Origin: Pseudomonas hefeiensis
GTDB lineage: Bacteria > Pseudomonadota > Gammaproteobacteria > Pseudomonadales > Pseudomonadaceae
Direction of reading: 5' to 3'
Assembly (NCBI RefSeq): GCF_030687835.1
Contig: NZ_CP117449.1
Span: forward strand, 4,216,001-4,280,000
Length of the DNA: 64,000 nucleotides
This document shows, piece by piece, positions 1 to 64,000 of the stretch (its first letter is position 1; every line of letters starts with the position of its first letter). Both the position numbers and the translations under genes were made by a program. The notes beneath the pieces are model-generated. The model was not told the DNA's origin and made no database searches. It worked only from the letters and a program-made list of their open reading frames with translations.

Positions 1-3000
1 ACCTGGCCCCGTACGTTGGCCGTGAGGCCGAAGCCTGCAAACGCGAGTTTTTCCTGGCCTACGATCACATCGATGTCCATCGCCATGGCCATCGGTGTCT
101 TACCCTCCTCGGTCTGGTGACCGACGATTACTGTGTCATCCGACACCTTGACGGTAGACGGCGGCAGTTCGCGCACGGTAATTTCGCCTTTGGGCACCAG
201 GACCTTGCCGGCGATGGAAAGCCGCTCGTCCTGCATCGTGATGGTCAGGTCCGGCGCCACCTCCAGCACCGCATAAGGTTCGACGGTGACCGGCAATTGC
301 GACCCCTTGAGCGCCAGGTTCATGCTCAGGGCTTCGCCCCAGCCAATGTCCCCGGTCAGGCTGCCCCGTCCATCCTTGCCACTTTTCCAATCACCGTTCA
401 GGCGCACCGTTTCACCGGCAATCGTTGCGCGCATCTGCAAGTCTTCGAGGCTGACCGGCAGTTCCGGGCCGGACACTTCGCCGTCGCTGATCAACAGGTT
501 ACCGTTGACCTGGGGCGCCAACAAACCACCCGACAGCGTGCCGCTGCCGTTCAGGTGCCCGGTGAGGGTTTCCACCATCGGCAGGAATGGCCGGGCCACG
601 GACAAGTCCAGGCCGCTCAGGCGGAACGAGCCGCTCAGCGGTTTGCTCGCCGGTAACGGGTTGATCTGCGCCTGGAGCATCAGTTCGCCAAGTTTGGCCC
701 CGGCGAAATTCAGGTGGGTGTCGATCCGCTTGGGCGTAAGGCGACTGTCAAGGGTCAAGGTCTGGTACGGGAAGTCCAGCCATTGCTCATCGTCGCGTTC
801 CTTGTTCCGGATCCGCAAAGTGCCACCGCTGGCATCCACCAGGATGCGTCCGTTCGGCCCGCTGGCCGGCAGGTCCAGTTGCAGGTCGGCGCTGAGCCGG
901 CCCTGCCAGGCAAAATCCTTGGGCATCCACTGGGCTAGGCTTTCGATGGGGAATTGCTTGAGGTGATAGCGCAGCTTCGGCTCCGGCATCAGGCGCTGAT
1001 CCTCACCACACAGGCTGGCCTGGCCGGAACGCCAACAGTGGGCCCCCAGGTTGAGCGTGCCGTTGGCCAGTCGCTCCAGCTTGGCCGGGGCTTGCAGACG
1101 CCAGTCCTGGCCGCCGGCCTGCACATTGCCAGTGCTTAGACGCCCGCGCCAGTTGCCTTGGTCGAGCACGCCATCGAGCGCCAGGGTCGTTTCAAGCTGT
1201 GGCCCTTGCAGGTCGAGGGTCAGTTTTTGCTGCCTGATGTCGCCCTGCCCACTGACCGTCAGGACACCTAGCGACGTATCACCCGCCCGAATGCCGCTGG
1301 CCTTGAGGTCAACCTTGCCCCGCTGCGCGCTGTCGAGGGTCGCATCCAGGTTCAGGCTTTGCAGGCGGTTGTCCTGCAACGCCAGTTGCGTGCCTTGCAG
1401 GTCGAGCTTGCCTTGGGGGGCCTTGAGTGTCCCGGCCACGTTGAGGCGACCGATCACCTGGCCACGCAATTGCGGCCAGAGCTGGGCCAGACGCGAGAGC
1501 TTGATATCGATCTGACCGGTGAGTTTTTGTTGCAAGCTGCCCGTGCCGTTGATGCGGTTATCCCCCAGGCGAATGTCCAGCGCGCTGAGGTTCCACTGCT
1601 CGCCACCACCGTTGGCCTTGGCCTGGAACAGCGCCGGTTGGCCGCGCAACTTGCCCTTGAGGTCCAGGTCCGCATCGAGACTCAATGCATCGTTTTTCAT
1701 CGAACCCTTGCTGCGCAACGGCCCGGCCAGGGTGCCGGGCAGCTCGCCCAGCCAGTACGCCGGGTTGATGGCCGAAAGCTCCAGTGCCGTGTCCCAGGCG
1801 ATGCCGTCGGCAAATTGCAGGTTCAAATGCCCCTCGGCCTTGCCCTGCCCGGCGGCGAGTTTGAGTTCCGGCAAATGGATTTGTGTCAGATCGCCGCTGA
1901 ACGGACTGTCCAGGCTGAACGCCCCGGCGGGCCCGTCCAGCGCTGCCTGGAAATTGCCCAGGTATTGGCCATCGGTGTACGACACTTCACCGTTGAAACT
2001 GCGCAACGTCACCTGCGGCTCGTCGATCAGCGGATAGAGGCGATGCCAAGGGAAGTCCAGCCAAGCGATTTTTGCCTCGGCGCTCAAGCCTTCGCGCCAG
2101 TCCAGTTGGCCGGTGAGCTTGAGGTGTTGCTGATCACCGGCGTTGAGGTCCAGGCCGGCGATCTGCGCACCGTTGGCGTCCACTTTGCCTTGCAGCAGCA
2201 ATGCCACCGGGCCTTTTTCGGCGGGCAACGTGGCCTTGCCAAGCAACTGGTAGCCGCTGTTCAGATCGCCTTCGCCGGTCAGTTCCAGTTGATTGAGCAT
2301 CAGGGTGTCCGGCAGATCGGCGCTGGCCCTGAAGCCGTCGGCGGTGATGCGTACCTTGGCCGGCAGGTTGTCCGCCAGCGGTTGCAGCTCACCGACCAGT
2401 TGGCCTTGCAGATAACCGCTGCTGTCGGCGTTAAGGTTGAGGGTTTTGAGCAGATTGCCATCGATCTTCAGGTCCAGCGTCCAAGGCGTGGCGCCCGGCG
2501 CCGGCAAAGTCAACCGGCCTTGGGCCTTCAGGGGCCAGTCGCCGCCGGGTTGCAGCACCCCGGACAGCGTCAGGCTCAGCTCGTCGCGCTGTAGCTGCAC
2601 CGCGTCGATCTGCAGACCCTGGGCGGTCCAGTGCGCGGCCAGTTGCAACCCTTTGAGCTGTTCGCTGCCATTGAACAACAGGCTGCCGACTTGCACGTCG
2701 CCCAATTCGAGGGCAAGCGGCAAGTTCAGGTCCGGCAAAGTGATCGGACCGCTACTGGGCTCGTCGGCGGACGGAGGAAATTGCAGGCTGACCTTGTCGG
2801 CCTTGAGCTGGTCAATGCACAGGGTCATGCGCGCCAGGCACAGCGGCGACCAGGCGAAGATCACCTGATCGAGTTCCACTCGGCTGCTGTCTTGCTGCCA
2901 CAACAGGTGGTCGGCACTCCACTGACCGCCCAACCGTCCCTGGAAATTATCCGTGCTCAAACCCGGCACGACGCCAAGCGCCCAACGACTGCCCCATTGC

Positions 3001-3086
3001 GTGCCGAGCACGACGCTCAGGGTCAGCAAGACCACCAGCAGCAACGCGCCGAGCGTCAGCAGCGCTATTTTCAACCCACGATTCAC
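1..3086 (-). CDS. tamB: Translocation and assembly module inner-membrane protein TamB (3' end outside the window)
   Basis: The reading frame is open from a GTG at 3086 to the window edge (about 1028 codons seen). The GTG overlaps the tamA stop as GTGA, so the two are translationally coupled. The N-terminus has one hydrophobic anchor (IALLTLGALLLVVLLTLSVV) followed by a long periplasmic part rich in alternating short strands, as expected for the beta-taco fold of the TamB/AsmA-like bridge proteins. The last visible stretch (AFAGFGLTANVRGQ) matches the start of the conserved C-terminal DUF490 region; roughly 200 residues should lie beyond base 1. TamB is known to span the periplasm and work with TamA in outer-membrane protein assembly and phospholipid transport. 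Identity rests on the family look plus the adjacent tamA. Confidence 0.93.
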   Translation of the reverse strand, partial: MNRGLKIALLTLGALLLVVLLTLSVVLGTQWGSRWALGVVPGLSTDNFQGRLGGQWSADHLLWQQDSSRVELDQVIFAWSPLCLARMTLCIDQLKADKVSLQFPPSADEPSSGPITLPDLNLPLALELGDVQVGSLLFNGSEQLKGLQLAAHWTAQGLQIDAVQLQRDELSLTLSGVLQPGGDWPLKAQGRLTLPAPGATPWTLDLKIDGNLLKTLNLNADSSGYLQGQLVGELQPLADNLPAKVRITADGFRASADLPDTLMLNQLELTGEGDLNSGYQLLGKATLPAEKGPVALLLQGKVDANGAQIAGLDLNAGDQQHLKLTGQLDWREGLSAEAKIAWLDFPWHRLYPLIDEPQVTLRSFNGEVSYTDGQYLGNFQAALDGPAGAFSLDSPFSGDLTQIHLPELKLAAGQGKAEGHLNLQFADGIAWDTALELSAINPAYWLGELPGTLAGPLRSKGSMKNDALSLDADLDLKGKLRGQPALFQAKANGGGEQWNLSALDIRLGDNRINGTGSLQQKLTGQIDIKLSRLAQLWPQLRGQVIGRLNVAGTLKAPQGKLDLQGTQLALQDNRLQSLNLDATLDSAQRGKVDLKASGIRAGDTSLGVLTVSGQGDIRQQKLTLDLQGPQLETTLALDGVLDQGNWRGRLSTGNVQAGGQDWRLQAPAKLERLANGTLNLGAHCWRSGQASLCGEDQRLMPEPKLRYHLKQFPIESLAQWMPKDFAWQGRLSADLQLDLPASGPNGRILVDASGGTLRIRNKERDDEQWLDFPYQTLTLDSRLTPKRIDTHLNFAGAKLGELMLQAQINPLPASKPLSGSFRLSGLDLSVARPFLPMVETLTGHLNGSGTLSGGLLAPQVNGNLLISDGEVSGPELPVSLEDLQMRATIAGETVRLNGDWKSGKDGRGSLTGDIGWGEALSMNLALKGSQLPVTVEPYAVLEVAPDLTITMQDERLSIAGKVLVPKGEITVRELPPSTVKVSDDTVIVGHQTEEGKTPMAMAMDIDVIVGQEKLAFAGFGLTANVRGQ

Positions 3087-4810
3087 AACTCGGGCCCCAT
3101 GGAAAAGTGCAAGCGAATGCCGCCGTCGTCATCCAGCGCGTGGGCAAGGTCGAGGCGGATCGGCCCCACCGGCGACACCCAGCGCACCCCGACGCCAACG
3201 CCCGTCTTGAGGCTCGGCAGCTCAAGGCTGTTAAAGGAATTACCCTGGTCGACGAAGGTCGCCAATCGCCATTTTTGCGCAATCGAATACTGATACTCGA
3301 GGCTGCCGGCGACCATGTAGCGACCACCGATGCGATCACCTTCGGAGTTTTCCGGTGACAGGCTCTGATAATCGTAACCGCGCACGCTCTGGTCGCCACC
3401 GGCAAAAAAGCGCAGGGACGGCGGGATGGATTTGTAGCCATTGGTGGCGCTGCCACCGACCTGGGCCCGGGCCAGCAGGCGATGCTTGTTGAACACCGTG
3501 GTCAGGCCCTTGACCATGGCCGTGCCATATAAAAGGTTGTTGTCCGACCCCAGCCCTTCCTTGGCGACCTTGGTGTCGAATTGAATGCGATAGCCGTTGC
3601 GTGGATCGATGCGGTTGTCACTGCGCAGGTAGGAATAGCTCACGCCCGGCATCAGCAAGGTGCTCAGGCCCGAATCGTCGCCGAGCCGATATTCCTCACG
3701 CTGCCACTTGAGCGACACCACCCGCTGCCAGCCACTGGGTAACTTGCTGTGCCATTCGGGGCCCACGGTCAGCAGCTTGCTGAGGCTATCGGTGCCGGAA
3801 AGCTCTTCATATTGATAGCCACCGGCGTAGCGCATCTTGTCGGTCAACGGCGGGTCCAGGGGCACGTCGTACCACAGGCCAACGTTCTGCCGGGGTGCCG
3901 AGACTTCCGCTTCCCAGCCATAACTGTGGCCCTGAGGATTGACCCAGTGGCGCGTCCAGTTGGCCTTGGCCCGTGGCCCGACGTCGGTGGAAAACCCCAG
4001 GCCAAAACCCATGGTGCGCGGCTTGCGGGTGTCGAGCTTGACCGCCACCGGGATCACGTTATCGGTGGCTGCGGTGGGCGCCGCATCCACCCGAACGCCT
4101 TCGAAATATCCGCTCGATTGCAGGGCCTGGTTGAGTTCTGCAATGAGTTCCGAGTCGTACGCCTCGCCCGCCTTGAACGGCACCATGCGCTGCAACAACT
4201 CTTCATCAAATGGCGTGTCACCCTCGAAACTCACCGGGCCCAGGGCGTAGCGCGGGCCGCTGTCGTAGACCAGCTCGATGTCGGCGACGCCAGCCTGGGG
4301 GTCCACCAACAGCTTCTGGCTGACAAATCGCCCGCTGAAGAACCCGTAACGCGAAGCCTGGTTCTGGATGATCCGCTTGGCGTCTTCATAACGCCCATGG
4401 TTAAGCACTGCGCCAGGCTTGAGCGCGGCGTTGTCGGGTACGCGAAAAGCCTTGAGGGAAGCCGCCGGGCCGTCGATGCGCACGGTGACATTGCGCAGGT
4501 GCACCGGCTCGCCAGGGTCGATGGTCAGGATCAGGCGCGGGGGCTTGCCGCCCTCAACCTCGCTGTCGATCTGCGGCTGGTAGTAGCCCAACGCCTGGGC
4601 GGCTTTGCGCGCCTGTTCCTCGGCACCACGACTGAAGCGCAACAAGGCCTCTTCGTCACGATCGCCTACGCCGCCGATGTAGCCTTCTACGTTAGCCTTG
4701 AGCTGATCGTTGGACGGCTTGACCCGTACATCCAATTCACTTTGTGCCAGCGCCGCGCAGCTGAGGGACAGCAAGAGCGCACCACTGGTTATTCGTCCTG
4801 GGAAATTCAT
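3083..4810 (-). CDS. tamA: Outer-membrane assembly protein TamA (BamA/Omp85 family)
   Basis: 575 aa with a cleavable signal peptide (ending near ALAQS, residue 23). Three POTRA-like repeats follow (about residues 25-265), then a 16-strand Omp85 barrel. The barrel has the conserved FFAGGDQSVRGYDYQ segment (VRGY/F motif of loop 6) and a terminal strand running IRLDLAHALDDD to the end. It is a typical length for TamA. It inserts in the outer membrane and partners TamB, whose gene starts inside its stop codon. The fragment DLAHALDDDGGIRLHFSMGPEL is a usual TamA C-terminus. Confidence 0.96.
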   Translation of the reverse strand: MNFPGRITSGALLLSLSCAALAQSELDVRVKPSNDQLKANVEGYIGGVGDRDEEALLRFSRGAEEQARKAAQALGYYQPQIDSEVEGGKPPRLILTIDPGEPVHLRNVTVRIDGPAASLKAFRVPDNAALKPGAVLNHGRYEDAKRIIQNQASRYGFFSGRFVSQKLLVDPQAGVADIELVYDSGPRYALGPVSFEGDTPFDEELLQRMVPFKAGEAYDSELIAELNQALQSSGYFEGVRVDAAPTAATDNVIPVAVKLDTRKPRTMGFGLGFSTDVGPRAKANWTRHWVNPQGHSYGWEAEVSAPRQNVGLWYDVPLDPPLTDKMRYAGGYQYEELSGTDSLSKLLTVGPEWHSKLPSGWQRVVSLKWQREEYRLGDDSGLSTLLMPGVSYSYLRSDNRIDPRNGYRIQFDTKVAKEGLGSDNNLLYGTAMVKGLTTVFNKHRLLARAQVGGSATNGYKSIPPSLRFFAGGDQSVRGYDYQSLSPENSEGDRIGGRYMVAGSLEYQYSIAQKWRLATFVDQGNSFNSLELPSLKTGVGVGVRWVSPVGPIRLDLAHALDDDGGIRLHFSMGPEL

Positions 4811-4876
4811 GGCGCGGATGCTATCACGAGCTTGGAAGCCTGATAGAGCCGGACATGTCTCAAAAGTTTCCCCGGA

Positions 4877-5527
4877 TTAAGCCGTTGCGCTTTGCAATAC
4901 CTGCGGGTTGGCGTGAAAGAAGACATGTTCGCGGACGGGGCCTACCGCAATCTCGCCGATTTCCTCATAGCCCTGGCGTTTATAGAACTCCAGGTAACGT
5001 GGGTTGCCGGTGTCCAGCACCACACCCTGGGAGTTCTCGTCCACCGCACACCAGTTATGTACCGCCGTCAGTAACTGTTCGCCAAAATGCTGGCCTTGAA
5101 ACTGCGGATGCACCCCCAGCAGTGGCAACACATGGACAGAATCCGACGGCAGGCAAGCCGTCACTGCGCCATGGTAATCCAGGTAACGCCGGGTGCAGCG
5201 AAAGCCCGTACTCAACACCATGCGCAGGCGCCAGGCCCAGCTTTCGGTGATCCCCAGGCGGCGCTGCGGTGGAGCAATCAGGGCGATGCCAATCAGGCGG
5301 TCGTTGACCAGCAAGCCGATGGCTGGCAAATCCTGGAGAAAGTGCTGCTTGACCAATTCGCGCACCGTGGCCCGTACCCGATGTTCATAACCCGGCCGCT
5401 CGGACTCGAACAGGAAGCTGAAGGTCGGTTCATGGCGATAGGCCTGGTAGAGCAATGAACGTGCCTCGCGGGAATAACCACTGTCGAGCATATGGATGTC
5501 GGCGATGGCGGTGGCGGTTTCTGGCAT
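4877..5527 (-). CDS. GNAT-family N-acetyltransferase
   Basis: 216 aa from an ATG at 5527, preceded by AGGAG nine bases upstream; a longer in-frame start at 5614 has no better signal. The acetyl-CoA binding segment is seen in LLGVHPQFQGQHFGEQLL (Q-x-x-G-x-G/A type loop, about residues 137-154). A usual GNAT C-terminal part follows (LDTGNPRYLEFYKRQGYEEIG). The substrate is not predictable. It lies between tamA and the divergent xthA, a position held in other Pseudomonas genomes. Its stop is about 65 bases from the tamA start on the same strand, so it may share transcription with tamAB. Confidence 0.88.
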   Translation of the reverse strand: MPETATAIADIHMLDSGYSREARSLLYQAYRHEPTFSFLFESERPGYEHRVRATVRELVKQHFLQDLPAIGLLVNDRLIGIALIAPPQRRLGITESWAWRLRMVLSTGFRCTRRYLDYHGAVTACLPSDSVHVLPLLGVHPQFQGQHFGEQLLTAVHNWCAVDENSQGVVLDTGNPRYLEFYKRQGYEEIGEIAVGPVREHVFFHANPQVLQSATA

Positions 5528-5703
5528 GACGGTCAATCTCCTGGACGAAGCTCGGTGAGGCCCCGCTCTTATTGAGTACGAACCCGATTGGGTGGTGATC
5601 GTTCCTACATGCACAGGACATTAGCAGCGCATTTGCCCTACTGCCACGCTGGCCGTGGTCCTACATGTCAGCTAGCATCGCAGTTTTGCCAGGACAGCCG
5701 ACC

Positions 5704-6516
5704 ATGAAGATCGTCTCCTTCAACATCAACGGGCTGCGCGCCCGCCCCCATCAGTTGGCGGCGCTGATCGAGAAACATCAGCCTGACGTGATCGGCCTGC
5801 AGGAAACCAAGGTCCACGACGAGCAGTTCCCCCTCGCCGAGGTGCAGGCCCTGGGTTATCACGTGCATTACCATGGGCAGAAGGGTCACTACGGCGTCGC
5901 CCTGCTCTCCCGCCAGGCCCCACTGACGTTGCACAAAGGCTTCGAGGGCGACGAGGAAGACGCCCAGCGGCGTTTCATCTGGGGCACTTTCGCCGATGCC
6001 AACGGTGTGCCGGTCACCATCATGAACGGTTATTTCCCCCAAGGCGAAAGCCGCGATCACCCGACCAAGTTCCCGGCCAAGGAGCGCTTCTACAACGACC
6101 TGCAGCAACTTCTGGAAAGCCGTTTCAGCAACGACCAGCCCGTGGTGGTGATGGGCGACGTGAACATTTCCCCGGAAGACAGCGACATCGGCATCGGCCC
6201 GGACAACATGAAGCGCTGGCTGAAAACCGGCAAATGCAGCTTCTTGCCGGAAGAGCGCGAATGGATGGCCCGCCTGAAAAACTGGGGCCTGGTGGACAGC
6301 TTCCGCCATCTGAACCCGGACGTCACCGATCGCTTCAGTTGGTTCGACTATCGCAGCCGCGGGTTCGAAGACGAACCCAAACGTGGCTTGCGCATCGACC
6401 TGATTCTCACCTCCCATGGACTGCTGCCGCGGGTCAAGGATGCCGGGGTGGACTATGAGCTGCGGGGCATGGAGAAACCTTCGGACCATGCGCCGATCTG
6501 GCTGCAGTTGAGCTGA
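5704..6516 (+). CDS. xthA: Exodeoxyribonuclease III
   Basis: 270 aa, the usual length for Xth. Start chosen at [10 protein letters not shown] (5704), the family N-terminus, rather than the upstream in-frame codon at 5665. Motifs of the AP-endonuclease/exonuclease III fold are all present: N7, the metal ligand E34 in [14 protein letters not shown] (catalytic Asp and Asn), LRIDLIL, and SDHAPI near the C-terminus with the catalytic His. Known role: 3'-5' exonuclease and AP endonuclease in base-excision repair. It is transcribed divergently from the GNAT gene and followed by a REP pair. Confidence 0.97.
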
Positions 6517-6543
6517 CTGGCGCACACAAAACCTGCACAAGCC

Positions 6544-6633
6544 TGTGGGAGCAAAGCTTGCTCGCGATGAACAATGACACGGTCCCGCCGTTAAACCGAG
6601 TCGCCTGTATCGCGAGCAAGCTTTGCTCCCACA
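6544..6633. repeat. REPIN (inverted pair of REP elements), subfamily with GAGCAAAGC arms
   Basis: GTGGGAGCAAAGCTTGCTCG at the left end is matched by its reverse complement (CGAGCAAGCTTTGCTCCCAC) at the right end, separated by about 40 bases. This is the classic Pseudomonas REP doublet, lying 28 bases after the xthA stop. Confidence 0.9.
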
Positions 6634-6687
6634 GAACGCAGTTCCCTGCATCCCTCTATCAGAACGCAGCGCCCTGCATCCCTCTGT
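6632..6687. repeat. Two-copy 28-bp tandem repeat
   Basis: CAGAACGCAG..CCCTGCATCCCTCT occurs at 6632-6659 and again at 6660-6687, 25 of 28 bases identical. It directly abuts the right arm of the REPIN. Confidence 0.8.
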
Positions 6688-6775
6688 GGCGGCTGAAAAG
6701 TCGCACGTCTGTCACTTTTCAGTAACCTGACTGACTTAATCTTCCGCCACGTCCTCAGGTTCAGAAGGTTCCGGC

Positions 6776-8110
6776 ATGCGGCTGCGCGTTGTTTTTTTCA
6801 TCAGCCTCTGGCTGCCGCTCACGGCATGGGCCAGCGGCCTGCCGATTCCCGAACACGGCCCCGCGCTGCGCCTGCAGGGCTCGAACACCATCGGCGCAAC
6901 GCTGGGGCCGGCGCTGGTCAAAGCGCTGATGGTGGACCAGGGGCTGTTCAAGGTTCGCAGCGAAATCACCGGTCGCGAGAACGAGCAGCGAATCGTCGGC
7001 CAGGCGGCCGATGGTCGGCGGGTGGAAATCGACATCGCGGCTCACGGCTCCAGTACCGGCTTTTCTGCCCTCAGGCACGCCAGCGCCGACCTGGCTGCCG
7101 CTTCCCGACCGATCAAGGACAGCGAACTCAAGGAACTGGCACACCTGGGCGATCTGAAAAGCCCCAGCGCCGAACAGGTCATCGCCATCGATGGCCTGGC
7201 GATCATTCTTCACCCACAAAACCCGCTGCGCCAACTCGAAACCAGGCAACTGGCGAAGATATTCAGCGGCGAGGTGAGCACCTGGGAGGCGGTGGGCAGC
7301 GCCGGCGGGCCGATTCACCTTTACGCCCGGGACGAGCAGTCCGGCACCTACGACACCTTCAAGGAACTGGTGCTCAACCGACAGGGAAAACGCCTGGCCC
7401 CTTCTGCCCAGCGCTTCGAATCCAGCGAGCAGCTTTCCGACGCTGTCAGCCAGGACCGGCAAGGCATCGGCTTCATCGGTTTGCCCTACGTGCGCCAGGC
7501 CAAGGCACTGGCGATTGTCGACGGCGATTCCCAACCCATGATGCCGTTGAACAACCTGATCGCCACCGAAGACTACCCCTTGTCCCGCAGGCTGTTCTTT
7601 TATCTGCCACCGCAGGAAACAAATCCGTGGGCGCAGGCTTTGGTTGAGTTCAGCCAAAGCGAAAAGGGACAGGCCATCGTCGCGGCCAACGGGTTCATCG
7701 CGCAAACGGTCCAGGCCATGGCCGTCACCCCCAATGCATTGATGCCCGAGGGTTATCAGGCTCTGAGTCGACATGCCCATCGCTTGTCGGTGAATTTTCG
7801 CTTCGAAGAAGGCAGCGCCAGCCTCGACAACAAGGCCCAGCAGGATTTGGGTCGTGTGCTCGCCTATATAAAGCAGCACGACAAGCTCGACCGCCGAGTA
7901 ACGCTGGTCGGGTTTGGCGACGCCAAGGACGACCCGGCGCGCGCCGACCTTCTGTCCCGGTTGCGGGCCATGGCGGTGCGGCGCGAATTGGTCAAATACG
8001 GTGTGGCCCTGCGCGAAGTACGCGGCTTCGGTGCCCTGATGCCGGTGGCGGCCAATAGCGAGGATGAAGGCCGGGTCAGGAATCGGCGGGTGGAGGTTTG
8101 GGTTTACTGA
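6776..8110 (+). CDS. PstS-like phosphate-binding domain fused to an OmpA peptidoglycan-binding domain
   Basis: 444 aa with a signal peptide (cleavage near AWASG, residue 20). Residues about 25-310 form a PBP-like domain: LRLQGSNTIG at the N-terminus, ASRPI, VIAIDGLAIILHPQNP, FSGEVSTWEAVG, and DEQSGTYDTFKELVL, a PstS-type phosphate loop. Residues about 335-444 form an OmpA C-terminal domain (VNFRFEEGSASLD...VGFGDAKDD...RRELVKYGV...RNRRVEVW). A periplasmic binding protein tethered to the cell wall is implied. No pst transporter genes lie nearby, so a sensory or scavenging role rather than direct ABC import is inferred. Confidence 0.88.
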   Translation: MRLRVVFFISLWLPLTAWASGLPIPEHGPALRLQGSNTIGATLGPALVKALMVDQGLFKVRSEITGRENEQRIVGQAADGRRVEIDIAAHGSSTGFSALRHASADLAAASRPIKDSELKELAHLGDLKSPSAEQVIAIDGLAIILHPQNPLRQLETRQLAKIFSGEVSTWEAVGSAGGPIHLYARDEQSGTYDTFKELVLNRQGKRLAPSAQRFESSEQLSDAVSQDRQGIGFIGLPYVRQAKALAIVDGDSQPMMPLNNLIATEDYPLSRRLFFYLPPQETNPWAQALVEFSQSEKGQAIVAANGFIAQTVQAMAVTPNALMPEGYQALSRHAHRLSVNFRFEEGSASLDNKAQQDLGRVLAYIKQHDKLDRRVTLVGFGDAKDDPARADLLSRLRAMAVRRELVKYGVALREVRGFGALMPVAANSEDEGRVRNRRVEVWVY

Positions 8111-8464
8111 CACCGAAAGGCCAAATGTTTATCCCGCCAGCATCAGTGTAGGACCTGACCGCCTCGCCTTGCGCCGTTGCCTACAACTACGCCAGAATCC
8201 GCCGGCTTGTGCGCCTTGGGACGGGGCTTTATCGTTTTCCGGTCGCTGACGAATCAGCGATCGGGTTTGGTAGCCCGGTTTTCCTGGTGCACGTGCAACC
8301 TGACGCAGGGGATTTCTATGCCCTCTGTTTTATGGTGGTCATGCGCAGGGCGTCCTCGGACGCGCCGGGTTGCCAGGTAACCGGTCTACCAACCTTCGTA
8401 TGGCCACCTCCCTTCGTTTGGTAGCGAAAGGGATGGCTCCAATTTCTTACCTGGAGTTTCATCA
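8111..8464 (+). promoter_or_regulatory. Long structured 5' leader of the DUF6124 gene (candidate cis-regulatory RNA)
   Basis: 354 bases without a convincing gene. The sequence shows an 11-bp stem (8239-8249 with 8254-8264, one G-U) capped by CGAA. TTGGTAG occurs in two hairpin loops (8267-8273 and 8418-8424). CTACCAA at 8386-8392 is complementary to both. Further hairpins lie at 8351-8364 and 8365-8384. A final stem (8435-8441 with 8452-8458) contains the Shine-Dalgarno TGGAG. The two CCTTCGTnTGG copies (8393 and 8411) are direct repeats. The function is inferred; no known riboswitch was recognised. Confidence 0.6.
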
Positions 8465-8806
8465 ATGTTCAAACCAACACCCAATCCGCCAGACACCGAT
8501 CCAACCGCCCTCAACGCCAAAGAATTCGACAAAGCCGCCGACCGCGCCCTCGACTTCTACCTCAAGCCCAAACCAACCAAGCCCGAGCCTGATCCAAACC
8601 AAGTCTTCACCGTCGTCAACGGCATCGACACCGAAGCCCTGCTCGCCAACCTCAGCGAAACCCTGGCCTCGGCCAATGCCATGGTCAGCGACCTGGCCTT
8701 CGATCTGGAAGGTTCCCGGCGCCACGTGGCCCTGGGCATTCAGCAACTGATCGAACTGAGCGGCTTGCTGGCGAACCGGGTGCTGGATAACGTCGACCCG
8801 CGCTAG
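8465..8806 (+). CDS. DUF6124 family protein
   Basis: 113 aa, start supported by CCTGGAG eight bases upstream. The N-terminal third is Pro/Lys/Asp-rich and likely disordered (FKPTPNPPDTDP, KPKPTKPEPDPNQVF). The rest is helical (IDTEALLANLSETLASANAMVSDLAFDLEGSRRHVALGIQQLIELSGLLANRVLD). This layout is that of the small DUF6124/DUF3077-like proteins common in fluorescent pseudomonads. The function is unknown. It sits alone behind an unusually long leader. Confidence 0.75.
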   Translation: MFKPTPNPPDTDPTALNAKEFDKAADRALDFYLKPKPTKPEPDPNQVFTVVNGIDTEALLANLSETLASANAMVSDLAFDLEGSRRHVALGIQQLIELSGLLANRVLDNVDPR

Positions 8807-8850
8807 CCGCCTCACCACCTGAAACTGGCCTCTGGAAAACACCCGAGGCC

Positions 8851-8875
8851 TGTGGGAGCAAAGCTTGCTCCCACA
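8851..8875. repeat. Short single REP hairpin
   Basis: TGTGGGAGCAAAGCTTGCTCCCACA is a compact palindrome with the arms of the 6544 REPIN but no spacer. It lies between the convergent DUF6124 and diguanylate cyclase genes and could end transcription from both sides. Confidence 0.8.
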
Positions 8876-8940
8876 ACGGGTCCGCGACAACAGATAAATC
8901 CGCAGTGTAGCAACCCCTTTCTCGTGACCAAAAGTGAGTA

Positions 8941-10026
8941 TTAAAGAGATACGGCCGACACCTCCAGCAGCTGTCGCTGCCGGTAACAAACGACACGGTT
9001 GCGCCCGGTGGTCTTGGCTTCATAGAGCGCCTGGTCGGCGTCGTTGAGCCAGAGGGTCGCGTCGCCATAGGCCGGGTTGAAGGCCGCCAGGCCAATGCTC
9101 AAGCTGACTTTTAGCGCGGGGACCTGTTCGTAACCGAGCAGCGCGAATCGCTCGCGCAGGCCGTCCATGGCCTGCACGGCGTTGTGCAAGGTCAGGTCCG
9201 GCAGAATCACGCAGAACTCATCACCGCCATAACGCCCGACAATGTCGGCGGCCCGCAGGTTTTGCTTGAGCATCTTGCCGAGCTGCCGCAACACATCGTC
9301 ACCCGCGCCATGACCATAAGTGTCATTGATGGTTTTGAAGTGGTCGATGTCCATCAGCACAATCACACCGTGACCTGCCCTATCGTGGGGCTGTCGCAGG
9401 CAGCGCTGAAATTCCTCGTCGAGCCGGTCCTTCCAGGCTCCGTGATTGAGCAGACCGGTCAGGCTGTCGGTACGGCTCAGGGCCAACAACTCGCGCTTTT
9501 GCCGGCCCAGGATGTCGGTCTGGCGAAAACAGATCCAACCCAGCGCCAGCGGATATATGCACAACAAAGGCAAACTGGCATAGAGCTGCGCCGAGCTGGT
9601 CATGGGCACGCTGGTCAACGGGAAGATTGCCATGCCCAGAGCGATGCCTGCCATTTGGACCGTCGCCCCTGCGAACATAAAACGCAGGCCCCCGATGGAG
9701 ACGTTGTTCATCGCCATCATCGCCAGCGTAACGGCCGTGGGCAGCGGATTGAATTGCATCGCCGCGACCCAGAAGCCGCCAAGAAAGGCGTCGACCAGCA
9801 AGTTTCGGCGTTCAGCCTGGTGCGGCTGCGCCGCGCGGCGGGCCCATTGATAGGCCACATGCGGCCATATCAGGCCGTTGAACAGCATGGCCGCCCAAAC
9901 CCAGGGTGCCGGGTCGAGGGGATAGACAGCGACACTCACCAACAACAACCCTAGCATCAGACCCAGGATTCGTGAGGTGTAAAGCCTCCTGGCCAATGAC
10001 AGTCCCTTTCGTCCCGTTTTTTGCAT
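8941..10026 (-). CDS. Membrane-bound diguanylate cyclase (MASE2-GGDEF)
   Basis: 361 aa. Residues about 15-180 hold several hydrophobic helices and resemble the MASE2 sensor of AdrA/DgcC-type cyclases. Residues about 190-350 are a full GGDEF domain: RTDSLTGLLNH, MDIDHFKTINDTYGHGAGDDVL, and the active site YGGDEF (GGDEF at 267-271). RAAD lies five residues before GGDEF and fits an RxxD inhibitory I-site. It should make c-di-GMP from GTP with product inhibition. The signal sensed is unknown. It is monocistronic and convergent with the DUF6124 gene. Confidence 0.93.
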   Translation of the reverse strand: MQKTGRKGLSLARRLYTSRILGLMLGLLLVSVAVYPLDPAPWVWAAMLFNGLIWPHVAYQWARRAAQPHQAERRNLLVDAFLGGFWVAAMQFNPLPTAVTLAMMAMNNVSIGGLRFMFAGATVQMAGIALGMAIFPLTSVPMTSSAQLYASLPLLCIYPLALGWICFRQTDILGRQKRELLALSRTDSLTGLLNHGAWKDRLDEEFQRCLRQPHDRAGHGVIVLMDIDHFKTINDTYGHGAGDDVLRQLGKMLKQNLRAADIVGRYGGDEFCVILPDLTLHNAVQAMDGLRERFALLGYEQVPALKVSLSIGLAAFNPAYGDATLWLNDADQALYEAKTTGRNRVVCYRQRQLLEVSAVSL

Positions 10027-10193
10027 AGAGGCCTCTGTACCGAGGGCTTCCCGGGTTGTGGGATAGGGTTGTTTGAAGTCTATCAGGGCGGCATCAAATA
10101 GCCACTACCGATGAAAGGGTATTTATTCGCCATCAAATGCACGGGCTTTGCTCGGATTTTGGCCTATACATGACAGAGGGAATCGGCAATCAA

Positions 10194-10742
10194 TCACCAG
10201 AAAAGGGGGCCCATATGCAGCTCCTGATCAATGCCACAGGTCCCCTCAGCCAACCGGTGATGCCACCGTTCGAAGGCAGGGATCGCTTCCAGAGCAAGAC
10301 GTTTCACACCAATGATTGGGACCACGCCTGCGACTATCGCCATAAACGTGTCGCCATAGCCGGCAGTGGCGCCACCGCCGGGGTGATTTCCGATCCCGTT
10401 ACCGGCCGCAACGGCACCCGACTGCACGACGTCTGGGCCCAACACTGGCATCGGTCACCCCTCGGCGTTATCCATCACCGAATCACAGATGTACTACATC
10501 CTGGACTGCATCCGCCCCCTGAACCGGCAGCACCTGCGCAACATCGAAGTGCTGCCTGCGGCCGAACAGCGCTACACCGAAATGATCCGCCGGGAAATGC
10601 ACGCACCGTATGGAAATCCGGCGCCTGTCACAGCTGGTATCAAAGCAAAAGCGGCCACGTCGTCGCGATGTTCCCCGGTTTCAGCTTCACTTATCACTAT
10701 CTGACTCGTCGGCTCCGGTTGGCCGACCACATTCTGTCCTGA
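10194..10742 (+). pseudogene. Decayed FAD-dependent (Baeyer-Villiger type) monooxygenase
   Basis: Three protein pieces typical of flavin monooxygenases lie in two frames. The first (from 10194) reads LINATGPLSQPVMP, KTFHTNDWDH, KRVAIAGSGATA, covering the FATGYD-like and second Rossmann regions, then jumps to VTGRNGTRLHDVW. The second (from 10435, another frame) reads GPNTGIGHPSAL, SQMYYILDCIR. The third (from about 10605, back in the first frame) reads TVWKSGACHSWYQSK, FPGFSFTYHYLTRRLR and ends at TGA 10742. The N-terminal FAD-binding part and much of the middle are missing, so the gene is dead. It directly precedes an alpha/beta hydrolase, a common partner of such monooxygenases. Confidence 0.85.
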
Positions 10743-10759
10743 CCCCTGGAGGGCAAAAC

Positions 10760-11689
10760 ATGTTGGTGTTGTGGGTAGTCCTCGCCGTGTTTATCGCCTG
10801 GAGCTGGCTGACGTATCCAGGCATCGGCCATGTGCTGTACGACATGGGCATGGCCCTGGAAGCGCGTCTGTACCGATTGCACAAGATCACGGTGCCCATC
10901 AGCGAGATGACCGTGTCGACCTGGCAAGGCGGGCCTTACGAAGCGTCCGGCAGCATATTGATGCTGCACGGCTACAGCGCCGACAAGAACCTCTGGTTGC
11001 GATTTGCCCGGCACTTTGTTGGCGACTACCGGGTGGTGGTTCCCGACCTGGCCGGTCATGGCGAAACCGGCTTCAAGGCCGGCGGCGGTTATGACATCCC
11101 GACCCAGGCCCGGCGGGTGATCGAGCTGCTGGATGCCTGCGGCCTGGACAAGGTCCATGTGATCGGCAACTCCATGGGCGGTCATCTCGCCGCCTGGCTG
11201 GCGGCGACTTCGCCGGAGCGGATACTGACCCTGGCGCTGATCGACCCGGCCGGCGTCACCGCGCCCGAACCCAGCGACATGGAGCGGCACCTGGCGGCCG
11301 GCCACAACCCGTTCCTGGTGCGCTCGCGGGACGATTTCGCCCCTTTCTATGCGATGACCATGGCGTCGCCGCCGTGGCTACCGAGTGTGGTGCTGGCGGC
11401 GCTGGCCGAACGTTACGAACAGCGTCGGGACGAACTGGCGGAAATCTTCGTGGACTTTCGTGCCAGCCCGCCGATGGAGCCGCGCTTGCCCGACATCCGC
11501 GCGCCTTCGCTGCTGCTCTGGGGCCGCAAGGACCGGCTGATCGACGTCAGCAGCGTGCCGGTGTGGAGCAAGGGCATCGCCGACTTGCGCGTGGAAATCT
11601 GGGAGGGGGTGGGCCACATGCCCATGGTCGAACGGCCAGGGAAAACCGCGGCGCTGTATCGCGATTTTCTCAAAGACCTGGGCCAGTGA
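10760..11689 (+). CDS. Alpha/beta hydrolase (LipH/Lip1-like esterase)
   Basis: 309 aa from the ATG at 10760 (GGAGGG nine bases before it). An N-terminal hydrophobic helix (VLWVVLAVFIAWSWL) suggests membrane anchoring. The catalytic core has MLHGYSADKNLW (oxyanion loop), nucleophile elbow GNSMGG, the acid in GRKDRLID, and the His in GVGHMPMVE. It resembles the Moraxella/Psychrobacter-type lipases. It begins 18 bases after the end of the monooxygenase remnant and may once have hydrolysed the ester made by that enzyme (inference). Confidence 0.88.
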   Translation: MLVLWVVLAVFIAWSWLTYPGIGHVLYDMGMALEARLYRLHKITVPISEMTVSTWQGGPYEASGSILMLHGYSADKNLWLRFARHFVGDYRVVVPDLAGHGETGFKAGGGYDIPTQARRVIELLDACGLDKVHVIGNSMGGHLAAWLAATSPERILTLALIDPAGVTAPEPSDMERHLAAGHNPFLVRSRDDFAPFYAMTMASPPWLPSVVLAALAERYEQRRDELAEIFVDFRASPPMEPRLPDIRAPSLLLWGRKDRLIDVSSVPVWSKGIADLRVEIWEGVGHMPMVERPGKTAALYRDFLKDLGQ

Positions 11690-11846
11690 CCGTGATGCCG
11701 CGGGTCAAGGCTTGCCCGATCCCTTGTGGAGTGGGTCGATCAGTCCCTGACAGAATGAAGTCCTGAAGATTCTTCGTTTGTGGACACTGGCGAAGGCTGC
11801 GATCTTTCCTTCCACTTTCCCACAGCTTGCGCCAGGAACACTCACC

Positions 11847-13223
11847 ATGAGCTTCGTCAGTCCAGACCTGATCCGCCAACGCTTCTCCAGGGCGATGTCC
11901 GACATGTACCGCGACGAGGTGCCGCTGTACGGCGCACTGATGAACCTGGTGGAACAGACCAATGCCCAGGTGCTGGTCAACGACCCGCACTTGGCCGAAC
12001 ACCTGCGCAGCACCGGCGAACTCCAGCGCCTTGACCTGGAGCGCCACGGCGCGATCCGCGTCGGCACCGCGGCGGAACTGGCCACCCTGGGGCGCCTGTT
12101 CGCGGTCATGGGCATGCACCCGGTGGGCTACTACGACCTCACGCCCGCTGGGGTACCGGTGCATTCCACGGCATTTCGCGCCGTGCATGAAAGCGCCCTG
12201 CAGGTCAGCCCGTTCCGGGTATTTACCTCGCTGCTGCGCCTGGAGCTGATCGAAAGCGCCGAGCTTCGGGCCTTTGCCGAATCGGTACTGAAGAAGCGGC
12301 AGATCTTCACGTCCACAGCCCTGCAGCTCATCGACCTCGCCGAACGCCAGGGTGGCCTGACGGAGCCTCAAGCCGAGGACTTCGTCCAACAGGCCCTGGA
12401 AACCTTTCGCTGGCACCACAGCGCTACCGTCACGGCTGAGCAATATCGACAACTCAGTGCCCAGCATCGGCTGATCGCCGACGTAGTGGCCTTCAAGGGC
12501 CCGCACATCAATCACCTGACGCCGCGAACCCTGGACATCGACATCGTTCAGGCCCAGATGCCTGTGCACGGTATCACCCCCAAGGCGGTCGTCGAAGGCC
12601 CGCCCCGTCGCAATTGCCCGATCCTGTTGCGCCAGACCAGTTTCAAGGCGCTCGACGAACCTGTGGCGTTCACCGACCAGCCACAATCCCAAGGCAGCCA
12701 CAGCGCCCGCTTCGGCGAAATCGAACAACGGGGCGCCGCCCTCACACCCAAGGGGCGCGCGCTCTACGACCAGTTACTGAACGCCGCACGAGATGCGCTC
12801 GGGGCGTTTCCCAACGAAGCCAACGCCGGGCGCTACAACGCACTGATGGCCGAATACTTTGCCCAGTTCCCTGACAATCACGAGGAGCTGCGTCGGCAAG
12901 CACTGGCGTACTTTCGCTATTTCGTGACGCCCAAGGGCCTCGCCGCCAAAGGCACCCTCCAGCAACCGGTCTCGCTGGAGCGCTTGCTGGACGAGCAATA
13001 CCTGCGCGCCGAACCCTTGGTGTACGAAGACTTCCTGCCAGTGAGCGCCGCTGGCATCTTCCAGTCGAACCTCGGCGATGCCGCCCAAACTCATTACGCC
13101 GGACAGTCCAACCGCCAGGCTTTCGAGCAAGCGCTGGGGCAGCCGACCATCGATGAGCTGCGGCTGTATGCCGAAACGCAACAGCGCTCCATCGATGAGT
13201 GCATGTCCGCCCTGGAAACATAG
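11847..13223 (+). CDS. hglS: 2-oxoadipate dioxygenase/decarboxylase (HglS family, formerly DUF1338/YdcJ)
   Basis: 458 aa; start at MSFVSPDLIRQRF (11847), the family N-terminus, with AGGA upstream. Signature pieces are VPVHSTAFR (about residues 104-111, metal-binding His and substrate Arg region), FKGPHINHLTPRTLDID and LLRQTSFKALDEP. The characterised family member of P. putida converts 2-oxoadipate to D-2-hydroxyglutarate in D-lysine catabolism, using Fe(II) and oxygen. Other genes of that route are not in the window. It is monocistronic, with a strong hairpin after its stop. Confidence 0.92.
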   Translation: MSFVSPDLIRQRFSRAMSDMYRDEVPLYGALMNLVEQTNAQVLVNDPHLAEHLRSTGELQRLDLERHGAIRVGTAAELATLGRLFAVMGMHPVGYYDLTPAGVPVHSTAFRAVHESALQVSPFRVFTSLLRLELIESAELRAFAESVLKKRQIFTSTALQLIDLAERQGGLTEPQAEDFVQQALETFRWHHSATVTAEQYRQLSAQHRLIADVVAFKGPHINHLTPRTLDIDIVQAQMPVHGITPKAVVEGPPRRNCPILLRQTSFKALDEPVAFTDQPQSQGSHSARFGEIEQRGAALTPKGRALYDQLLNAARDALGAFPNEANAGRYNALMAEYFAQFPDNHEELRRQALAYFRYFVTPKGLAAKGTLQQPVSLERLLDEQYLRAEPLVYEDFLPVSAAGIFQSNLGDAAQTHYAGQSNRQAFEQALGQPTIDELRLYAETQQRSIDECMSALET

Positions 13224-13234
13224 GAAAAATCCGA

Positions 13235-13268
13235 AAGCCGAATGCGTAAGGAATTGCGCATCCGGCTT
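13235..13268 (+). terminator. Hairpin after hglS
   Basis: AAGCCG-A-ATGCG (13235-13246) pairs with CGCAT-C-CGGCTT (13257-13268), 11 pairs with one A/C mismatch and a 10-base loop. There is no U tract, so it may be a transcript-end stabiliser rather than a classic terminator. Confidence 0.5.
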
Positions 13269-13369
13269 GCCGGACTACGCAACTCCTCGCGCGCACTCAT
13301 CTGTCCCCAGAGCGATCACGGATCGATATTTAATCTTAACTTATTGATATAAATAGCTTTTATAGAAGA

Positions 13370-13385
13370 TGGCATAGCTCTTGAT
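13370..13385 (+). promoter_or_regulatory. Sigma54-like -24/-12 promoter before hcp
   Basis: TGGCATAGCTCTTGAT keeps the GG-to-G(C) spacing of 12 and differs from the consensus TGGCAC-N5-TTGC at two positions. The predicted start near 13397 gives a 58-base leader with a 7-bp hairpin (13398-13404 with 13417-13423) just before the Shine-Dalgarno. RpoN control of hcp genes is known in other T6SS bacteria; here it is inferred. Confidence 0.45.
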
Positions 13386-13454
13386 AACCGTCAGGCCACC
13401 TGGGGACGATTCCCTTCCCAGGTCCCTTTAGTTATCCAGCAAGGAGAGCATCCA

Positions 13455-13973
13455 TTGGCTACCCCCGCTTACATGTCCATCGAAGGCACCAAACAAGGTC
13501 TGATCACTGCCGGCGCGTTTACGGCCGACTCAGTGGGCAACACCTATCAGGAAGGTCATGAAGATCAAGTCATGGTGCAAGGTTTTGAACACCAGGTCAT
13601 CATTCCCCGCGATCCTCAGTCCGGCCAGCCAACCGGCCAGCGCGTGCATAAACCGCTGGTTATCACCAAGGTGTTCGACAAGGCCTCGCCGCTGCTACTG
13701 GCGGCTTTGACCTGTGGAGAGCGCCTGACCAAAGTCGAAATCCAGTGGTATCGCACCTCGGCCGCCGGCACTCAGGAGCATTACTACACCACCACCCTGG
13801 AAGACGCGATCATCGTCGATATCAAGGACTACATGCGCAACTGTCAGGACCCGGCGAACGCGCACTTCACTCACCTGGAAGATGTGCACTTCACTTACCG
13901 CAAGATCACCTGGACTCACGAAGTCAGCGGCACGTCGGGCTCCGATGACTGGCGCTCACCAGTTGCCGGTTAA
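13455..13973 (+). CDS. hcp: Type VI secretion tube protein Hcp (orphan)
   Basis: 172 aa, start at a TTG codon that gives the family N-terminus MATPAYMSIEGTKQGLI, with AAGGAG ten bases upstream. The Hcp1 fold is recognisable from TYQEGHEDQVMVQGFEHQVIIPRDPQSGQPTGQR, HKPLVITKVFDKASPLL and the closing LEDVHFTYRKITWTHE strand pair. Hcp hexamers stack to form the T6SS inner tube and are also secreted. No tss/vgr genes are in the window, so this is a stand-alone copy serving a system elsewhere. Confidence 0.95.
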   Translation: MATPAYMSIEGTKQGLITAGAFTADSVGNTYQEGHEDQVMVQGFEHQVIIPRDPQSGQPTGQRVHKPLVITKVFDKASPLLLAALTCGERLTKVEIQWYRTSAAGTQEHYYTTTLEDAIIVDIKDYMRNCQDPANAHFTHLEDVHFTYRKITWTHEVSGTSGSDDWRSPVAG

Positions 13974-14398
13974 TCGCCGGTAGTTATTGATTCAGAGGGT
14001 GGTGTTCGCCCAGTGCGACGGCCTCGGCATTCCATGCACTGGTAAAGAGCCTGACACTGGGCGAACGGGCCAATAATAGTGGAACTTGCGAAATATGTCC
14101 GGCCCCCTGTTTAAATAATTATTTATCTTTCGTCGTCATTATTAACGTTCAATCAATTGCCGCGACGAGAACTCCCGCTGTCCTTCGGCGGCGCAGTTGC
14201 CGCTGTTTTATAGCGCTTCACAGCCGGCGCGAGCGGGCGCTCTCCCCCAAGAATTTCGACAAACTCCAGCTCGCCTGCATAGCTATACAAACATCTATAC
14301 AAACCCCAAGAGCAGTACAAAAAATATATCCGCTACGCCTCACAAGAGGTGGCAAGTAAAACAGTCATTAACAAACCGTTTTGAAGACTGCGGGGCTA
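13974..14398. other. Gene-poor stretch after hcp
   Basis: 425 bases with no supportable gene. It holds a 12-bp inverted repeat at 14004-14066, an AT-rich patch near 14112-14150, and a direct repeat CTATACAAAC at 14283-14292 and 14295-14304. The AT-rich start and broken frames suggest old rearrangement. Confidence 0.6.
14004..14066. repeat. 12-bp perfect inverted repeat with nested alternative stem
   Basis: GTTCGCCCAGTG (14004-14015) pairs perfectly with CACTGGGCGAAC (14055-14066). The inner CCAGTGC (14010-14016) can instead pair with GCACTGG (14036-14042). The two foldings exclude each other. It lies 30 bases after the hcp stop and has no U tract. Confidence 0.75.
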
Positions 14399-14572
14399 TC
14401 AGCCACGTCGTCCGGTCTTTTGCGCATCAGTCTCTCCGGTCTCAGCGTCACCTTCCTGCTGTTTGCGTTTGGCCGGGTCATTCGGGCGCAGGGCATCGTT
14501 GTCGCGTTCCACTTCGCCAGGCATCGCTGGCTCGTCCGGGTTGTGCGACGTTTGATCGGGGTTGGGTTTCAT
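14399..14572 (-). CDS. Small hydrophilic hypothetical protein
   Basis: 57 aa, too short for usual gene calling. It has an excellent AAGGAG seven bases before the ATG at 14572. The sequence (starting MKPNPDQTSHNPDEP) is very polar, rich in Asp, Glu, Pro, Asn and Lys, without hydrophobic segments, and is probably disordered. Similar short acidic-polar proteins occur in many pseudomonads without known function. It reads in the same direction as the 14605 gene, 32 bases downstream of that gene's stop. Confidence 0.65.
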   Translation of the reverse strand: MKPNPDQTSHNPDEPAMPGEVERDNDALRPNDPAKRKQQEGDAETGETDAQKTGRRG

Positions 14573-14604
14573 GGCGAACTCCTTGGTTTGTCCGGGCCTG
14601 CGCG

Positions 14605-14847
14605 TCAGGCGTCAGGGTCGGCGACTTCTTCAGCGACGTTGGCGTCCGGTGAGCGGTGGTGCAGTTGCTCGGCCCTGGCCTTGAGTTCCTGCCATTGCGC
14701 CAGATCGATAGCGCCCTGGCCAAACAGGTCATCGGCCACCCGCATCAGCTCGGTGAAATGGACATCGGGCGACTGCTGCCAGTAAGTCTTGTCGTCGAAC
14801 AAGCGCTGCCAATCGGCCAGCGAGGGAAGTTTGAGGTCATCGCTCAT
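14605..14847 (-). CDS. Conserved small hypothetical protein
   Basis: 80 aa from the ATG at 14847, supported by GAGGAG upstream; longer in-frame starts lack such a site. It has a LADWQRLFDDKTYWQQSPDVHFTELMRVADDLFGQGAIDLAQWQELKARAEQ core of amphipathic helices and a polar tail. The function is unknown. It lies 65 bases after the AttH-like lipoprotein stop on the same strand and may be read through from that operon. Confidence 0.7.
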   Translation of the reverse strand: MSDDLKLPSLADWQRLFDDKTYWQQSPDVHFTELMRVADDLFGQGAIDLAQWQELKARAEQLHHRSPDANVAEEVADPDA

Positions 14848-14912
14848 GACGGGCTCCTCAGAGGCATTCATAAGGTATGAGGGTCGACGTTCCCGGGGAG
14901 TTCCGGCGATTC

Positions 14913-15983
14913 TCAGTAGCCCGTCATTTCCAGATAACCGTTGCCACCGTGGCTGCCGCTCAGGTGCACCGGGCCTTCCCAATAGGGGATGCGCAGGTTC
15001 ATCCAGGCATTGGGGTTCAGGGCATCGGTGGTGATGTCGAGTCGCTTGCCGGGGATCTTGATCGTCCAGCGCACCGGCATCGAACGCCCGGCAACCTCGG
15101 TGGTGTCCAGTGGTTCAAGGCTGATCTCCCCGGCGTGCAGGGTTTGCGCCGTGCCTTGGGCATCGATCCAGGTACCTGTGAGGTACGGCGCCCCATCCTT
15201 GTGGCGCATGCGGTAGAGCATCACATGCTCGCCGCTGTCCAGGTGCAGGGAGAACCAGTCCCAGCCCGTCTGGTTGGCGGTCAGCGGCTGGCTGCTCCAT
15301 TCGCGGTCAAGCCAGGCCGGGCCGCTGACCGTATAACGCTGGCCATCGATTTCCACATGGCCGCTGGCCTGGAAAAACGGCTGGCTGTAGTAGTACGACG
15401 CCTGGCCCTGTTCGGATTTCTGACTGAAACCTTTATCGCCCTGCAGCACCAGCGGACGAGTCGACGTGAGGCTCAGCTCATAACTGAAGTGTGGGTCACT
15501 GGCCTTGAGCAGCATGTCCGCCAATGGATCGGCCCCAGACGCTTGCGTCGCGAACCGCCAGTCATCGATCCAGGCGTCGAAAGGAGTGGTCTGCACCCCG
15601 GCCTGCCCCACTGCGCCCCGAGCATAGCGCTCGGCGGCATGATGAACAGTACTGGAAGTGACCGCAGCATGACCGAGCCAGATCGTTTGGTTGCGCCAGC
15701 CACTGGCCTGAGGAGCAGCGTTCAGGGCGCTGCGAAACAGTGTCCATTGCACGCCGTAATCGCGGCCCTCGGCATCCTTGAGATTAGCGGTGACGTACCA
15801 CCACTCGATGCGGAACCCCTCATGAACGGCATGATCGGCGGGAAAGCTGAATGCTCGCCCCGGCACCACGGGCTTGAATGCAACGGCCTGATCGGCCAGG
15901 CCGGCGAAACCCTGTTGCGGCGGTTGCGGGTTATCACAACCGCTGAGCAACGCCAGCAACATCAGACCGAGTTTAATCTTCAT
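14913..15983 (-). CDS. AttH/CrtC-like (carotenoid 1,2-hydratase fold) lipoprotein
   Basis: 356 aa with a lipoprotein signal (LLALLSGC, lipobox Cys at 15). It carries the hallmark RIEWWYVTANL near residue 60, and GPAWLDREWSSQPL and GWDWFSLHLDSGEHVMLYRMR in the C-terminal half. These are typical of the lipocalin-like AttH/hydroxyneurosporene-synthase-type proteins. It overlaps the permease gene by 11 bases, so the ATPase, permease and lipoprotein form one unit. This genetic link is widespread, but the substrate is not established; lipoprotein or lipid handling at the membrane is only a guess. Confidence 0.88.
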   Translation of the reverse strand: MKIKLGLMLLALLSGCDNPQPPQQGFAGLADQAVAFKPVVPGRAFSFPADHAVHEGFRIEWWYVTANLKDAEGRDYGVQWTLFRSALNAAPQASGWRNQTIWLGHAAVTSSTVHHAAERYARGAVGQAGVQTTPFDAWIDDWRFATQASGADPLADMLLKASDPHFSYELSLTSTRPLVLQGDKGFSQKSEQGQASYYYSQPFFQASGHVEIDGQRYTVSGPAWLDREWSSQPLTANQTGWDWFSLHLDSGEHVMLYRMRHKDGAPYLTGTWIDAQGTAQTLHAGEISLEPLDTTEVAGRSMPVRWTIKIPGKRLDITTDALNPNAWMNLRIPYWEGPVHLSGSHGGNGYLEMTGY

Positions 15984-18444
15984 GGGCGAAGGTCCTTAGC
16001 AAATCCGCCGGTTGCGTGCGGTACAACGCATACAGCGGCCAGGCCGACGCCAGCAGCGTGGCGAGCATCGCCAGGCCCAGCAACTGCGCCAATTGCCACG
16101 GGAACACCCGCAAAGGCAGGCGCCAGCCGAAGGCCTGCACATTGATCACCGCGTCCAGGCACCAGGCCAGGGCGATGCCCAATGGCAAGGCCAGCACCAG
16201 GGTCAATAGCGCCAACAGCCAAGTCTGACCGAGGTTAAGCAACATCAACTGCCGACGCGTCACCCCCAATGCCCACAGCGGGGCCAACTGGCCGAGGCGG
16301 CTTTGGCTCTGGGTCAGCAGGCTGATGAACAACGCGACCCCGGCCACCGCCAGCGTCAGGCTATTGAGGGCGGCGGTGGCGGCGAAGGTGCGTTCGAATA
16401 CTTGCGTCGACCAGCCCTTGAGCCGCGCCTGATCGACGATACGACTGTCATCCAGGCTGAACCGGGCCTGCAACGCCGTCAGCAACGCCGGGATCGCAGA
16501 CGGTTCGATGCGCAGGTTGAAGCGGTTCGGCGTCAGTTGCGGCCAATGCCGCAGCAAGTGGTCGGCATTGACCAGCACATGGCCCTTGGGGTTGCCGTAG
16601 TCGGCATAGATCCCGACGAGGCGCGGCGTCCAGGGTCCCTGGGGCGTCGGGAGCGTCAATCGATCGCCAATATTCACTTTGAGACGGCGGGCCAGTTGCT
16701 CGCTAAGCATCAGCGTATCGCCAGCGGCCAGTTGCTCCCAAGGCTGGTCGGAAACCGACTCCAGCAACGGCCAATGCTGGCGATAGGCGCTGTGATCGAT
16801 AATGCCGTAGATGTCCGTCGGCCAGCCTTGCAAGGTGATCGAGACCTGCCAGTTGGGCAATATCGTGGTAATCGCCGGCTGCTCCTTGAGCCAGGCGTGC
16901 AGCTCGCCCGCCTGGGCCGGGGTTTGCGGGCTGATATACAGCTCGGCGGTCAGCCGTTGTTCGAGCCAGTCACTGAAGGTCTGACGGAAACCTGTGGTCA
17001 TGCTGCCGGCTCCGATGTTGGCCGCCAGCGCCAGCAGCAACGCCATCAGTGCCAGGCTCAGTGTCGGCAACTGCTGACGGCAATCGGCGAGAAACCATTG
17101 CCCAAGCACCGAACGACTGCGGCGTAACAGCAGCTTCAGCGCACCGTTGAGCAACACCGGCAAGGCCAGGGCAGCACCGAGCAACAACGCCGTCATCAAG
17201 ACAAACCCGCTGGCCAGGCTGTCGCCCCAGATCAACGCCGTTACCGCGAGCAACCCCGCCAATGTCGCCACCCAACCCTGGCGACGCAGCCAGCGAGCAT
17301 GAGCCTGATGCCAGGCCTGGGGATTGGCCAGCGCCAACAACGGCAGGCGCGCCGCCCGCAGCAAACTGCCGGCCCCGGCCAACAGCGCGCCGAGCAGGCT
17401 CAGGCCCACGCCGCTGAGCCACCACCACGGGCTGAGGTTCAGGTGACCAGCCACTTCGGCGCCGTACAAGCCGCGCAGGCTCGCCGCGACATCGGGCAAC
17501 AACAGGCTGGCCAGCCAATAGCCACTGAGCACGCCGGCGATACCACCGAGCAAGGCCAGCGCCCCCAATTCGAGGACCAGGCTGGTGACCAGCAACCGCG
17601 CACTGACGCCACAGGCCCGCAGGGTTCGCAGCAAGCCGCGGCGTTGTTCCAGGGCCAGGCCAATGGCTGCGTGAACGATGAACAGCCCCACCACGAAGGA
17701 CAGCACCCCCAGGGCGTCGAGGTTCAGGTGAAAGCTTTCGGTCAGGCGCGACAGATTGTTTTCTTCATCGGCGTGCTTGAACTGCAGCCGGCCGTTGAAC
17801 GCATCCGGCAAGGGCGCCGTGAACGTGGCAGGCAATAGCAATCGCGACAGCTGGTCCGGCCGGCCGAGTACTTGCTGGGCGAAGCCGATGTCCATCAGCA
17901 GCACGCCCGGCGCCATGTCCGCCTGAATAAGCAGCGGCGGCAGGGACTGTCCATCGACTGTTCGGGGCCGGTCGCCCTCGTTCAGCCCCAAGGCCTGCAA
18001 AGTCTGCGCAGCGATCCAGGTACGGCCAGGCTCAGTGAAAAACTCCACCACTTCTGCCATCTCCCGGGCCTGCCCCGCCACTGCGGCACCGGGGGGCAAA
18101 GACACCGGATCGATGCCCATTAACTGCAGGCGTCGGTCTTCGTGCCCCTGTAGCGTCACCCGAGCCTGCAACACTGGCGATACCGGCCAGCCCTGACGAC
18201 GCAGATCGACAAACCATTGTTGAGTGAAGGTGCCGCCACCGGGCGCGCTGAGACTGGCCTGGGGTTCGCCGCCTATGAGCTGGCTGGCTCGAGCGTAACT
18301 GTCCCGGGCCTGACTGTTGAGCGCCTGCACACCGGTGAGCAGGCTGGTGGCGAGCCAGAGCCCGGTCAGGACACTGAAGAACTGCACCGGATGCTGGCGC
18401 CAATGGCTGAGCAAAGCCTTGAGCGTCTGGCGAAGGATCATCAC
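15973..18444 (-). CDS. ABC transporter permease, FtsX/MacB-type, two FtsX domains
   Basis: 823 aa. An N-terminal helix (VQFFSVLTGLWLATSLLTGV) is followed by a large periplasmic domain. Three helices come near residues 240-370, a second pair near 395-435, another periplasmic domain (about 500-680), and three C-terminal helices ending in LYRTQPADLLRTFAHED. This is the double-FtsX layout of the DevC/LolCE/AttFG-like mechanotransmission permeases. It overlaps the ATPase gene by 4 bases (ATGA). It probably uses ATP to do work in the periplasm rather than move solutes across the membrane. Confidence 0.9.
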   Translation of the reverse strand: MMILRQTLKALLSHWRQHPVQFFSVLTGLWLATSLLTGVQALNSQARDSYARASQLIGGEPQASLSAPGGGTFTQQWFVDLRRQGWPVSPVLQARVTLQGHEDRRLQLMGIDPVSLPPGAAVAGQAREMAEVVEFFTEPGRTWIAAQTLQALGLNEGDRPRTVDGQSLPPLLIQADMAPGVLLMDIGFAQQVLGRPDQLSRLLLPATFTAPLPDAFNGRLQFKHADEENNLSRLTESFHLNLDALGVLSFVVGLFIVHAAIGLALEQRRGLLRTLRACGVSARLLVTSLVLELGALALLGGIAGVLSGYWLASLLLPDVAASLRGLYGAEVAGHLNLSPWWWLSGVGLSLLGALLAGAGSLLRAARLPLLALANPQAWHQAHARWLRRQGWVATLAGLLAVTALIWGDSLASGFVLMTALLLGAALALPVLLNGALKLLLRRSRSVLGQWFLADCRQQLPTLSLALMALLLALAANIGAGSMTTGFRQTFSDWLEQRLTAELYISPQTPAQAGELHAWLKEQPAITTILPNWQVSITLQGWPTDIYGIIDHSAYRQHWPLLESVSDQPWEQLAAGDTLMLSEQLARRLKVNIGDRLTLPTPQGPWTPRLVGIYADYGNPKGHVLVNADHLLRHWPQLTPNRFNLRIEPSAIPALLTALQARFSLDDSRIVDQARLKGWSTQVFERTFAATAALNSLTLAVAGVALFISLLTQSQSRLGQLAPLWALGVTRRQLMLLNLGQTWLLALLTLVLALPLGIALAWCLDAVINVQAFGWRLPLRVFPWQLAQLLGLAMLATLLASAWPLYALYRTQPADLLRTFAHED

Positions 18445-19109
18445 CCCTGGACCACCTGCGCCAGGCGTCCGCCTTGCAAGACCACGCGACGGCTCAACCG
18501 GGCTGCCACCCGGGGACTGTGAGTGACCATCAGCAGGCTTGTCGGGCTGCCATCGAGCAACTCCAGCAACAGTTGCAACACCTCGTCGCTGGTAGCCTCG
18601 TCGAGACTGCCGGTAGGTTCGTCGGCCAGCAACAAGGCCGGCCGCGAGGCCAGCGCCCGGCCCAGCGCCACCCGTTGCTGCTGACCGCCGGAAAGCTGCT
18701 CGGGATAACGCCGCAGAAAATCGGAAAGCCCGAGCCGTTGCACCAGATGGGTCTGCCAGGCTGGGTCATAGCGCCCGCACAGTCGCGCCTGGAACGCCAG
18801 GTTGTCCTCCACCGGCAAGCTGCTGATGAGGTTGAACTGCTGGAACACCAGGCCGATCTGTGTACGTCGCCAGTTTGCCAGTTGGCTTTCGTTCATGCCG
18901 TCGAGCCTGCGCTGGCCAAAACGAATGCTGCCGCGATCAACCTTGTCCAGGCCGGCAACCAGATGCAGCAAGGTACTTTTCCCGCTGCCGGACTCGCCCA
19001 TCAGCGCCAGGCTGTCACCAGGGACCAGCGTCAGGTCAATACCTTGCAGCACCGGCAATGACCCTTGGGGCGTGGCGTAGCTCTTGAAAACGTCGCGAAC
19101 TTCAAGCAT
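18441..19109 (-). CDS. ABC transporter ATP-binding protein, LolD/MacB type
   Basis: 222 aa from ATG 19109 (MLEVRDVFKSY), the family start; the frame runs further upstream without support. Complete motifs: Walker A GESGSGKST, Q-loop VFQQFNLI, signature LSGGQQQR, Walker B ALLLADEPTGSLD, H-loop VTHS. It is the first gene of the operon with the FtsX-type permease and AttH-like lipoprotein. Confidence 0.94.
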   Translation of the reverse strand: MLEVRDVFKSYATPQGSLPVLQGIDLTLVPGDSLALMGESGSGKSTLLHLVAGLDKVDRGSIRFGQRRLDGMNESQLANWRRTQIGLVFQQFNLISSLPVEDNLAFQARLCGRYDPAWQTHLVQRLGLSDFLRRYPEQLSGGQQQRVALGRALASRPALLLADEPTGSLDEATSDEVLQLLLELLDGSPTSLLMVTHSPRVAARLSRRVVLQGGRLAQVVQG

Positions 19110-19304
19110 GAAAAGGCTCGATGGATAAACGTGAGGCTCAGGATAGCGGAGTTGGGTGACGGGCAGACCAGGGGTTGCGCTCAGGCGATGGGCTAACGCC
19201 GCTTGTCGTCTACCCCGTCTTGTTTTGCTCAAAGCCTTGCAAAGCCTCAACTTCCAGCTATCAATCAATGACTAATACGTGCCGTTAACTGCTGTCGGCA
19301 AACT

Positions 19305-19320
19305 CGTCATAAACATGACG
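19305..19320. promoter_or_regulatory. Possible operator, CGTCAT-N4-ATGACG palindrome
   Basis: A perfect 6-bp dyad 38 bases before the acyltransferase start, in the divergent region shared with the ABC operon. The binding protein is unknown. Confidence 0.3.
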
Positions 19321-19357
19321 CACCTGGATTGACTCCTCTTCAAGGACGATCGCCGAC

Positions 19358-21277
19358 ATGCATCAAACCAAATATCGCCCCGATATCGATGGGCTTCGCT
19401 GTATTGCGGTGCTGGCCGTGTTCATTCATCACCTCAACGCCAACCTGATGCCGGGCGGGTTCGTGGGTGTCGATATTTTTTTCGTCATCTCGGGTTTTCT
19501 CATTACTTCCCAAGTGTTTTCCGAGATCAAGGACAACACCTTTTCGTTGAAACGTTTTTATCAGCGGCGCATCAACCGCATCGTTCCGGCATTGGCAACG
19601 GTGTTGTTGGCGAGCGTGATCGCCGGGGCCTTCATTCTTTCCCCGGCCGACCTGACGCGGCTCAACGTCAGTGCGCTGTTCTCCCTGCTGGGTGTCTCGA
19701 ATATCTATATCTGGATGAAGTACGGAAACTATTTCGCCGCCGATGCCAGCGAGGCGCCACTGTTGCATACCTGGTCCCTGGGGATTGAGGAGCAATTCTA
19801 TGTGATCTGGCCGCTGTTGATCCTGGTGCTCTATCGCCTGGTGCCGCGCCATGTACTGCCAGTGTTGGGCGTCGGTATCGTGGCGGCAGTGGGGCTTTCC
19901 GAATACGCCACGAACGTCTTTGCCACGGCCTCCTATTACCTGCTGCCCACACGGTTTTTCGAGCTCATGATGGGCGGAGCGCTGGGTATCTATCTTTATC
20001 AGCCACGTACATTCGGCAGGATAGAAGTGCTGGCTTATACAGCGGCGGGGTATGGGTTGATTGGTTTTTCCTTGTTTGCCCTGAGCCCGGACACGCCCTT
20101 CCCCGGCGTCAATGCTGTTATACCTTGCCTGGGGGCCGCGCTGCTGATTCTGGCCGGCAGCGGTGAGGCTCGCTCGCGCCTGCTGACCAACCGACCCATG
20201 GTGTTCATAGGCCTGATTTCCTATTCGCTGTATTTATGGCACTGGCCGTTGATTGCCTACCTGAATTATCTGGGCGTCGACATATCCCTTTCTGTAGGCC
20301 TGTCACTGGTAGTGGTGGCGATTCTGTTGTCGTGGGGGTCCTGGCGGTTTGTCGAAATTGCGTTTCGACGGAGCGGCGCGCAGTTGCAATTTTCTCGCGT
20401 ACTGGGCCGGCGATTCATGGTCCCAGTCCTGGGGCTGGCCGCTCTGGCGGTCTTGAGCCTGCTGTGGAATGGCTTTCCACAGCGTTTTGCGCCTGAAGTG
20501 TCGAGGCTCGAGGCCATGGCGCTGAGCAAACCAAACCGGCTTCGCAGCGGTTGCCATATGCCCAGTGCGCGGTACGGCGCCGACCCCGATCCGGATTGCC
20601 GGCTCGGTGCGTACAAGGAGCAACTGGACGGGATGATGGTGGGTGACTCGTTCGCCAATCACTTCACGGGCATGGTCGATATCCTGGCCAAACCCAACGG
20701 CATCAGGTTGATGGACTACACCCTGGATGCCTGCCCGCCGATTTTCGGCTATGCCGCCGAGGTGTCCGCGGCGTATGGCGAGCGTTGCGTGGCGCGCAAT
20801 GCCCGGGTGTTCGAGCTGATCAAGCAGAACCACTACCCTTACGTCGTGCTGGCCGGCGCCTGGCCCAGGGATGCGGCGGCCGCGCAGATTATCGAAGCAA
20901 GCATCAAGCGCGTGGCGAACAACACCGGCCAGGTCATCGTGATTCTGCGCAACCAGAACATCGATAACGCGGCGACCTGCCCCGTGCGTCGCCTGATGTT
21001 CGGCACCGATCGTCCATGCTCGGCCCCACTGGATATCACCGCGCCTTATTGGGAAGGGATACGCGCCAGGCTGACCCAGGTGCGGTTTATCGACCCCAAT
21101 CAAGTGATATGCCCAGCGGGACTCTGCAGCCCGATCATTGACGGGCAGTTGCTGTACCGCGATGACGCACACTTGAATGATGTGGGCTCACGCTTCATCG
21201 GCCACACATTGCGCGACCTGGGATTCTCCCTCCTGCACGACCCAGCCCGACTCGACCCGATCGCCGCAACCCAGTAA
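19358..21277 (+). CDS. OafA/YrhL-type O-acyltransferase with C-terminal SGNH domain
   Basis: 639 aa. The N-terminal acyltransferase-3 domain starts with YRPDIDGLRCIAVLAVFIHH and GGFVGVDIFFVISGFLIT. About ten membrane helices run to residue 365, with the usual HTWSLGIEEQFYVIWPLL and SYSLYLWHWPLIAY. The C-terminal 230 residues form a periplasmic SGNH domain (MMVGDSFANHF; DDAHLNDVGSRFIG with the Asp-His pair). Such proteins O-acetylate lipopolysaccharide, capsule or other glycans. The gene stands alone; its target is unknown. Confidence 0.92.
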   Translation: MHQTKYRPDIDGLRCIAVLAVFIHHLNANLMPGGFVGVDIFFVISGFLITSQVFSEIKDNTFSLKRFYQRRINRIVPALATVLLASVIAGAFILSPADLTRLNVSALFSLLGVSNIYIWMKYGNYFAADASEAPLLHTWSLGIEEQFYVIWPLLILVLYRLVPRHVLPVLGVGIVAAVGLSEYATNVFATASYYLLPTRFFELMMGGALGIYLYQPRTFGRIEVLAYTAAGYGLIGFSLFALSPDTPFPGVNAVIPCLGAALLILAGSGEARSRLLTNRPMVFIGLISYSLYLWHWPLIAYLNYLGVDISLSVGLSLVVVAILLSWGSWRFVEIAFRRSGAQLQFSRVLGRRFMVPVLGLAALAVLSLLWNGFPQRFAPEVSRLEAMALSKPNRLRSGCHMPSARYGADPDPDCRLGAYKEQLDGMMVGDSFANHFTGMVDILAKPNGIRLMDYTLDACPPIFGYAAEVSAAYGERCVARNARVFELIKQNHYPYVVLAGAWPRDAAAAQIIEASIKRVANNTGQVIVILRNQNIDNAATCPVRRLMFGTDRPCSAPLDITAPYWEGIRARLTQVRFIDPNQVICPAGLCSPIIDGQLLYRDDAHLNDVGSRFIGHTLRDLGFSLLHDPARLDPIAATQ

Positions 21278-21327
21278 GCCCCCCACGGCTTTGCGGGGTA
21301 CGCAAGGCCTGCGAGCGACTCGGACTA

Positions 21328-21419
21328 CTGTGGGAGCGAGCCTGCTCGCGATGACGGACTCACATTCAACATTTCTATCAGTTGATACACCGCTATCGCG
21401 AGCAGGCTCGCTCCCACAG
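21328..21419. repeat. REPIN, subfamily with GAGCGAGCCTG arms
   Basis: CTGTGGGAGCGAGCCTGCTC on the left and GAGCAGGCTCGCTCCCACAG on the right form an inverted pair. It follows the acyltransferase and precedes tRNA-Sec. Confidence 0.9.
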
Positions 21420-21449
21420 CGATTGCACCTGTCCCTGTGCTCTATCAAA

Positions 21450-21545
21450 TGGCGGAAGGCAGCCGGAGTCGAACCTGCCCGGGAACGGATGCCGTCCCCA
21501 ACCGGGTTTGAAGCCCGGCCGCGCCACCGGGCGCGATTGCCTTCC
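21450..21545 (-). tRNA. selC: tRNA-Sec (anticodon UCA)
   Basis: 96 bases including encoded CCA (21450-21452). The 8-bp acceptor stem (GGAAGGCA / TGCCTTCC), anticodon loop CTTCAAA with UCA complementary to 21509-21511, the long variable arm (TTGGGGACGGC..GTTCCCGGGCA) and GGTTCGACTCC T-loop match bacterial SelC. It sits next to selB and selA and serves the UGA in fdoG. Confidence 0.97.
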
Positions 21546-21551
21546 TTGAAC

Positions 21552-23471
21552 TCAGTCTTCTGTTTGTTGGGCCAGTGCATTGTCGAGCCGGATGTGGCGC
21601 CGGTCGCCAAAGCGTCGGGTCAGGCCGATTCGGTCGAAGTACTCCAGAATCTGAATACTGCGCTTGCGCCCCAGGCCCACGGCATCGCGAAACGCGGTGA
21701 CCTGAATCACCGGGTCATCGCTGACCAATTGCACCAGCATAGCCGCCAATCGGCGCACCAGGGGCTCGGTATAAAACAAGTCACGGACCACTTGATGCAT
21801 CAACCCCAAACGCGCCATCTTGCGCAGCAGCAGACGCACGGTGGCCTCTTCATGGCTTGTCGCTTTAGCCAGATCACGCACCCACGGCGGATCGAAACCC
21901 GCCTGTTCGAACAACGGCTGTAATTGTTGCCACAGGGTTTCATCGTCTTCGCTCAATCGCACCTGGTGATCGGGCAAATGCAGCCAAGGGCCGCTGGCGA
22001 CAATCGCACCGCTGGCCAGTAATTCCTCGAGCAGGCTGATAAAGGTCGGCCGGTCCAGCGCGGTGCCGGCGAAGCGACGCAGGCGATCCCTGTCTGGTCC
22101 CATTTGATCCGGTTCGAGTTGATGAAAGCGTGCCAGGTGTTCCAGCAGTGGCGCTTTCAAGGCTTCCCAGCGGGCAGCATTGAACAGCAACGGCCCTTGC
22201 CGCGTATCGATCAAGCGCACGTCATCGGGCAACACCCAGCTATCGCGCGGACGATTGAACTGGCGTTCCAGACGCTGCGGATCGAGCCCGGTGTCGCTGT
22301 TGGCCAGCAGCGCCGGCAGTGCATCTTCCAGGCTGGTCGTTGTGGCCAGCGTCTTTAGCTGCGCCAGTCTTTCGGGGCTACGGCGGTGTCGGGCCGGGGC
22401 GAACGGGTCAAGCACCCGGCCACCGCCGAGAGTGCGTTGAGCGCTTTGGTCGCGCAGGATCAAACGATCGCCCTTTACCGCCAGCACCGGCGCGTTCACC
22501 AGCAATTGTGCGAACATCTGCTCGCCCGGTGCCAGGCTGGCGCCCTCCAGCAAGGCCGCTCGCCCGGTCACGTCCTGAGTGCCCAGATGCACGTGCACTG
22601 GCTGAAAGTGCTCGAAGCTGCGCGCCTCGCTGACCAACAAGGTCATCTCGATATCCAGACGCTGGGGCGGCGCATGCAGCCATTCGGCCAACAACCAGTG
22701 GCCCCGGTGAATCTGCTCCAGGGCCAAACGGTCGGCACTCAGGTTCAGCGCGACTCGCTGCCCGGCCGTTGCGCTGTCAGCCGCCTGATTCTGCGCATGC
22801 AGGCCGCGCACCCGCACCGGTTTACCCAGCGGACTCAACATCAGCGTATCGCCCACGGCCACCTGGCCAGACAACGCGGTTCCGGTCACCACGATCCCGG
22901 CACCGGCCACACTGAAAGCCCGATCAATCGCCAGGCGAAAACCGCCGCTGGCGCTGCGTTGAAGCACCTCATGTTGCGCATCCAGCAAGGCTTTACGCAG
23001 TGTCTCGACGCCTTCGCCGGTCACACTCGACAGCGCGATTTTCGGCGCGCCGGCATAAGGTCCGGGTGCAAGCAATGCTTGGATCTGTTCCCGGACGGCT
23101 TGCACACGAGCTGGGTCGACGCGGTCGCATTTGGTGATTGCAATCAGTGCCCGAGGGATGCCCAGCAACTCGACAATCGCCAAATGTTCGCGGGTCTGAG
23201 GCATGACACCGTCATCGGCCGCCACCACCAACAACACCAGATCAATGCCCTGAGCACCGGCGAGCATGTTGTGGGTGAAGCGCTCATGGCCGGGTACGTC
23301 GATAAAACCGGTCAGCACGGCGGCCGGTTCCAGCGCCGCGTAGATGTAGCCGAGGTCAATGGTCATGCCGCGTTCGCGTTCTTCCCGGCGACGGTCGCCA
23401 GCCTGGCCGGTCAGTGCCTGGAGCAAAGAGGTTTTACCGTGATCGATGTGCCCCGCTGTGCCGACAATCAC
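21552..23471 (-). CDS. selB: Selenocysteine-specific elongation factor SelB
   Basis: 639 aa from a GTG at 23471 ([15 protein letters not shown]), which overlaps the selA stop as GTGA; the longer frame upstream is not used. It has G1 [10 protein letters not shown]3 DVPGHE, G4 TKCD, EF-Tu-like domains II and III, and C-terminal winged-helix repeats for SECIS binding ([44 protein letters not shown]). It delivers Sec-tRNA to UGA codons. It ends six bases before tRNA-Sec. Confidence 0.96.
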
Positions 23472-24898
23472 CCGTCCCGGCCCTCCTCCTGCAGTTGATT
23501 GAGCTGGGCCAACCACGCGGCTTCGTCGTCGAGCTGGCGCAGGTCCAGCCAAAGCGCATCGCCGTCGATGCGCCCGAGCACGGGAATCGGCAACCGACGA
23601 AACGCGGCTTCCAGCCCCATCAATCGCCGCCCGCGCAGACGTTTGGATACGTTGGGCCGCAGGCATAACGCAGCACTAGGTAAGCGAGCCACCGGCTGGC
23701 TGCCGCTGCCGATCATGCCCAGCGCCGGTACCGCGCTGACGCTCCAGCCGTCACCCAATACCTGTGCCAGTGACGGTTGCAGGCGTTCGGCCTGGGCGAA
23801 GATGTCGGTTTGGGGGCGGGTCAGCAGGCGCAGACTCGGCAGGCGTTCGACCAACCGATCAGGATCGCGGTACAGCGCCAATACGGCTTCGAGGGCTGCC
23901 AGGGTTAGCTTGTCGACCCGCAGTGCGCGCTTGAGCGGATTCTTCTTGATCTTCGCGATCAGGTCTTTGCGGCCGACTATCAACCCGGCCTGGGGACCGC
24001 CGAGCAGTTTGTCGCCGCTGAAGGTGACGATATCCGCGCCATCGATCAGGGCCTGGCACGCCGTCGGTTCGGCGGGCAGGCCCCAGCGAGTCAGGTCCAG
24101 CAGACTGCCGCTGCCCAAGTCTTCGAGCAGCGGCAGTCCGTGGCGGTGAGCCAACTCCGCCAGTTCAGCCGTCGGCACCCGGGCGGTGAAACCTTCGATT
24201 GAGTAATTGCTCGCATGTACGCGCATCACCAGGCCACTGCGCGGACCGATGGCCGCCTCGTAATCGCGGGCATGGGTGCGGTTGGTGGTGCCCACTTCGT
24301 GCAGCCGCACTCCGGCGCGGGCCATGATGTCGGGAATGCGGAAGGCACCGCCGATTTCGATCAGTTCACCACGGGAAATGATGCCTTCCTTGCGCGCGCC
24401 CAAGCTATTGAGGGCGAGCAACACGGCGGCGGCATTGTTGTTGACCACGGTCACCGCTTCGGCGCCGGTCAGCTCGCGGATCAACCCCTCGATCAAATCA
24501 TCGCGGTCGCCGCGCTTGCCGCTGTGCAGATCAAATTCCAGATTGAGCGGATAGCGGGCGGCGAGCTGAACGGCTTCGATAGCCGACTCCGGCAGCAACG
24601 CGCGCCCGAGGTTGGTGTGCAGCACCGTGCCGGTGAGGTTGAACACCCGACGAACCTGGCTGCGATGCTGGATCGCCAGACGCTCACCCACCCTGCCCGC
24701 CAATACGTCGGGAGCTATTTCAACGGCAGCGAGTTCACCCTTGAGCATCGGCTCGCGCAGATCATCGAGCAGTTGCCGCAGGCCGGTCAGCAGCGCGTCA
24801 CGCCCATAACGCTCAGCCAACACCTGGCAGGCGGGATGGCGCAGCAAGCTGTCGATGGAGGGCAGCCGCAAAACTGGGCTGGCGGAGGTTGCAGACAT
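23468..24898 (-). CDS. selA: L-seryl-tRNA(Sec) selenium transferase
   Basis: 476 aa, normal length. PLP lysine in [15 protein letters not shown]; other family motifs are [46 protein letters not shown] and [13 protein letters not shown]. It converts Ser-tRNA(Sec) to Sec-tRNA with selenophosphate. It is translationally coupled to selB. No selD (selenophosphate synthase) is in the window. Confidence 0.97.
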
Positions 24899-24977
24899 CA
24901 GAGGCTCCCGGAAGCGAATGACCGTCGCGTCTGAGTGTAGCTGCTGGGCTCATAGGGATAGGCTTAGGAGGACAGGC

Positions 24978-25904
24978 TCAGTCGCCTCCCGGTGCCAGCA
25001 TCAGATTCGGCGATGGGCGCTGGTAGCCTTCCTGCTCCAGGCGCATGTCCAGCATCAGGCTGGACAGGTCCGCCGAGAGCGCTTCGGCTTCGGCGTCGTT
25101 TTCCAGGTAGATCAGTTTCAGATAGCTGCTGCAGCCGGGGCAGACTTCCGCCCGCAACGGCGCCTGATTGGCAGCATGACGGTCATCCTCGAAGCTGACG
25201 TATTGCAGCCCCTTGCTCTGTTCGCAATACACGCACTTGACCCGCACCGCGTGCCATTCGCAAGCGCACAACGAGCACACCAGATAACGCAATCCGTTGT
25301 ATTTGCCGCGATGACGAATCACTCCGGCCATCGCCGGTGAACCGCAGGCCGGGCATTGACTAAGACTGTTGCCGCGCTTGAGTTCAAGGTTCGGTGAACC
25401 CAGCAACCAATGGCTCCAGGCCGCTTGCAGCGCTGCACCGAGGAACGGCACCAGCGCTGCCGGCAGCATTGAATACTGTCCGCTGACCAAGGCAATCGCC
25501 CACGCTTTGAGCAGCCCCGGGTTGGCACTACGCAAAGTCGCCACGGCGTTTTCTACCGCTGTTTGTGGCGGTGGCTGATAGCGTTGCAACAAGGCTTCGA
25601 GATACGGCAACCAAACGTTTTCGCGCACCAGACTGTCCGCGGCGAACGGTGGCAAACCATGTTCCACGCACACCCGAAGACGTTCGGGATCGGGCATGGC
25701 CGCCACGGGCGGATCGTCCATCAATTTCTGCTGGGCGTGGCACAGCCCCGCGATCAAGCGCAGATAGTCCGCCATGGGATGCCCGTCGGCCAGGTGGTCC
25801 AGACGCAGCGCGCGCAAGGTGAACAGGTTATTCGGTGGCAGGTACAGAAACGGCGGTGAGCTCGCCGCCGCTTCTATCTGCCCAGGCTCAAGGATCGTGG
25901 CCAA
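24978..25904 (-). CDS. fdhE: Formate dehydrogenase accessory protein FdhE
   Basis: 308 aa. Four CxxC pairs lie in the C-terminal half (CPAC, CSLC, CVYC, CPGC), which form the rubredoxin-like iron site of FdhE. The N-terminus contains PPNNLFTLRALRLDHLADGHPMADYLRLIAGL, usual for the family. It is needed for maturation of respiratory formate dehydrogenase. It ends 79 bases before selA and starts four bases after fdoI on the same strand, so it is part of the fdo operon. Confidence 0.96.
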   Translation of the reverse strand: MATILEPGQIEAAASSPPFLYLPPNNLFTLRALRLDHLADGHPMADYLRLIAGLCHAQQKLMDDPPVAAMPDPERLRVCVEHGLPPFAADSLVRENVWLPYLEALLQRYQPPPQTAVENAVATLRSANPGLLKAWAIALVSGQYSMLPAALVPFLGAALQAAWSHWLLGSPNLELKRGNSLSQCPACGSPAMAGVIRHRGKYNGLRYLVCSLCACEWHAVRVKCVYCEQSKGLQYVSFEDDRHAANQAPLRAEVCPGCSSYLKLIYLENDAEAEALSADLSSLMLDMRLEQEGYQRPSPNLMLAPGGD

Positions 25905-25908
25905 GGGG

Positions 25909-26562
25909 TCATCCTTTTTTGGTGATCGGTCGTTCAGGCTTCTCGTCTCGGGTCACTTGCTGATACCAGAGTTCATGGTGTTTTTTCGCCCAGGCGCGAC
26001 TGACTCTGCCACGCACCATGGCGTGGACCGAGCCACGAATCCAGATACCCGCATAGATGTGAACGATGATGCTCAGCACCAGGATGAACCCTGCCAGCGC
26101 ATGCAGAAGCATCGCCCAGCGAATACTGGTGATGCCGAAGTACGCGCTGAACCAGGCACGCCAGATCACCAACCCGCTGAACAGCAGCACCAGCATGCAG
26201 ATCAGCAAGACCCAGAACAGCACTTTCTGCGCCGGGTTGTATTTGCCGATTGGCGGTACGCCCTCCTCCTCGTTACGCATGACCGTCCCGACGCGCCTGA
26301 GCCACAACCGGTCGTTGGCGCTGAAGTAATTCGCCCGCCAAAAACTGAACACCAGGCCGAGGAACAGCACAAACATCGCCACGCCCATACACGGATGCAG
26401 AATGCGCGTCCACGAACCGCCGCCAAACAGGTTGCTGAGCCAGAACAGTCCCGGATGGAACAAGGCCAGCCCCGACAGCGCGGCCATGAAAAACAGAATC
26501 GCCACCAGCCAGTGATTGGTGCGCTGGTTGGAGGTGTAGCGCAGGATCGTTTTGTCGTTCAT
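25909..26562 (-). CDS. fdoI: Formate dehydrogenase cytochrome b556 (gamma) subunit
   Basis: 217 aa with four membrane helices and haem ligands in [42 protein letters not shown]. It overlaps fdoH by four bases (ATGA). It anchors the enzyme on the periplasmic side and passes electrons to quinone. Confidence 0.96.
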
Positions 26563-27503
26563 GACCTGTCCTCCCCGCCGGGTTTCGTCGGATCAAAGGT
26601 GTGCACCGATGGATCGAATTCATGCACCGCTGGGTCAAGGGTAACTGGATGTTCGTCTTCCTCGACCCGTTGTGGCCCGACGCGCACGTAATGGAAGAAC
26701 CCGGCCAGCACCGCCGCGCCCATGGCCAGCAACGCCAGGGGTTTGCTCAGGCCTTTCCACAGCTCCACCAACGGACTGATCACCGGGTGATCCGGCAACC
26801 CGGCATACAACCTGGGTGTGTCGGCATGGTGCAGCACATACATGACGTGAGTACCGCCGACGCCTTCGGGGTCATACAAACCGGCGTTTTCGAAACCGCG
26901 ACTCTTGAGGTCGACGATACGTTCGGCGGCGTGTTCTTTCATGTCTTCCTTGCTGCCGAAAACGATGGCGCCGGTCGGGCAGGTTTTCACGCAGGCCGGC
27001 TCCAGCCCCACCGCCACCCGATCCGAACACAGCGTGCATTTATAAGCCTTGTGGTCCTTTTGCGAGATGCGCGGAATGTTGAACGGGCAACCGGTGATGC
27101 AATACCCGCAGCCAATGCAATGGTCCTGATCGAAATCGACGATGCCGTTGACGTGCTTGATGATCGCGCCGGGGCTCGGGCACGCCGCCAGGCAGCCGGG
27201 CTCGGCGCAGTGCATGCAGCCGTCCTTGCGGATCAGCCATTCGAGGTTACCGGCGTCAGTTTCATGCTCGGTGAAGCGCATCAAGGTCCAGGTGTCTGCG
27301 CTGAGGTCTTGAGGGTTGTCGTAAGTGCCGAGGTTGTGACCGACATCGTCGCGCAGCTCGTTCCATTCCGAGCAGGCGACCTGGCAGGCCTTGCAGCCGA
27401 TGCACTTGGTGGTGTCGATCAGCTTGGCCACTGCCTCTTGCGTGCGCACCGAGGGCGGCATGGTGGTGGTGGCCGAACGGGCGATGATGTCTTGGCTGGC
27501 CAT
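26559..27503 (-). CDS. fdoH: Formate dehydrogenase iron-sulfur (beta) subunit
   Basis: 314 aa. Four Cys clusters for [4Fe-4S] centres: [61 protein letters not shown]. One C-terminal membrane helix follows ([17 protein letters not shown]). It begins one base after the fdoG stop. Length and layout match FdnH/FdoH. Confidence 0.97.
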
Positions 27504-30500
27504 TTAGACTTTCTCCACGTTGACCAGGAATGACTTGGATTCCGGGGTCTGTGTGTTGCCATCGCCGAGGAACGGCACCAGGGTGTTGGTCAGGTAACCG
27601 TGACGGGTGGCGCCGGTGAAACCCCAGTGCAACGGGATACCGATCTGGTGCACCACTTGATTGTTGACCTGCAGCGGACGAATCCGCTTGGTCACCACCG
27701 CCACCGCTTCGATGTGCCCGCGCTTGGAACTGACCCGCACGCGGTCACCGGCAGCAATGCCCTTCTCCTTGGCCAGGACTTCACCGATTTCGACAAACTG
27801 TTCGGGCTGGGTAATAGCGTTGATCGGGCAATGCTTGGACCAGAAATGGAAGTGTTCAGTCAGCCGGTAGCTGGTCGCCGCATAAGGGAAGTCCTTGGCC
27901 TGCCCGAGGGTGTCCCAGACTGAATCGAAGATCCGCCCGGCCGGGTTGCTGGTCGCCTGCCTGTTGTTGGGGTGCATCGGGTTGATGCCAATGGGCGTCT
28001 CGAACGGTTCATAGTGTTCCGGGAATGGCCCTTCGTTCATCTTGTCGAGGGCGAAGAAACGCGCCACGCCTTCGGGGTTCATGATGAACGGGTTGATGCC
28101 CGCTTCCGGTGCGGCGTCGGCCTTGTAGTCGGGCACGTCGGTGCCGGTCCAGACCTTGCCGTTCCACCACACCAGCCGTTTGTTCGGGCCCCATGGTTTG
28201 CCTTGAGGGTCGCAAGAGGCGCGGTTATAGAGAATCCGCCGGTTCATCGGCCACGACCAGGCCCACCCCAGGTTCTGCTTCATGCTGAAAGGATCACTGT
28301 TGTCACGCCGGGCCATCAGGTTGCCCTGCTCGGTCCAGCTGCCGCAGAAAATCCAGCACCCGGACGCCGTGCTGCCATCGTCCTTGAGTTGGCCGAAGCC
28401 GGACAGTTGCTGACCCGTCTTGATCACCGCGCCTGAAGCGTCGGTGACATCGGATACGGCGTAGCCGTTGAATTCCCGGGCCAGCTCTTCCGGCGACGGG
28501 TCATCCGGTAATTTGTAGGGCCAGTGGAGCTTGAGGATCGGCTCGGCCAAGGCACCACCATCGGCCTGGTAACGCTTGCGCAGGCGCAAGAACAGCTCGG
28601 CCATGATCTTCACGTCCGTGCGCGCCTGCCCCGGGCCATCGGCACCCTTCCAGTGCCATTGCAACCAGCGACCGCTGTTGACCAGCGAACCGCTTTCTTC
28701 GGCGAAACAGGTGGTGGGCAAACGGATGACTTCGGTCTGGATCTCGGCCGTTTGCACATCGTTGTAAGGTCCGGCGTTGCGCCAGAACTCCGAGGTTTCG
28801 GTGGCCAGTGGGTCCATCACCACCAGCCACTTGAGTTTGGCCAGCGCCTTCATTACCCGGTTCTTGTCCGGCAAGGCAGCGATCGGGTTGAAGCCCTGGC
28901 ACATGTAGCCATTGACCTCGCCCTTGCCCATCATGTCGAACATTTTCAGGATGTCGTAGCCGGGAATGTCCAGTTTGGGCAGCCAGTCATAGCCCCAGTT
29001 ATTCTCGGCAGTGGCATTGGCGCCGTACCAGGCTTTCATCAGGCTGACGTGAAACTTGCCGTAGTTCTGCCAATAAGACATCTGCCCGGGACGCAGCGGC
29101 TTGAGTGCGCGCTTGGCGATGTAGGCGTTGTAATCCTGTTCGGCCTCGGCCGGCAGGGTCAGGTAACCGGGCAGCAGGTTGGACAGCAAGCCCAAGTCGG
29201 TCAGGCCCTGGATGTTGGAGTGCCCGCGCAGGGCATTGACGCCCCCGCCCGGCATGCCGACGTTGCCCAGCAGCAGTTGCACCATGGCCGCGCTGCGGAT
29301 CATCTGCGAGCCTGTCGAATGCTGGGTCCAGCCCAGCGCGTAGAGAATCGTCATGGTTTTGCCCGGTTGCGAGCAGGTGGCGATCTCTTCCCAGATTTTC
29401 TGCATTGCATCCACGGGCATGCCGCAGACCTGACTGGCCAGCTCCAGGGTGTAGCGGCTGTAATGCTGCTTCATTAATTGATAGACGCAGCGTGGGTCTT
29501 GCAAGGTCGGGTCGACTTTGGCGAAACCGTCCTCGCCGGTTTCGTAGCCCCAGCCGGACTTGTCGGTATAGATGCGCTTGCTCGCGTCGTAACCGCTGAA
29601 CAACCCATCCTCGAAGCCGTAGTTAGCCTTGACGATGAACGACACGTCCGTATAGGTGCGTACGTATTCGTGCTGGATCTTGTCTTCGGTCAGCAGGTAA
29701 TTGATCAGCCCGCCCATGAAGGCAATGTCGGTGCCGGTGCGGATCGGTGCGTAATAGTCGGCCACCGAGGCCGTACGGGTGAAACGCGGGTCGACCACAA
29801 TCAGCCGCGCCTTGTTGTGGGCTTTGGCTTCGGTGACCCATTTGAAACCGCAAGGGTGCGCTTCGGCGGCGTTGCCACCCATCACCAGAACCAGATTCGC
29901 GTTGGCGATATCGGTCCAGTGGTTGGTCATGGCACCACGGCCATACGTCGGGGCAAGACTTGCCACCGTCGGGCCATGTCAGACACGTGCCTGGTTATCA
30001 AACCCCAGCATGCCGAGACTGCGAATCACCTTGTGGGTGATGTACCCCGCTTCGTTGGACGATGCCGACGCCGCCAGGAAACCGGTGGTCAGCCAGCGAT
30101 TCACCGTTTGCCCCTGGGCGTTCTTCTCGATGAAATTGGCATCGCGGTCGGCCTTCATCAGGTCGGCGATGCGATCCAGCGCTTCATCCCAGGAGATTCG
30201 CGTCCATTGCGTGGTGCCGGGCTTGCGCACCTGCGGGTACTGGAGACGCGTGGGGCTATGAATGAAATCGAGCAGGCCTGCGCCTTTGGGGCAGAGGGTG
30301 CCGCGATTGACGGGATGGTCGGCATCGCCTTCGATGTGGATGATGCTCTGGGCGACATTCTTCGCATTGTCGCCCAGGCTGTACATGATCAAGCCGCAAC
30401 CGACCGAGCAGTACGGGCAGGTGTTGCGGGTTTCATGGGTATGGGCGAGTTTGAAATGACGCACTTGTTCGGCGAAAGCTGGCGTCGGGGCCATGCCCAG

Positions 30501-30569
30501 CGCGCCGAGGCTTGAGCCCGCAAGGCCGAGACCAGCGACCTTGAAGAACTGACGACGGTTGAGGTCCAT
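27504..30569 (-). CDS. fdoG: Formate dehydrogenase major (alpha) subunit, selenoprotein
   Basis: 1021 residues when the in-frame UGA at 29979-29981 (codon 197) is read as selenocysteine. It has a Tat signal (NRRQFFKVAGLGLAG) and a [4Fe-4S] motif NTCPYCSVGC. The Sec sits in NQARV-U-HGPTVASL, the same context as E. coli FdnG. Molybdopterin-guanine dinucleotide domains and the C-terminal NALKG-like part (RVRVSSKRGHIEAVAVV) follow. It oxidises formate in the periplasm. The gene must not be split at the UGA: both halves are in one frame, a SECIS hairpin follows, and selABC lie in the same block. Confidence 0.97.
29946..29981 (-). promoter_or_regulatory. Bacterial SECIS element of fdoG
   Basis: The UGA (29981-29979) is followed by a stem: CG-x-CGG pairs with CCG-x-CG (71-66 with 51-46, last two digits of 299xx), there is a single bulged U at 29965, then GGCAA pairs with UUGCC around a GUC loop. 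A bulged U and a GU-containing apical loop are the SelB-binding features known from E. coli fdhF/fdnG. Confidence 0.85.
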
Positions 30570-30943
30570 CGTGCACTCCTGATCAGGTGGAAACCCGGTG
30601 CATTGGCCGGATTTTTCTGGACGATCACGGTGACGGCAACGGAACTACCGTCGCTTTAAACTGTAGACAATGCTGTTTGGTGCTGTGGAAAAACCGACCG
30701 TCGGGTAATCCGCAAGCCAGCCAGACACATAATTAATGTGGGAGCCCCCTCGAAGGGATCGCGCAGATAGAGCGTAGTTTGTGTAACCGCCAGGCTTGAT
30801 AACAACGAAGATCTACTGTGGGAGCGGGCTTGCTCGCGAAGAAGCCTGCACATTCAACATCGAGCCCGACTGACACACCGCCTTCGCGAGCAAGCCCGCT
30901 CCCACAGGGGATCTGCGGGGGCAAGGTCTGCGAACAACTCGGA
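30570..30943. other. Intergenic region between fdoG and the sulfatase-like gene
   Basis: 374 bases. The right half is filled by a REPIN (30816-30907). The left part should contain the fdo operon promoter; no clear Anr/Fnr box (TTGAT-N4-ATCAA) was found. No gene is seen. Confidence 0.6.
30816..30907. repeat. REPIN, subfamily with GAGCGGGCTTG arms
   Basis: CTGTGGGAGCGGGCTTGCTC on the left is matched by its inverse on the right. The spacer contains CACATTCAACATCGAGCCCG, nearly repeated in the next element. Confidence 0.9.
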
Positions 30944-32695
30944 CTACTGTGGGAGCGAGCCCGCTCGCGATGACGGCGGCACATTCGACATCGAGCCCGA
31001 CTGACCCGCCGCCATCTCGGCCTGAGCCGGCCCCGGTGTGACAATGTGCTTGAGGTCGATGTGTTTCCACTCAGGCATCGCCCCTAGCCGCGCATTGAAG
31101 CGGTAATTGAAGGTAAAAGCGTCTTCAGTTGGTTGGTTCAGGGATTTTCCATAGGTCGCTTCAACACCGGCCGGGTCGTACCCCATCAACTGCAACAGCG
31201 TCGGGAAGATGTTGTAGTGACTGGACCGGTCCTTGTTCTGTGCCCATGCATGTTGCCAATCCAGGGTGTGCAACCGCGCGCCTTCTATGACCACCAGCGG
31301 CACGAGTCCCTCCTCCGCCGCCGGGTCACCGCCGCAGTGGGTGTTGAGCCCGGGGTTGCCGCGCTCGTGAAGGTCCTGGCCATGGTCGGAGGTGTAGATC
31401 AACACGGCGTTGTTTAAATCGGCCTGCTGGAAGAGCCGCTTGAAAAACTCTCCGACATTCCACAACAAGGTGTTCTGGTAGGCGTTGCGGTACAGCTCCC
31501 AGTCATGGGTCCGGCCATCAAAACCGTCACGTTGGCCGGTGTCGGCGACCTCGAGAAATCGCCCGCGCGGCAGGGCGGGACGATAACTCATGAACTCATC
31601 CGGGTATTTATCATGCACGGGAAAATGCGCACCGAGCTTGTTGACCACTATCAGCTCGGCCCGGTCATTACCTAGCCGCTGGATCAATGCCGCGGCGACC
31701 GCCATGTCGCGCTCAAACACCGGGGTCCCGTCGAATTGCACGAAGTCGTCGATATCGTTTTTTTCGGTGTCGGTCATCAGGTTCTGCAGACGACCACCGG
31801 TGCGCTGGGCGTCGATATAGACCGTGCGCAACCCGGCCTTTTTGGCGTACTGCCAGATCGACGGCAACGTGCTGTTGATGCGCACGTAATCGTCGCGAGT
31901 ACCGCCATAACGCAAGCTGACGTTGGTGTCGGCGCTGCAATTGGCGATGGAGGCCGCGTAACCGAAATTGAAAATTTCCACGCCGTCCGGTGGAGTCTTC
32001 AAACCGCTTTGCACGCCGAATGGCGCGTTGATATCCAGATAATTCCCGGCGACGCTTTCATCGATAATCAGCACAATATCGTGCTCGATCGGCGATGTTG
32101 GCCGCGTCAGTCGGATCGGCTCCCGAGGGCCGACGGTGTTATGCAGAGTTTCGTAAACGAACAGATTCAGATAGGCCAGCGGTGTGTACATCACCGGTAG
32201 ACCCCGCGCGCCTTCGCCCGCCCGGACGAATAAAACCCCACTGAGCAACAACACACCCAGCACAGGCGCGGCGATTGGCAAATACCCGGGCAATGGCACC
32301 GTCCGCCGAGGCTTGAGACCGAGCCCCAACAGCAACAACAGGCCGCCGGTCGCGGCACTGACAATCACCTCGCGATACTGGTGCGCCGCCTCCCCGACAA
32401 AACCACCCGAATACACCAGAGACACGAACTGGCTGTACGTCAGGTAGCTGTCCGTCACCCTTGTGTACACCTCAAAGAACACCGCCGAACCAAACATCGC
32501 CAGCGCAAACAGATGGCGCACGAGGGTTTGGCGGATGTACGCGCTCATCCACAGCGCCACCACCAAGACCATGAACATCGCACCGAACAGCAACGTGGCG
32601 AATCCCCAACCCAGGGCATTCAGACGATCAAGGTAATAGTCATATCCCCTGATCAGATAGAGCACCAGCAGCAGTTCCTTGAGGTATCGGAGCAT
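30944..32695 (-). CDS. Membrane sulfatase-fold phosphotransferase-like protein
   Basis: 583 aa from ATG 32695. Five N-terminal helices (to about residue 170) precede a periplasmic alkaline-phosphatase/sulfatase-fold domain. Motifs: IIDESVAGNYLDIN (nucleophile position, Ser rather than the Thr of EptA-type enzymes), NKLGAHFPVHDKYP, TSDHGQDLHERG and GLNTHCGG. It probably moves a phospho-substituent such as phosphoethanolamine onto a surface glycolipid, or is a related hydrolase. The final ~23 residues (after GPAQAEMAAG) are encoded by a REP element and should not be part of the conserved fold. It is divergent from the exopolysaccharide cluster. Confidence 0.85.
   Translation of the reverse strand: MLRYLKELLLVLYLIRGYDYYLDRLNALGWGFATLLFGAMFMVLVVALWMSAYIRQTLVRHLFALAMFGSAVFFEVYTRVTDSYLTYSQFVSLVYSGGFVGEAAHQYREVIVSAATGGLLLLLGLGLKPRRTVPLPGYLPIAAPVLGVLLLSGVLFVRAGEGARGLPVMYTPLAYLNLFVYETLHNTVGPREPIRLTRPTSPIEHDIVLIIDESVAGNYLDINAPFGVQSGLKTPPDGVEIFNFGYAASIANCSADTNVSLRYGGTRDDYVRINSTLPSIWQYAKKAGLRTVYIDAQRTGGRLQNLMTDTEKNDIDDFVQFDGTPVFERDMAVAAALIQRLGNDRAELIVVNKLGAHFPVHDKYPDEFMSYRPALPRGRFLEVADTGQRDGFDGRTHDWELYRNAYQNTLLWNVGEFFKRLFQQADLNNAVLIYTSDHGQDLHERGNPGLNTHCGGDPAAEEGLVPLVVIEGARLHTLDWQHAWAQNKDRSSHYNIFPTLLQLMGYDPAGVEATYGKSLNQPTEDAFTFNYRFNARLGAMPEWKHIDLKHIVTPGPAQAEMAAGQSGSMSNVPPSSRAGSLPQ
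30947..31018. repeat. Partial REPIN overlapping the end of the sulfatase-like gene
   Basis: Left arm CTGTGGGAGCGAGCCCGCTC and the spacer (CACATTCGACATCGAGCCCG) resemble the element 40 bases away, but the right arm is lost. The element lies inside the coding region of the 30944-32695 gene and supplies its last codons. Confidence 0.8.
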
Positions 32696-33073
32696 GTCTT
32701 TCTCGGCGATAGGGCGGCGTTGGAGAAGGGGTCGTTTTCTGCACGTTAGCAGCGGCTTTCCAAAGCGCAAGAAAAGCACCAGCCGGCCGAAGCGTCAAAA
32801 AAAAGTTAGCCCAAAAATGACACGCTTTAAGCAAGTTAAACGTAAAAACCTATGGATAATTACCGTTCATCGCCTAGTTAAATTCCGCTAAAGCCCTTTA
32901 AAAACGGCACTTTTCTAAACCAGTCAATGACTTGATATCAAAAGGCCAAGTTCTGTCGAGTTTGCCAACAGTGACAACTGTCATTTTGCTGACACGATTT
33001 TCTGAAGCTGCGCTATACCCCTCTAAACAGTTTCATCCGAGTTACATCACACGGTCTGCGAGGCGCGCCAAGA
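32696..33073. promoter_or_regulatory. AT-rich divergent intergenic region upstream of the exopolysaccharide cluster
   Basis: 378 bases, clearly more AT-rich than the flanks. It has a TGACA-AC-TGTCA dyad at 32972-32983 and another TGACA at 32990. The ugd start follows without a strong Shine-Dalgarno. It should hold the main promoter of the cluster and that of the sulfatase-like gene. No gene is seen. Confidence 0.5.
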
Positions 33074-34438
33074 ATGGACGTGAGCGTATTTGGAACGGGG
33101 TATGTGGGGTTGATTCAAGCGGCTGCGCTGGCTGACGTCGGCCACCGCGTTTTGTGCATCGACATTGACCCCAACAAGATCCGTCAGCTGCAACAAGCGG
33201 TGCCGCCGATCAGCGAGCCCGGGCTGTCCGAATTACTCGAAGAGAACATCAAGTGTGGTCGACTGCTGTTCAGTGATCAGGCCAGCGATGCGGTCAATCA
33301 CGGCGAACTGATTTTCATCGCGGTCGGCACGCCGGCCGATGAAGACGGTTCGGCAGACCTGAGCCATGTACTGGCGGTCACCCGCCAGATCGCTGACTTC
33401 ATGGACAGCGACCGTACCTTGATCATCAAGTCCACGGTGCCGGTCGGCACCGCCGACAAGGTCGCCGAATGCGCCCGTCAGGCGTTGGCTCGCCGGGGTC
33501 TGAAACAGCTGAATGTGCGAGTGGTGTCCAACCCCGAGTTTCTCAAGGAAGGCAGCGCCCTGGCCGACTGCATGCGCCCGGACCGGATCATTATCGGCAC
33601 CGCCGACCCGCTGGCTCGCGACCAGATGAGCGAGCTGTACGCGCCCTTTTGCCGTAACCGCGAAAAACTGATGTTCATGGACAACCGCAGCGCCGAACTG
33701 ACCAAGTATGCGGCCAATGCCATGCTCGCCACCCGCATCAGCTTCATGAACGAACTGGCCAATCTCACCGAAAGGTTGGGCGCCGATATCGAAGCGGTGC
33801 GCAAGGGCATCGGCTCGGACCCACGCATCGGCTATCACTTCATTTACCCCGGATGCGGCTTTGGCGGTTCATGCTTTCCCAAGGACCTGCGCGCCCTGCT
33901 GCACACCGCCGAACAGAGCGGCATGCCATTGCGCCTGCTGCGCAGCGTCACCGATGTCAATGACAGCCAGCGGCACATTCTCTTCGAGAAACTGACGCAA
34001 CAGTTCCCCACAGGCCTGGCCGGCAAATCGATTGCGATTTGGGGCCTGGCTTTCAAACCCAACACCGATGACATGCGCGAAGCCCCCAGCCGCTACCTGA
34101 TGGAAGCGCTGTGGCGCGAAGGCGCTCGGGTCCATGCCTACGACCCGGAGGCCATGTCCGAATGCCGACGCCTCTACGGCTACCGCAAAGACCTGAACCT
34201 GTGCGCCACCCGCGACGACACCCTGGAAGATGCAGACGCCCTGGTGATCTGCACCGAATGGAAGAATTTCCGCGTGGTGGATTTCGACATGCTGGCCAGC
34301 AAGTTGCGCGCCCGGGTCATCATCGATGGCCGCAACCTCTACAACCCGGAACACCTGGCCGCCGCCGGTCTCTTGTATCGCGGCATCGGGCTGCGTCACA
34401 CCGTGCCCAGTCCCCTGACCCTGGGGCCACGGGCGTGA
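33074..34438 (+). CDS. ugd: UDP-glucose/GDP-mannose dehydrogenase family protein (UDP-glucose 6-dehydrogenase)
   Basis: 454 aa. Rossmann start VSVFGTGYVGLIQAAALADVGH, VGTPADEDGSADLSHV, EFLKEGSALADCMRPDRI, ELTKYAANAMLATRISFMNELA, and the catalytic Cys in PGCGFGGSCFPKDLRAL. WGLAFKPNTDDMREAPS follows in the C-terminal domain. It should oxidise UDP-glucose to UDP-glucuronate. It is first in the exopolysaccharide operon, overlapping the epimerase gene by four bases (GTGA). Confidence 0.95.
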   Translation: MDVSVFGTGYVGLIQAAALADVGHRVLCIDIDPNKIRQLQQAVPPISEPGLSELLEENIKCGRLLFSDQASDAVNHGELIFIAVGTPADEDGSADLSHVLAVTRQIADFMDSDRTLIIKSTVPVGTADKVAECARQALARRGLKQLNVRVVSNPEFLKEGSALADCMRPDRIIIGTADPLARDQMSELYAPFCRNREKLMFMDNRSAELTKYAANAMLATRISFMNELANLTERLGADIEAVRKGIGSDPRIGYHFIYPGCGFGGSCFPKDLRALLHTAEQSGMPLRLLRSVTDVNDSQRHILFEKLTQQFPTGLAGKSIAIWGLAFKPNTDDMREAPSRYLMEALWREGARVHAYDPEAMSECRRLYGYRKDLNLCATRDDTLEDADALVICTEWKNFRVVDFDMLASKLRARVIIDGRNLYNPEHLAAAGLLYRGIGLRHTVPSPLTLGPRA

Positions 34439-35505
34439 ACATTCTGGTGACCGGCGCGGCCGGTTTCATCGGCGCCCATTGCGTGCTGCGGCTGCTGCGC
34501 GACGGTCATCAGGTGTGGGGGCTGGACAACTTCAACGACTACTACGACCCGCAACTCAAGCATGACCGCGTGGCATGGGTGAAAGACCAGGCGGGGGATT
34601 TTCCGTTGGCACGGGTGGACCTGACCGATGCCTCGGCCATCGATGAGTTGTTCCAGTCGCACCGCCCGGAGGTGGTGATTCATCTCGCCGCCCAAGCCGG
34701 CGTGCGTTATTCCCTGGAGAATCCGCGGGCCTATGTCGACAGCAACCTCACCGGGTTCCTGAACATTCTGGAAAGCTGCCGCCACCATCCGGTCAAGCAC
34801 CTGATCTACGCCTCCTCAAGCTCCGTGTATGGCGCCAACCAGCGCACTCCTTACTCAGTACAGGACGGTGTGGACCATCCGCTGTCGCTCTACGCGGCCA
34901 GTAAAAAGGCCAACGAACTGATGGCTCACAGTTACAGCCATCTGTTTGACATCCCGTGCACCGGCCTGCGGTTTTTCACCGTGTACGGTCCTTGGGGCCG
35001 GCCGGACATGTCACCGATCCAGTTCGCCCGCGCCATCGCCGAAGGCCACGTGTTGCAGCTGTTCAATCATGGCGAGCACCAGCGCGATTTCACTTATATC
35101 GACGACATCATCGAAAGCATTGCCCGGCTGATCGAACGCCCGCCCCATGCCACACCGCAGTGGGATCGCGATCAACCGGACCCGGCCACCAGCGCAGCGC
35201 CCTGGCGGATCTACAACATCGGTGGGCAGCACCCGGTAGCGCTGCGCACCTATGTGGCGTTGCTGGAAAAGCACTTGGGACAAACCGCCCGGATCGAACT
35301 GCTGCCCCTGCAGCCCGGAGACGTGCTGAACACCTGCGCCGATGCCAGCGACCTGGCACGGGCCACCGGGTTCCAGCCGCGCATTGAACTGGATGACGGC
35401 CTGGGCCGCTTCATCGACTGGTTCCTCGATTACTACCCCCTGCCTATCGCCGACACCGCTTGCAGCCGAACGCTTGCGACCAACCTTCAGCGGAGGAGTC
35501 TATGA
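34435..35505 (+). CDS. NAD-dependent epimerase, UDP-glucuronate 4-epimerase-like
   Basis: 356 aa from a GTG overlapping the ugd stop. SDR epimerase motifs: TGAAGFIGAH (NAD binding), HLAAQAGVRYSLENPRAYVDSNLTG, catalytic SSSSVYG and YAASKKANE, RFFTVYGPWGRPDM, and FTYIDDI. The sequence context fits capsular-polysaccharide protein I type enzymes, giving UDP-galacturonate. With ugd it would supply uronic acid to the polymer. Confidence 0.92.
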   Translation: MNILVTGAAGFIGAHCVLRLLRDGHQVWGLDNFNDYYDPQLKHDRVAWVKDQAGDFPLARVDLTDASAIDELFQSHRPEVVIHLAAQAGVRYSLENPRAYVDSNLTGFLNILESCRHHPVKHLIYASSSSVYGANQRTPYSVQDGVDHPLSLYAASKKANELMAHSYSHLFDIPCTGLRFFTVYGPWGRPDMSPIQFARAIAEGHVLQLFNHGEHQRDFTYIDDIIESIARLIERPPHATPQWDRDQPDPATSAAPWRIYNIGGQHPVALRTYVALLEKHLGQTARIELLPLQPGDVLNTCADASDLARATGFQPRIELDDGLGRFIDWFLDYYPLPIADTACSRTLATNLQRRSL

Positions 35506-36248
35506 CCCGACATGAGCAAAGCATCCCTATCACCGCCTTCGGGGGCGACAAGCGCGTCGATCCCGAGCACCGCCGACGCCTGGACGCGGCCATCCATCGT
35601 CAGGGCCGCGGCTGGCTGACCGGTCGCGTCGGCGGTCGACCCTGGACTGTCTCGCGCACCAATCGAGTGGTGGCCTGTCTCGGCGCGTTGTCGATTCTGT
35701 TACTGCTCAGCCCGCTGTTGCTGGGTCTGGCGCTGCTGATCAAGTTCTCAAGCCCCGGTCCAGTGTTGTTCGTGCAGAAGCGCACCGGATACCGCGGCCG
35801 GGTCTTTGGCATGTACAAGTTCCGCACCATGGTTGCTGATGCCGAGGCGCTCAAGGAGTCACTGCGTCACCTCAACAAGCACGGCGCCGATGCCATCGAC
35901 TTCAAGATCGACAACGACCCGCGCATCACCCCCGTCGGCCGGTTCCTGCGACGCAGCAGCCTCGACGAGCTACCCAACCTGATCAATGTGGTGACCGGCG
36001 ACATGCGCCTGGTCGGCCCGCGGCCGACCTCGTTCAACGCCTACCGCTACAAGGACAACCATCTTGTCCGCCTGAGCATCTACCCCGGCCTGACCGGCCT
36101 GTGGCAGATCTCCGGGCGCAGCAACATCGACTTCGATCAGCGCGTGGAACTGGACCTCAGCTACATCGCCGAACAAAGCCTGTTGCTGGACCTGAAGATC
36201 CTGATGATCACCCCTTTCAAAGTTTTCAGCGGCCACGGAGCGAGTTAA
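35502..36248 (+). CDS. Priming undecaprenyl-phosphate sugar-phosphate transferase (ExoY/WcaJ C-terminal type)
   Basis: 248 aa; ATG at 35502 after GGAGGAG. One membrane segment (LGALSILLLLSPLLLGLALLIKF) precedes the bacterial sugar transferase domain: FVQKRTGYRGRVFGMYKFRTMVADAE, LRRSSLDELPNLINVVTGDMRLVGPRP, YPGLTGLWQISGRS. It lacks the four N-terminal helices of full WcaJ/GumD proteins. It loads the first sugar-1-phosphate on the lipid carrier. Confidence 0.94.
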   Translation: MTRHEQSIPITAFGGDKRVDPEHRRRLDAAIHRQGRGWLTGRVGGRPWTVSRTNRVVACLGALSILLLLSPLLLGLALLIKFSSPGPVLFVQKRTGYRGRVFGMYKFRTMVADAEALKESLRHLNKHGADAIDFKIDNDPRITPVGRFLRRSSLDELPNLINVVTGDMRLVGPRPTSFNAYRYKDNHLVRLSIYPGLTGLWQISGRSNIDFDQRVELDLSYIAEQSLLLDLKILMITPFKVFSGHGAS

Positions 36249-36893
36249 ATGGACGGTTCAACCAATATCCTGACCATCGCAAGCCCGAGCGAGACCAACC
36301 TGACCTCGACCGTGCTTGATCCTTCCTTGCGGATCCTGCTTCTGACAGCCGCCAACACCGGCACCGGAACCAGTACCAGTGCCATGGCCCTGGCCGCTCA
36401 ACTGGCGCAGATGAGCAGCGGCCGCGTGCTGCTGGTAGACGCCAGCCAGTCGCCGCGCAACCTCAGTCAGCAACTGTCGCTGCACAAGGAGCGCGGCTTC
36501 AGCGACCTGCTGTTCAACAGCCTCTCCCCGCCCCTGTTGCAGGACTGCGTGGTGCAAACCTCCAGCCTGCCTTTCGACGTGCTGCCCAACGGCCGTCTGG
36601 GGCGCAATGCCGAGCATCTGAACGCCGAGCAGCTTCGCCCGTTGTTCAAGCAACTGGCCGGGCAGTACCGCTTTGTGGTGATCGACGCCGACGCGGTGTA
36701 CTCGGCTTCCGACACCCTGGTCATGAGTACCCAGGTGGACGGCGTGGTGCTGGTGGTACGCGGTGAAGACACCCGTTGGGAGGTGGCCCAGGCCGCTCGC
36801 CAGCGTCTGGCCCAGGCCGGCGCCAAGGTGGTGGGCAGCGTGTTCAACCGCCGCAAGTACTACATGCCCAAGTGGCTCTACAACAACCTGTAA
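36249..36893 (+). CDS. CpsD/CapB-like P-loop protein with degenerate Walker A
   Basis: 214 aa starting directly after the stop of the transferase gene. The fold and position match the cytoplasmic domain of bacterial tyrosine kinases: Walker A region ANTGTGTSTSA (36-45), Walker A' VLLVDAS (D64), Walker B FVVIDAD (D146), and a C-terminal Tyr cluster KYYMPKWLY (204, 205, 211). The Walker A Lys (expected at 41) is Thr, and the usual DTPP is DADA. It is likely ATPase-impaired. A regulatory or scaffold role with the Wzz-like protein is inferred. Confidence 0.8.
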   Translation: MDGSTNILTIASPSETNLTSTVLDPSLRILLLTAANTGTGTSTSAMALAAQLAQMSSGRVLLVDASQSPRNLSQQLSLHKERGFSDLLFNSLSPPLLQDCVVQTSSLPFDVLPNGRLGRNAEHLNAEQLRPLFKQLAGQYRFVVIDADAVYSASDTLVMSTQVDGVVLVVRGEDTRWEVAQAARQRLAQAGAKVVGSVFNRRKYYMPKWLYNNL

Positions 36894-36913
36894 GCCTGCA
36901 AAAGGATGACGAG

Positions 36914-37981
36914 ATGAACGCCAGATTGCTTGTCCTGCTGCTGTTGCCGCTTGCCGGTTGCAGCAGCCACACCGAAACCCGCTCAATGCCGGTGCAGATC
37001 CTCACGGCCGCACCGGCCAACGCCCAGGCCACCGACATGCCCCGGGTCGAACAGACCCTGCGCCCGCAGGATGTGCTGGATGTGATCTTTCACATCAGTA
37101 CCAGCGGGTCGGATGCCTACCGGGTCCAGCCGGGTGACCAGGTGGCCTTGAACTTCACCGCCGCCAGCCAGCTCAACGGCGCGCAACAGGTGATGCCCGA
37201 CGGCAGTATCGAACTGCCGGGGGCCAACACCTCGGTGAAAATCGCCGGGCTGACCACGGACGAAGCACGCCTGGAGGTACAACGTGCCTATGACCGCAAA
37301 ATGTTGTTCCAGCCCAACCGCAATCAATTGACGGTGCAGGTCACCAGCCCCCTGAGCAACGAGACAAAACTGCGCAACACCCTGACCCACCCGGGCACCG
37401 GCATGAGCCGGGAGATCACCGTGGGCCGGGATGGTTACGCAAGCTTCCCGGAAATCGGTGCCGTGCCGCTGCAAGGCATGACCGTCAATCAACTGGAAAC
37501 CTTCCTCAACGAGCGCTACGCCCAATTGCCGGGGCGCATGACCGTCGATGTGCTGCTCAAGTCCACCGCTGGGAACGAAATCTATGTCCTCGGGGAAGTC
37601 GCCCAGCCCGGTTCCTACCCGATCCGCCGGCCGATCTCGGTCCTCGAAGCCCTGACCCTGGCCCGAGGCACCAACATCAAGGCCCGGCTCGACTCGGTGG
37701 TGATCATGCGCCGCAACGGCAACCAGGTTGAAGCCCGCCACTATGACGTGGAAAAAGCCCTGAGCGGTGACGCCTCGCAGATCGCCTACCTGCAACCGGA
37801 AGACATGCTTTTCGTGCCCAAGACTGGCCTGGCCAAAGCCGGTGAAATGGCCCGACAACTGGCCGACGTGGTGCTGTTCCAGGGCATGGGTGTCAGCTTC
37901 GGCTACCGCCTTGACAGCAAAGGCGACGACGGCAGATCCGACAGCAACGGCAGCGCCACTTCTTCGGCAGCAGGTAATTGA
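36914..37981 (+). CDS. Wza-like polysaccharide export lipoprotein
   Basis: 355 aa, ATG at 36914 after AGGATGACGAG. Lipobox LLPLAGC (Cys 16). The Poly_export domain (YRVQPGDQVALNF, MPDGSIELPG) and SLBB-type repeats (ITVGRDGYASFPEIGAVPLQGMT; EIYVLGEVAQPGSYPIRRPISVLEAL) match the outer-membrane polysaccharide export family. It forms the exit channel for the polymer. A polar Ser/Gly/Asp-rich tail closes the protein. Confidence 0.93.
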   Translation: MNARLLVLLLLPLAGCSSHTETRSMPVQILTAAPANAQATDMPRVEQTLRPQDVLDVIFHISTSGSDAYRVQPGDQVALNFTAASQLNGAQQVMPDGSIELPGANTSVKIAGLTTDEARLEVQRAYDRKMLFQPNRNQLTVQVTSPLSNETKLRNTLTHPGTGMSREITVGRDGYASFPEIGAVPLQGMTVNQLETFLNERYAQLPGRMTVDVLLKSTAGNEIYVLGEVAQPGSYPIRRPISVLEALTLARGTNIKARLDSVVIMRRNGNQVEARHYDVEKALSGDASQIAYLQPEDMLFVPKTGLAKAGEMARQLADVVLFQGMGVSFGYRLDSKGDDGRSDSNGSATSSAAGN

Positions 37982-37983
37982 TC

Positions 37984-39576
37984 ATGAACCCCAAAGAAAA
38001 CTATCTGCATGAGTTCTTCAGGATTTTCTTCGCCAACAAGCAGTGGGTGAAGCGCGTCTTCCTGATCTTCGCCGTGATTGCCCTGACGCTGCCGCTGATG
38101 CTCAAACAGAGCTTCGACATCACCGCCCAGGTCATCGTCCAGTCGAAAAAACTCTCCCAGGGCGACGCCACCACGTCGCTGAACCAGGAAGACGCCACCT
38201 TCATTCCACCGTCCCTGGCGGACATGGAAACCGAGAGCAATATCCTGCGTTCACCGGCATTGATCCGGCAAACCATCGGCACCCTGCGCGACCAGGGTGA
38301 GTACAGCCCAAGCCCGGGTATCCTCAACAAATGGGTGAGCGAACCGCTCAAGCGCTATGTCACCACGCCGCTGCGCGAGTACATCGTCAACCCGTTGCGC
38401 GACGGCCTGGGACTGGAGGTCGATCCGGTACGTGATACCACGCTCGACATGCTGACCGACGAAGCCATCGCCAACCTGAAAATCGAAACCCTGCCCGGCT
38501 CCAACGTCATTTCCATCATCTACAGCTTCGGCGACCCGGCCCAGGGCACCCGGTTTGTGGCGCAACTGCTGGAGAACTACCTCTCCGCTCGCCAGAACCT
38601 GCAATCGATCGAGCTGCCGCAAGCCTTCTATGAGCAGAAGAAAACCCAGTACCAGACTCGCCTCGACGGCCTGGAAGGCACGCGCCTGGCGTTGCTTGAA
38701 GACGTCAGTTCCTCCGATCCCAAGGAGGAAATCACCTTCCGTCTGAACGCCATCAATACCGAAGAACAGGCCCTGAACCTGTACCGCGATCGTCTGCTGC
38801 AAAGCCAACGCTGGCTTGATTACCTCAAGACCAGCCTGGCGGCGGCGAACAACTCACGGTTCAACGACTACACCTTCCCCTTCACCTTCACCACCACCAT
38901 GGACAACATCGCCTTCGAAGACCGGGAAATCAAACAACTGGGCGAGCAACTGACCACCCAGGTCAGCCGCTACATGAATGATCTGGCGATCTTCCAGCCC
39001 GGCAGCGAACCGATGTTGTTGACCCGGGAGCAGATCGCGCGCACCCGCCAGCAGTTTCTCAAAGTGGTGAGCAACCGCATCCAGGAACGCACCAACGACC
39101 TGGCAGTCGTCAGCTCGGTGATCGACCAGAAAACCGCGCGCATCGCCGACTTCAAAGAGCGCATCCATCAGTTGCAGCAAACCCAGAGCAAGCTGCGGCA
39201 GATGGACACCGAGATCAATGCCCTGCATGCGGCGTTCTCCACCTACGCCCAACGGTTCGCCGAAAGCAGCACCGTCCGCTCGCTGAACAACGACCTGTCC
39301 AACGCCCGCGTCCTGAGCCCGCCGTTCGAACCAACCGCCGCGGCGTTCCCCAAGCCGACGCTGATTATTGCCTTCGGTCTGTTCAGCGGCTTGCTCCTGG
39401 CGATTGCCCTGGTCTATGTGCGTGAGTTCTTCGACCATCGCTTCAAGCACCCTGCCCAGATTACCCAGCAACTGGATGTACCGGTGTTGCTGGTGATCAA
39501 CGAGCAGAACCCCGAACAGGTCAACCCGCACCGCAACTGGAGCCTGCCCAGCCTGGTCCATTGGGTGCGCAATTGA
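37984..39576 (+). CDS. Wzz/GumC-like chain-length determinant protein
   Basis: 530 aa. A helix near the N-terminus (VFLIFAVIALTLPLML) and one near residue 460 (LIIAFGLFSGLLLAIALVYV) flank a large periplasmic coiled-coil part. The last part, including RVLSPPFEPTAAAFPKPT, is the Pro/Gly-rich motif before the second helix. It sets polymer length and, in GumC-type systems, links Wza to the inner membrane. The kinase-like domain is encoded separately (36249). ATG at 37984 is preferred over an upstream TTG. Confidence 0.92.
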   Translation: MNPKENYLHEFFRIFFANKQWVKRVFLIFAVIALTLPLMLKQSFDITAQVIVQSKKLSQGDATTSLNQEDATFIPPSLADMETESNILRSPALIRQTIGTLRDQGEYSPSPGILNKWVSEPLKRYVTTPLREYIVNPLRDGLGLEVDPVRDTTLDMLTDEAIANLKIETLPGSNVISIIYSFGDPAQGTRFVAQLLENYLSARQNLQSIELPQAFYEQKKTQYQTRLDGLEGTRLALLEDVSSSDPKEEITFRLNAINTEEQALNLYRDRLLQSQRWLDYLKTSLAAANNSRFNDYTFPFTFTTTMDNIAFEDREIKQLGEQLTTQVSRYMNDLAIFQPGSEPMLLTREQIARTRQQFLKVVSNRIQERTNDLAVVSSVIDQKTARIADFKERIHQLQQTQSKLRQMDTEINALHAAFSTYAQRFAESSTVRSLNNDLSNARVLSPPFEPTAAAFPKPTLIIAFGLFSGLLLAIALVYVREFFDHRFKHPAQITQQLDVPVLLVINEQNPEQVNPHRNWSLPSLVHWVRN

Positions 39577-40676
39577 ACGCGCCGTTCGGCCCGACCTGCC
39601 GCAGCAGCGCCCTGCCGATCATTCACTTGCTCGACAGCGGCGGCTTCTACGGGGCCGAGCGGATGTTGCTCGATCATTGCCTGGCCACGCCGGGGCAGCA
39701 CCAGGTGCTGTTCCTGGCGGCGCCGCCGACTTTGATCACGCGCTTTCGCCAGGCCGGGGTCGATTGCCGCCACTGCGCCAATTGGACCGAACTGTTGCAG
39801 CACCTGCGCCAGCGACGGCACGAGCAACCGCTGATCAATACCCACAACTTCAAGGGCCTGCTGTTCGGTTGGGCCGCGGCCACGTTGCTGCGCTTGCCGC
39901 TGGTCATCACTCAGCACGGCTTCACCCCGCGCAGCGCCAAGCAGCGTTTCTACACCTGGCTGAGCCTGCAACTGTGCCGCACCGCGTCGGTCAATCGGGT
40001 GGTTTGCGTGGCCGAAAGCATTGCCGCGCTGCACCGTCGAGCCAGCGTGCGCGCAGAAAAGCTCGACGTGATCCCCAACGGCCTGCCGGCGGTCACGGTG
40101 CCGTTGCCCCACCGCGACGACAGGCTGCGCTGGCGGGTCGGCTATGTCGGCCGCCTAAGCAGCGAGAAAGGCCCGGACCTGTTCCTCGACGCCATGATTC
40201 CCCTGTGCCAGCGGCATGCAGCGCTGCATGCAGTGATGCTCGGCGACGGCCCGGAACGTCAGGTTTTGCTCAAGCGAATTGCTGACGCAGGGCTGCCAAC
40301 GCGCATCGAGCTACCCGGTTATCAGACCGACATGAACCCTTGGTGGAGTCAGCTCGACGCGCTGGTGATCAGTTCGCGCACCGAAGGCACGCCGATGATT
40401 CTGCTCGAGGCGATGCAGGCCGGAGTGCCGGTGGTGGCGTTCGGTGTCGGGGGCATTCCCGATGTGCTGCAGGACCGTCACAACGGCCTGCTCGCAACAC
40501 CGGCCGACAGCGCCGAACTGGCCCGGCAAATCGAAACGCTGTTCAGCGAACCACCCCTGGCGCGGATCCTGGCCGACAACGCCCGCCGCACCCAGCGGGA
40601 CCGTTATGACCTGCGGGCCCTGGCCGAACGCTGGTCGCAGCTCTATATCCGCACGGCACGGGAGGCTCGTCCATGA
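39573..40676 (+). CDS. Glycosyltransferase family 4 protein
   Basis: 367 aa. A TTG at 39573 overlaps the previous stop as TTGA; an earlier TTG at 39561 is possible. GT-B fold: PIIHLLDSGGFYGAERMLLDHC in the N-domain, THNFKGLLFGWAA, then YVGRLSSEKGPDLFLDA, MLGDGPER, and SSRTEGTPMILLEAMQAGVPVVAFGVGGIPDV, the EX7E-type donor site of GT4. It adds one sugar of the repeat unit on the cytoplasmic face. Confidence 0.91.
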   Translation: MNAPFGPTCRSSALPIIHLLDSGGFYGAERMLLDHCLATPGQHQVLFLAAPPTLITRFRQAGVDCRHCANWTELLQHLRQRRHEQPLINTHNFKGLLFGWAAATLLRLPLVITQHGFTPRSAKQRFYTWLSLQLCRTASVNRVVCVAESIAALHRRASVRAEKLDVIPNGLPAVTVPLPHRDDRLRWRVGYVGRLSSEKGPDLFLDAMIPLCQRHAALHAVMLGDGPERQVLLKRIADAGLPTRIELPGYQTDMNPWWSQLDALVISSRTEGTPMILLEAMQAGVPVVAFGVGGIPDVLQDRHNGLLATPADSAELARQIETLFSEPPLARILADNARRTQRDRYDLRALAERWSQLYIRTAREARP

Positions 40677-42043
40677 TTGTCCCGCTCTCGATTGTCAGTC
40701 TGCTGGGTCTGGTTTGCCTGATGTTGCTGGCCAGCCCCTATCCTTTCCTGGCGCCGGGGGCGGTGCTCGGTCTGGTGGGCGTCGCTGTGCTGTACCGCAA
40801 ACCCGGCTGGGGCCTGCTGGGCATCGCCGCACTGGTGCCGTTCGAGGGCCTGTTCAAGGAAAACGCCTTCTCGGGCAGCAAATTCTTTGGCGTGGCGCTG
40901 ATTCTGATCCTGATGTTGCAACTCTCTCTGCGCCAGATCCCTTCTTCACGCTTGCGCAGCAATATCTGGCGCCCGCTGATCGCCTTCATGATGCTCTATG
41001 GCCTGAGCCTGTTGCTGTCGCAGAATCTGGGCCTGTCCATGACCCATCTGCGCGAATTGATGGTGGGGCTGATTCTGTTCGTGATTACCCTGCTGATCGG
41101 CCGTGAGCTGAACCTGGACCTGTTCTGCCGGCTGATGACCCTGAGCGTGACCACTACCTGCGTACTGGCAATGTTTTCGGTCAAATACCAGGACCAGGGC
41201 CGTGCGTCCGGCCTGCTGGAAGACCCGAACGCCTTTGCCCTGTTGATCGCCCTTACCGTGCCACTGGCATTGTTGCTGGTGTTGCGCAGCCCGAACCTGC
41301 TGCACCGGTTGTTCTGGGGCGGCTGTTTCATCCTGCTGCTGGGCGGCATGACCAAGACCGAATCGCGCTCGGGGCTGGTGGTGCTGTTGCTTAGCCTGGT
41401 GATTGGCCTCTATCACTATCGCGCACAATTGCCGCGCATCCGCCCACGGCACCTGGGCTTCGCCATGCTCGGGCTGGCGATCATGATTCCCTTGGTGATT
41501 GCGGTGATGCCGGCCGGCTACGTGGCGCGCATCCAGTCGCTGAGCATCCTCAGCGCCGGCGCCAATGCCCATAAAGACGAATCCCTGGGCCGTCGTGCCT
41601 CATACATCGTGGTCGGCAGCCAAATGATCCGCGAGAACCCGGTGCTGGGCAGCGGTCCGGGCACCTTCCCGCTGCACTACGCCCCCACCGGCTACGCCAA
41701 GGCGTTCTCGGCCAATCGCAAGCTGGGAGATCTGTATCGCCGGGCCCATAACACCTACCTGGAAATCTTCAGCGAGATCGGCATCCCTGGCGGGCTGATG
41801 TTCGTCGGCATGCTCGGCCTGGGTCTGTACAACCTGCTGCGCGCCCGCCAGCTCTGGTTGCAGCGCAGGGACTGGGCGCAGGCAGACTTGGTGACGCACC
41901 TGGGCATGAGTTTCCTGTCGCTGACGCTGTTTTTGATGTTCCTCAGCGCCCCCAACCATAAGTTGCTGTGGATCGTGCTCGCCCTCACCAGCGTGTTGCG
42001 CTACGACGCCGAACAGCCAGCACCGCAGGAGGCCCGTCCATGA
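40673..42043 (+). CDS. O-antigen ligase/polymerase family membrane protein (Wzy-like)
   Basis: 456 aa with about eleven hydrophobic helices. It has the Wzy_C signature, with a periplasmic loop holding NPVLGSGPGTFPLHY and RRAHNTYLEIFSEIGIPGGLMF. It overlaps both neighbours by four bases. As the only such protein in a Wzx/Wzy-type cluster it is probably the polymerase. Confidence 0.9.
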   Translation: MIVPLSIVSLLGLVCLMLLASPYPFLAPGAVLGLVGVAVLYRKPGWGLLGIAALVPFEGLFKENAFSGSKFFGVALILILMLQLSLRQIPSSRLRSNIWRPLIAFMMLYGLSLLLSQNLGLSMTHLRELMVGLILFVITLLIGRELNLDLFCRLMTLSVTTTCVLAMFSVKYQDQGRASGLLEDPNAFALLIALTVPLALLLVLRSPNLLHRLFWGGCFILLLGGMTKTESRSGLVVLLLSLVIGLYHYRAQLPRIRPRHLGFAMLGLAIMIPLVIAVMPAGYVARIQSLSILSAGANAHKDESLGRRASYIVVGSQMIRENPVLGSGPGTFPLHYAPTGYAKAFSANRKLGDLYRRAHNTYLEIFSEIGIPGGLMFVGMLGLGLYNLLRARQLWLQRRDWAQADLVTHLGMSFLSLTLFLMFLSAPNHKLLWIVLALTSVLRYDAEQPAPQEARP

Positions 42044-42996
42044 GCCGCATCAGCATTGTGATCCCGATGTTCAACGAGGCCCGACACATTGCTCGTACGT
42101 TGCTGGCGGCGCAGGAAGCCGCCCGCCAGGCGCAACTGGACTGCGAGTTGATCGTAGTGGACAACGGCTCCGACGATCATGGCCCGCGCATCGCCAACGA
42201 ACTGGGCGCGCGAGTGCTGATCGTGCCCGGCGTACACATCGGCGCCCTGCGCAACCGCGGTGCAGCCGTCGCTCACGGGGAATGGCTGGCGTTCATCGAC
42301 GCCGACATCGAGATGCCGGCCAACTGGCTCAAGCTGTTGCTGGAACTCGACGGCCAGGGCGATGTGCTTGGCCTAGACCTGGACACCCCCCGTCAGGCGC
42401 CCTGGTTCGCCCAAGCCTGGCAACGCCGTAGCCAGCGTCCGGGTTCGCGTCCCTTGCATCGGGTGCAATGGCTGCCCAGCGCCAACCTGTTGCTGCGTCG
42501 CCAGTGGTTTGAGCAGGTCGCTGGCTTCGACGAAACCCTGCGCACTGGCGAAGACAAGGATTTTTCCCTGCGCCTGCGCGACGCCGGTGCGCAGTTGCTG
42601 CTGGTCAATGAAAGCGTGGCCCTGCACTGGGGCTACGAAGGCAGTTGGCGGGAGTGGATGAGCAAGGAACTGTGGCGCCAGGGCAGCCATGTGCAATTGC
42701 TGCGCAGCCATGGTCCGAGTCTGCGCCTGCTGCGCTTTCCGGCGCTGTCCATCGGGGCCTGGGGCCTGGACTTTCTGGCGTTGGTCGCCCTGTTCCAGGG
42801 CCAGCCGCGTATTGCGCTGATGCTGCTGCTGATGACCTCCCTGCCCGCGTTATTCCTCAGTCTGCGTCAAAGCGGGCGCGACCTGCGCCTGACGCTGCAA
42901 CTGTGGGCCTTGCACGGGGTGCGCTTGCACCTGACTGGCGCCGCGCTGCTTCTCAACCTTTGTCATTGGAACGTCAGGAGACCTGCCCGTGGCTGA
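42040..42996 (+). CDS. Glycosyltransferase family 2 protein
   Basis: 318 aa from ATG 42040. GT-A fold: ISIVIPMFNEARHIARTL, ELIVVDNGSDDHG, AFIDADIEMP (DxD), then RTGEDKDFSLRLRDAG. A hydrophobic C-terminal segment (LDFLALVALF, IALMLLLMTSLPALFL) may anchor it to the membrane. Confidence 0.92.
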   Translation: MSRISIVIPMFNEARHIARTLLAAQEAARQAQLDCELIVVDNGSDDHGPRIANELGARVLIVPGVHIGALRNRGAAVAHGEWLAFIDADIEMPANWLKLLLELDGQGDVLGLDLDTPRQAPWFAQAWQRRSQRPGSRPLHRVQWLPSANLLLRRQWFEQVAGFDETLRTGEDKDFSLRLRDAGAQLLLVNESVALHWGYEGSWREWMSKELWRQGSHVQLLRSHGPSLRLLRFPALSIGAWGLDFLALVALFQGQPRIALMLLLMTSLPALFLSLRQSGRDLRLTLQLWALHGVRLHLTGAALLLNLCHWNVRRPARG

Positions 42997-44125
42997 ATTC
43001 CTTTACTGGTCATGCCTGTTGCTGCCGGTGTACGCCTACCTCGGTTATCCGCTGATGCTGAGCCTGCTGGCGCCGCTGTTTCCGCTGCGGCGCTACGGGC
43101 CGGCGTTGCCGATGGACACCAGCATTGTCATTGCTGCCCACAACGAGGCACGGCACATCGAAGAAAAACTGCGCACCTTGCTGGCCCAGGACTACCCGGC
43201 GCGCTCGCTGCAAATCATCCTCGCCAGCGACGGTTCCACCGACGACACGGTGGCGTGCGCTCGCCAGGTAGTCGACCCGCGTATCACCGTGCTTGACCTG
43301 CCGCGTCAGGGCAAAGCCGCTGCCCTGAATACCGGCGTGGCCCATAGCACTGGAGAGATCCTGGTGTTCACCGACGCCGACAACCGATGGGCCGACGATA
43401 CCCTTGGGCACCTGCTGGCCCCGCTGGGCGATCCGGAAGTCGGCGCCTGTGCCGGGCACATGGAAATCCCGGTGCCGGGTAAGGGCCTGAGCCTGGGCGA
43501 CAGCCTGTATCGGCATTACGAAGGCTGGCTGCGTCAGGTGGAGAGCCGCACAGGCTGCATGGTCTCGGCCGACGGCGCCTTGCTGGCCCTGCGGCGCGAG
43601 CTGTTTGAGCCAATACCGGCGCAGGTCAACGACGACTTCTTCCTCAGCACCTGTGCGCCGGCGGCGGGAAAATCCATCGTGTATGCACCACTGGCCCGGG
43701 TCACCGACCAGGGCGTGGACGAAGCCAACAAACAGTTTCGTCGGCGCCAGCGGGTCACCGTCGGCGGTCTGCAAAGCCTGGCCCAGCGCCGACAGTTGCT
43801 CAACCCCTTGCGTCACGGGCTTTACGCCATCGGCCTGATCAGCCACAAACTGATCCGCCGCCTGGCGCCGGTGTTGCTATTGCCGCTGCTGCTGAGCAAC
43901 GCCTGGCTGTGGAATGACCATCTGTTCTATCGCCTGAGCCTGGTGGCGCAACTGCTCGGCTACGCCATTGCGTTGATCGGCTTGCTGGATGTAGGCCACC
44001 GTTTGCCCAGGCCTTTTCGTCTGGCCGCGTTCGTGTTGGTGACGCTGGCGGGCATGAGTATCGGGCTGTGGCAGTTTCTGCGCGGCCATCGCTACAGCCA
44101 ATGGAACCCCGAGCAGAACCGCTAA
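42989..44125 (+). CDS. Membrane glycosyltransferase family 2 protein
   Basis: 378 aa from a GTG at 42989 with AGGAG ten bases before. An N-terminal helix (LYWSCLLLPVYAYLGY), then TSIVIAAHNEARHIEEKL, ILASDGSTDDT, VFTDADNRW (DxD), and QVNDDFFLST (ED-like acid) with a QRRRQRV-type motif as FRRRQRVTVG. Three C-terminal helices follow. Such BcsA/HasA-like enzymes may both add sugars and help transfer them through the membrane. Confidence 0.9.
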   Translation: MAEFLYWSCLLLPVYAYLGYPLMLSLLAPLFPLRRYGPALPMDTSIVIAAHNEARHIEEKLRTLLAQDYPARSLQIILASDGSTDDTVACARQVVDPRITVLDLPRQGKAAALNTGVAHSTGEILVFTDADNRWADDTLGHLLAPLGDPEVGACAGHMEIPVPGKGLSLGDSLYRHYEGWLRQVESRTGCMVSADGALLALRRELFEPIPAQVNDDFFLSTCAPAAGKSIVYAPLARVTDQGVDEANKQFRRRQRVTVGGLQSLAQRRQLLNPLRHGLYAIGLISHKLIRRLAPVLLLPLLLSNAWLWNDHLFYRLSLVAQLLGYAIALIGLLDVGHRLPRPFRLAAFVLVTLAGMSIGLWQFLRGHRYSQWNPEQNR

Positions 44126-44136
44126 GGAGACGGCCC

Positions 44137-45141
44137 ATGTCAATCAAGCAAGTCTTCAAGTGCACCGGCGGCTGGCTGTACCTGAACACGTCCCTGGGTC
44201 GCGGTCCGTTGCGTGGCGCCGGCGTGATTCTGATGCTGCACCGGGTCCTTAACAATGACCGCGCCGCCGAACTGCCCCATCGCAACGAATTGTGCGTGGG
44301 GCCTGAGGCTTTCGAGCACTTGCTGATCTGGCTGCAACGCTATTTCGAATGCGTGCCCTTGATGAGCCTGCTGCTGGCGGACCCTGAAAGCGTCCCGAAT
44401 CGCCCGCGAGTGGCCCTGACGTTCGATGATGGTTGGCGCGACAATGCGATGAATGCCTTTCCTTTGTTGCGCCAATACCAGGTGCCGGCGAGTATTTTCC
44501 TGTCCACCGATTTCATCGGCAGCCGCCAGCACTTCTGGTGGGAAAGTATCGGCGAAACCCTGTGGGGCAGCCATGGACAAGTGGCGCGACATTCGTTGAT
44601 CGAGCATTTGCAGCACGCCGGCCGGCCGTTGCCAGTGATGCTCGATGACCTGGATGACCAGCGCCGCAGCCTGTCGTTGATGCACTATCTGCAGAGCCTC
44701 AAGAGCCTTGATCCGCAGGTCTTGAACAACCTCACCGACGCCTGCCCCAGTGGCGCCCAACCCCAGGCACTGGATTGGTTCCAGGTGCGGATGCTGGAAG
44801 ATTCCGGGCTCATCCGCTTCGGCCCTCATGGCGCCAGCCATGCGATTCTCACCGGGCTGGATGATCAGCGCCTGCACGAGGAGCTGAGCCGCAGCCGGGC
44901 GGCCCTGGAGAACGGTTGCGCCCAACCGCTGCCAGTGTATTGCTACCCCAACGGCGATCACGATGAACGCGTACGCCAACAGGTGGCAGCCCACGGCTTT
45001 CCATTTGCCCTGGGCACCGAGACCGGCTTGTATCGCACCGACGGCGACCCGTTGAACGTGCCGCGCTTCGGTGTCAGCCAACGCAATGCCCAGCACCCCG
45101 AATTGCTGGCCTGGCGCATTCGCCGAGGGACCCGCTCATGA
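44137..45141 (+). CDS. Polysaccharide deacetylase (NodB homology) family protein
   Basis: 334 aa, ATG at 44137 after AAGGAG. NodB motifs: VALTFDDGWRDN (motif 1, catalytic Asp and metal Asp), FGPHGASHAIL (H-x3-H-like metal site), and VYCYPNGDHDE (motif 3). A deacetylase in this position would expose amines on N-acetyl sugars of the polymer. No signal peptide is seen, so it may work in the cytoplasm or on the lipid-linked unit. Confidence 0.9.
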   Translation: MSIKQVFKCTGGWLYLNTSLGRGPLRGAGVILMLHRVLNNDRAAELPHRNELCVGPEAFEHLLIWLQRYFECVPLMSLLLADPESVPNRPRVALTFDDGWRDNAMNAFPLLRQYQVPASIFLSTDFIGSRQHFWWESIGETLWGSHGQVARHSLIEHLQHAGRPLPVMLDDLDDQRRSLSLMHYLQSLKSLDPQVLNNLTDACPSGAQPQALDWFQVRMLEDSGLIRFGPHGASHAILTGLDDQRLHEELSRSRAALENGCAQPLPVYCYPNGDHDERVRQQVAAHGFPFALGTETGLYRTDGDPLNVPRFGVSQRNAQHPELLAWRIRRGTRS

Positions 45142-46442
45142 GCCGCAGTCATTACCTCAAACATCTGGCGCTGAGCATGGGCACGCGCCTGGCGATGATT
45201 GGCCTGCGCCTGCTGCGCAATGTGTTGCTGGCGCGGATTCTGGGGCCCAGCGAACGCGGGCTGTTCGCACTGCTGAGCACCCTGCCGGACCTGATCAGCG
45301 CCGCCACCAGTGGTGGCCTGAATTCGGCCGTGGGTTATCAAGCGGCTCAACAACGTTCGATGGGGGTGCTGCTCAGTCAGGTGCTGGTCTTCGGCTGCCT
45401 GTTGGCCGGGTTGTTGACGGTGCTGGTGGTGGCGCTGGTGCGCGAATTCGGCGGCGAACTGGACATCACCACGCAGTTGGGACTGCTGGCGTGGTTGCTG
45501 CTGTTGGCCGTGCCGTTGACCGTGCTCAAGAGCGGCCTGCTGACACTGCACAATGCGTCCGGCGGCGTGGGCGCCTTCAATGTCCTGCGGCTGATGGAAT
45601 CCCTGGCGCCGCTGTTGCTGTTCCTGGCGTTGTTCTGGATGTGGAAGGACACCGCCCTGGAAGCCGCGCTGATCAGTTGGCTGGCGGGTCTGAGCCTGGT
45701 GGTGCTGGCTGGTTGGGTTTGGCTGCGGCGGGACCACACGTTCACCCTGCTGTGGGATCGCACCCACCAGAAAGAGCTGTTGCGCTACGGTGCCCGCAGC
45801 CACCCCGACTTGCTGTTCCAGCAAGTGGTGCTGCGCTCGGACTACCTGTTCATCGGCGCCCTGCTGGGCAGCACTGCGCTGGGCCATTACGCCATGGCCA
45901 GCGCCGCCGCCGAACTGCTGCTGATCGTGCCGGAGGCGGTCACCACGCCACTGATGAAGCGCCTGCTGCAGCAGGACACCGACATGAAACGCCTGACACC
46001 CCTGGCCCTGCGCCTGACCGCCACGGTCATGCTTGGCGCCTGCCTGGGCATGGCGCTGATTGGTGAATGGTTGATCGTCACGCTGTTCGGCGCCGCCTAC
46101 CAACCGGCTTATCCCGCCTTGCTGGCGCTGCTGCCGGGACTGTTCGGGTTGTGTTACGCGAGCATCCTGCGCCTGGATCTGCTGGGCAAGAATCGACCCG
46201 GTACGGTTTCGCTGCTGATGGGTGTGGGGGCGTTATTGAACCTGACCTTGAACCTGATCCTGATTCCGCGCTTCGGCATCGTCGGGGCCGCCGCGGCTTC
46301 TTCGATCGCCTACATGGCCGTCACCGTCGCGCTACTGGCGACGTACTGCCGTCTCAGCGGCGTGACGTTGTGGCAGACGTTGATCATCCTGCCCAGTGAC
46401 CTGCTGCCCATGCGGCAAATGCTGATGGGTAAATCCGCATGA
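45138..46442 (+). CDS. Polysaccharide flippase (Wzx/MviN-like)
   Basis: 434 aa with about twelve hydrophobic helices. It has the MATE/MVF-type start (LGTRLAMIGLRLLRNVLLARILGPSERGLFALL) and the polysaccharide-synthase C-terminal part (LLMGVGALLNLTLNLILIPRFGIVGAAAASSIAYM). It overlaps the deacetylase gene by four bases. It should flip the lipid-linked repeat unit. A REPIN follows, after which the modification genes continue. Confidence 0.92.
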   Translation: MSRSHYLKHLALSMGTRLAMIGLRLLRNVLLARILGPSERGLFALLSTLPDLISAATSGGLNSAVGYQAAQQRSMGVLLSQVLVFGCLLAGLLTVLVVALVREFGGELDITTQLGLLAWLLLLAVPLTVLKSGLLTLHNASGGVGAFNVLRLMESLAPLLLFLALFWMWKDTALEAALISWLAGLSLVVLAGWVWLRRDHTFTLLWDRTHQKELLRYGARSHPDLLFQQVVLRSDYLFIGALLGSTALGHYAMASAAAELLLIVPEAVTTPLMKRLLQQDTDMKRLTPLALRLTATVMLGACLGMALIGEWLIVTLFGAAYQPAYPALLALLPGLFGLCYASILRLDLLGKNRPGTVSLLMGVGALLNLTLNLILIPRFGIVGAAAASSIAYMAVTVALLATYCRLSGVTLWQTLIILPSDLLPMRQMLMGKSA

Positions 46443-46464
46443 ACGCCTTCATCAGACAGACCGT

Positions 46465-46558
46465 CATCGCGAGCAGGCTCGCTCCCACAGGGCTCGGCGC
46501 CGAGCACAAAAACTGCGGTCGCTACACATCCAATGTGGGAGCGAGCCTGCTCGCGATG
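46465..46558. repeat. REPIN inside the exopolysaccharide cluster
   Basis: CATCGCGAGCAGGCTCGCTC at the left and the inverse GAGCGAGCCTGCTCGCGATG at the right. It has the GAGCGAGCCTG arms of the 21328 element but opposite arm order. It separates the flippase from the acetyltransferase genes and may lower or attenuate downstream expression. Confidence 0.9.
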
Positions 46559-46680
46559 GGTTCGGCCCGGTGCTTGTGCAAACCCGTCAGATCCGGTTTC
46601 TCCTGCCCGGGGACACCCTGTTTTGCCATGGACTGGAGCACCCCCCTTTTCTCCCAACACGCCACCCGTCAGGAGGCACT

Positions 46681-47370
46681 ATGAACGCTCTGCAAAAATT
46701 GCGTGATCGCATCCAGAAGAAAGGCCTGCGCGCCGTGCTCAAAAAACTGTGCAGACGCTACGTGTTTTTTCACTCCCAACTGATATGGATGGAACGGGAT
46801 CTGGTCAGTCCTGTGCGGCCTTGCAAGCTAAAGGCTTATCCTCCGTTGCGCCGGGAGTTCATCACAACGAGCAACGCCGACGCCTTCGCCACCCACTTCG
46901 GCGACCGCGTCGAGACCATGCGTGAGCTGGCAGCCGAAGGCCACACCGGCCTGATGTACCTGGATGACAAAGGTGACACCGTCGCTTTCATCTGGGGCAG
47001 TCAACGCGACTATTTCGACCGACATTTCTACGGTTGCTGGTTCCCGGTCAAGGCGGGCGAGTTCTTCGAATTCGGCGGTGAAATGATCCGTGCCTATTGG
47101 GGCAGCCAGTTGTCGGTGGACGTGCAACTGGACCTCTGGAAGACCATGGCCGACAAAGGCAGCGACAAAGTCATCGACGTCTGCGACTTGCAGAACACTC
47201 CAGCCGTCAAGCTGCACCTGCGCATGGACTATCAGGAGCGCGGTCAAATCACCCACGTGTATTGCCTGTTTGGCCGCTGGCGCTTTTTCCGCGACACCTT
47301 CTACAACGGCTCGCTACTGGACACGTTTCGCAAACCGGCACAGCCCGCCGCCACCACTGCGGCGGCCTGA
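46681..47370 (+). CDS. GNAT-like N-acetyltransferase of the exopolysaccharide cluster
   Basis: 229 aa from ATG 46681, AGGAGG upstream. The basic N-terminus (KLRDRIQKKGLRAVLKKLCRR) resembles membrane-surface binding helices. The core AEGHTGLMYLDDKGDTVAFIWGSQRDYF and the closing VKLHLRMDYQERGQITHVYCLFGRWRFFRDTFY fit a GNAT fold, without a perfect acetyl-CoA loop. It ends in an Ala-rich tail and overlaps the next gene at TGATG. It probably N- or O-acylates sugars. Confidence 0.72.
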   Translation: MNALQKLRDRIQKKGLRAVLKKLCRRYVFFHSQLIWMERDLVSPVRPCKLKAYPPLRREFITTSNADAFATHFGDRVETMRELAAEGHTGLMYLDDKGDTVAFIWGSQRDYFDRHFYGCWFPVKAGEFFEFGGEMIRAYWGSQLSVDVQLDLWKTMADKGSDKVIDVCDLQNTPAVKLHLRMDYQERGQITHVYCLFGRWRFFRDTFYNGSLLDTFRKPAQPAATTAAA

Positions 47371-48554
47371 TGTCGATGGCGATCCGGTTCCAGTGGTGCC
47401 GTTCCTTGAGCGCGGCGCAGTTCCCTGCAACAGCTTTTGAACAGCTGCGAACCCAGGTGCCCGACACTACGCCGTTCAACACATTGGCCTGGCTGCAAGC
47501 TGCGGAATTTGCGCTGCTGCCCGATCAGCAGCTCAACATATTGCTGGGCTGGCAGGATCAGACACTGTGCTTGTGTCTGCCGCTCATATCGGGGCGCGAA
47601 CGCATTTGCGGGCTGCGCTTTCGGGTGCTGCGTCACTTGGGCTATCCATTGGCTGACCGCATCGCGCCGCTGATACGCCTGGACGCCGAGGGTATGGCAG
47701 AGGCGCTGATGCAGATCCGCCAACATCTGCCCCATGCGCTGCTGCAGTTGAATGAAGTCACCGAGCCGGTGGGTGAAGGCAGCGTCCTTAGTGCCTGGAT
47801 GGCCCTGAGCTCCACCGGGGAACGACGGCTCAGTTGCCGGGTGCCGGTGCATTTGATCAGTGACAGCGACCGCCAGGAGATTTCCGGCGACCCACGCTAC
47901 AAGTTGCGCCGGGCGCGCAAGCGAATCGCCGCATGTGGGGCCCGGATCCGCCGGATAACGCCGGACGCCATCAGCATGGGCCTGCTGCTGCATGACCTTG
48001 CCGAAGTCGAGGCAGCCAGTTGGAAAGGCGAAGAAGGTGTCGGCATCTTCGCCGACCCCGGGCGTCGGCAATGGATGAACCATGCCTTCACCGCCCTCGC
48101 CGCCGAAGGCATGGTGCGGGTGGTGACGCTGGAGCTGGACGGCCGCTGTATCAGTTATCGCCTCGGCCTGCTGGATCAGGGACGGCTATACGACTACAAC
48201 CTGGCGTTCCTGCCACAGCATGCCGATCTGGGCAGCGGCCGGGTTCTGCTCGAGGAGTGGATTCGCTGGGGGCTGGATGACAACTGGCGCTGGATCGATG
48301 CGTCGCGGGTCAGCCTGGAAAACTCGAGCCATCAACTGCATGAACGCATGACCGGACAACTGGAGCACTGGCGTTGGAGTTTTTATTCATGGCAGCCCGA
48401 TGGCCTGGTACTGGGGCTCGCCTTACGGTTATGGAAAAGCCTTAAGCCGCTACTGCACAAGCGCCCCGCCGGGCAAACCGCAACAGCAGCTTCGCCGTCG
48501 TCCCCCAAACACAAGGAGAATGTGAATGCCACGCCAAGTGATCGTCAACGCTGA
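47370..48554 (+). CDS. CelD/BcsL-like acetyltransferase
   Basis: 394 aa; ATG at 47370 overlaps the previous stop. The N-terminal part FNTLAWLQAAEFALL..LNILLGWQD and the GNAT_6 part (SWKGEEGVGIFADPGRRQWMNHAFTALAAEGMVRVVTLELDGRCISYRLGLL, YDYNLAFLP) are typical of the cellulose-biosynthesis CelD-like family. The C-terminus is polar. The last 29 bases overlap the next gene in another frame. Confidence 0.82.
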   Translation: MSMAIRFQWCRSLSAAQFPATAFEQLRTQVPDTTPFNTLAWLQAAEFALLPDQQLNILLGWQDQTLCLCLPLISGRERICGLRFRVLRHLGYPLADRIAPLIRLDAEGMAEALMQIRQHLPHALLQLNEVTEPVGEGSVLSAWMALSSTGERRLSCRVPVHLISDSDRQEISGDPRYKLRRARKRIAACGARIRRITPDAISMGLLLHDLAEVEAASWKGEEGVGIFADPGRRQWMNHAFTALAAEGMVRVVTLELDGRCISYRLGLLDQGRLYDYNLAFLPQHADLGSGRVLLEEWIRWGLDDNWRWIDASRVSLENSSHQLHERMTGQLEHWRWSFYSWQPDGLVLGLALRLWKSLKPLLHKRPAGQTATAASPSSPKHKENVNATPSDRQR

Positions 48555-49320
48555 CGACTTCGGACTCGACCTCAACGAAAACGCCCTGATCCTGCGGGCC
48601 TTCGAGGCCAGCGTGATCAGTTCGGCCACGGCCATGGCCAACATGCCGGCTTTCGAGCAAGCCTGTGAGATGGCCCGGCAACCATTGCTCGACGGCCGGA
48701 TCGGTCTGCATTTCAACCTCAGCTACGGCCGCCCACTGAGCCAGAGCATTGCTTCACGACCGGCGTTTTGCGACGCGAACGGCGAGTTCGACCTGAATAT
48801 CTCGCGCTACTGCCTGCGTCTTGGCTCAAAAGACCTCGCCGCTGTGGAGCAGGAGCTCCGGGCGCAATGGCAACGCTGCCTGGACCACGGCCTGCGCCCC
48901 AGCCATCTGGATTCCCATCAACATGTGCATAACATCTGGCCCATTGGAGAGCTGGTGGCCCGCTTCGCCGCACGCAAGGGAGTGCCGATTCGGCTGGCGC
49001 GTAACCTGGGGGCGAATCTGAACCTGCCTAAGCGCGTGTTCAAAACGTTGCTCAACCGTCGCCTGCGCAGCTTGTGCGGCGCGACAGCCGACTACGTCTG
49101 TACACCGGCCGACCTGCACCACGCCGCGCCGCCGGGCCACGGCTCGCTTGAGGTGATCGTTCACCCACTGCACCTGGATGAAGACTTTGGCGACGCGAGC
49201 CTGATGCCAGGGGACTCACTGACCCAAGTGCTGCATAAACGCCTGGCGGGCGTGCCCAGGGTGGCGTACGGCGCGGCGGTGAAGGTTTTGATGCTGAACC
49301 AATATGGGGACGTGCAGTGA
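48526..49320 (+). CDS. ChbG/YdjC (HpnK-like) carbohydrate deacetylase
   Basis: 264 aa, AAGGAG upstream of ATG 48526. YdjC motifs: VIVNADDFGLDLN (metal Asp pair), GLHFNLSYGRPL, PSHLDSHQHVHNIWPI (metal His residues), and VHPLHLDEDF. Members deacetylate N-acetyl sugars. A second deacetylase after two acetyltransferases suggests that the polymer is tuned by adding and removing acyl groups. Confidence 0.9.
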   Translation: MPRQVIVNADDFGLDLNENALILRAFEASVISSATAMANMPAFEQACEMARQPLLDGRIGLHFNLSYGRPLSQSIASRPAFCDANGEFDLNISRYCLRLGSKDLAAVEQELRAQWQRCLDHGLRPSHLDSHQHVHNIWPIGELVARFAARKGVPIRLARNLGANLNLPKRVFKTLLNRRLRSLCGATADYVCTPADLHHAAPPGHGSLEVIVHPLHLDEDFGDASLMPGDSLTQVLHKRLAGVPRVAYGAAVKVLMLNQYGDVQ

Positions 49321-49351
49321 TTTGAGAAACTCGACGGTCCACCTGTGGCGA

Positions 49352-49387
49352 GGGGATTTATCCCCGTTGGGCTGCGTAGCAGCCCAA
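49352..49387 (+). terminator. Double hairpin after the exopolysaccharide cluster
   Basis: GGGGA-TTTA-TCCCC (49352-49365) is followed by the 9-bp stem TTGGGCTGC / GCAGCCCAA (49367-49387, loop GTA). It lies 32 bases after the last gene of the cluster. Confidence 0.65.
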
Positions 49388-49465
49388 AAAAAGACGAGTA
49401 GTGACCCACCCTTCAGACGAATCTGATAAAAAGCACCTTCATGTCTTGAGTAGCGAATCGCATCG

Positions 49466-50407
49466 ATGTACTCGTCTCTTCTCTCGCGCCTTGGGCGACG
49501 CTGGCTGGCTGGGCTCTGCATGACCGCGATGGTGGTGGGGCTGCCGGTGGGCTGCGGCGTGTTGCAGCACAAGGAGCGTGAGCTGGTGTTTCGGATCGAG
49601 CCGGGCACGGCGACCTGGTTCAGCGGCTTGCCGGGGGACGTCCAGGAGTTCGACCTCAAGCCCAAAAGCTTCAAGGCCGGGGAAAGTATCCACGGCTGGT
49701 GGTGGCCGGCCGAACGCAAGAACGCGCCGGCGATTCTGTACCTGCATGGGGTGCGCTGGAACCTGACCGGTCAGTTGTTTCGTATTCGACAGTTAAGGGC
49801 CCTGGGCTTTTCGGTGCTCGCTATCGATTATCGTGGCTTCGGCAAAAGCCAGGGCGATCTGCCCTCGGAAGCCAGCGTCTATGAAGATGCGCGCATTGCC
49901 TGGCAGCGTCTTGAAGTGCTGCAACCGGACCCGGCCCTGCGGCTGATCTACGGCCATTCACTGGGCGGCGCCGTCGCGGTGGACCTCGCCGCGGAACTTG
50001 GCCAGCAGGCGGCGAAAGACGGCAGCCTCGTGCCCGCCCGAGGCCTGGTCATCGAATCTACTTTCACCTCTCTGGGCGATGTCGCAACGGCCATGGCGGA
50101 CACCTCTCTACCGGTGCGCTGGTTGCTGTCGCAGAAGTTCGATTCCATCGACAAGATCCGCGAGATCAACATGCCGTTGCTGGTGGTACACGGCGCCGCT
50201 GATCGCTACGTCCCGCCACGCTTCAGTGAACAATTATTCAACGCCGCCCAGGAGCCCAAGCGCCTGTTACTGGTGCCAGGCGCGACGCACAACAACAGCA
50301 TGAACCTGGCGGGCAGCACCTACCGACAGGCATTGGAGGCCCTGATGAAAGCCGGACCATCGCCCGTGGCCGGACACCCTCATACCAGCCCGGCCAAGGC
50401 GGGCTGA
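49466..50407 (+). CDS. Alpha/beta hydrolase, lipoprotein-like
   Basis: 313 aa. A signal-like segment (WLAGLCMTAMVVGLPVGCG) with a possible lipobox Cys at about 30 suggests attachment to the cell envelope. Core motifs are ILYLHGVRWN, AIDYRGFGKS, nucleophile elbow GHSLGG, VVHGAADRYVP (acid) and GATHNN (His). It resembles the BEM46/YfhR-type peptidase/hydrolase family. The substrate is unknown. It follows the polymer cluster but has its own upstream space of 145 bases. Confidence 0.85.
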   Translation: MYSSLLSRLGRRWLAGLCMTAMVVGLPVGCGVLQHKERELVFRIEPGTATWFSGLPGDVQEFDLKPKSFKAGESIHGWWWPAERKNAPAILYLHGVRWNLTGQLFRIRQLRALGFSVLAIDYRGFGKSQGDLPSEASVYEDARIAWQRLEVLQPDPALRLIYGHSLGGAVAVDLAAELGQQAAKDGSLVPARGLVIESTFTSLGDVATAMADTSLPVRWLLSQKFDSIDKIREINMPLLVVHGAADRYVPPRFSEQLFNAAQEPKRLLLVPGATHNNSMNLAGSTYRQALEALMKAGPSPVAGHPHTSPAKAG

Positions 50408-50419
50408 TTCACAAACTCC

Positions 50420-50445
50420 TGTATGGGAGCAGACTTACTCCCACA
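50420..50445. repeat. Short degenerate REP-like hairpin
   Basis: TGTATGGGAGCAGACTTACTCCCACA: GGGAG arms with REP-like ends, just after the hydrolase stop. Confidence 0.55.
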
Positions 50446-50480
50446 TCGTTTTCGGGTATGACCATAGATTCACATCCCCC

Positions 50481-50570
50481 TGTGGGAGCGGGCTTGCTCG
50501 CGAAAGCGGTGGGTCAGTTTTCACCGATGGTGAATATGCTGCCGTCTTCGCGAGCAAGCCCGCTCCCACA
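50481..50570. repeat. REPIN, subfamily with GAGCGGGCTTG arms
   Basis: TGTGGGAGCGGGCTTGCTCG and its inverse CGAGCAAGCCCGCTCCCACA flank a short spacer. It lies between convergent genes. Confidence 0.9.
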
Positions 50571-50611
50571 CTTGATTGTGTTCACTTTAGATTTCCTGGG
50601 GCTGGGCGCAC

Positions 50612-50639
50612 AAAAAAAACGGCACCTCACGGTGCCGTT
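50612..50639 (-). terminator. Rho-independent terminator of the glp ABC operon
   Basis: On the minus strand AACGGCACC-GTGA-GGTGCCGTT is followed by eight Ts (50619-50612). It lies 21 bases after the glpV stop. Confidence 0.93.
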
Positions 50640-50659
50640 CATTCATTGCAGGTCCAGCT

Positions 50660-52402
50660 TTACTTACGCGCTGCTTCCCATGATTTCAGCAGCTCGGCGT
50701 AGCTCACTGTTTCACCCTTAGGCTTCTCGTTGGCCAGTTTCGGCTTCGGTGCGCCCGGCTGGTCGAACCAGTATTGCGCATCGCGCTCGGGGTTCATTTT
50801 CGGGGCGCAGGTGGCCTGGGCCTTGGAGCGTTCCAGGCGGGCCATGATTGCGTCCTGATCCTTGGCCAGACCGTCGAGTGCCTCTTGCGGAGTCTTCTCG
50901 CCGCTGGCGGCTTCGGCGATGTGGCTCCACCACAGCTGCGCAAGGCGAGGATAATCCGGCACGTTGGTTCCGGTCGGAGACCATTGCACGCGAGCCGGGC
51001 TGCGGTAGAACTCCACCAGACCACCGAGTTTCGGCGCCAGGTCGGTCATGGCTTGGGAATTGATGTCCGATTCACGAATCGGCGTCAGACCGACGATGGT
51101 TTTCTTCAGCGACACCGTCTTGGACGTCACGAATTGCGCGTAAAGCCAGGCCGCAAGCCGCTGCTTCTCAGGCGTGGATTTGAGGAACGTCCAGGAGCCC
51201 ACGTCCTGATACCCCAGCTTCATGCCCTCTTCCCAATACGGTCCGCGCGGCGACGGCGCCATGCGCCATTTCGGCGTGCCATCGGCGTTCATCACCGGCA
51301 GGCCCGGTTTGGTCATGTCGGCAGTAAAAGCGGTGTACCAGAAAATCTGCTGGGCGATGTTGCCTTGCGACGGCACCGGGCCGGATTCGGAGAAAGTCAT
51401 GCCCGCCGCCTCCGGTGGCGCGTACTTCTTCATCCAGTCCACGTATTTGGTGGTCGCGTAGACGGCCGCCGGGCCATTGGTATCGCCACCACGGGTCACG
51501 CTGGAGCCGACCGGATGACAGTTCTCGACGCGAATCCCCCACTCGTCCACCGGCAAACCGTTGGGCAGGCCCTTGTCGCCACCACCGGCCATGGAGAACC
51601 AGGCATCGGTAAAGCGCCAGCCCAGGGACGGATCCTTCTTGCCGTAGTCCATGTGACCGTAGACGCGCTTGCCGTCGATTTCCTTGACGTCTTCGGAGAA
51701 GAATTTGGCGATGTCTTCATAGGCCGACCAGTTCACCGGCACACCCAGCTCGTAGCCGTATTTTTCCTTGAACTTGGCCTTCAGGTCCGCCCGCTCGAAC
51801 CAGTCGGCGCGGAACCAGTACAGATTGGCGAATTGCTGGTCCGGCAGTTGATAGAGCTTGCCGTCCGGCGCGGTGGTGAACGAAGTGCCGATGAAGTCCT
51901 TGAGGTCCAGGGTCGGCGAGGTATAGGCCTTGCCTTCGTTGGCCATCATATCGGTGATCGATTCGGTCTTGCCGTAGCGAAAGTGCGTACCGATCAGGTC
52001 CGAGTCGTTGACCCAACCGTCGTAGATGTTCTTGTCCGACTGCATCTGGGTCTGCAGCTTCTCCACCACGTCGCCCTCCTGCAACAGGTCGTGGGTCAGC
52101 TCGATCCCGGTGATGTCCCTGAAGGCCTTGGCCAGCACCTTGGATTCATATTCGTGGGTGGCGATGGTTTCCGACACCACGTTTATTTTCATGCCGCGAA
52201 ACGGCTCGGACGCCTTGATGAACCACTTGAGCTCTTCGAGCTGCTGTTCGGCTGTCAGGGTAGACGGCTTGAATTCACTGCCAATCCATTTTTTTGCCGC
52301 GTCTTCATAGGCGTCGGCCCAGGCCGCAGCGCTCAGCCCGCTGAGTGCCAGCACGGCTGCCAATGAAACGCTATGTCGCAGCTTATTGTTTTTATCGAAC
52401 AT
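50660..52402 (-). CDS. glpV: ABC transporter substrate-binding protein (GlpV-like)
   Basis: 580 aa with a signal peptide (LAAVLALSGLSAAAWADA, cleavage near 30). It is larger than most sugar-binding proteins and keeps YEDAAKKWIGSEF, FRGMKINVVSETIATHEYESKVLAKAF, ITGIELTHDLLQEGDVVEKLQTQM and YWEEGMKLGYQDVGSWTFLKST. The gene set and order (glpS, glpT, glpP, glpQ, glpU, glpV) match the Rhizobium glycerol importer. Glycerol as substrate is by analogy; another polyol is possible. Confidence 0.87.
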   Translation of the reverse strand: MFDKNNKLRHSVSLAAVLALSGLSAAAWADAYEDAAKKWIGSEFKPSTLTAEQQLEELKWFIKASEPFRGMKINVVSETIATHEYESKVLAKAFRDITGIELTHDLLQEGDVVEKLQTQMQSDKNIYDGWVNDSDLIGTHFRYGKTESITDMMANEGKAYTSPTLDLKDFIGTSFTTAPDGKLYQLPDQQFANLYWFRADWFERADLKAKFKEKYGYELGVPVNWSAYEDIAKFFSEDVKEIDGKRVYGHMDYGKKDPSLGWRFTDAWFSMAGGGDKGLPNGLPVDEWGIRVENCHPVGSSVTRGGDTNGPAAVYATTKYVDWMKKYAPPEAAGMTFSESGPVPSQGNIAQQIFWYTAFTADMTKPGLPVMNADGTPKWRMAPSPRGPYWEEGMKLGYQDVGSWTFLKSTPEKQRLAAWLYAQFVTSKTVSLKKTIVGLTPIRESDINSQAMTDLAPKLGGLVEFYRSPARVQWSPTGTNVPDYPRLAQLWWSHIAEAASGEKTPQEALDGLAKDQDAIMARLERSKAQATCAPKMNPERDAQYWFDQPGAPKPKLANEKPKGETVSYAELLKSWEAARK

Positions 52403-52448
52403 AGAGACCTCCTGTTTGGGTTTAAGAGCCTGATCGTCGAACCTTCGA

Positions 52449-52721
52449 CTAGCCCCACCGCATCACTGCCAACAGCCACACCAAAGACAACGCGAACGCT
52501 ATCCAGATGCTCCAGTCGGTGGCGCCGATCACCAGCAGATGCAGGTAGGCGCTACCGAGAAGACCGATAAACAACCGATCGCCACGGGTGGTGGCAATCG
52601 GCAGGAAACCGCGCCGAGGGATACTCGGCGAACGCAGTTCCCACGTAGTCATGCCTGCCAGCAGCAAGGCGATGACACCAAAGAAGGCCGCCGTCGGGCC
52701 GGTCCAGTTCATCCATTCCAT
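52449..52721 (-). CDS. glpU: Small membrane protein, DUF2160 (GlpU-like)
   Basis: 90 aa; the second ATG (52721) is better spaced from AGGAG than the first (52724). Three hydrophobic segments: TAAFFGVIALLLAGMTTW, LFIGLLGSAYLHLLVIG, SIWIAFALSLVWLLAVM; RRGFLPIATTRGDRLFIG between the first two is the DUF2160 core. The position between glpQ and glpV matches GlpU, whose role is unsettled. Confidence 0.88.
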   Translation of the reverse strand: MEWMNWTGPTAAFFGVIALLLAGMTTWELRSPSIPRRGFLPIATTRGDRLFIGLLGSAYLHLLVIGATDWSIWIAFALSLVWLLAVMRWG

Positions 52722-52731
52722 CATCGTCTCC

Positions 52732-53532
<801 letters not shown>

Positions 53533-53542
53533 GGCGCGGGCC

Positions 53543-54409
53543 TCAACGGTTGGCGTCGGAGTGAGTCATGGCGGTATAGAACAGCCACGACACCAACAGA
53601 ATGATCAGGAAGTACACCAGGGAAAACGCTGCCGCCGGGCCCAGGTCGAATTGACCGATGGCCATCTGAGTCAGGGTCTGGCTCAGGAACGTGGTGGCGT
53701 TACCCGGCCCGCCGCCGGTGAGCACGAACGGCTCGGTGTAAATCATGAAACTGTCCATGAAGCGCAGCATCACCGCGATCAGCAGCACGCTCTTCATCTT
53801 CGGCAACTGAATATGCCGGAACACCGCCCAGTTGGAGGCCCGGTCGATTCGCGCGGCCTGGTAATACACGTCCGGAATCGCCCGCAACCCGGAATAGCAG
53901 AGCAGCGCCACCAGGGATGTCCAGTGCCAGACGTCCATCACCAATACCGTGACCCAGGCGTCCATGGTGTTGGCCGCATAGTTGTAGTTGATGCCCATGG
54001 CGTTGAGCGTGGAACCCATCAGGCCGATGTCGGCGCGACCGAAAATCTGCCAGATGGTGCCGACCACGTTCCATGGGATCAGCAGCGGAATCGCCAGGAT
54101 GATCAACACCAGCGATGACCATTTGCCCTTGGTCGGCATGGTCAGGGCGATGGCGATCCCCAACGGAATCTCGATCAGCAGCACGCACCCCGAATAGATG
54201 AACTGGCGCAGCAGCGAGTCGTGCAATCGTGGATCGAGCAGCACCTGTTTGTACCACTCGGCACCGACGAAATAGCGGCTGGACTGGTCGAAGATGTCCT
54301 GCACCGAATAGTTGACCACGGTCATCATCGGGATTACCGCACTGAATGCCACCAGCAGGAACACCGGCAACACCAGCCACCAGGCCTTGTTGTTCTGCAC
54401 CTTGTTCAT
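53543..54409 (-). CDS. glpP: ABC transporter permease (GlpP-like)
   Basis: 288 aa, six helices, MalF-type. An opening helix (WWLVLPVFLLVAFSAVIPMMTVVNYSV) and EAA loop YYQAARIDRASNWAVFRHIQLPKMK. It overlaps the glpT stop as ATGA. Confidence 0.93.
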   Translation of the reverse strand: MNKVQNNKAWWLVLPVFLLVAFSAVIPMMTVVNYSVQDIFDQSSRYFVGAEWYKQVLLDPRLHDSLLRQFIYSGCVLLIEIPLGIAIALTMPTKGKWSSLVLIILAIPLLIPWNVVGTIWQIFGRADIGLMGSTLNAMGINYNYAANTMDAWVTVLVMDVWHWTSLVALLCYSGLRAIPDVYYQAARIDRASNWAVFRHIQLPKMKSVLLIAVMLRFMDSFMIYTEPFVLTGGGPGNATTFLSQTLTQMAIGQFDLGPAAAFSLVYFLIILLVSWLFYTAMTHSDANR

Positions 54410-55515
54410 GGCTGCACCTCGCTCAACGGTTCCAGCAGGTATTCATCGGCATACACCATCAGCCACTGGCCCGGAAAACTGATGTACGCGGTGCCTTCGG
54501 GCACCGGTTTGTCTTCGGCCAGACGCACCTTGATCGGCGCGCCATCGAGGTTGAGGGTGAGGATCTTGTAGGTGCCCAGGTCTTCGACGTGGACGACATC
54601 GGCCCGCATCGCGTCGTCGTAAGGCCCGTCCCAGACATGGACGAACTCAGGACGAATACCGACCTTCAGGCTTTTGCCTTCGGCCTGGGCAATACCGCGT
54701 TGCAACGTTTCGGACAACGGCAAGTGGGTGGAAGCGAAACCGACGCCGCCGGTTTGTGCCGTGACCTCGATCAGGTTCATCCCCGGGCTGCCGATGAAAT
54801 AGCCGACAAAGGTGTGGCTCGGACGCTCGAACAACTCCCGGGGCGTACCGAACTGCACAATCTGACCGCCATACATCACCGCGATCTTGTCGGCGAAGGT
54901 GGAAGCTTCCAACTGGTCGTGAGTGACGTAGACCATGGTGATGTTGAACTGCTCGTGGATCTGCTTGAGCTTGCGCCGCAGTTTCCATTTCAGGTGCGGG
55001 TCGATCACCGTCAGCGGCTCGTCGAAGAGGATCGCCGACACATCGTCGCGCACCAGCCCGCGACCCATGGAGACTTTCTGTTTTTCGTCGGCGGTGAGGT
55101 TGCGGGCCTTTTTGTCCAGCAGGATCTGCAGGTCCAGGACCTCGGCGATTTCCTGCACCTTGGTGTGGATTTTCGCCTCGGCCATGCCCTGGTTACGCAG
55201 CGGGAAGGCCAGGTTGTCGAACACTGTCATGGTGTCGTACACCACCGGGAACTGGAACACCTGGGCAATGTTGCGACGCTCCGGGGTCAGGTCGTTGACG
55301 ACTTTACTGTCGAACATCACCTGGCCTTCGGAGGGGCTCAGCAGTCCGGAAATGATATTGAGCAAGGTGGATTTTCCACAACCCGATGGCCCGAGCAACG
55401 CATAGGCGCCGCCCTGTTCCCAGATGTGGTTCATCTCGCGGATCGCGTAATCCTCAGGGCCCGCCGGGGTGCTGGTGTAGCTGTGGGCGAGGTTCTGCAA
55501 ACGAATTTCAGCCAT
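54406..55515 (-). CDS. glpT: ABC transporter ATP-binding protein with degenerate signature (GlpT-like)
   Basis: 369 aa, MalK type with a C-terminal OB/TOBE regulatory part. Walker A GPSGCGKST, Q-loop QVFQFPVVYD, Walker B AILFDEPLTVID, and H-loop VTHDQ are intact. The signature LSGGQ is replaced by LTADEKQKV. It pairs with GlpS, which has the opposite set of defects. It starts one base inside the glpS stop. Confidence 0.92.
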   Translation of the reverse strand: MAEIRLQNLAHSYTSTPAGPEDYAIREMNHIWEQGGAYALLGPSGCGKSTLLNIISGLLSPSEGQVMFDSKVVNDLTPERRNIAQVFQFPVVYDTMTVFDNLAFPLRNQGMAEAKIHTKVQEIAEVLDLQILLDKKARNLTADEKQKVSMGRGLVRDDVSAILFDEPLTVIDPHLKWKLRRKLKQIHEQFNITMVYVTHDQLEASTFADKIAVMYGGQIVQFGTPRELFERPSHTFVGYFIGSPGMNLIEVTAQTGGVGFASTHLPLSETLQRGIAQAEGKSLKVGIRPEFVHVWDGPYDDAMRADVVHVEDLGTYKILTLNLDGAPIKVRLAEDKPVPEGTAYISFPGQWLMVYADEYLLEPLSEVQP

Positions 55516-56609
55516 CAGGCAACCCTCGCAATACGCTGGCCCGGGGCTTGGACCAGCTTGCCCTGGGCATCGAAGACAAACAGTTTGTGGGTCGGAATGT
55601 AGATGCGGATCGGCTCATCCACGTCGTATTCATGGACGCCGGACAAGTGCAGCACCAGCAGGAAATGCTCGTTGCGCACGTGCAGGAATGTCTCCGAACC
55701 GCTGATCTCGGCCACCTCGACGGTCACCGCCAGTTCCAGGTCGTCGTCGTTACTCGGCACCAGGGAAATATGGCTGGGTCGCACACCGAAGCGGAACTCA
55801 CCCTCGCCCACCGGCCGCAGGTCGACGTTCAGCGGAAAGTGCACGAAATTGGCAAAACTCACTTCATTGCCGGCGATACGGCCCGGCATGAGATTGATCG
55901 GCGGCTCGGAGAACAGCTCAGCGGCCAGTACGGTTTGCGGCTGGTGATACACCGAGGCCGACTTGCCGCTCTGGATCACCCGGCCCTCATGCAGAATCGT
56001 CGTGGTGCCGCCCAAAGCCAAGGCCTCGTTGGGTTCGGTGGTGGCGTAGACGGCGATGGTGTGGCGGGCCTGGAACAGTTCGCGCATTTCCTGGCGAAGT
56101 TCTTCACGCAGCTTGTAGTCCAGGTTCACCAGGGGCTCGTCGAACAGGATCAGTTCGGCGTCCTTGACCAGCGCCCGGGCCATGGCGGTGCGCTGCTGTT
56201 GGCCACCTGACAACTCCAGCGGGTAACGCTGCAGGAACTTCTCAATGCGCAGCATCTTCGCGGTTTCCAGCACCTTGCTCTGGATCACCTCGTTGGACAC
56301 ACCGGCCTGGCGCAACGGCGAGGCGATGTTTTCGAACACGGTCATGGTCGGGTAGTTGATGAACTGCTGATAAACCATCGACACATTACGCAGCCGCACC
56401 GGGCGCTGGGTGACGTCAACGCCGTTCATCAGGATGCGACCGCTGTCGGGCTTGTCCAGACCGGCCATCAGGCGCATGAGGCTGGTCTTGCCGGACAGCG
56501 TGCGGCCCAGCAGAACGTTGAAGGATCCGGGTTCGAAACTCAGGTTGGCATCGTCGATCCAGGTCTGGCCTTCGACGGTGCGACAGATGTGCTCAAGCGT
56601 TAATGACAT
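55515..56609 (-). CDS. glpS: ABC transporter ATP-binding protein without H-loop His (GlpS-like)
   Basis: 364 aa, first gene of the importer operon. Walker A is unusual but usable (GRTLSGKTS). The signature LSGGQQQR and Walker B ILFDEPLVNLD are canonical. The switch His is missing (AVYATTEPNEAL where VTHDQ is expected). TOBE-like C-terminus. With GlpT it would give one consensus and one degenerate ATP site. Confidence 0.92.
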   Translation of the reverse strand: MSLTLEHICRTVEGQTWIDDANLSFEPGSFNVLLGRTLSGKTSLMRLMAGLDKPDSGRILMNGVDVTQRPVRLRNVSMVYQQFINYPTMTVFENIASPLRQAGVSNEVIQSKVLETAKMLRIEKFLQRYPLELSGGQQQRTAMARALVKDAELILFDEPLVNLDYKLREELRQEMRELFQARHTIAVYATTEPNEALALGGTTTILHEGRVIQSGKSASVYHQPQTVLAAELFSEPPINLMPGRIAGNEVSFANFVHFPLNVDLRPVGEGEFRFGVRPSHISLVPSNDDDLELAVTVEVAEISGSETFLHVRNEHFLLVLHLSGVHEYDVDEPIRIYIPTHKLFVFDAQGKLVQAPGQRIARVA

Positions 56610-56654
56610 GGCTCGGCCTTTTTATTATTTGGAGTCAAGCGACCCGAGTCTAAA

Positions 56655-56671
56655 AGCGAAAGCCGTGCCAG
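56655..56671 (-). promoter_or_regulatory. Sigma54 -24/-12 promoter of the glp ABC operon
   Basis: On the minus strand CTGGCACGGCTTTCGCT: TGGCAC exact, -12 box TCGC (consensus TTGC), spacing GG to GC exactly 12. Predicted start near 56645, 36 bases before glpS. Confidence 0.8.
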
Positions 56672-56734
56672 GAATCACAAACCCATGATCCTATTGATTT
56701 TTTCTCTTACTCTTCAGAAAAGCACGTTCGTTGA

Positions 56735-56803
56735 TGAACGAAAATGAACAAATCTGACTGAACAACTGAACAGATCACAGGTTGACAATGAACAATTTTG
56801 AAC
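56735..56803. promoter_or_regulatory. Array of six TGAAC motifs, likely enhancer for the sigma54 activator
   Basis: TGAAC at 56735, 56745, 56759, 56767, 56789 and 56799, five of them TGAACA. GTTC-N6-GAAC (56726-56739) makes a dyad at one end. Two pairs are exactly 10 bases apart. The array lies 64-148 bases upstream of the -24 box, a normal distance for an enhancer. Confidence 0.65.
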
Positions 56804-56842
56804 AACACTGAATAAACGCTTTCGGCTAGCCTGACCGAAATC

Positions 56843-56934
56843 CTGTGGGAGCGGGCTTGCTCGCGAAGGCGGTGTGTCAGCCAGCAGAAATATCGACTGT
56901 CACGACGCTTTCGCGAGCAAGCCCGCTCCCACAG
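56843..56934. repeat. REPIN, subfamily with GAGCGGGCTTG arms
   Basis: CTGTGGGAGCGGGCTTGCTC and its inverse at the two ends; same arms as 30816 and 50481. Confidence 0.9.
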
Positions 56935-57031
56935 GTTTCTGTGTAGGAAGTGGCATTCAGGCATGCCCCAGCACAAGGAGTATGTGCGAGACTTATCACA
57001 ACAATAAAAACAACATCTGCGAGAGTGCCCC

Positions 57032-58876
57032 ATGGCCGCACCTGCTCCAGCCTTGTCCCACGATGCCATCATCCAGGCGTCCTGGTCCCGCTGCCGCGCC
57101 TTTGGCCTGAATCACCAGAGTGTGCCTGCCTTCGATCAATTGCCCGCCGAAGGCATTGCCCGGTTGCTGGAAAGCCAGCATTCGCTGGTGCAGACCACCC
57201 ACCAGGAAGTCCTGCCGTATTACGAGAACATCCTGAGCAACTCCAATTGCCTGATCATGCTGGCCGACAACCAGGGCCAAGTGCTGACCTCGTGGGGCAC
57301 CCAACGCTTCATCGAACCGAAACTGGCCCATGGCTTCAGCGCCGGGGCGAGCTGGATGGAGCGCAGCAGCGGCACCAACGCCATCGGCACCGCCCTGGCC
57401 TGTGAACAGGCGGTACACATTGAACACGATGAACACTTCCTCAAGGCCAACCGTTTCATGACCGGCTCCGCCGCGCCGATCTTCGACGCCGAGCGCAAGG
57501 TCATTGCCGTGCTGGACGTTTCCAGCGACAGCTACCTGCCGCCGTCCCACACCCTGGGCATGGTCAAGATGATGAGCCAGACCGTGGAAAACCGGCTGAT
57601 CCTCAACCTGTTTCGCGGTGAACATTTCCAGCTGACCTTCAACACCGGATTAAACAACCTCGACAGCCAGTGGGCCGGACTGCTGATTTTCGATGAAACC
57701 GGCCAGGTGCTTTCCGCCAACCGCCGCGCCGACAATCTGCTGGGCCTGCGCCTGTCGCGGGTGAGCATCGAAAGCCTGTTCAAGGTTTCGCTGTTGGAGC
57801 TGCAGAACCAGCCCGACGGCCTGCCGTTCGCCCTGCAAGCGTCGGGGAGCAATCGTTTCCAGTGCTTGCTCAAACGCCCGCAACAGGTGACGGTCAAGGC
57901 CCGGGTCTTCAGCGAGCCAGCGCCCTCGTCCGCCCCCGCCGCAAACGTGATCAGCCTCAATACCCTGCACTTCGGTGACAGCCGCGTGGAAAAAGCCGTA
58001 CGCCAGGCCGAGCGCTTGCTGGAGAAGGACATTCCACTGCTGATCCACGGCGAAACCGGGGTCGGCAAGGAAGTGTTCGTCAAAGCCCTTCACCAGGCCA
58101 GCTCCCGCAGCAAGCAGCCGTTCATTGCGGTCAACTGCGCGGCAATCCCCGCCGAGCTGGTGGAATCGGAACTGTTCGGTTACGAAAAAGGCGCCTTCAC
58201 CGGCGCCAATCAAAAAGGCAGCATCGGCCTGATCCGCAAGGCCGACCGCGGCACCCTGTTCCTCGATGAGATCGGTGACATGCCCCTCCCGACTCAGGCC
58301 CGATTGCTGCGGGTATTGCAGGAGCGTTGCGTGCAACCGGTGGGCAGCGCCGAGCTATTCCCGGTGGACATTCGCATCATCTCCGCCACCAACCGCTCGT
58401 TGCGCGAACAGGTGCAGCTGGGCCGGTTCCGTGAAGACCTGTACTACCGCATCGGCGGCCTGACCCTGGAGCTGCCGCCCCTACGCGAACGCAATGACAA
58501 ACAGGCCCTGTTCAAACGTCTTTGGGAACACCACCGCGAACCCACACAATGGGCCGGCCTGAGCCGCGAAGTGCTGGATCTGTTCGAACGCCATCCGTGG
58601 CCAGGCAACCTGCGCCAGGTCAGCAGCGTGCTGCAAGTCGCCCTGGCAATGGCCGAAGAGCAGCCGATCCGCGCGGAACATCTGCCGGACGACTTCTTTA
58701 TTGATCTTGAGATGGAACCGGTGGAAACACCGGAGCCGCTGACGGTCGACCTGAACGATGTCGAGAATCTGAACCGCCAGTTGCAGGCGGTAGGCGGGAA
58801 CATTTCGCACCTGGCGCGGCGGCTGGGGGTCAGCCGCAACACCTTGTACAAACGTCTGCGGCAACTTGAAAACTGA
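57032..58876 (+). CDS. AcoR-like sigma54-dependent transcriptional activator
   Basis: 614 aa. N-terminal RLL..LLPYYENILSNSNCLIMLADNQGQVL with a GAF domain (GASWMERSSGTNAIGTAL..MTGSAAPIFDAERKVIAVLDVS), a PAS-like middle part (GLLIFDETGQVLSANRRADNLLGL), the AAA+ domain with Walker A GETGVGKE, ELFGYEKGAFTGA (GAFTGA loop), Walker B GTLFLDEIGD, and a Fis-type HTH at the end (GNISHLARRLGVSRNTLYKRL). It is divergent from the glp ABC operon, which has a matching promoter. The effector is probably the imported polyol or a product of it. Confidence 0.94.
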   Translation: MAAPAPALSHDAIIQASWSRCRAFGLNHQSVPAFDQLPAEGIARLLESQHSLVQTTHQEVLPYYENILSNSNCLIMLADNQGQVLTSWGTQRFIEPKLAHGFSAGASWMERSSGTNAIGTALACEQAVHIEHDEHFLKANRFMTGSAAPIFDAERKVIAVLDVSSDSYLPPSHTLGMVKMMSQTVENRLILNLFRGEHFQLTFNTGLNNLDSQWAGLLIFDETGQVLSANRRADNLLGLRLSRVSIESLFKVSLLELQNQPDGLPFALQASGSNRFQCLLKRPQQVTVKARVFSEPAPSSAPAANVISLNTLHFGDSRVEKAVRQAERLLEKDIPLLIHGETGVGKEVFVKALHQASSRSKQPFIAVNCAAIPAELVESELFGYEKGAFTGANQKGSIGLIRKADRGTLFLDEIGDMPLPTQARLLRVLQERCVQPVGSAELFPVDIRIISATNRSLREQVQLGRFREDLYYRIGGLTLELPPLRERNDKQALFKRLWEHHREPTQWAGLSREVLDLFERHPWPGNLRQVSSVLQVALAMAEEQPIRAEHLPDDFFIDLEMEPVETPEPLTVDLNDVENLNRQLQAVGGNISHLARRLGVSRNTLYKRLRQLEN

Positions 58877-58886
58877 TGCAAAACCT

Positions 58887-59025
58887 GTGGGAGCAACTGT
58901 CTTGGATGGTTTATTTAGCCATCCAATCTGTGGGAGCAAAGCTTGCTCGCGAGGCGGCCTTGCGGCCGGCCTGGCTCTCCCGGTCGTACTCCGATCCAGT
59001 TGTGGGAGCGAGCCCGCTCCCACAG
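58887..59025. repeat. Cluster of broken REP elements and an 8-bp inverted repeat
   Basis: REP starts (TGTGGGAGC) lie at 58887, 58929 and 59001; only the last has both arms (59001-59025). TTGGATGG (58902-58909) and CCATCCAA (58919-58926) form a separate hairpin just after the activator gene. Confidence 0.75.
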
Positions 59026-59086
59026 GCGTTTCGCTTAACTGACTGGCATCACTGCGAATGAGGCTGCTATTTATTCCATTGACGCT

Positions 59087-59605
59087 TTAGTCAAACGCAC
59101 CGTTGAGCACTTCATAAATGATGCCGGTGGCAATCGCCACCAGAATCAGGTCCGTACCCACCTGCTGCCATTCATAACCGTCATAGTGCGGCAAGCGCCC
59201 CAGCAAACGCCCGTCCAGCTTCTTGGCGATGCCCGGTGGCAGCGGTTTGCCTCGGGCGAGGTTTTTCTGGATACCCGGTGGCAGTGGCGGACCGGGGCTC
59301 CAATAATCACGGTGGCCGCTGATCAGACCAAGAACGCCGCCACGGTCGATGCTGGGGCCGTTGTGCCAATCGCCGCCACCACCGGATGGGTTGCCCTTGC
59401 CGCCCTGGTTGCCTTTGCCGCCCTGATTGTTTCCTGGGTTGCCTTGACCGCCCTTGTTGCCCTGCCCGCCTTTGCTCCCTTGCCCCTGACCTTGATCGAA
59501 CTTGGCGTTCCCCTTGTCGTTACCCGGGTTTGCCACTACAGCGGTAGCACCCGCCACGAGGGCGAAGCAGGTAACCGCAACAATCAACGAGCGCGATTTG
59601 AACAT
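59087..59605 (-). CDS. CigR-like (anti-virulence regulator family) secreted Gly-rich protein
   Basis: 172 aa. Start at ATG 59605; an in-frame GTG at 59617 is possible. Signal peptide (SLIVAVTCFALVAGATAVVA), then a low-complexity Gly/Asn/Gln/Lys stretch with repeated GGQGN/GGKGN units (about residues 40-80). The conserved C-terminal part follows: PPLPPGIQKNLARGKPLPPGIAKKLDGRLLGRLPHYDGYEWQQVGTDLILVAIATGIIYEVLNG. The last domain is that of the Salmonella CigR/RcnB-related family. It probably sits in the periplasm. The function in Pseudomonas is unknown. Confidence 0.85.
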   Translation of the reverse strand: MFKSRSLIVAVTCFALVAGATAVVANPGNDKGNAKFDQGQGQGSKGGQGNKGGQGNPGNNQGGKGNQGGKGNPSGGGGDWHNGPSIDRGGVLGLISGHRDYWSPGPPLPPGIQKNLARGKPLPPGIAKKLDGRLLGRLPHYDGYEWQQVGTDLILVAIATGIIYEVLNGAFD

Positions 59606-59730
59606 AGTAGTTCTCACTCAAAATGGAACATCCCTGCGAATATAGAGGCTAGCGGTGATATTAGTTCCATATCATGCTGCGTGCCGACAGCGAGGCCCAA
59701 TACCGTACAACAACGCTTTCAAGGAGCTCC

Positions 59731-60945
59731 ATGCGCAAGGATTACCTGGCCTTTTTCATTTCAATGTTCCTCTCACGGCTGGCCGACCAGATATTACTGT
59801 TCATCGTCCCGTTGATTGTTTTCCAAACCACCCACAGTGTCTCCTGGGCGGGCCTGGCTTTCTTCGTCGAATCCCTGCCGCGCTTTCTGTCGTTCCCGAT
59901 CTGCGGCGCGCTGTGCGACAAGTTTTCGCCCATTAGAATCCTGCACATCAGCCAGGTTTATCGCGCCGTGATATGCATTGCCGCCGTGGTGCTCTTCATG
60001 ATTTTCGGCGGCATCTATTGGATCGTCGCCCTCTCGGCGGTCTGCGGCGTACTGACCACCCAAGGCATCATGGCGCGTGAAGTGGTGATGCCTTACATCT
60101 TCAAGCACTACACCTACACCAAGACCTTGTCGTACTCGCAGATCGCCGACCAGACCGGGCTGGTGCTGGGCCCGTTGATCGCCGCGCTGATGCTGGAGGT
60201 CTGGGCCTGGCACTGGGTGGTGCTGGCAATTGCCGGGCTATTCCTGCTGGCGGACCTGGCCATGCTGTTCTGGCAGCGCGCCAGTGCGGTGACGCTTGAG
60301 ACCTTCGAACAACATCACGACGTCTGGCTGAACCCGCTGCGCATTGCCTTCGGTCACATCCGCAACCTGGCCGAGCTGAAAAAAATCATTGGCCTGGCCG
60401 TGGGTGTCAACCTGATCATCGGCGTCACCCTCGCCACCTCGGCGGCCATGGTGATTGGCGAGTACAGCGCCGGTAAGGACTACTACGCCTGGTTGCAGGC
60501 GGCCGGCGCCGTAACCACCATCCTCATTTTGTTCTTCCTGGCGCGGGTGACCTTGCCCTTGAGGGTCCTGGGCAGCCTGTCCTACACGCTGATCGCCGCC
60601 GGCGCCTTCATCACCGCGTTCAGCCCGACGCTGTGGGGCTACCTCGTCGGATTTTTGCTGATCGTCGGCTTCGACAAGATGTTCAACGTCTACATGCGCA
60701 GCATTCGCCAGCAGGTCATTCCAGCCAAGGATTTTGGCAAGACCGTGGGTGTCATTACCCTGCTCAATAACCTGTCACAACCCTTCGCGGGGCTGCTGAT
60801 AGCGCTGCTGGCAGCGCCTGTCGGAACGCAGCAGGTGATCCTGCTGCTGGCGCTTGCCACCAGTCTGATCGGCATCACCGTGGTCGTGGTCTTTAGCAAG
60901 ACGGCAGGCCTGCCGGAAGGCTATGGCGCCGATACAGACGGTTGA
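59731..60945 (+). CDS. MFS transporter
   Basis: 404 aa from ATG 59731, AAGGAG eight bases upstream. Twelve hydrophobic helices. Between helices 2 and 3 the loop GALCDKFSPIRIL is an MFS motif-A variant (G-x-x-x-D-K). It resembles the MFS_3/enterobactin-exporter-like group. The substrate is unknown. Transcribed alone. Confidence 0.88.
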   Translation: MRKDYLAFFISMFLSRLADQILLFIVPLIVFQTTHSVSWAGLAFFVESLPRFLSFPICGALCDKFSPIRILHISQVYRAVICIAAVVLFMIFGGIYWIVALSAVCGVLTTQGIMAREVVMPYIFKHYTYTKTLSYSQIADQTGLVLGPLIAALMLEVWAWHWVVLAIAGLFLLADLAMLFWQRASAVTLETFEQHHDVWLNPLRIAFGHIRNLAELKKIIGLAVGVNLIIGVTLATSAAMVIGEYSAGKDYYAWLQAAGAVTTILILFFLARVTLPLRVLGSLSYTLIAAGAFITAFSPTLWGYLVGFLLIVGFDKMFNVYMRSIRQQVIPAKDFGKTVGVITLLNNLSQPFAGLLIALLAAPVGTQQVILLLALATSLIGITVVVVFSKTAGLPEGYGADTDG

Positions 60946-60994
60946 GAAGTCGTCCGCGTCTTTAAATATTCATCTGTGGGCGGTTAGAGTTTCC

Positions 60995-61006
60995 TGGTGC
61001 GCACCA
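60995..61006. promoter_or_regulatory. Perfect 12-bp palindrome TGGTGCGCACCA
   Basis: It lies 50 bases after the MFS gene and 145 before the small gene at 61151. It may be a regulator site; no T-run for a terminator. Confidence 0.3.
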
Positions 61007-61150
61007 TTCGTCGCTAATGGAAGGTGACGCGTATTTCGCCGCCACGTCTGGCTCAGGGTTTGCACCGACTTGTCATGGCAGCCTCGGGGCGACGTAACCC
61101 TGACGCGGCGGCCGTCTAATCACTGCTTGGTCAGTCACCGGAGATGTACC

Positions 61151-61357
61151 GTGTCAACTCTCAACGAAATCGCAGCGAACCACGCGAGAATGGCAAAGGC
61201 AAAGGAAGAAGAGTCGATACGGCTGCGCGCACTTCACGGTCAGATAGTCGGTGGTTTTGACATTGCGCCGGTCGAGGCGAAACAGAAGATGCCACTGCAC
61301 TTCATGGCGGGCGTTCAGGACCACTCGTTTGGGGAGGCATTGGCCCTGAACTTCTGA
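61151..61357 (+). CDS. Small hypothetical protein
   Basis: 68 aa from a GTG at 61151 with GGAG 8 bases before. N-terminal charged helix (LNEIAANHARMAKAKEEESIRLRALHGQI), then FDIAPVEAKQKMPLHFMAGVQDHSFGEALALNF. No membrane segment or signal. Not recognised. Its upstream 200 bases have no other gene. Confidence 0.5.
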   Translation: MSTLNEIAANHARMAKAKEEESIRLRALHGQIVGGFDIAPVEAKQKMPLHFMAGVQDHSFGEALALNF

Positions 61358-61378
61358 CCTGTGTTGATTGAAATTCAT

Positions 61379-61398
61379 CGCCCGCTTGTGAGCGGGCG
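61379..61398. terminator. Bidirectional hairpin between convergent genes
   Basis: CGCCCGCT-TGTG-AGCGGGCG, perfect 8-bp stem between the 61151 gene and azlD. Confidence 0.7.
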
Positions 61399-61406
61399 GT
61401 ATGGCT

Positions 61407-61715
61407 TCAGAACTGCCTGACTAACGCGGCTGCAAGTATCCCGGCCGCAATCGCCGGCAGAGGTTTCTTCACTATCACCATGATGATTGCGGTGGTCAGC
61501 AAAGCCAGGCGTGCGCCGTTGTCACCCTCGATCGCCAACGGGGCAAGCACCGCCACTAATACCGAGCCGGACATCGCCGTAATGAATTGCTGGACCCGAT
61601 AGTTGATCGGCACGAACGACATCACGAAAACACCGCCCCAGCGGGTCGCCAACGTCACGATGGCCATGATCAGGATGATGATCAGGGTGCCATGGTCCGC
61701 CGTGTCGATATTCAT
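61407..61715 (-). CDS. azlD: AzlD-family branched-chain amino-acid exporter subunit
   Basis: 102 aa from ATG 61715, overlapping the azlC stop as ATGA, GGAG upstream. Four hydrophobic helices. The family pattern ILIMAIVTLATRWGGVFVM...QFITAMSGSVLVAVLAPLAIEG...LPAIAAGILAAALVRQF is clear. It works with AzlC. Confidence 0.92.
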   Translation of the reverse strand: MNIDTADHGTLIIILIMAIVTLATRWGGVFVMSFVPINYRVQQFITAMSGSVLVAVLAPLAIEGDNGARLALLTTAIIMVIVKKPLPAIAAGILAAALVRQF

Positions 61716-62422
61716 TGTTTTTTCTCCATCCACAACGCGCCCAGGATCCCCCCCGCCAAAGCCCCCACCACGACATGACTGTTAGCCGGCAGATACCAGT
61801 AGGCCAACAGCGATGAACAGGCCGCCACCGTCCAGATGATGAGCATGCGCAGGTTCTTCTTGCCGCCCACGACCATCGCCAACAAGAAACAGCCCATCAC
61901 CATGTCGAGCCCGAAACTGACGGGGTCTTCAATGGCGCTGCCAAAGTGCAGCCCCAGCCAACTGCCCAGGATCCAGGCGACCCAGAGCGCGATGCCACCG
62001 CCGAATAAAAGCCCCAGTCCCGGCTTTCCACGACTGAACGCTTGCATCGCCATGGCCCAGTTGGCGTCCGAGACCACCAGCATCACACCATAACGCTTGG
62101 CAACCGGCAGCTCCCGTAGCCACGGGTAGAGCGTGGCGCCCATCAACAGGTGTCGGGCGTTGATGGCAAAGACGGTGATCATCAACGGAACAACCGGGAC
62201 CTGTTGGCCCCATAGATCCAGCGCGGCAAATTGAGAAGCGCCGGCGAATACCAGCGTGCTCATGAGCACGGCTGAAACATCACTCAGCCCTGACTGCGCT
62301 GCAGCCAGGCCAAAGGCGACGCCAAATACAACGACGAACAGAGAAATGGGGAGTAGCTGTTTGAAGCCGTCGTAGATGTGATTGAGCTTTAGTTCATGCA
62401 GGCGGGATTCTACGTTCGACAA
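61712..62422 (-). CDS. azlC: AzlC-family branched-chain amino-acid exporter
   Basis: 236 aa. A TTG at 62422 with AGAGG eight bases upstream is the best start; no ATG or GTG is near the family N-terminus (the frame is open further upstream). AzlC pattern: GFKQLLPISLFVVVFGVAFGLAAAQSGLS, STLVFAGASQFAALDLW, VFAINARHLLMGATLYPWL, VVSDANWAMAM. Six or more helices. Confidence 0.9.
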   Translation of the reverse strand: MSNVESRLHELKLNHIYDGFKQLLPISLFVVVFGVAFGLAAAQSGLSDVSAVLMSTLVFAGASQFAALDLWGQQVPVVPLMITVFAINARHLLMGATLYPWLRELPVAKRYGVMLVVSDANWAMAMQAFSRGKPGLGLLFGGGIALWVAWILGSWLGLHFGSAIEDPVSFGLDMVMGCFLLAMVVGGKKNLRMLIIWTVAACSSLLAYWYLPANSHVVVGALAGGILGALWMEKKQ

Positions 62423-62509
62423 GGGATGGCCTCTTTTAAATATTTGCTGCGTCACTTGAACAACCAAGGGCCGCAAGACAGGAGCCGTGTCAGCAAAGAA
62501 GTCATGAGA

Positions 62510-62535
62510 AAGCCCTACGATTTAATGTAGGGCTT
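62510..62535 (-). terminator. Terminator after the 62586 gene
   Basis: AAGCCCTAC / GTAGGGCTT, perfect 9-bp stem with 8-base loop; on the minus strand followed by TCTC, a weak U-rich end. Confidence 0.7.
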
Positions 62536-62585
62536 ACTTTAGCCATTCTCGTCAGTTACCACTGCGAACGCACTGAACTGCTGGC

Positions 62586-62954
62586 TTACTCAGCCGCCGA
62601 CCGGCTGTTACGCCAGAACAGATACGCCAGCCCCACCGGCGCTACGAAAATCGCCAACGACCAGCACATCGCCATGGTGAAAGCCTTCACCATCAGCATG
62701 AACAGTGCGTTCACGAAGAACACATTGTTGCCCATGATGTAACCAACGACACTTTCGTAGACAAACCGAGAATACGGGTAGAGCAATGTGTTGATGACCG
62801 CTAACACAATCAACCCAGGCTTCGCGCCGATTCCTCCAGGACCATTGGCCGCCAGAGAGATGATCATCACAGCGAACACCAGCCCAAAAAGGAAGTGGCG
62901 GATGTAGTAGCTGGTAGTAAGACCCCCAAAGGTCTTGGCGAAAAATGAGTGCAT
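62586..62954 (-). CDS. Hypothetical inner-membrane protein
   Basis: 122 aa with three or four helices (FLFGLVFAVMIISLAA, GLIVLAVINTLLYPYSRFVY, FFVNALFMLMVKAFTMAMCWSLAIFVAPVGLAYLFW). The family is not recognised with certainty. It has its own terminator and stands alone. Confidence 0.75.
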   Translation of the reverse strand: MHSFFAKTFGGLTTSYYIRHFLFGLVFAVMIISLAANGPGGIGAKPGLIVLAVINTLLYPYSRFVYESVVGYIMGNNVFFVNALFMLMVKAFTMAMCWSLAIFVAPVGLAYLFWRNSRSAAE

Positions 62955-63100
62955 AGAAGATCCCTCTTGAACGCTGATTTAAACGAGGCGCCACCATACC
63001 AGCATCATTTTTTCGCGCAAGATCAAGCGGGTCGACGGATTGATGTCTCAGCAAGCGGTGGACAATCGGACCAAGTCGTTTTTTAGAAACTGAGACCTAC

Positions 63101-63129
63101 AAAAAACGGGCGATTCACACGTCGCCCGC
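63101..63129 (-). terminator. Rho-independent terminator of the small acidic gene
   Basis: On the minus strand CGGGCG-N10-CGCCCG is followed by six Ts (63106-63101). 29 bases after the stop. Confidence 0.9.
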
Positions 63130-63157
63130 TTTTGACATAAATCAGCAAGGACAAAAG

Positions 63158-63355
63158 CTAAGCGTCGGGATGCTCACTGGCCACTGAGTCGGCGGCATCT
63201 ACATCTGACATATCCTCTTCGAGAGGGGCCTCATCGTCCGAGGGCAGCTCAAGCTCCGTGCCGTCTTTCTTGGGATCGTGGCCTGCTTCGTTATCCGTGC
63301 CGCGCGTAACGTCCTGCTGGGATTTGTTCCCAGGAGCATTCTCGTCGATTTCCAT
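63158..63355 (-). CDS. Small acidic hypothetical protein
   Basis: 65 aa from ATG 63355 (GGAGAG upstream); an in-frame GTG at 63376 also has GGAG and would add seven residues. Very rich in Asp, Glu, Ser and Lys (NKSQQDVTRGTDNEAGHDPKKDG; DDEAPLEEDMSD), no hydrophobic core, likely disordered. Own terminator, so an actual transcript is likely. Unknown function. Confidence 0.6.
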   Translation of the reverse strand: MEIDENAPGNKSQQDVTRGTDNEAGHDPKKDGTELELPSDDEAPLEEDMSDVDAADSVASEHPDA

Positions 63356-63460
63356 ACTGGCTCTCCGTTCTGACACGAGGGATCTCCTCGCTTAAACATG
63401 AGAGATGCCGGGGAACTGTAAGTGCCGGGCAATGGATGAACGGCAGGTACAGGGTTGAGC

Positions 63461-64000
63461 CTAGTATTGCTGTGTCGCGAACCGAAATACAGCAGGCACG
63501 GTTGCCAGAATTAGAGTAATGGACATGCCCATATTGAATATTAACGCGAGGTTCGGACGCGTTAATACTCGCCGTAGTGCAACGCCTGCTATTGCCCATA
63601 CGCCAACACAAGGAATTGTCACGGTGGTTAACAGAGCGGCCGCTATCGTTAAATTCAGGAGATGGTTCTCGACTGGAATATAGGTGGCGGCCGCGCTAAT
63701 TGAAAGAGTCCATGCCTTAGGGTTTATCCACTGAAACGCGGCCCCTCCGATAAGCCCCATTGGCGGTCGAGTCTCCTGATGCAGCTCCAGCGGGCCACTG
63801 GTTGCAATCTTCCATGCGAGCCAAAGAATATAGCCTGTTCCGAGGATTGCCAGTGCTATATGAAAACCTGGAACCGCGTCGAAAAGAACTCCCAGGCCCA
63901 GCCCCAATACTGCGAATTGCAAGCCGACTCCCAAGGCAATCCCACTGACAAGGGGAATTGAACGTAAAACTCCTGAGCGCGCGCCACACACGAGCACCAT
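63461..64000 (-). CDS. LysE/RhtB-family amino-acid exporter (5' end outside the window)
   Basis: 180 codons visible; the usual ~200-residue family protein begins about 25 residues earlier (TPGPNN motif expected just before the visible MVLVCGARSGVLRSIPLVSGIALGV). LysE features: GTGYILWLAWKI, AFQWINPKAWTLSISAAATYIP, closing GMSITLILATVPAV. The ATG at 64000 is not the true start. Confidence 0.88.
   Translation of the reverse strand: MVLVCGARSGVLRSIPLVSGIALGVGLQFAVLGLGLGVLFDAVPGFHIALAILGTGYILWLAWKIATSGPLELHQETRPPMGLIGGAAFQWINPKAWTLSISAAATYIPVENHLLNLTIAAALLTTVTIPCVGVWAIAGVALRRVLTRPNLALIFNMGMSITLILATVPAVFRFATQQY

Follow-up and report, generated by a model that had tools for sequence, protein, structure and literature searches.

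C4 is the classic antisense immunity RNA of phages and is functionally known from P1 and P7. As described in articles that were available in part, C4 of these phages is cut from its transcript by RNase P, its b′ region blocks the ribosome site and its a′ region determines specificity, with a 4-nt change separating the C4 RNAs of P1 and P7 (PMC5320573). C4 of P1 restrains icd and ant (PMC8198154; PMC12197685), the former of which inhibits cell division (PMC8198154), while P1 and P7 C4 confer heteroimmunity (PMC12197685), and C4-like RNAs of A. baumannii have also been seen to be cut at a GG (PMC5320573).

The window analysed here is a stretch of 64,000 nucleotides of the Pseudomonas hefeiensis genome, in which a DUF6124 gene (8465-8806, plus strand; 113 aa; PF19619, 107.1 bits) is preceded by a structured leader. 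Covariance-model searches matched this leader to C4 antisense RNA (RF01695) at 8328-8414 (+), over model positions 1-87 of 87 and with 75.6 bits as against a gathering score of 45, and upstream of C4 to c4-a1b1 (RF03163) at 8229-8281 (+), with 56.4 bits as against 46.7. An earlier note on this DNA had called the leader a C4-antisense-like control RNA, had stated that no named RNA class has this layout, and had proposed a comparison with Rfam. Because two Rfam families exceed their gathering scores, the likeness is borne out more strongly than was claimed and the statement that the class is unnamed was wrong, both C4 antisense RNA and c4-a1b1 being named in the available part of PMC2864571. The Rfam matches rule out a new RNA class; as regards a ligand riboswitch, no match to a riboswitch family was obtained in 8150-8500, where C4 and c4-a1b1 alone reach the gathering score in Rfam. 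The leader contains a phage-type C4 antisense RNA, with the elements arranged in the order a1 b1, C4, a2 b2, gene, as in P1, albeit that the gene here is DUF6124 and not the icd and ant found downstream of C4 in the P1 immI operon.

The long-range complementarities of 7, 6 and 5 bp described in the earlier note are all present within 8267-8392: TTGGTAG (a1, 8267-8273, +) is a perfect 7-nt complement of CTACCAA (a′ of C4, 8386-8392, +), CCGGTT (8275-8280) is complementary to AACCGG (8379-8384), and CCTGG (b1, the upstream partner of b′, 8283-8287, +) is complementary to CCAGG (8373-8377). The second TTGGTAG that the note had assigned to the same CTACCAA was found to be its exact complement at 8418-8424 (+) and represents a2, while the 11-bp stem capped by CGAA was located at 8239-8249/8254-8264 with one G-T pair and combines with the a1 hairpin (8262-8277) in the c4-a1b1 element. 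Both TTGGTAG copies lie in hairpin loops TTTGGTAG, held by the stems CGGG/CCCG (8262-8277) and TTCG/CGAA (8413-8428), respectively. The proposed core of two loops and one shared anti-loop thus stands as a1, a2 and their common partner a′; what had been overlooked is b2 (TTACCTGG, 8447-8454, +), which is a perfect 8-nt complement of the b′ loop of C4 (CCAGGTAA, 8373-8380, +) and overlaps the Shine-Dalgarno sequence GGAG (8453-8456). The target sites that characterise RF01695 are accordingly represented by exact matches of 7 nt for a′/a2 and 8 nt for b′/b2, the latter at the ribosome-binding site. The minimum free energy (MFE) of 8242-8470 was -97 kcal/mol, whereas shuffled sequences averaged -76.5 kcal/mol (z -4.62) and none of 200 equalled it; the MFE structure includes the long-range pairing between C4 and the upstream part. 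The same window also carries a SECIS_3 element (29926-29984, minus strand) and a selenocysteine tRNA (21454-21545, minus strand).

In the P. hefeiensis genome (6.45 Mb, one contig), at least 31 C4 RNAs exceeded the Rfam cut-off among the best 150 of 1945 first-look candidates, and our own covariance model R1 recovered the same 31 along with eight weak opposite-strand matches at the same places. Across the 31 copies 14 of the 22 predicted pairs of the C4 fold covary, and a GG is found in all 31 at the place corresponding to 8334-8335 of the window. A DUF6124 match was present downstream, within the search distance, in 26 of the 31 loci, the start codons chosen by us in the DUF6124-linked loci being situated 44-55 nt past C4; among the other loci one precedes a DUF3077 gene (L015, 126.7 bits), two precede proteins of 94 and 93 aa without a Pfam match that are DUF3077-like by eye (L018 and L026), and two are followed by frames of 56 aa (L024) and 28 aa (L010). 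Conversely, about 30 DUF6124 genes were counted in the genome (31 rows, one gene occupying two), of which 4 of 30 are without C4. Upstream, a c4-a1b1 match (E 0.001) was present in 24 of the 31 C4 loci and an a1 match in all 31. Five of the 29 c4-a1b1 matches in the genome are without C4, and solo a1b1 hairpins at 1892817 (-), 3811107 (+) and 4285594 (-) (L050, L060 and L066) are immediately followed by genes for proteins of about 90 aa, DUF3077-like by eye. The loop of these three, TTTGGCGA, would have TCGCCAA as its perfect partner; since none of the C4 RNAs listed for the genome contains it, control of the solo hairpins as trans targets is unsupported here.

Covariation among homologous leaders, the absence of which the earlier note had named as grounds for abandoning its proposal, was strong both in the 31 paralogues and in a set of 104 unique elements composed of the own loci and of named Pseudomonas DUF6124 loci. 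The latter were 79 loci from the best 80 of 470, and C4 lies directly upstream of the gene in 77 of them, the exceptions being L132 and L136; L122 was dropped, having no start codon in range. In the 31 paralogues the longest Watson-Crick run averaged 7.03 with the cognate as compared to 4.29 with foreign partners for a′ with a2 (z 12.9), and likewise 7.58 vs 4.04 for b′ with b2 (z 17.7), 7.45 vs 5.00 for a′ with a1 (z 12.7) and 6.39 vs 4.79 for b′ with b1 (z 9.4). All four own-locus pairings lay above every one of 20,000 permutations, as they did in the 104 elements (z 20.8, 31.3, 20.5 and 15.7 in the same order). Duplex-energy means in the own loci also exceeded all permutations, but by this measure the own partner was the best in only 4 of 31 rows for a′ with a2 and in 16 of 31 for b′ with b2. 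Runs of at least 6 nt were found in 104 of the 104 elements for a2, in 104 for a1 and in 86 for b2, and b2 overlaps a Shine-Dalgarno-like tetramer in 64. A hairpin loop contains the core of a1 in 97 of the 104 elements and that of a2 in 101. Positions 1-6 of a′ are each filled by two to four types of Watson-Crick pair and no more than one mismatch, counts that are flattered by anchoring on the best run. The permutation ignores relatedness, yet the numerous matched cores, comprising 20 distinct strings for a′ and 65 for b′, require repeated joint change. The pairings are far above chance.

The C4 set of this genome is nearly orthogonal, because 29 of the 31 C4 RNAs have their strictly best match in their own leader when the two runs, a and b, are added together; none of the 930 foreign pairs within the genome had both runs at 7 nt or more. 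The only own proteins that are at least 90% identical, L012/L016 (94.4%) and L011/L030 (91.6%), are encoded by near genome neighbours and share no 7-nt a site (CTACCAA vs CTTGCAGA and CTGCTAA vs CTGCGAA, respectively), but other pairs at 80-89% identity, such as L020/L031 and L034/L036, have the a′ core in common, which argues against a general rule. Among pairs below 80% protein identity, runs of 7 nt or more at both a and b occurred in none of the 914 pairs within the genome but in 21 of the 4606 that span two genomes (p 0.037). At 50-80% identity the corresponding figures were none of 292 vs 21 of 2602 (p 0.26), and this within/between comparison is confounded by orthologues. Below 50% identity shared a sites were commoner within (25 of 622) than between genomes (6 of 2004), contrary to the idea of selection. 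That selection keeps the copies apart inside a genome is therefore suggestive only.

Within the genus, C4 was detected in 54 of 59 Pseudomonas genomes, the present one included, with at least 1017 matches, a median of at least 17 and a maximum of at least 54 among the best 61 candidates scored per genome. DUF6124 was found in 47 of the 59 (710 matches) and DUF3077 in 45; DUF6124 and C4 counts were correlated (Spearman 0.88), no genome had DUF6124 without C4, and seven had one to three C4 RNAs without DUF6124. Elsewhere in the class C4 occurred in 11 of 228 genomes, with one to four copies each, in a scan of the best 18 or fewer candidates per genome that returns 18 and not 31 for the P. hefeiensis genome and in which any higher count would read 18. 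A gene adjoining the locus, PstS/OmpA, is strongly matched (E 1e-130 or better) in 56 of the 59 genomes, but C4 lies beside it in only 3 of the 30 best loci (G000, G035 and G039), which suggests lineage-specific acquisition of the window locus. The cassette is also present in viral sequences: of 85 DUF6124 loci in IMG/VR, whose contigs may include host flanks, 80 were kept, and by our count 72 have a sense-strand C4, two of the eight without it starting at a contig end. Among seven IMG/VR loci viewed for gene context, four of them tested, one cassette lies between tail-fibre and tail-sheath genes (L276), one near head and neck genes (L284) and one beside a CI-like repressor (L286). In 58 unique IMG/VR elements, obtained from 60 matches after apparent duplicates and weak second hits were left out, runs of at least 6 nt numbered 57 for a1, 56 for a2 and 47 for b2. 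INPHARED phages yielded one DUF6124 record (EU982300), in which the gene adjoins prtR and has C4 upstream, and no match to the DUF3077 query; plasmids yielded no match to DUF6124 or DUF3077.

Upstream of the c4-a1b1 stem a putative sigma-70-type promoter is represented by TTGTGC (8207-8212) and TATCGT (8230-8235), separated by 17 nt (8207-8235, +). A generic promoter scan found none; a TTG-led hexamer and a TA...T motif about 17 nt apart are conserved in position in 29 aligned a1b1 matches, and transcription would on this sequence evidence start near 8242. An operator-like block of 49 bp, or about 50 bp (8167-8215, +), is common to other C4-DUF6124 loci and present in 15 of the 29 own-genome a1b1 matches. 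When up to three mismatches are allowed, the 22-nt core of the block is found at 16 sites across the genome, 15 of them at C4 loci, as compared to none for the backward pattern, and a transcription regulator common to C4 loci is possible. The sixteenth copy (L269, 745991-746012, minus strand) is an orphan without a C4 match and is perhaps the remnant of a lost cassette.

These data support, with a probability of about 0.86, the reading that the locus is a C4 antisense RNA module silencing the DUF6124 gene behind it. A single transcript from near 8242 would carry a1/b1, C4, a2/b2 and the coding region in that order, and RNase P may free C4 by cutting at the GG at 8334-8335, a site placed by analogy with the published C4-like RNAs (PMC5320573, available in part). 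In the freed C4, a′ would pair with a2 and b′ with b2 on the Shine-Dalgarno sequence, of the same or of a sister transcript, and translation of DUF6124 would stop once a2/b2 are covered. In the uncut transcript a′/b′ would instead pair with a1/b1, excluding the C4 fold, and a1/b1 would therefore act as an internal decoy. In MFE predictions, which hold no information on kinetics, a′ pairs with a1 and stem P1 of C4 is given up in 24 of the 31 own leaders, while the C4 fold wins in seven; with a foreign upstream part, a′ paired with that part in only 7 of 186 chimeras. Since the predicted upstream pairing thus depends on the leader's own upstream part, the models support a1/b1 as an internal competitor of a2/b2. 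The 3′ strand of stem P1 of C4 can also pair with the leader at +12 to +36, for example in L015, weakly above permutation (z 2.5-5.3), and a third alternative stem formed with the lower leader is possible.

Chance complementarity in a repeat-rich leader would have in its favour only that the single blocks are short, and with the permutation and shuffle controls and two Rfam matches against it, and covariation refuting it, it has a vanishingly small probability. The dependence of a′-a1 pairing on the own upstream part, and the additional pairing of the P1 3′ strand of C4, would also fit a purely intramolecular switch, in which a1 and a2 compete for a′ in the uncut mRNA, a signal or factor decides between them and C4 is never set free. 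This is improbable, however, as the C4 fold is itself conserved through covarying pairs, RNase P releases C4 RNA in the published cases (PMC5320573, available in part) and the leader matches no riboswitch family. The alternative that resident C4 RNAs act mainly in trans, on phages or mobile cassettes that enter the cell and carry the same sites, with the gene behind C4 a secondary target, draws on the heteroimmunity conferred by P1 and P7 C4 (PMC12197685, available in part) and on 11 of 1798 pairs of an own C4 with a viral leader that match a2 and b2 at 7 nt or more, as against 0 of 930 foreign pairs within the genome. Such viral matches may nevertheless reflect orthologous copies of one cassette, nearly every C4 has its strictly best match in its own leader, and the five solo a1b1 elements have no clear own-genome C4 partner, so that trans action as the main role is unlikely.

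A harmful DUF6124 protein with C4 as its RNA antitoxin, resembling a type I toxin-antitoxin pair, is equally doubtful. The AlphaFold model of DUF6124, a helical hairpin of only moderate quality (pLDDT 75), had no PDB or viral fold match at E 0.001, its sequence had no PDB relative (two matches, best E 0.26) and no PHROG match, and no toxin family was matched, although C4 of P1 restrains a cell-division inhibitor, icd (PMC8198154, available in part), and a toxin gene of the SymE family (PF08845, 48.8 bits; L250) follows C4 in another gammaproteobacterium, G135. The latter case implies that C4 gates more than antirepressors. Elsewhere the genes behind C4, tested in part, include four of antirepressor type, namely P22_AR_N in Pseudomonas G054 and, in other genera, Rha together with BRO-N (G282) and BRO-N (G125), which is to be expected by analogy with P1 and speaks for the silencing module, and in some Pseudomonas (L179, L180 and L183) C4 is followed by a frame of about 55 codons overlapping or adjoining a second gene, like icd/ant of P1. 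For DUF6124 the prophage setting and the neighbouring repressor suggest a phage-control or accessory (moron) role, and DUF6124 and DUF3077 look like one superfamily, since a protein behind C4 in G009 matches both (43.1 and 25.1 bits, respectively).

Beyond silencing of the gene behind C4, we tentatively consider a wider scheme, which we hold to be possible and rather less than probable, in which the C4-gated single-gene cassettes of Pseudomonas (at least 54 C4 RNAs in one genome) move between prophage and chromosome, a′ and b′ diverge, and the residents jointly silence matching incoming cassettes or phages, which would amount to an RNA-specified incompatibility built on DUF6124/DUF3077. In such a scheme each cassette must escape silencing by the others, and a′ and b′ would diverge for this reason, as in P1/P7 heteroimmunity.

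The kind of RNA is known and a 21-copy group has been published for A. baumannii (PMC5320573, available in part). A search of the open-access literature, insofar as article texts were available, gave no paper that links C4 to DUF6124 or DUF3077 in Pseudomonas; in the same texts DUF6124 was not named, and DUF3077 was named only in PMC9630843, where a mutation in a P. putida gene is reported. As no such report was found, the matched, nearly orthogonal and gene-linked C4 family is, as far as these searches reach, new. It presents C4 as a genus-wide family of matched sets of RNA, target and gene, and offers, through their regulation, a way into DUF6124 and DUF3077, two protein families that are uncharacterised. 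As a single genome provides about 30 naturally occurring variants of the same RNA regulator that differ in specificity, it becomes possible to test what governs antisense specificity and cross-talk.

SymR is transcribed from the strand opposite to SymE. The SymE/SymR type I toxin-antitoxin system resembles the present locus in that an antisense RNA covers the start of a small gene, whereas C4 is encoded on the same strand, inside the leader. The group 1 C4-like small RNAs of A. baumannii are similarly numerous (21 copies), variable in the a′ region and cut at GG, but the available part of PMC5320573 ties the individual copies neither to a family of downstream genes nor to a matched a2/b2, while most of the copies found here lie in front of a DUF6124 gene and are complementary to their own leader. 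C4 of P1 and P7 belongs to the same families (RF01695 and RF03163) and has the same order of elements, b2 at the ribosome-binding site and a′ as the determinant of specificity. The Pseudomonas C4 RNAs differ from it in being chromosomal, in numbering 31 nearly orthogonal copies in P. hefeiensis and in preceding DUF6124 instead of icd/ant, and it is in scale and target that they go beyond P1.
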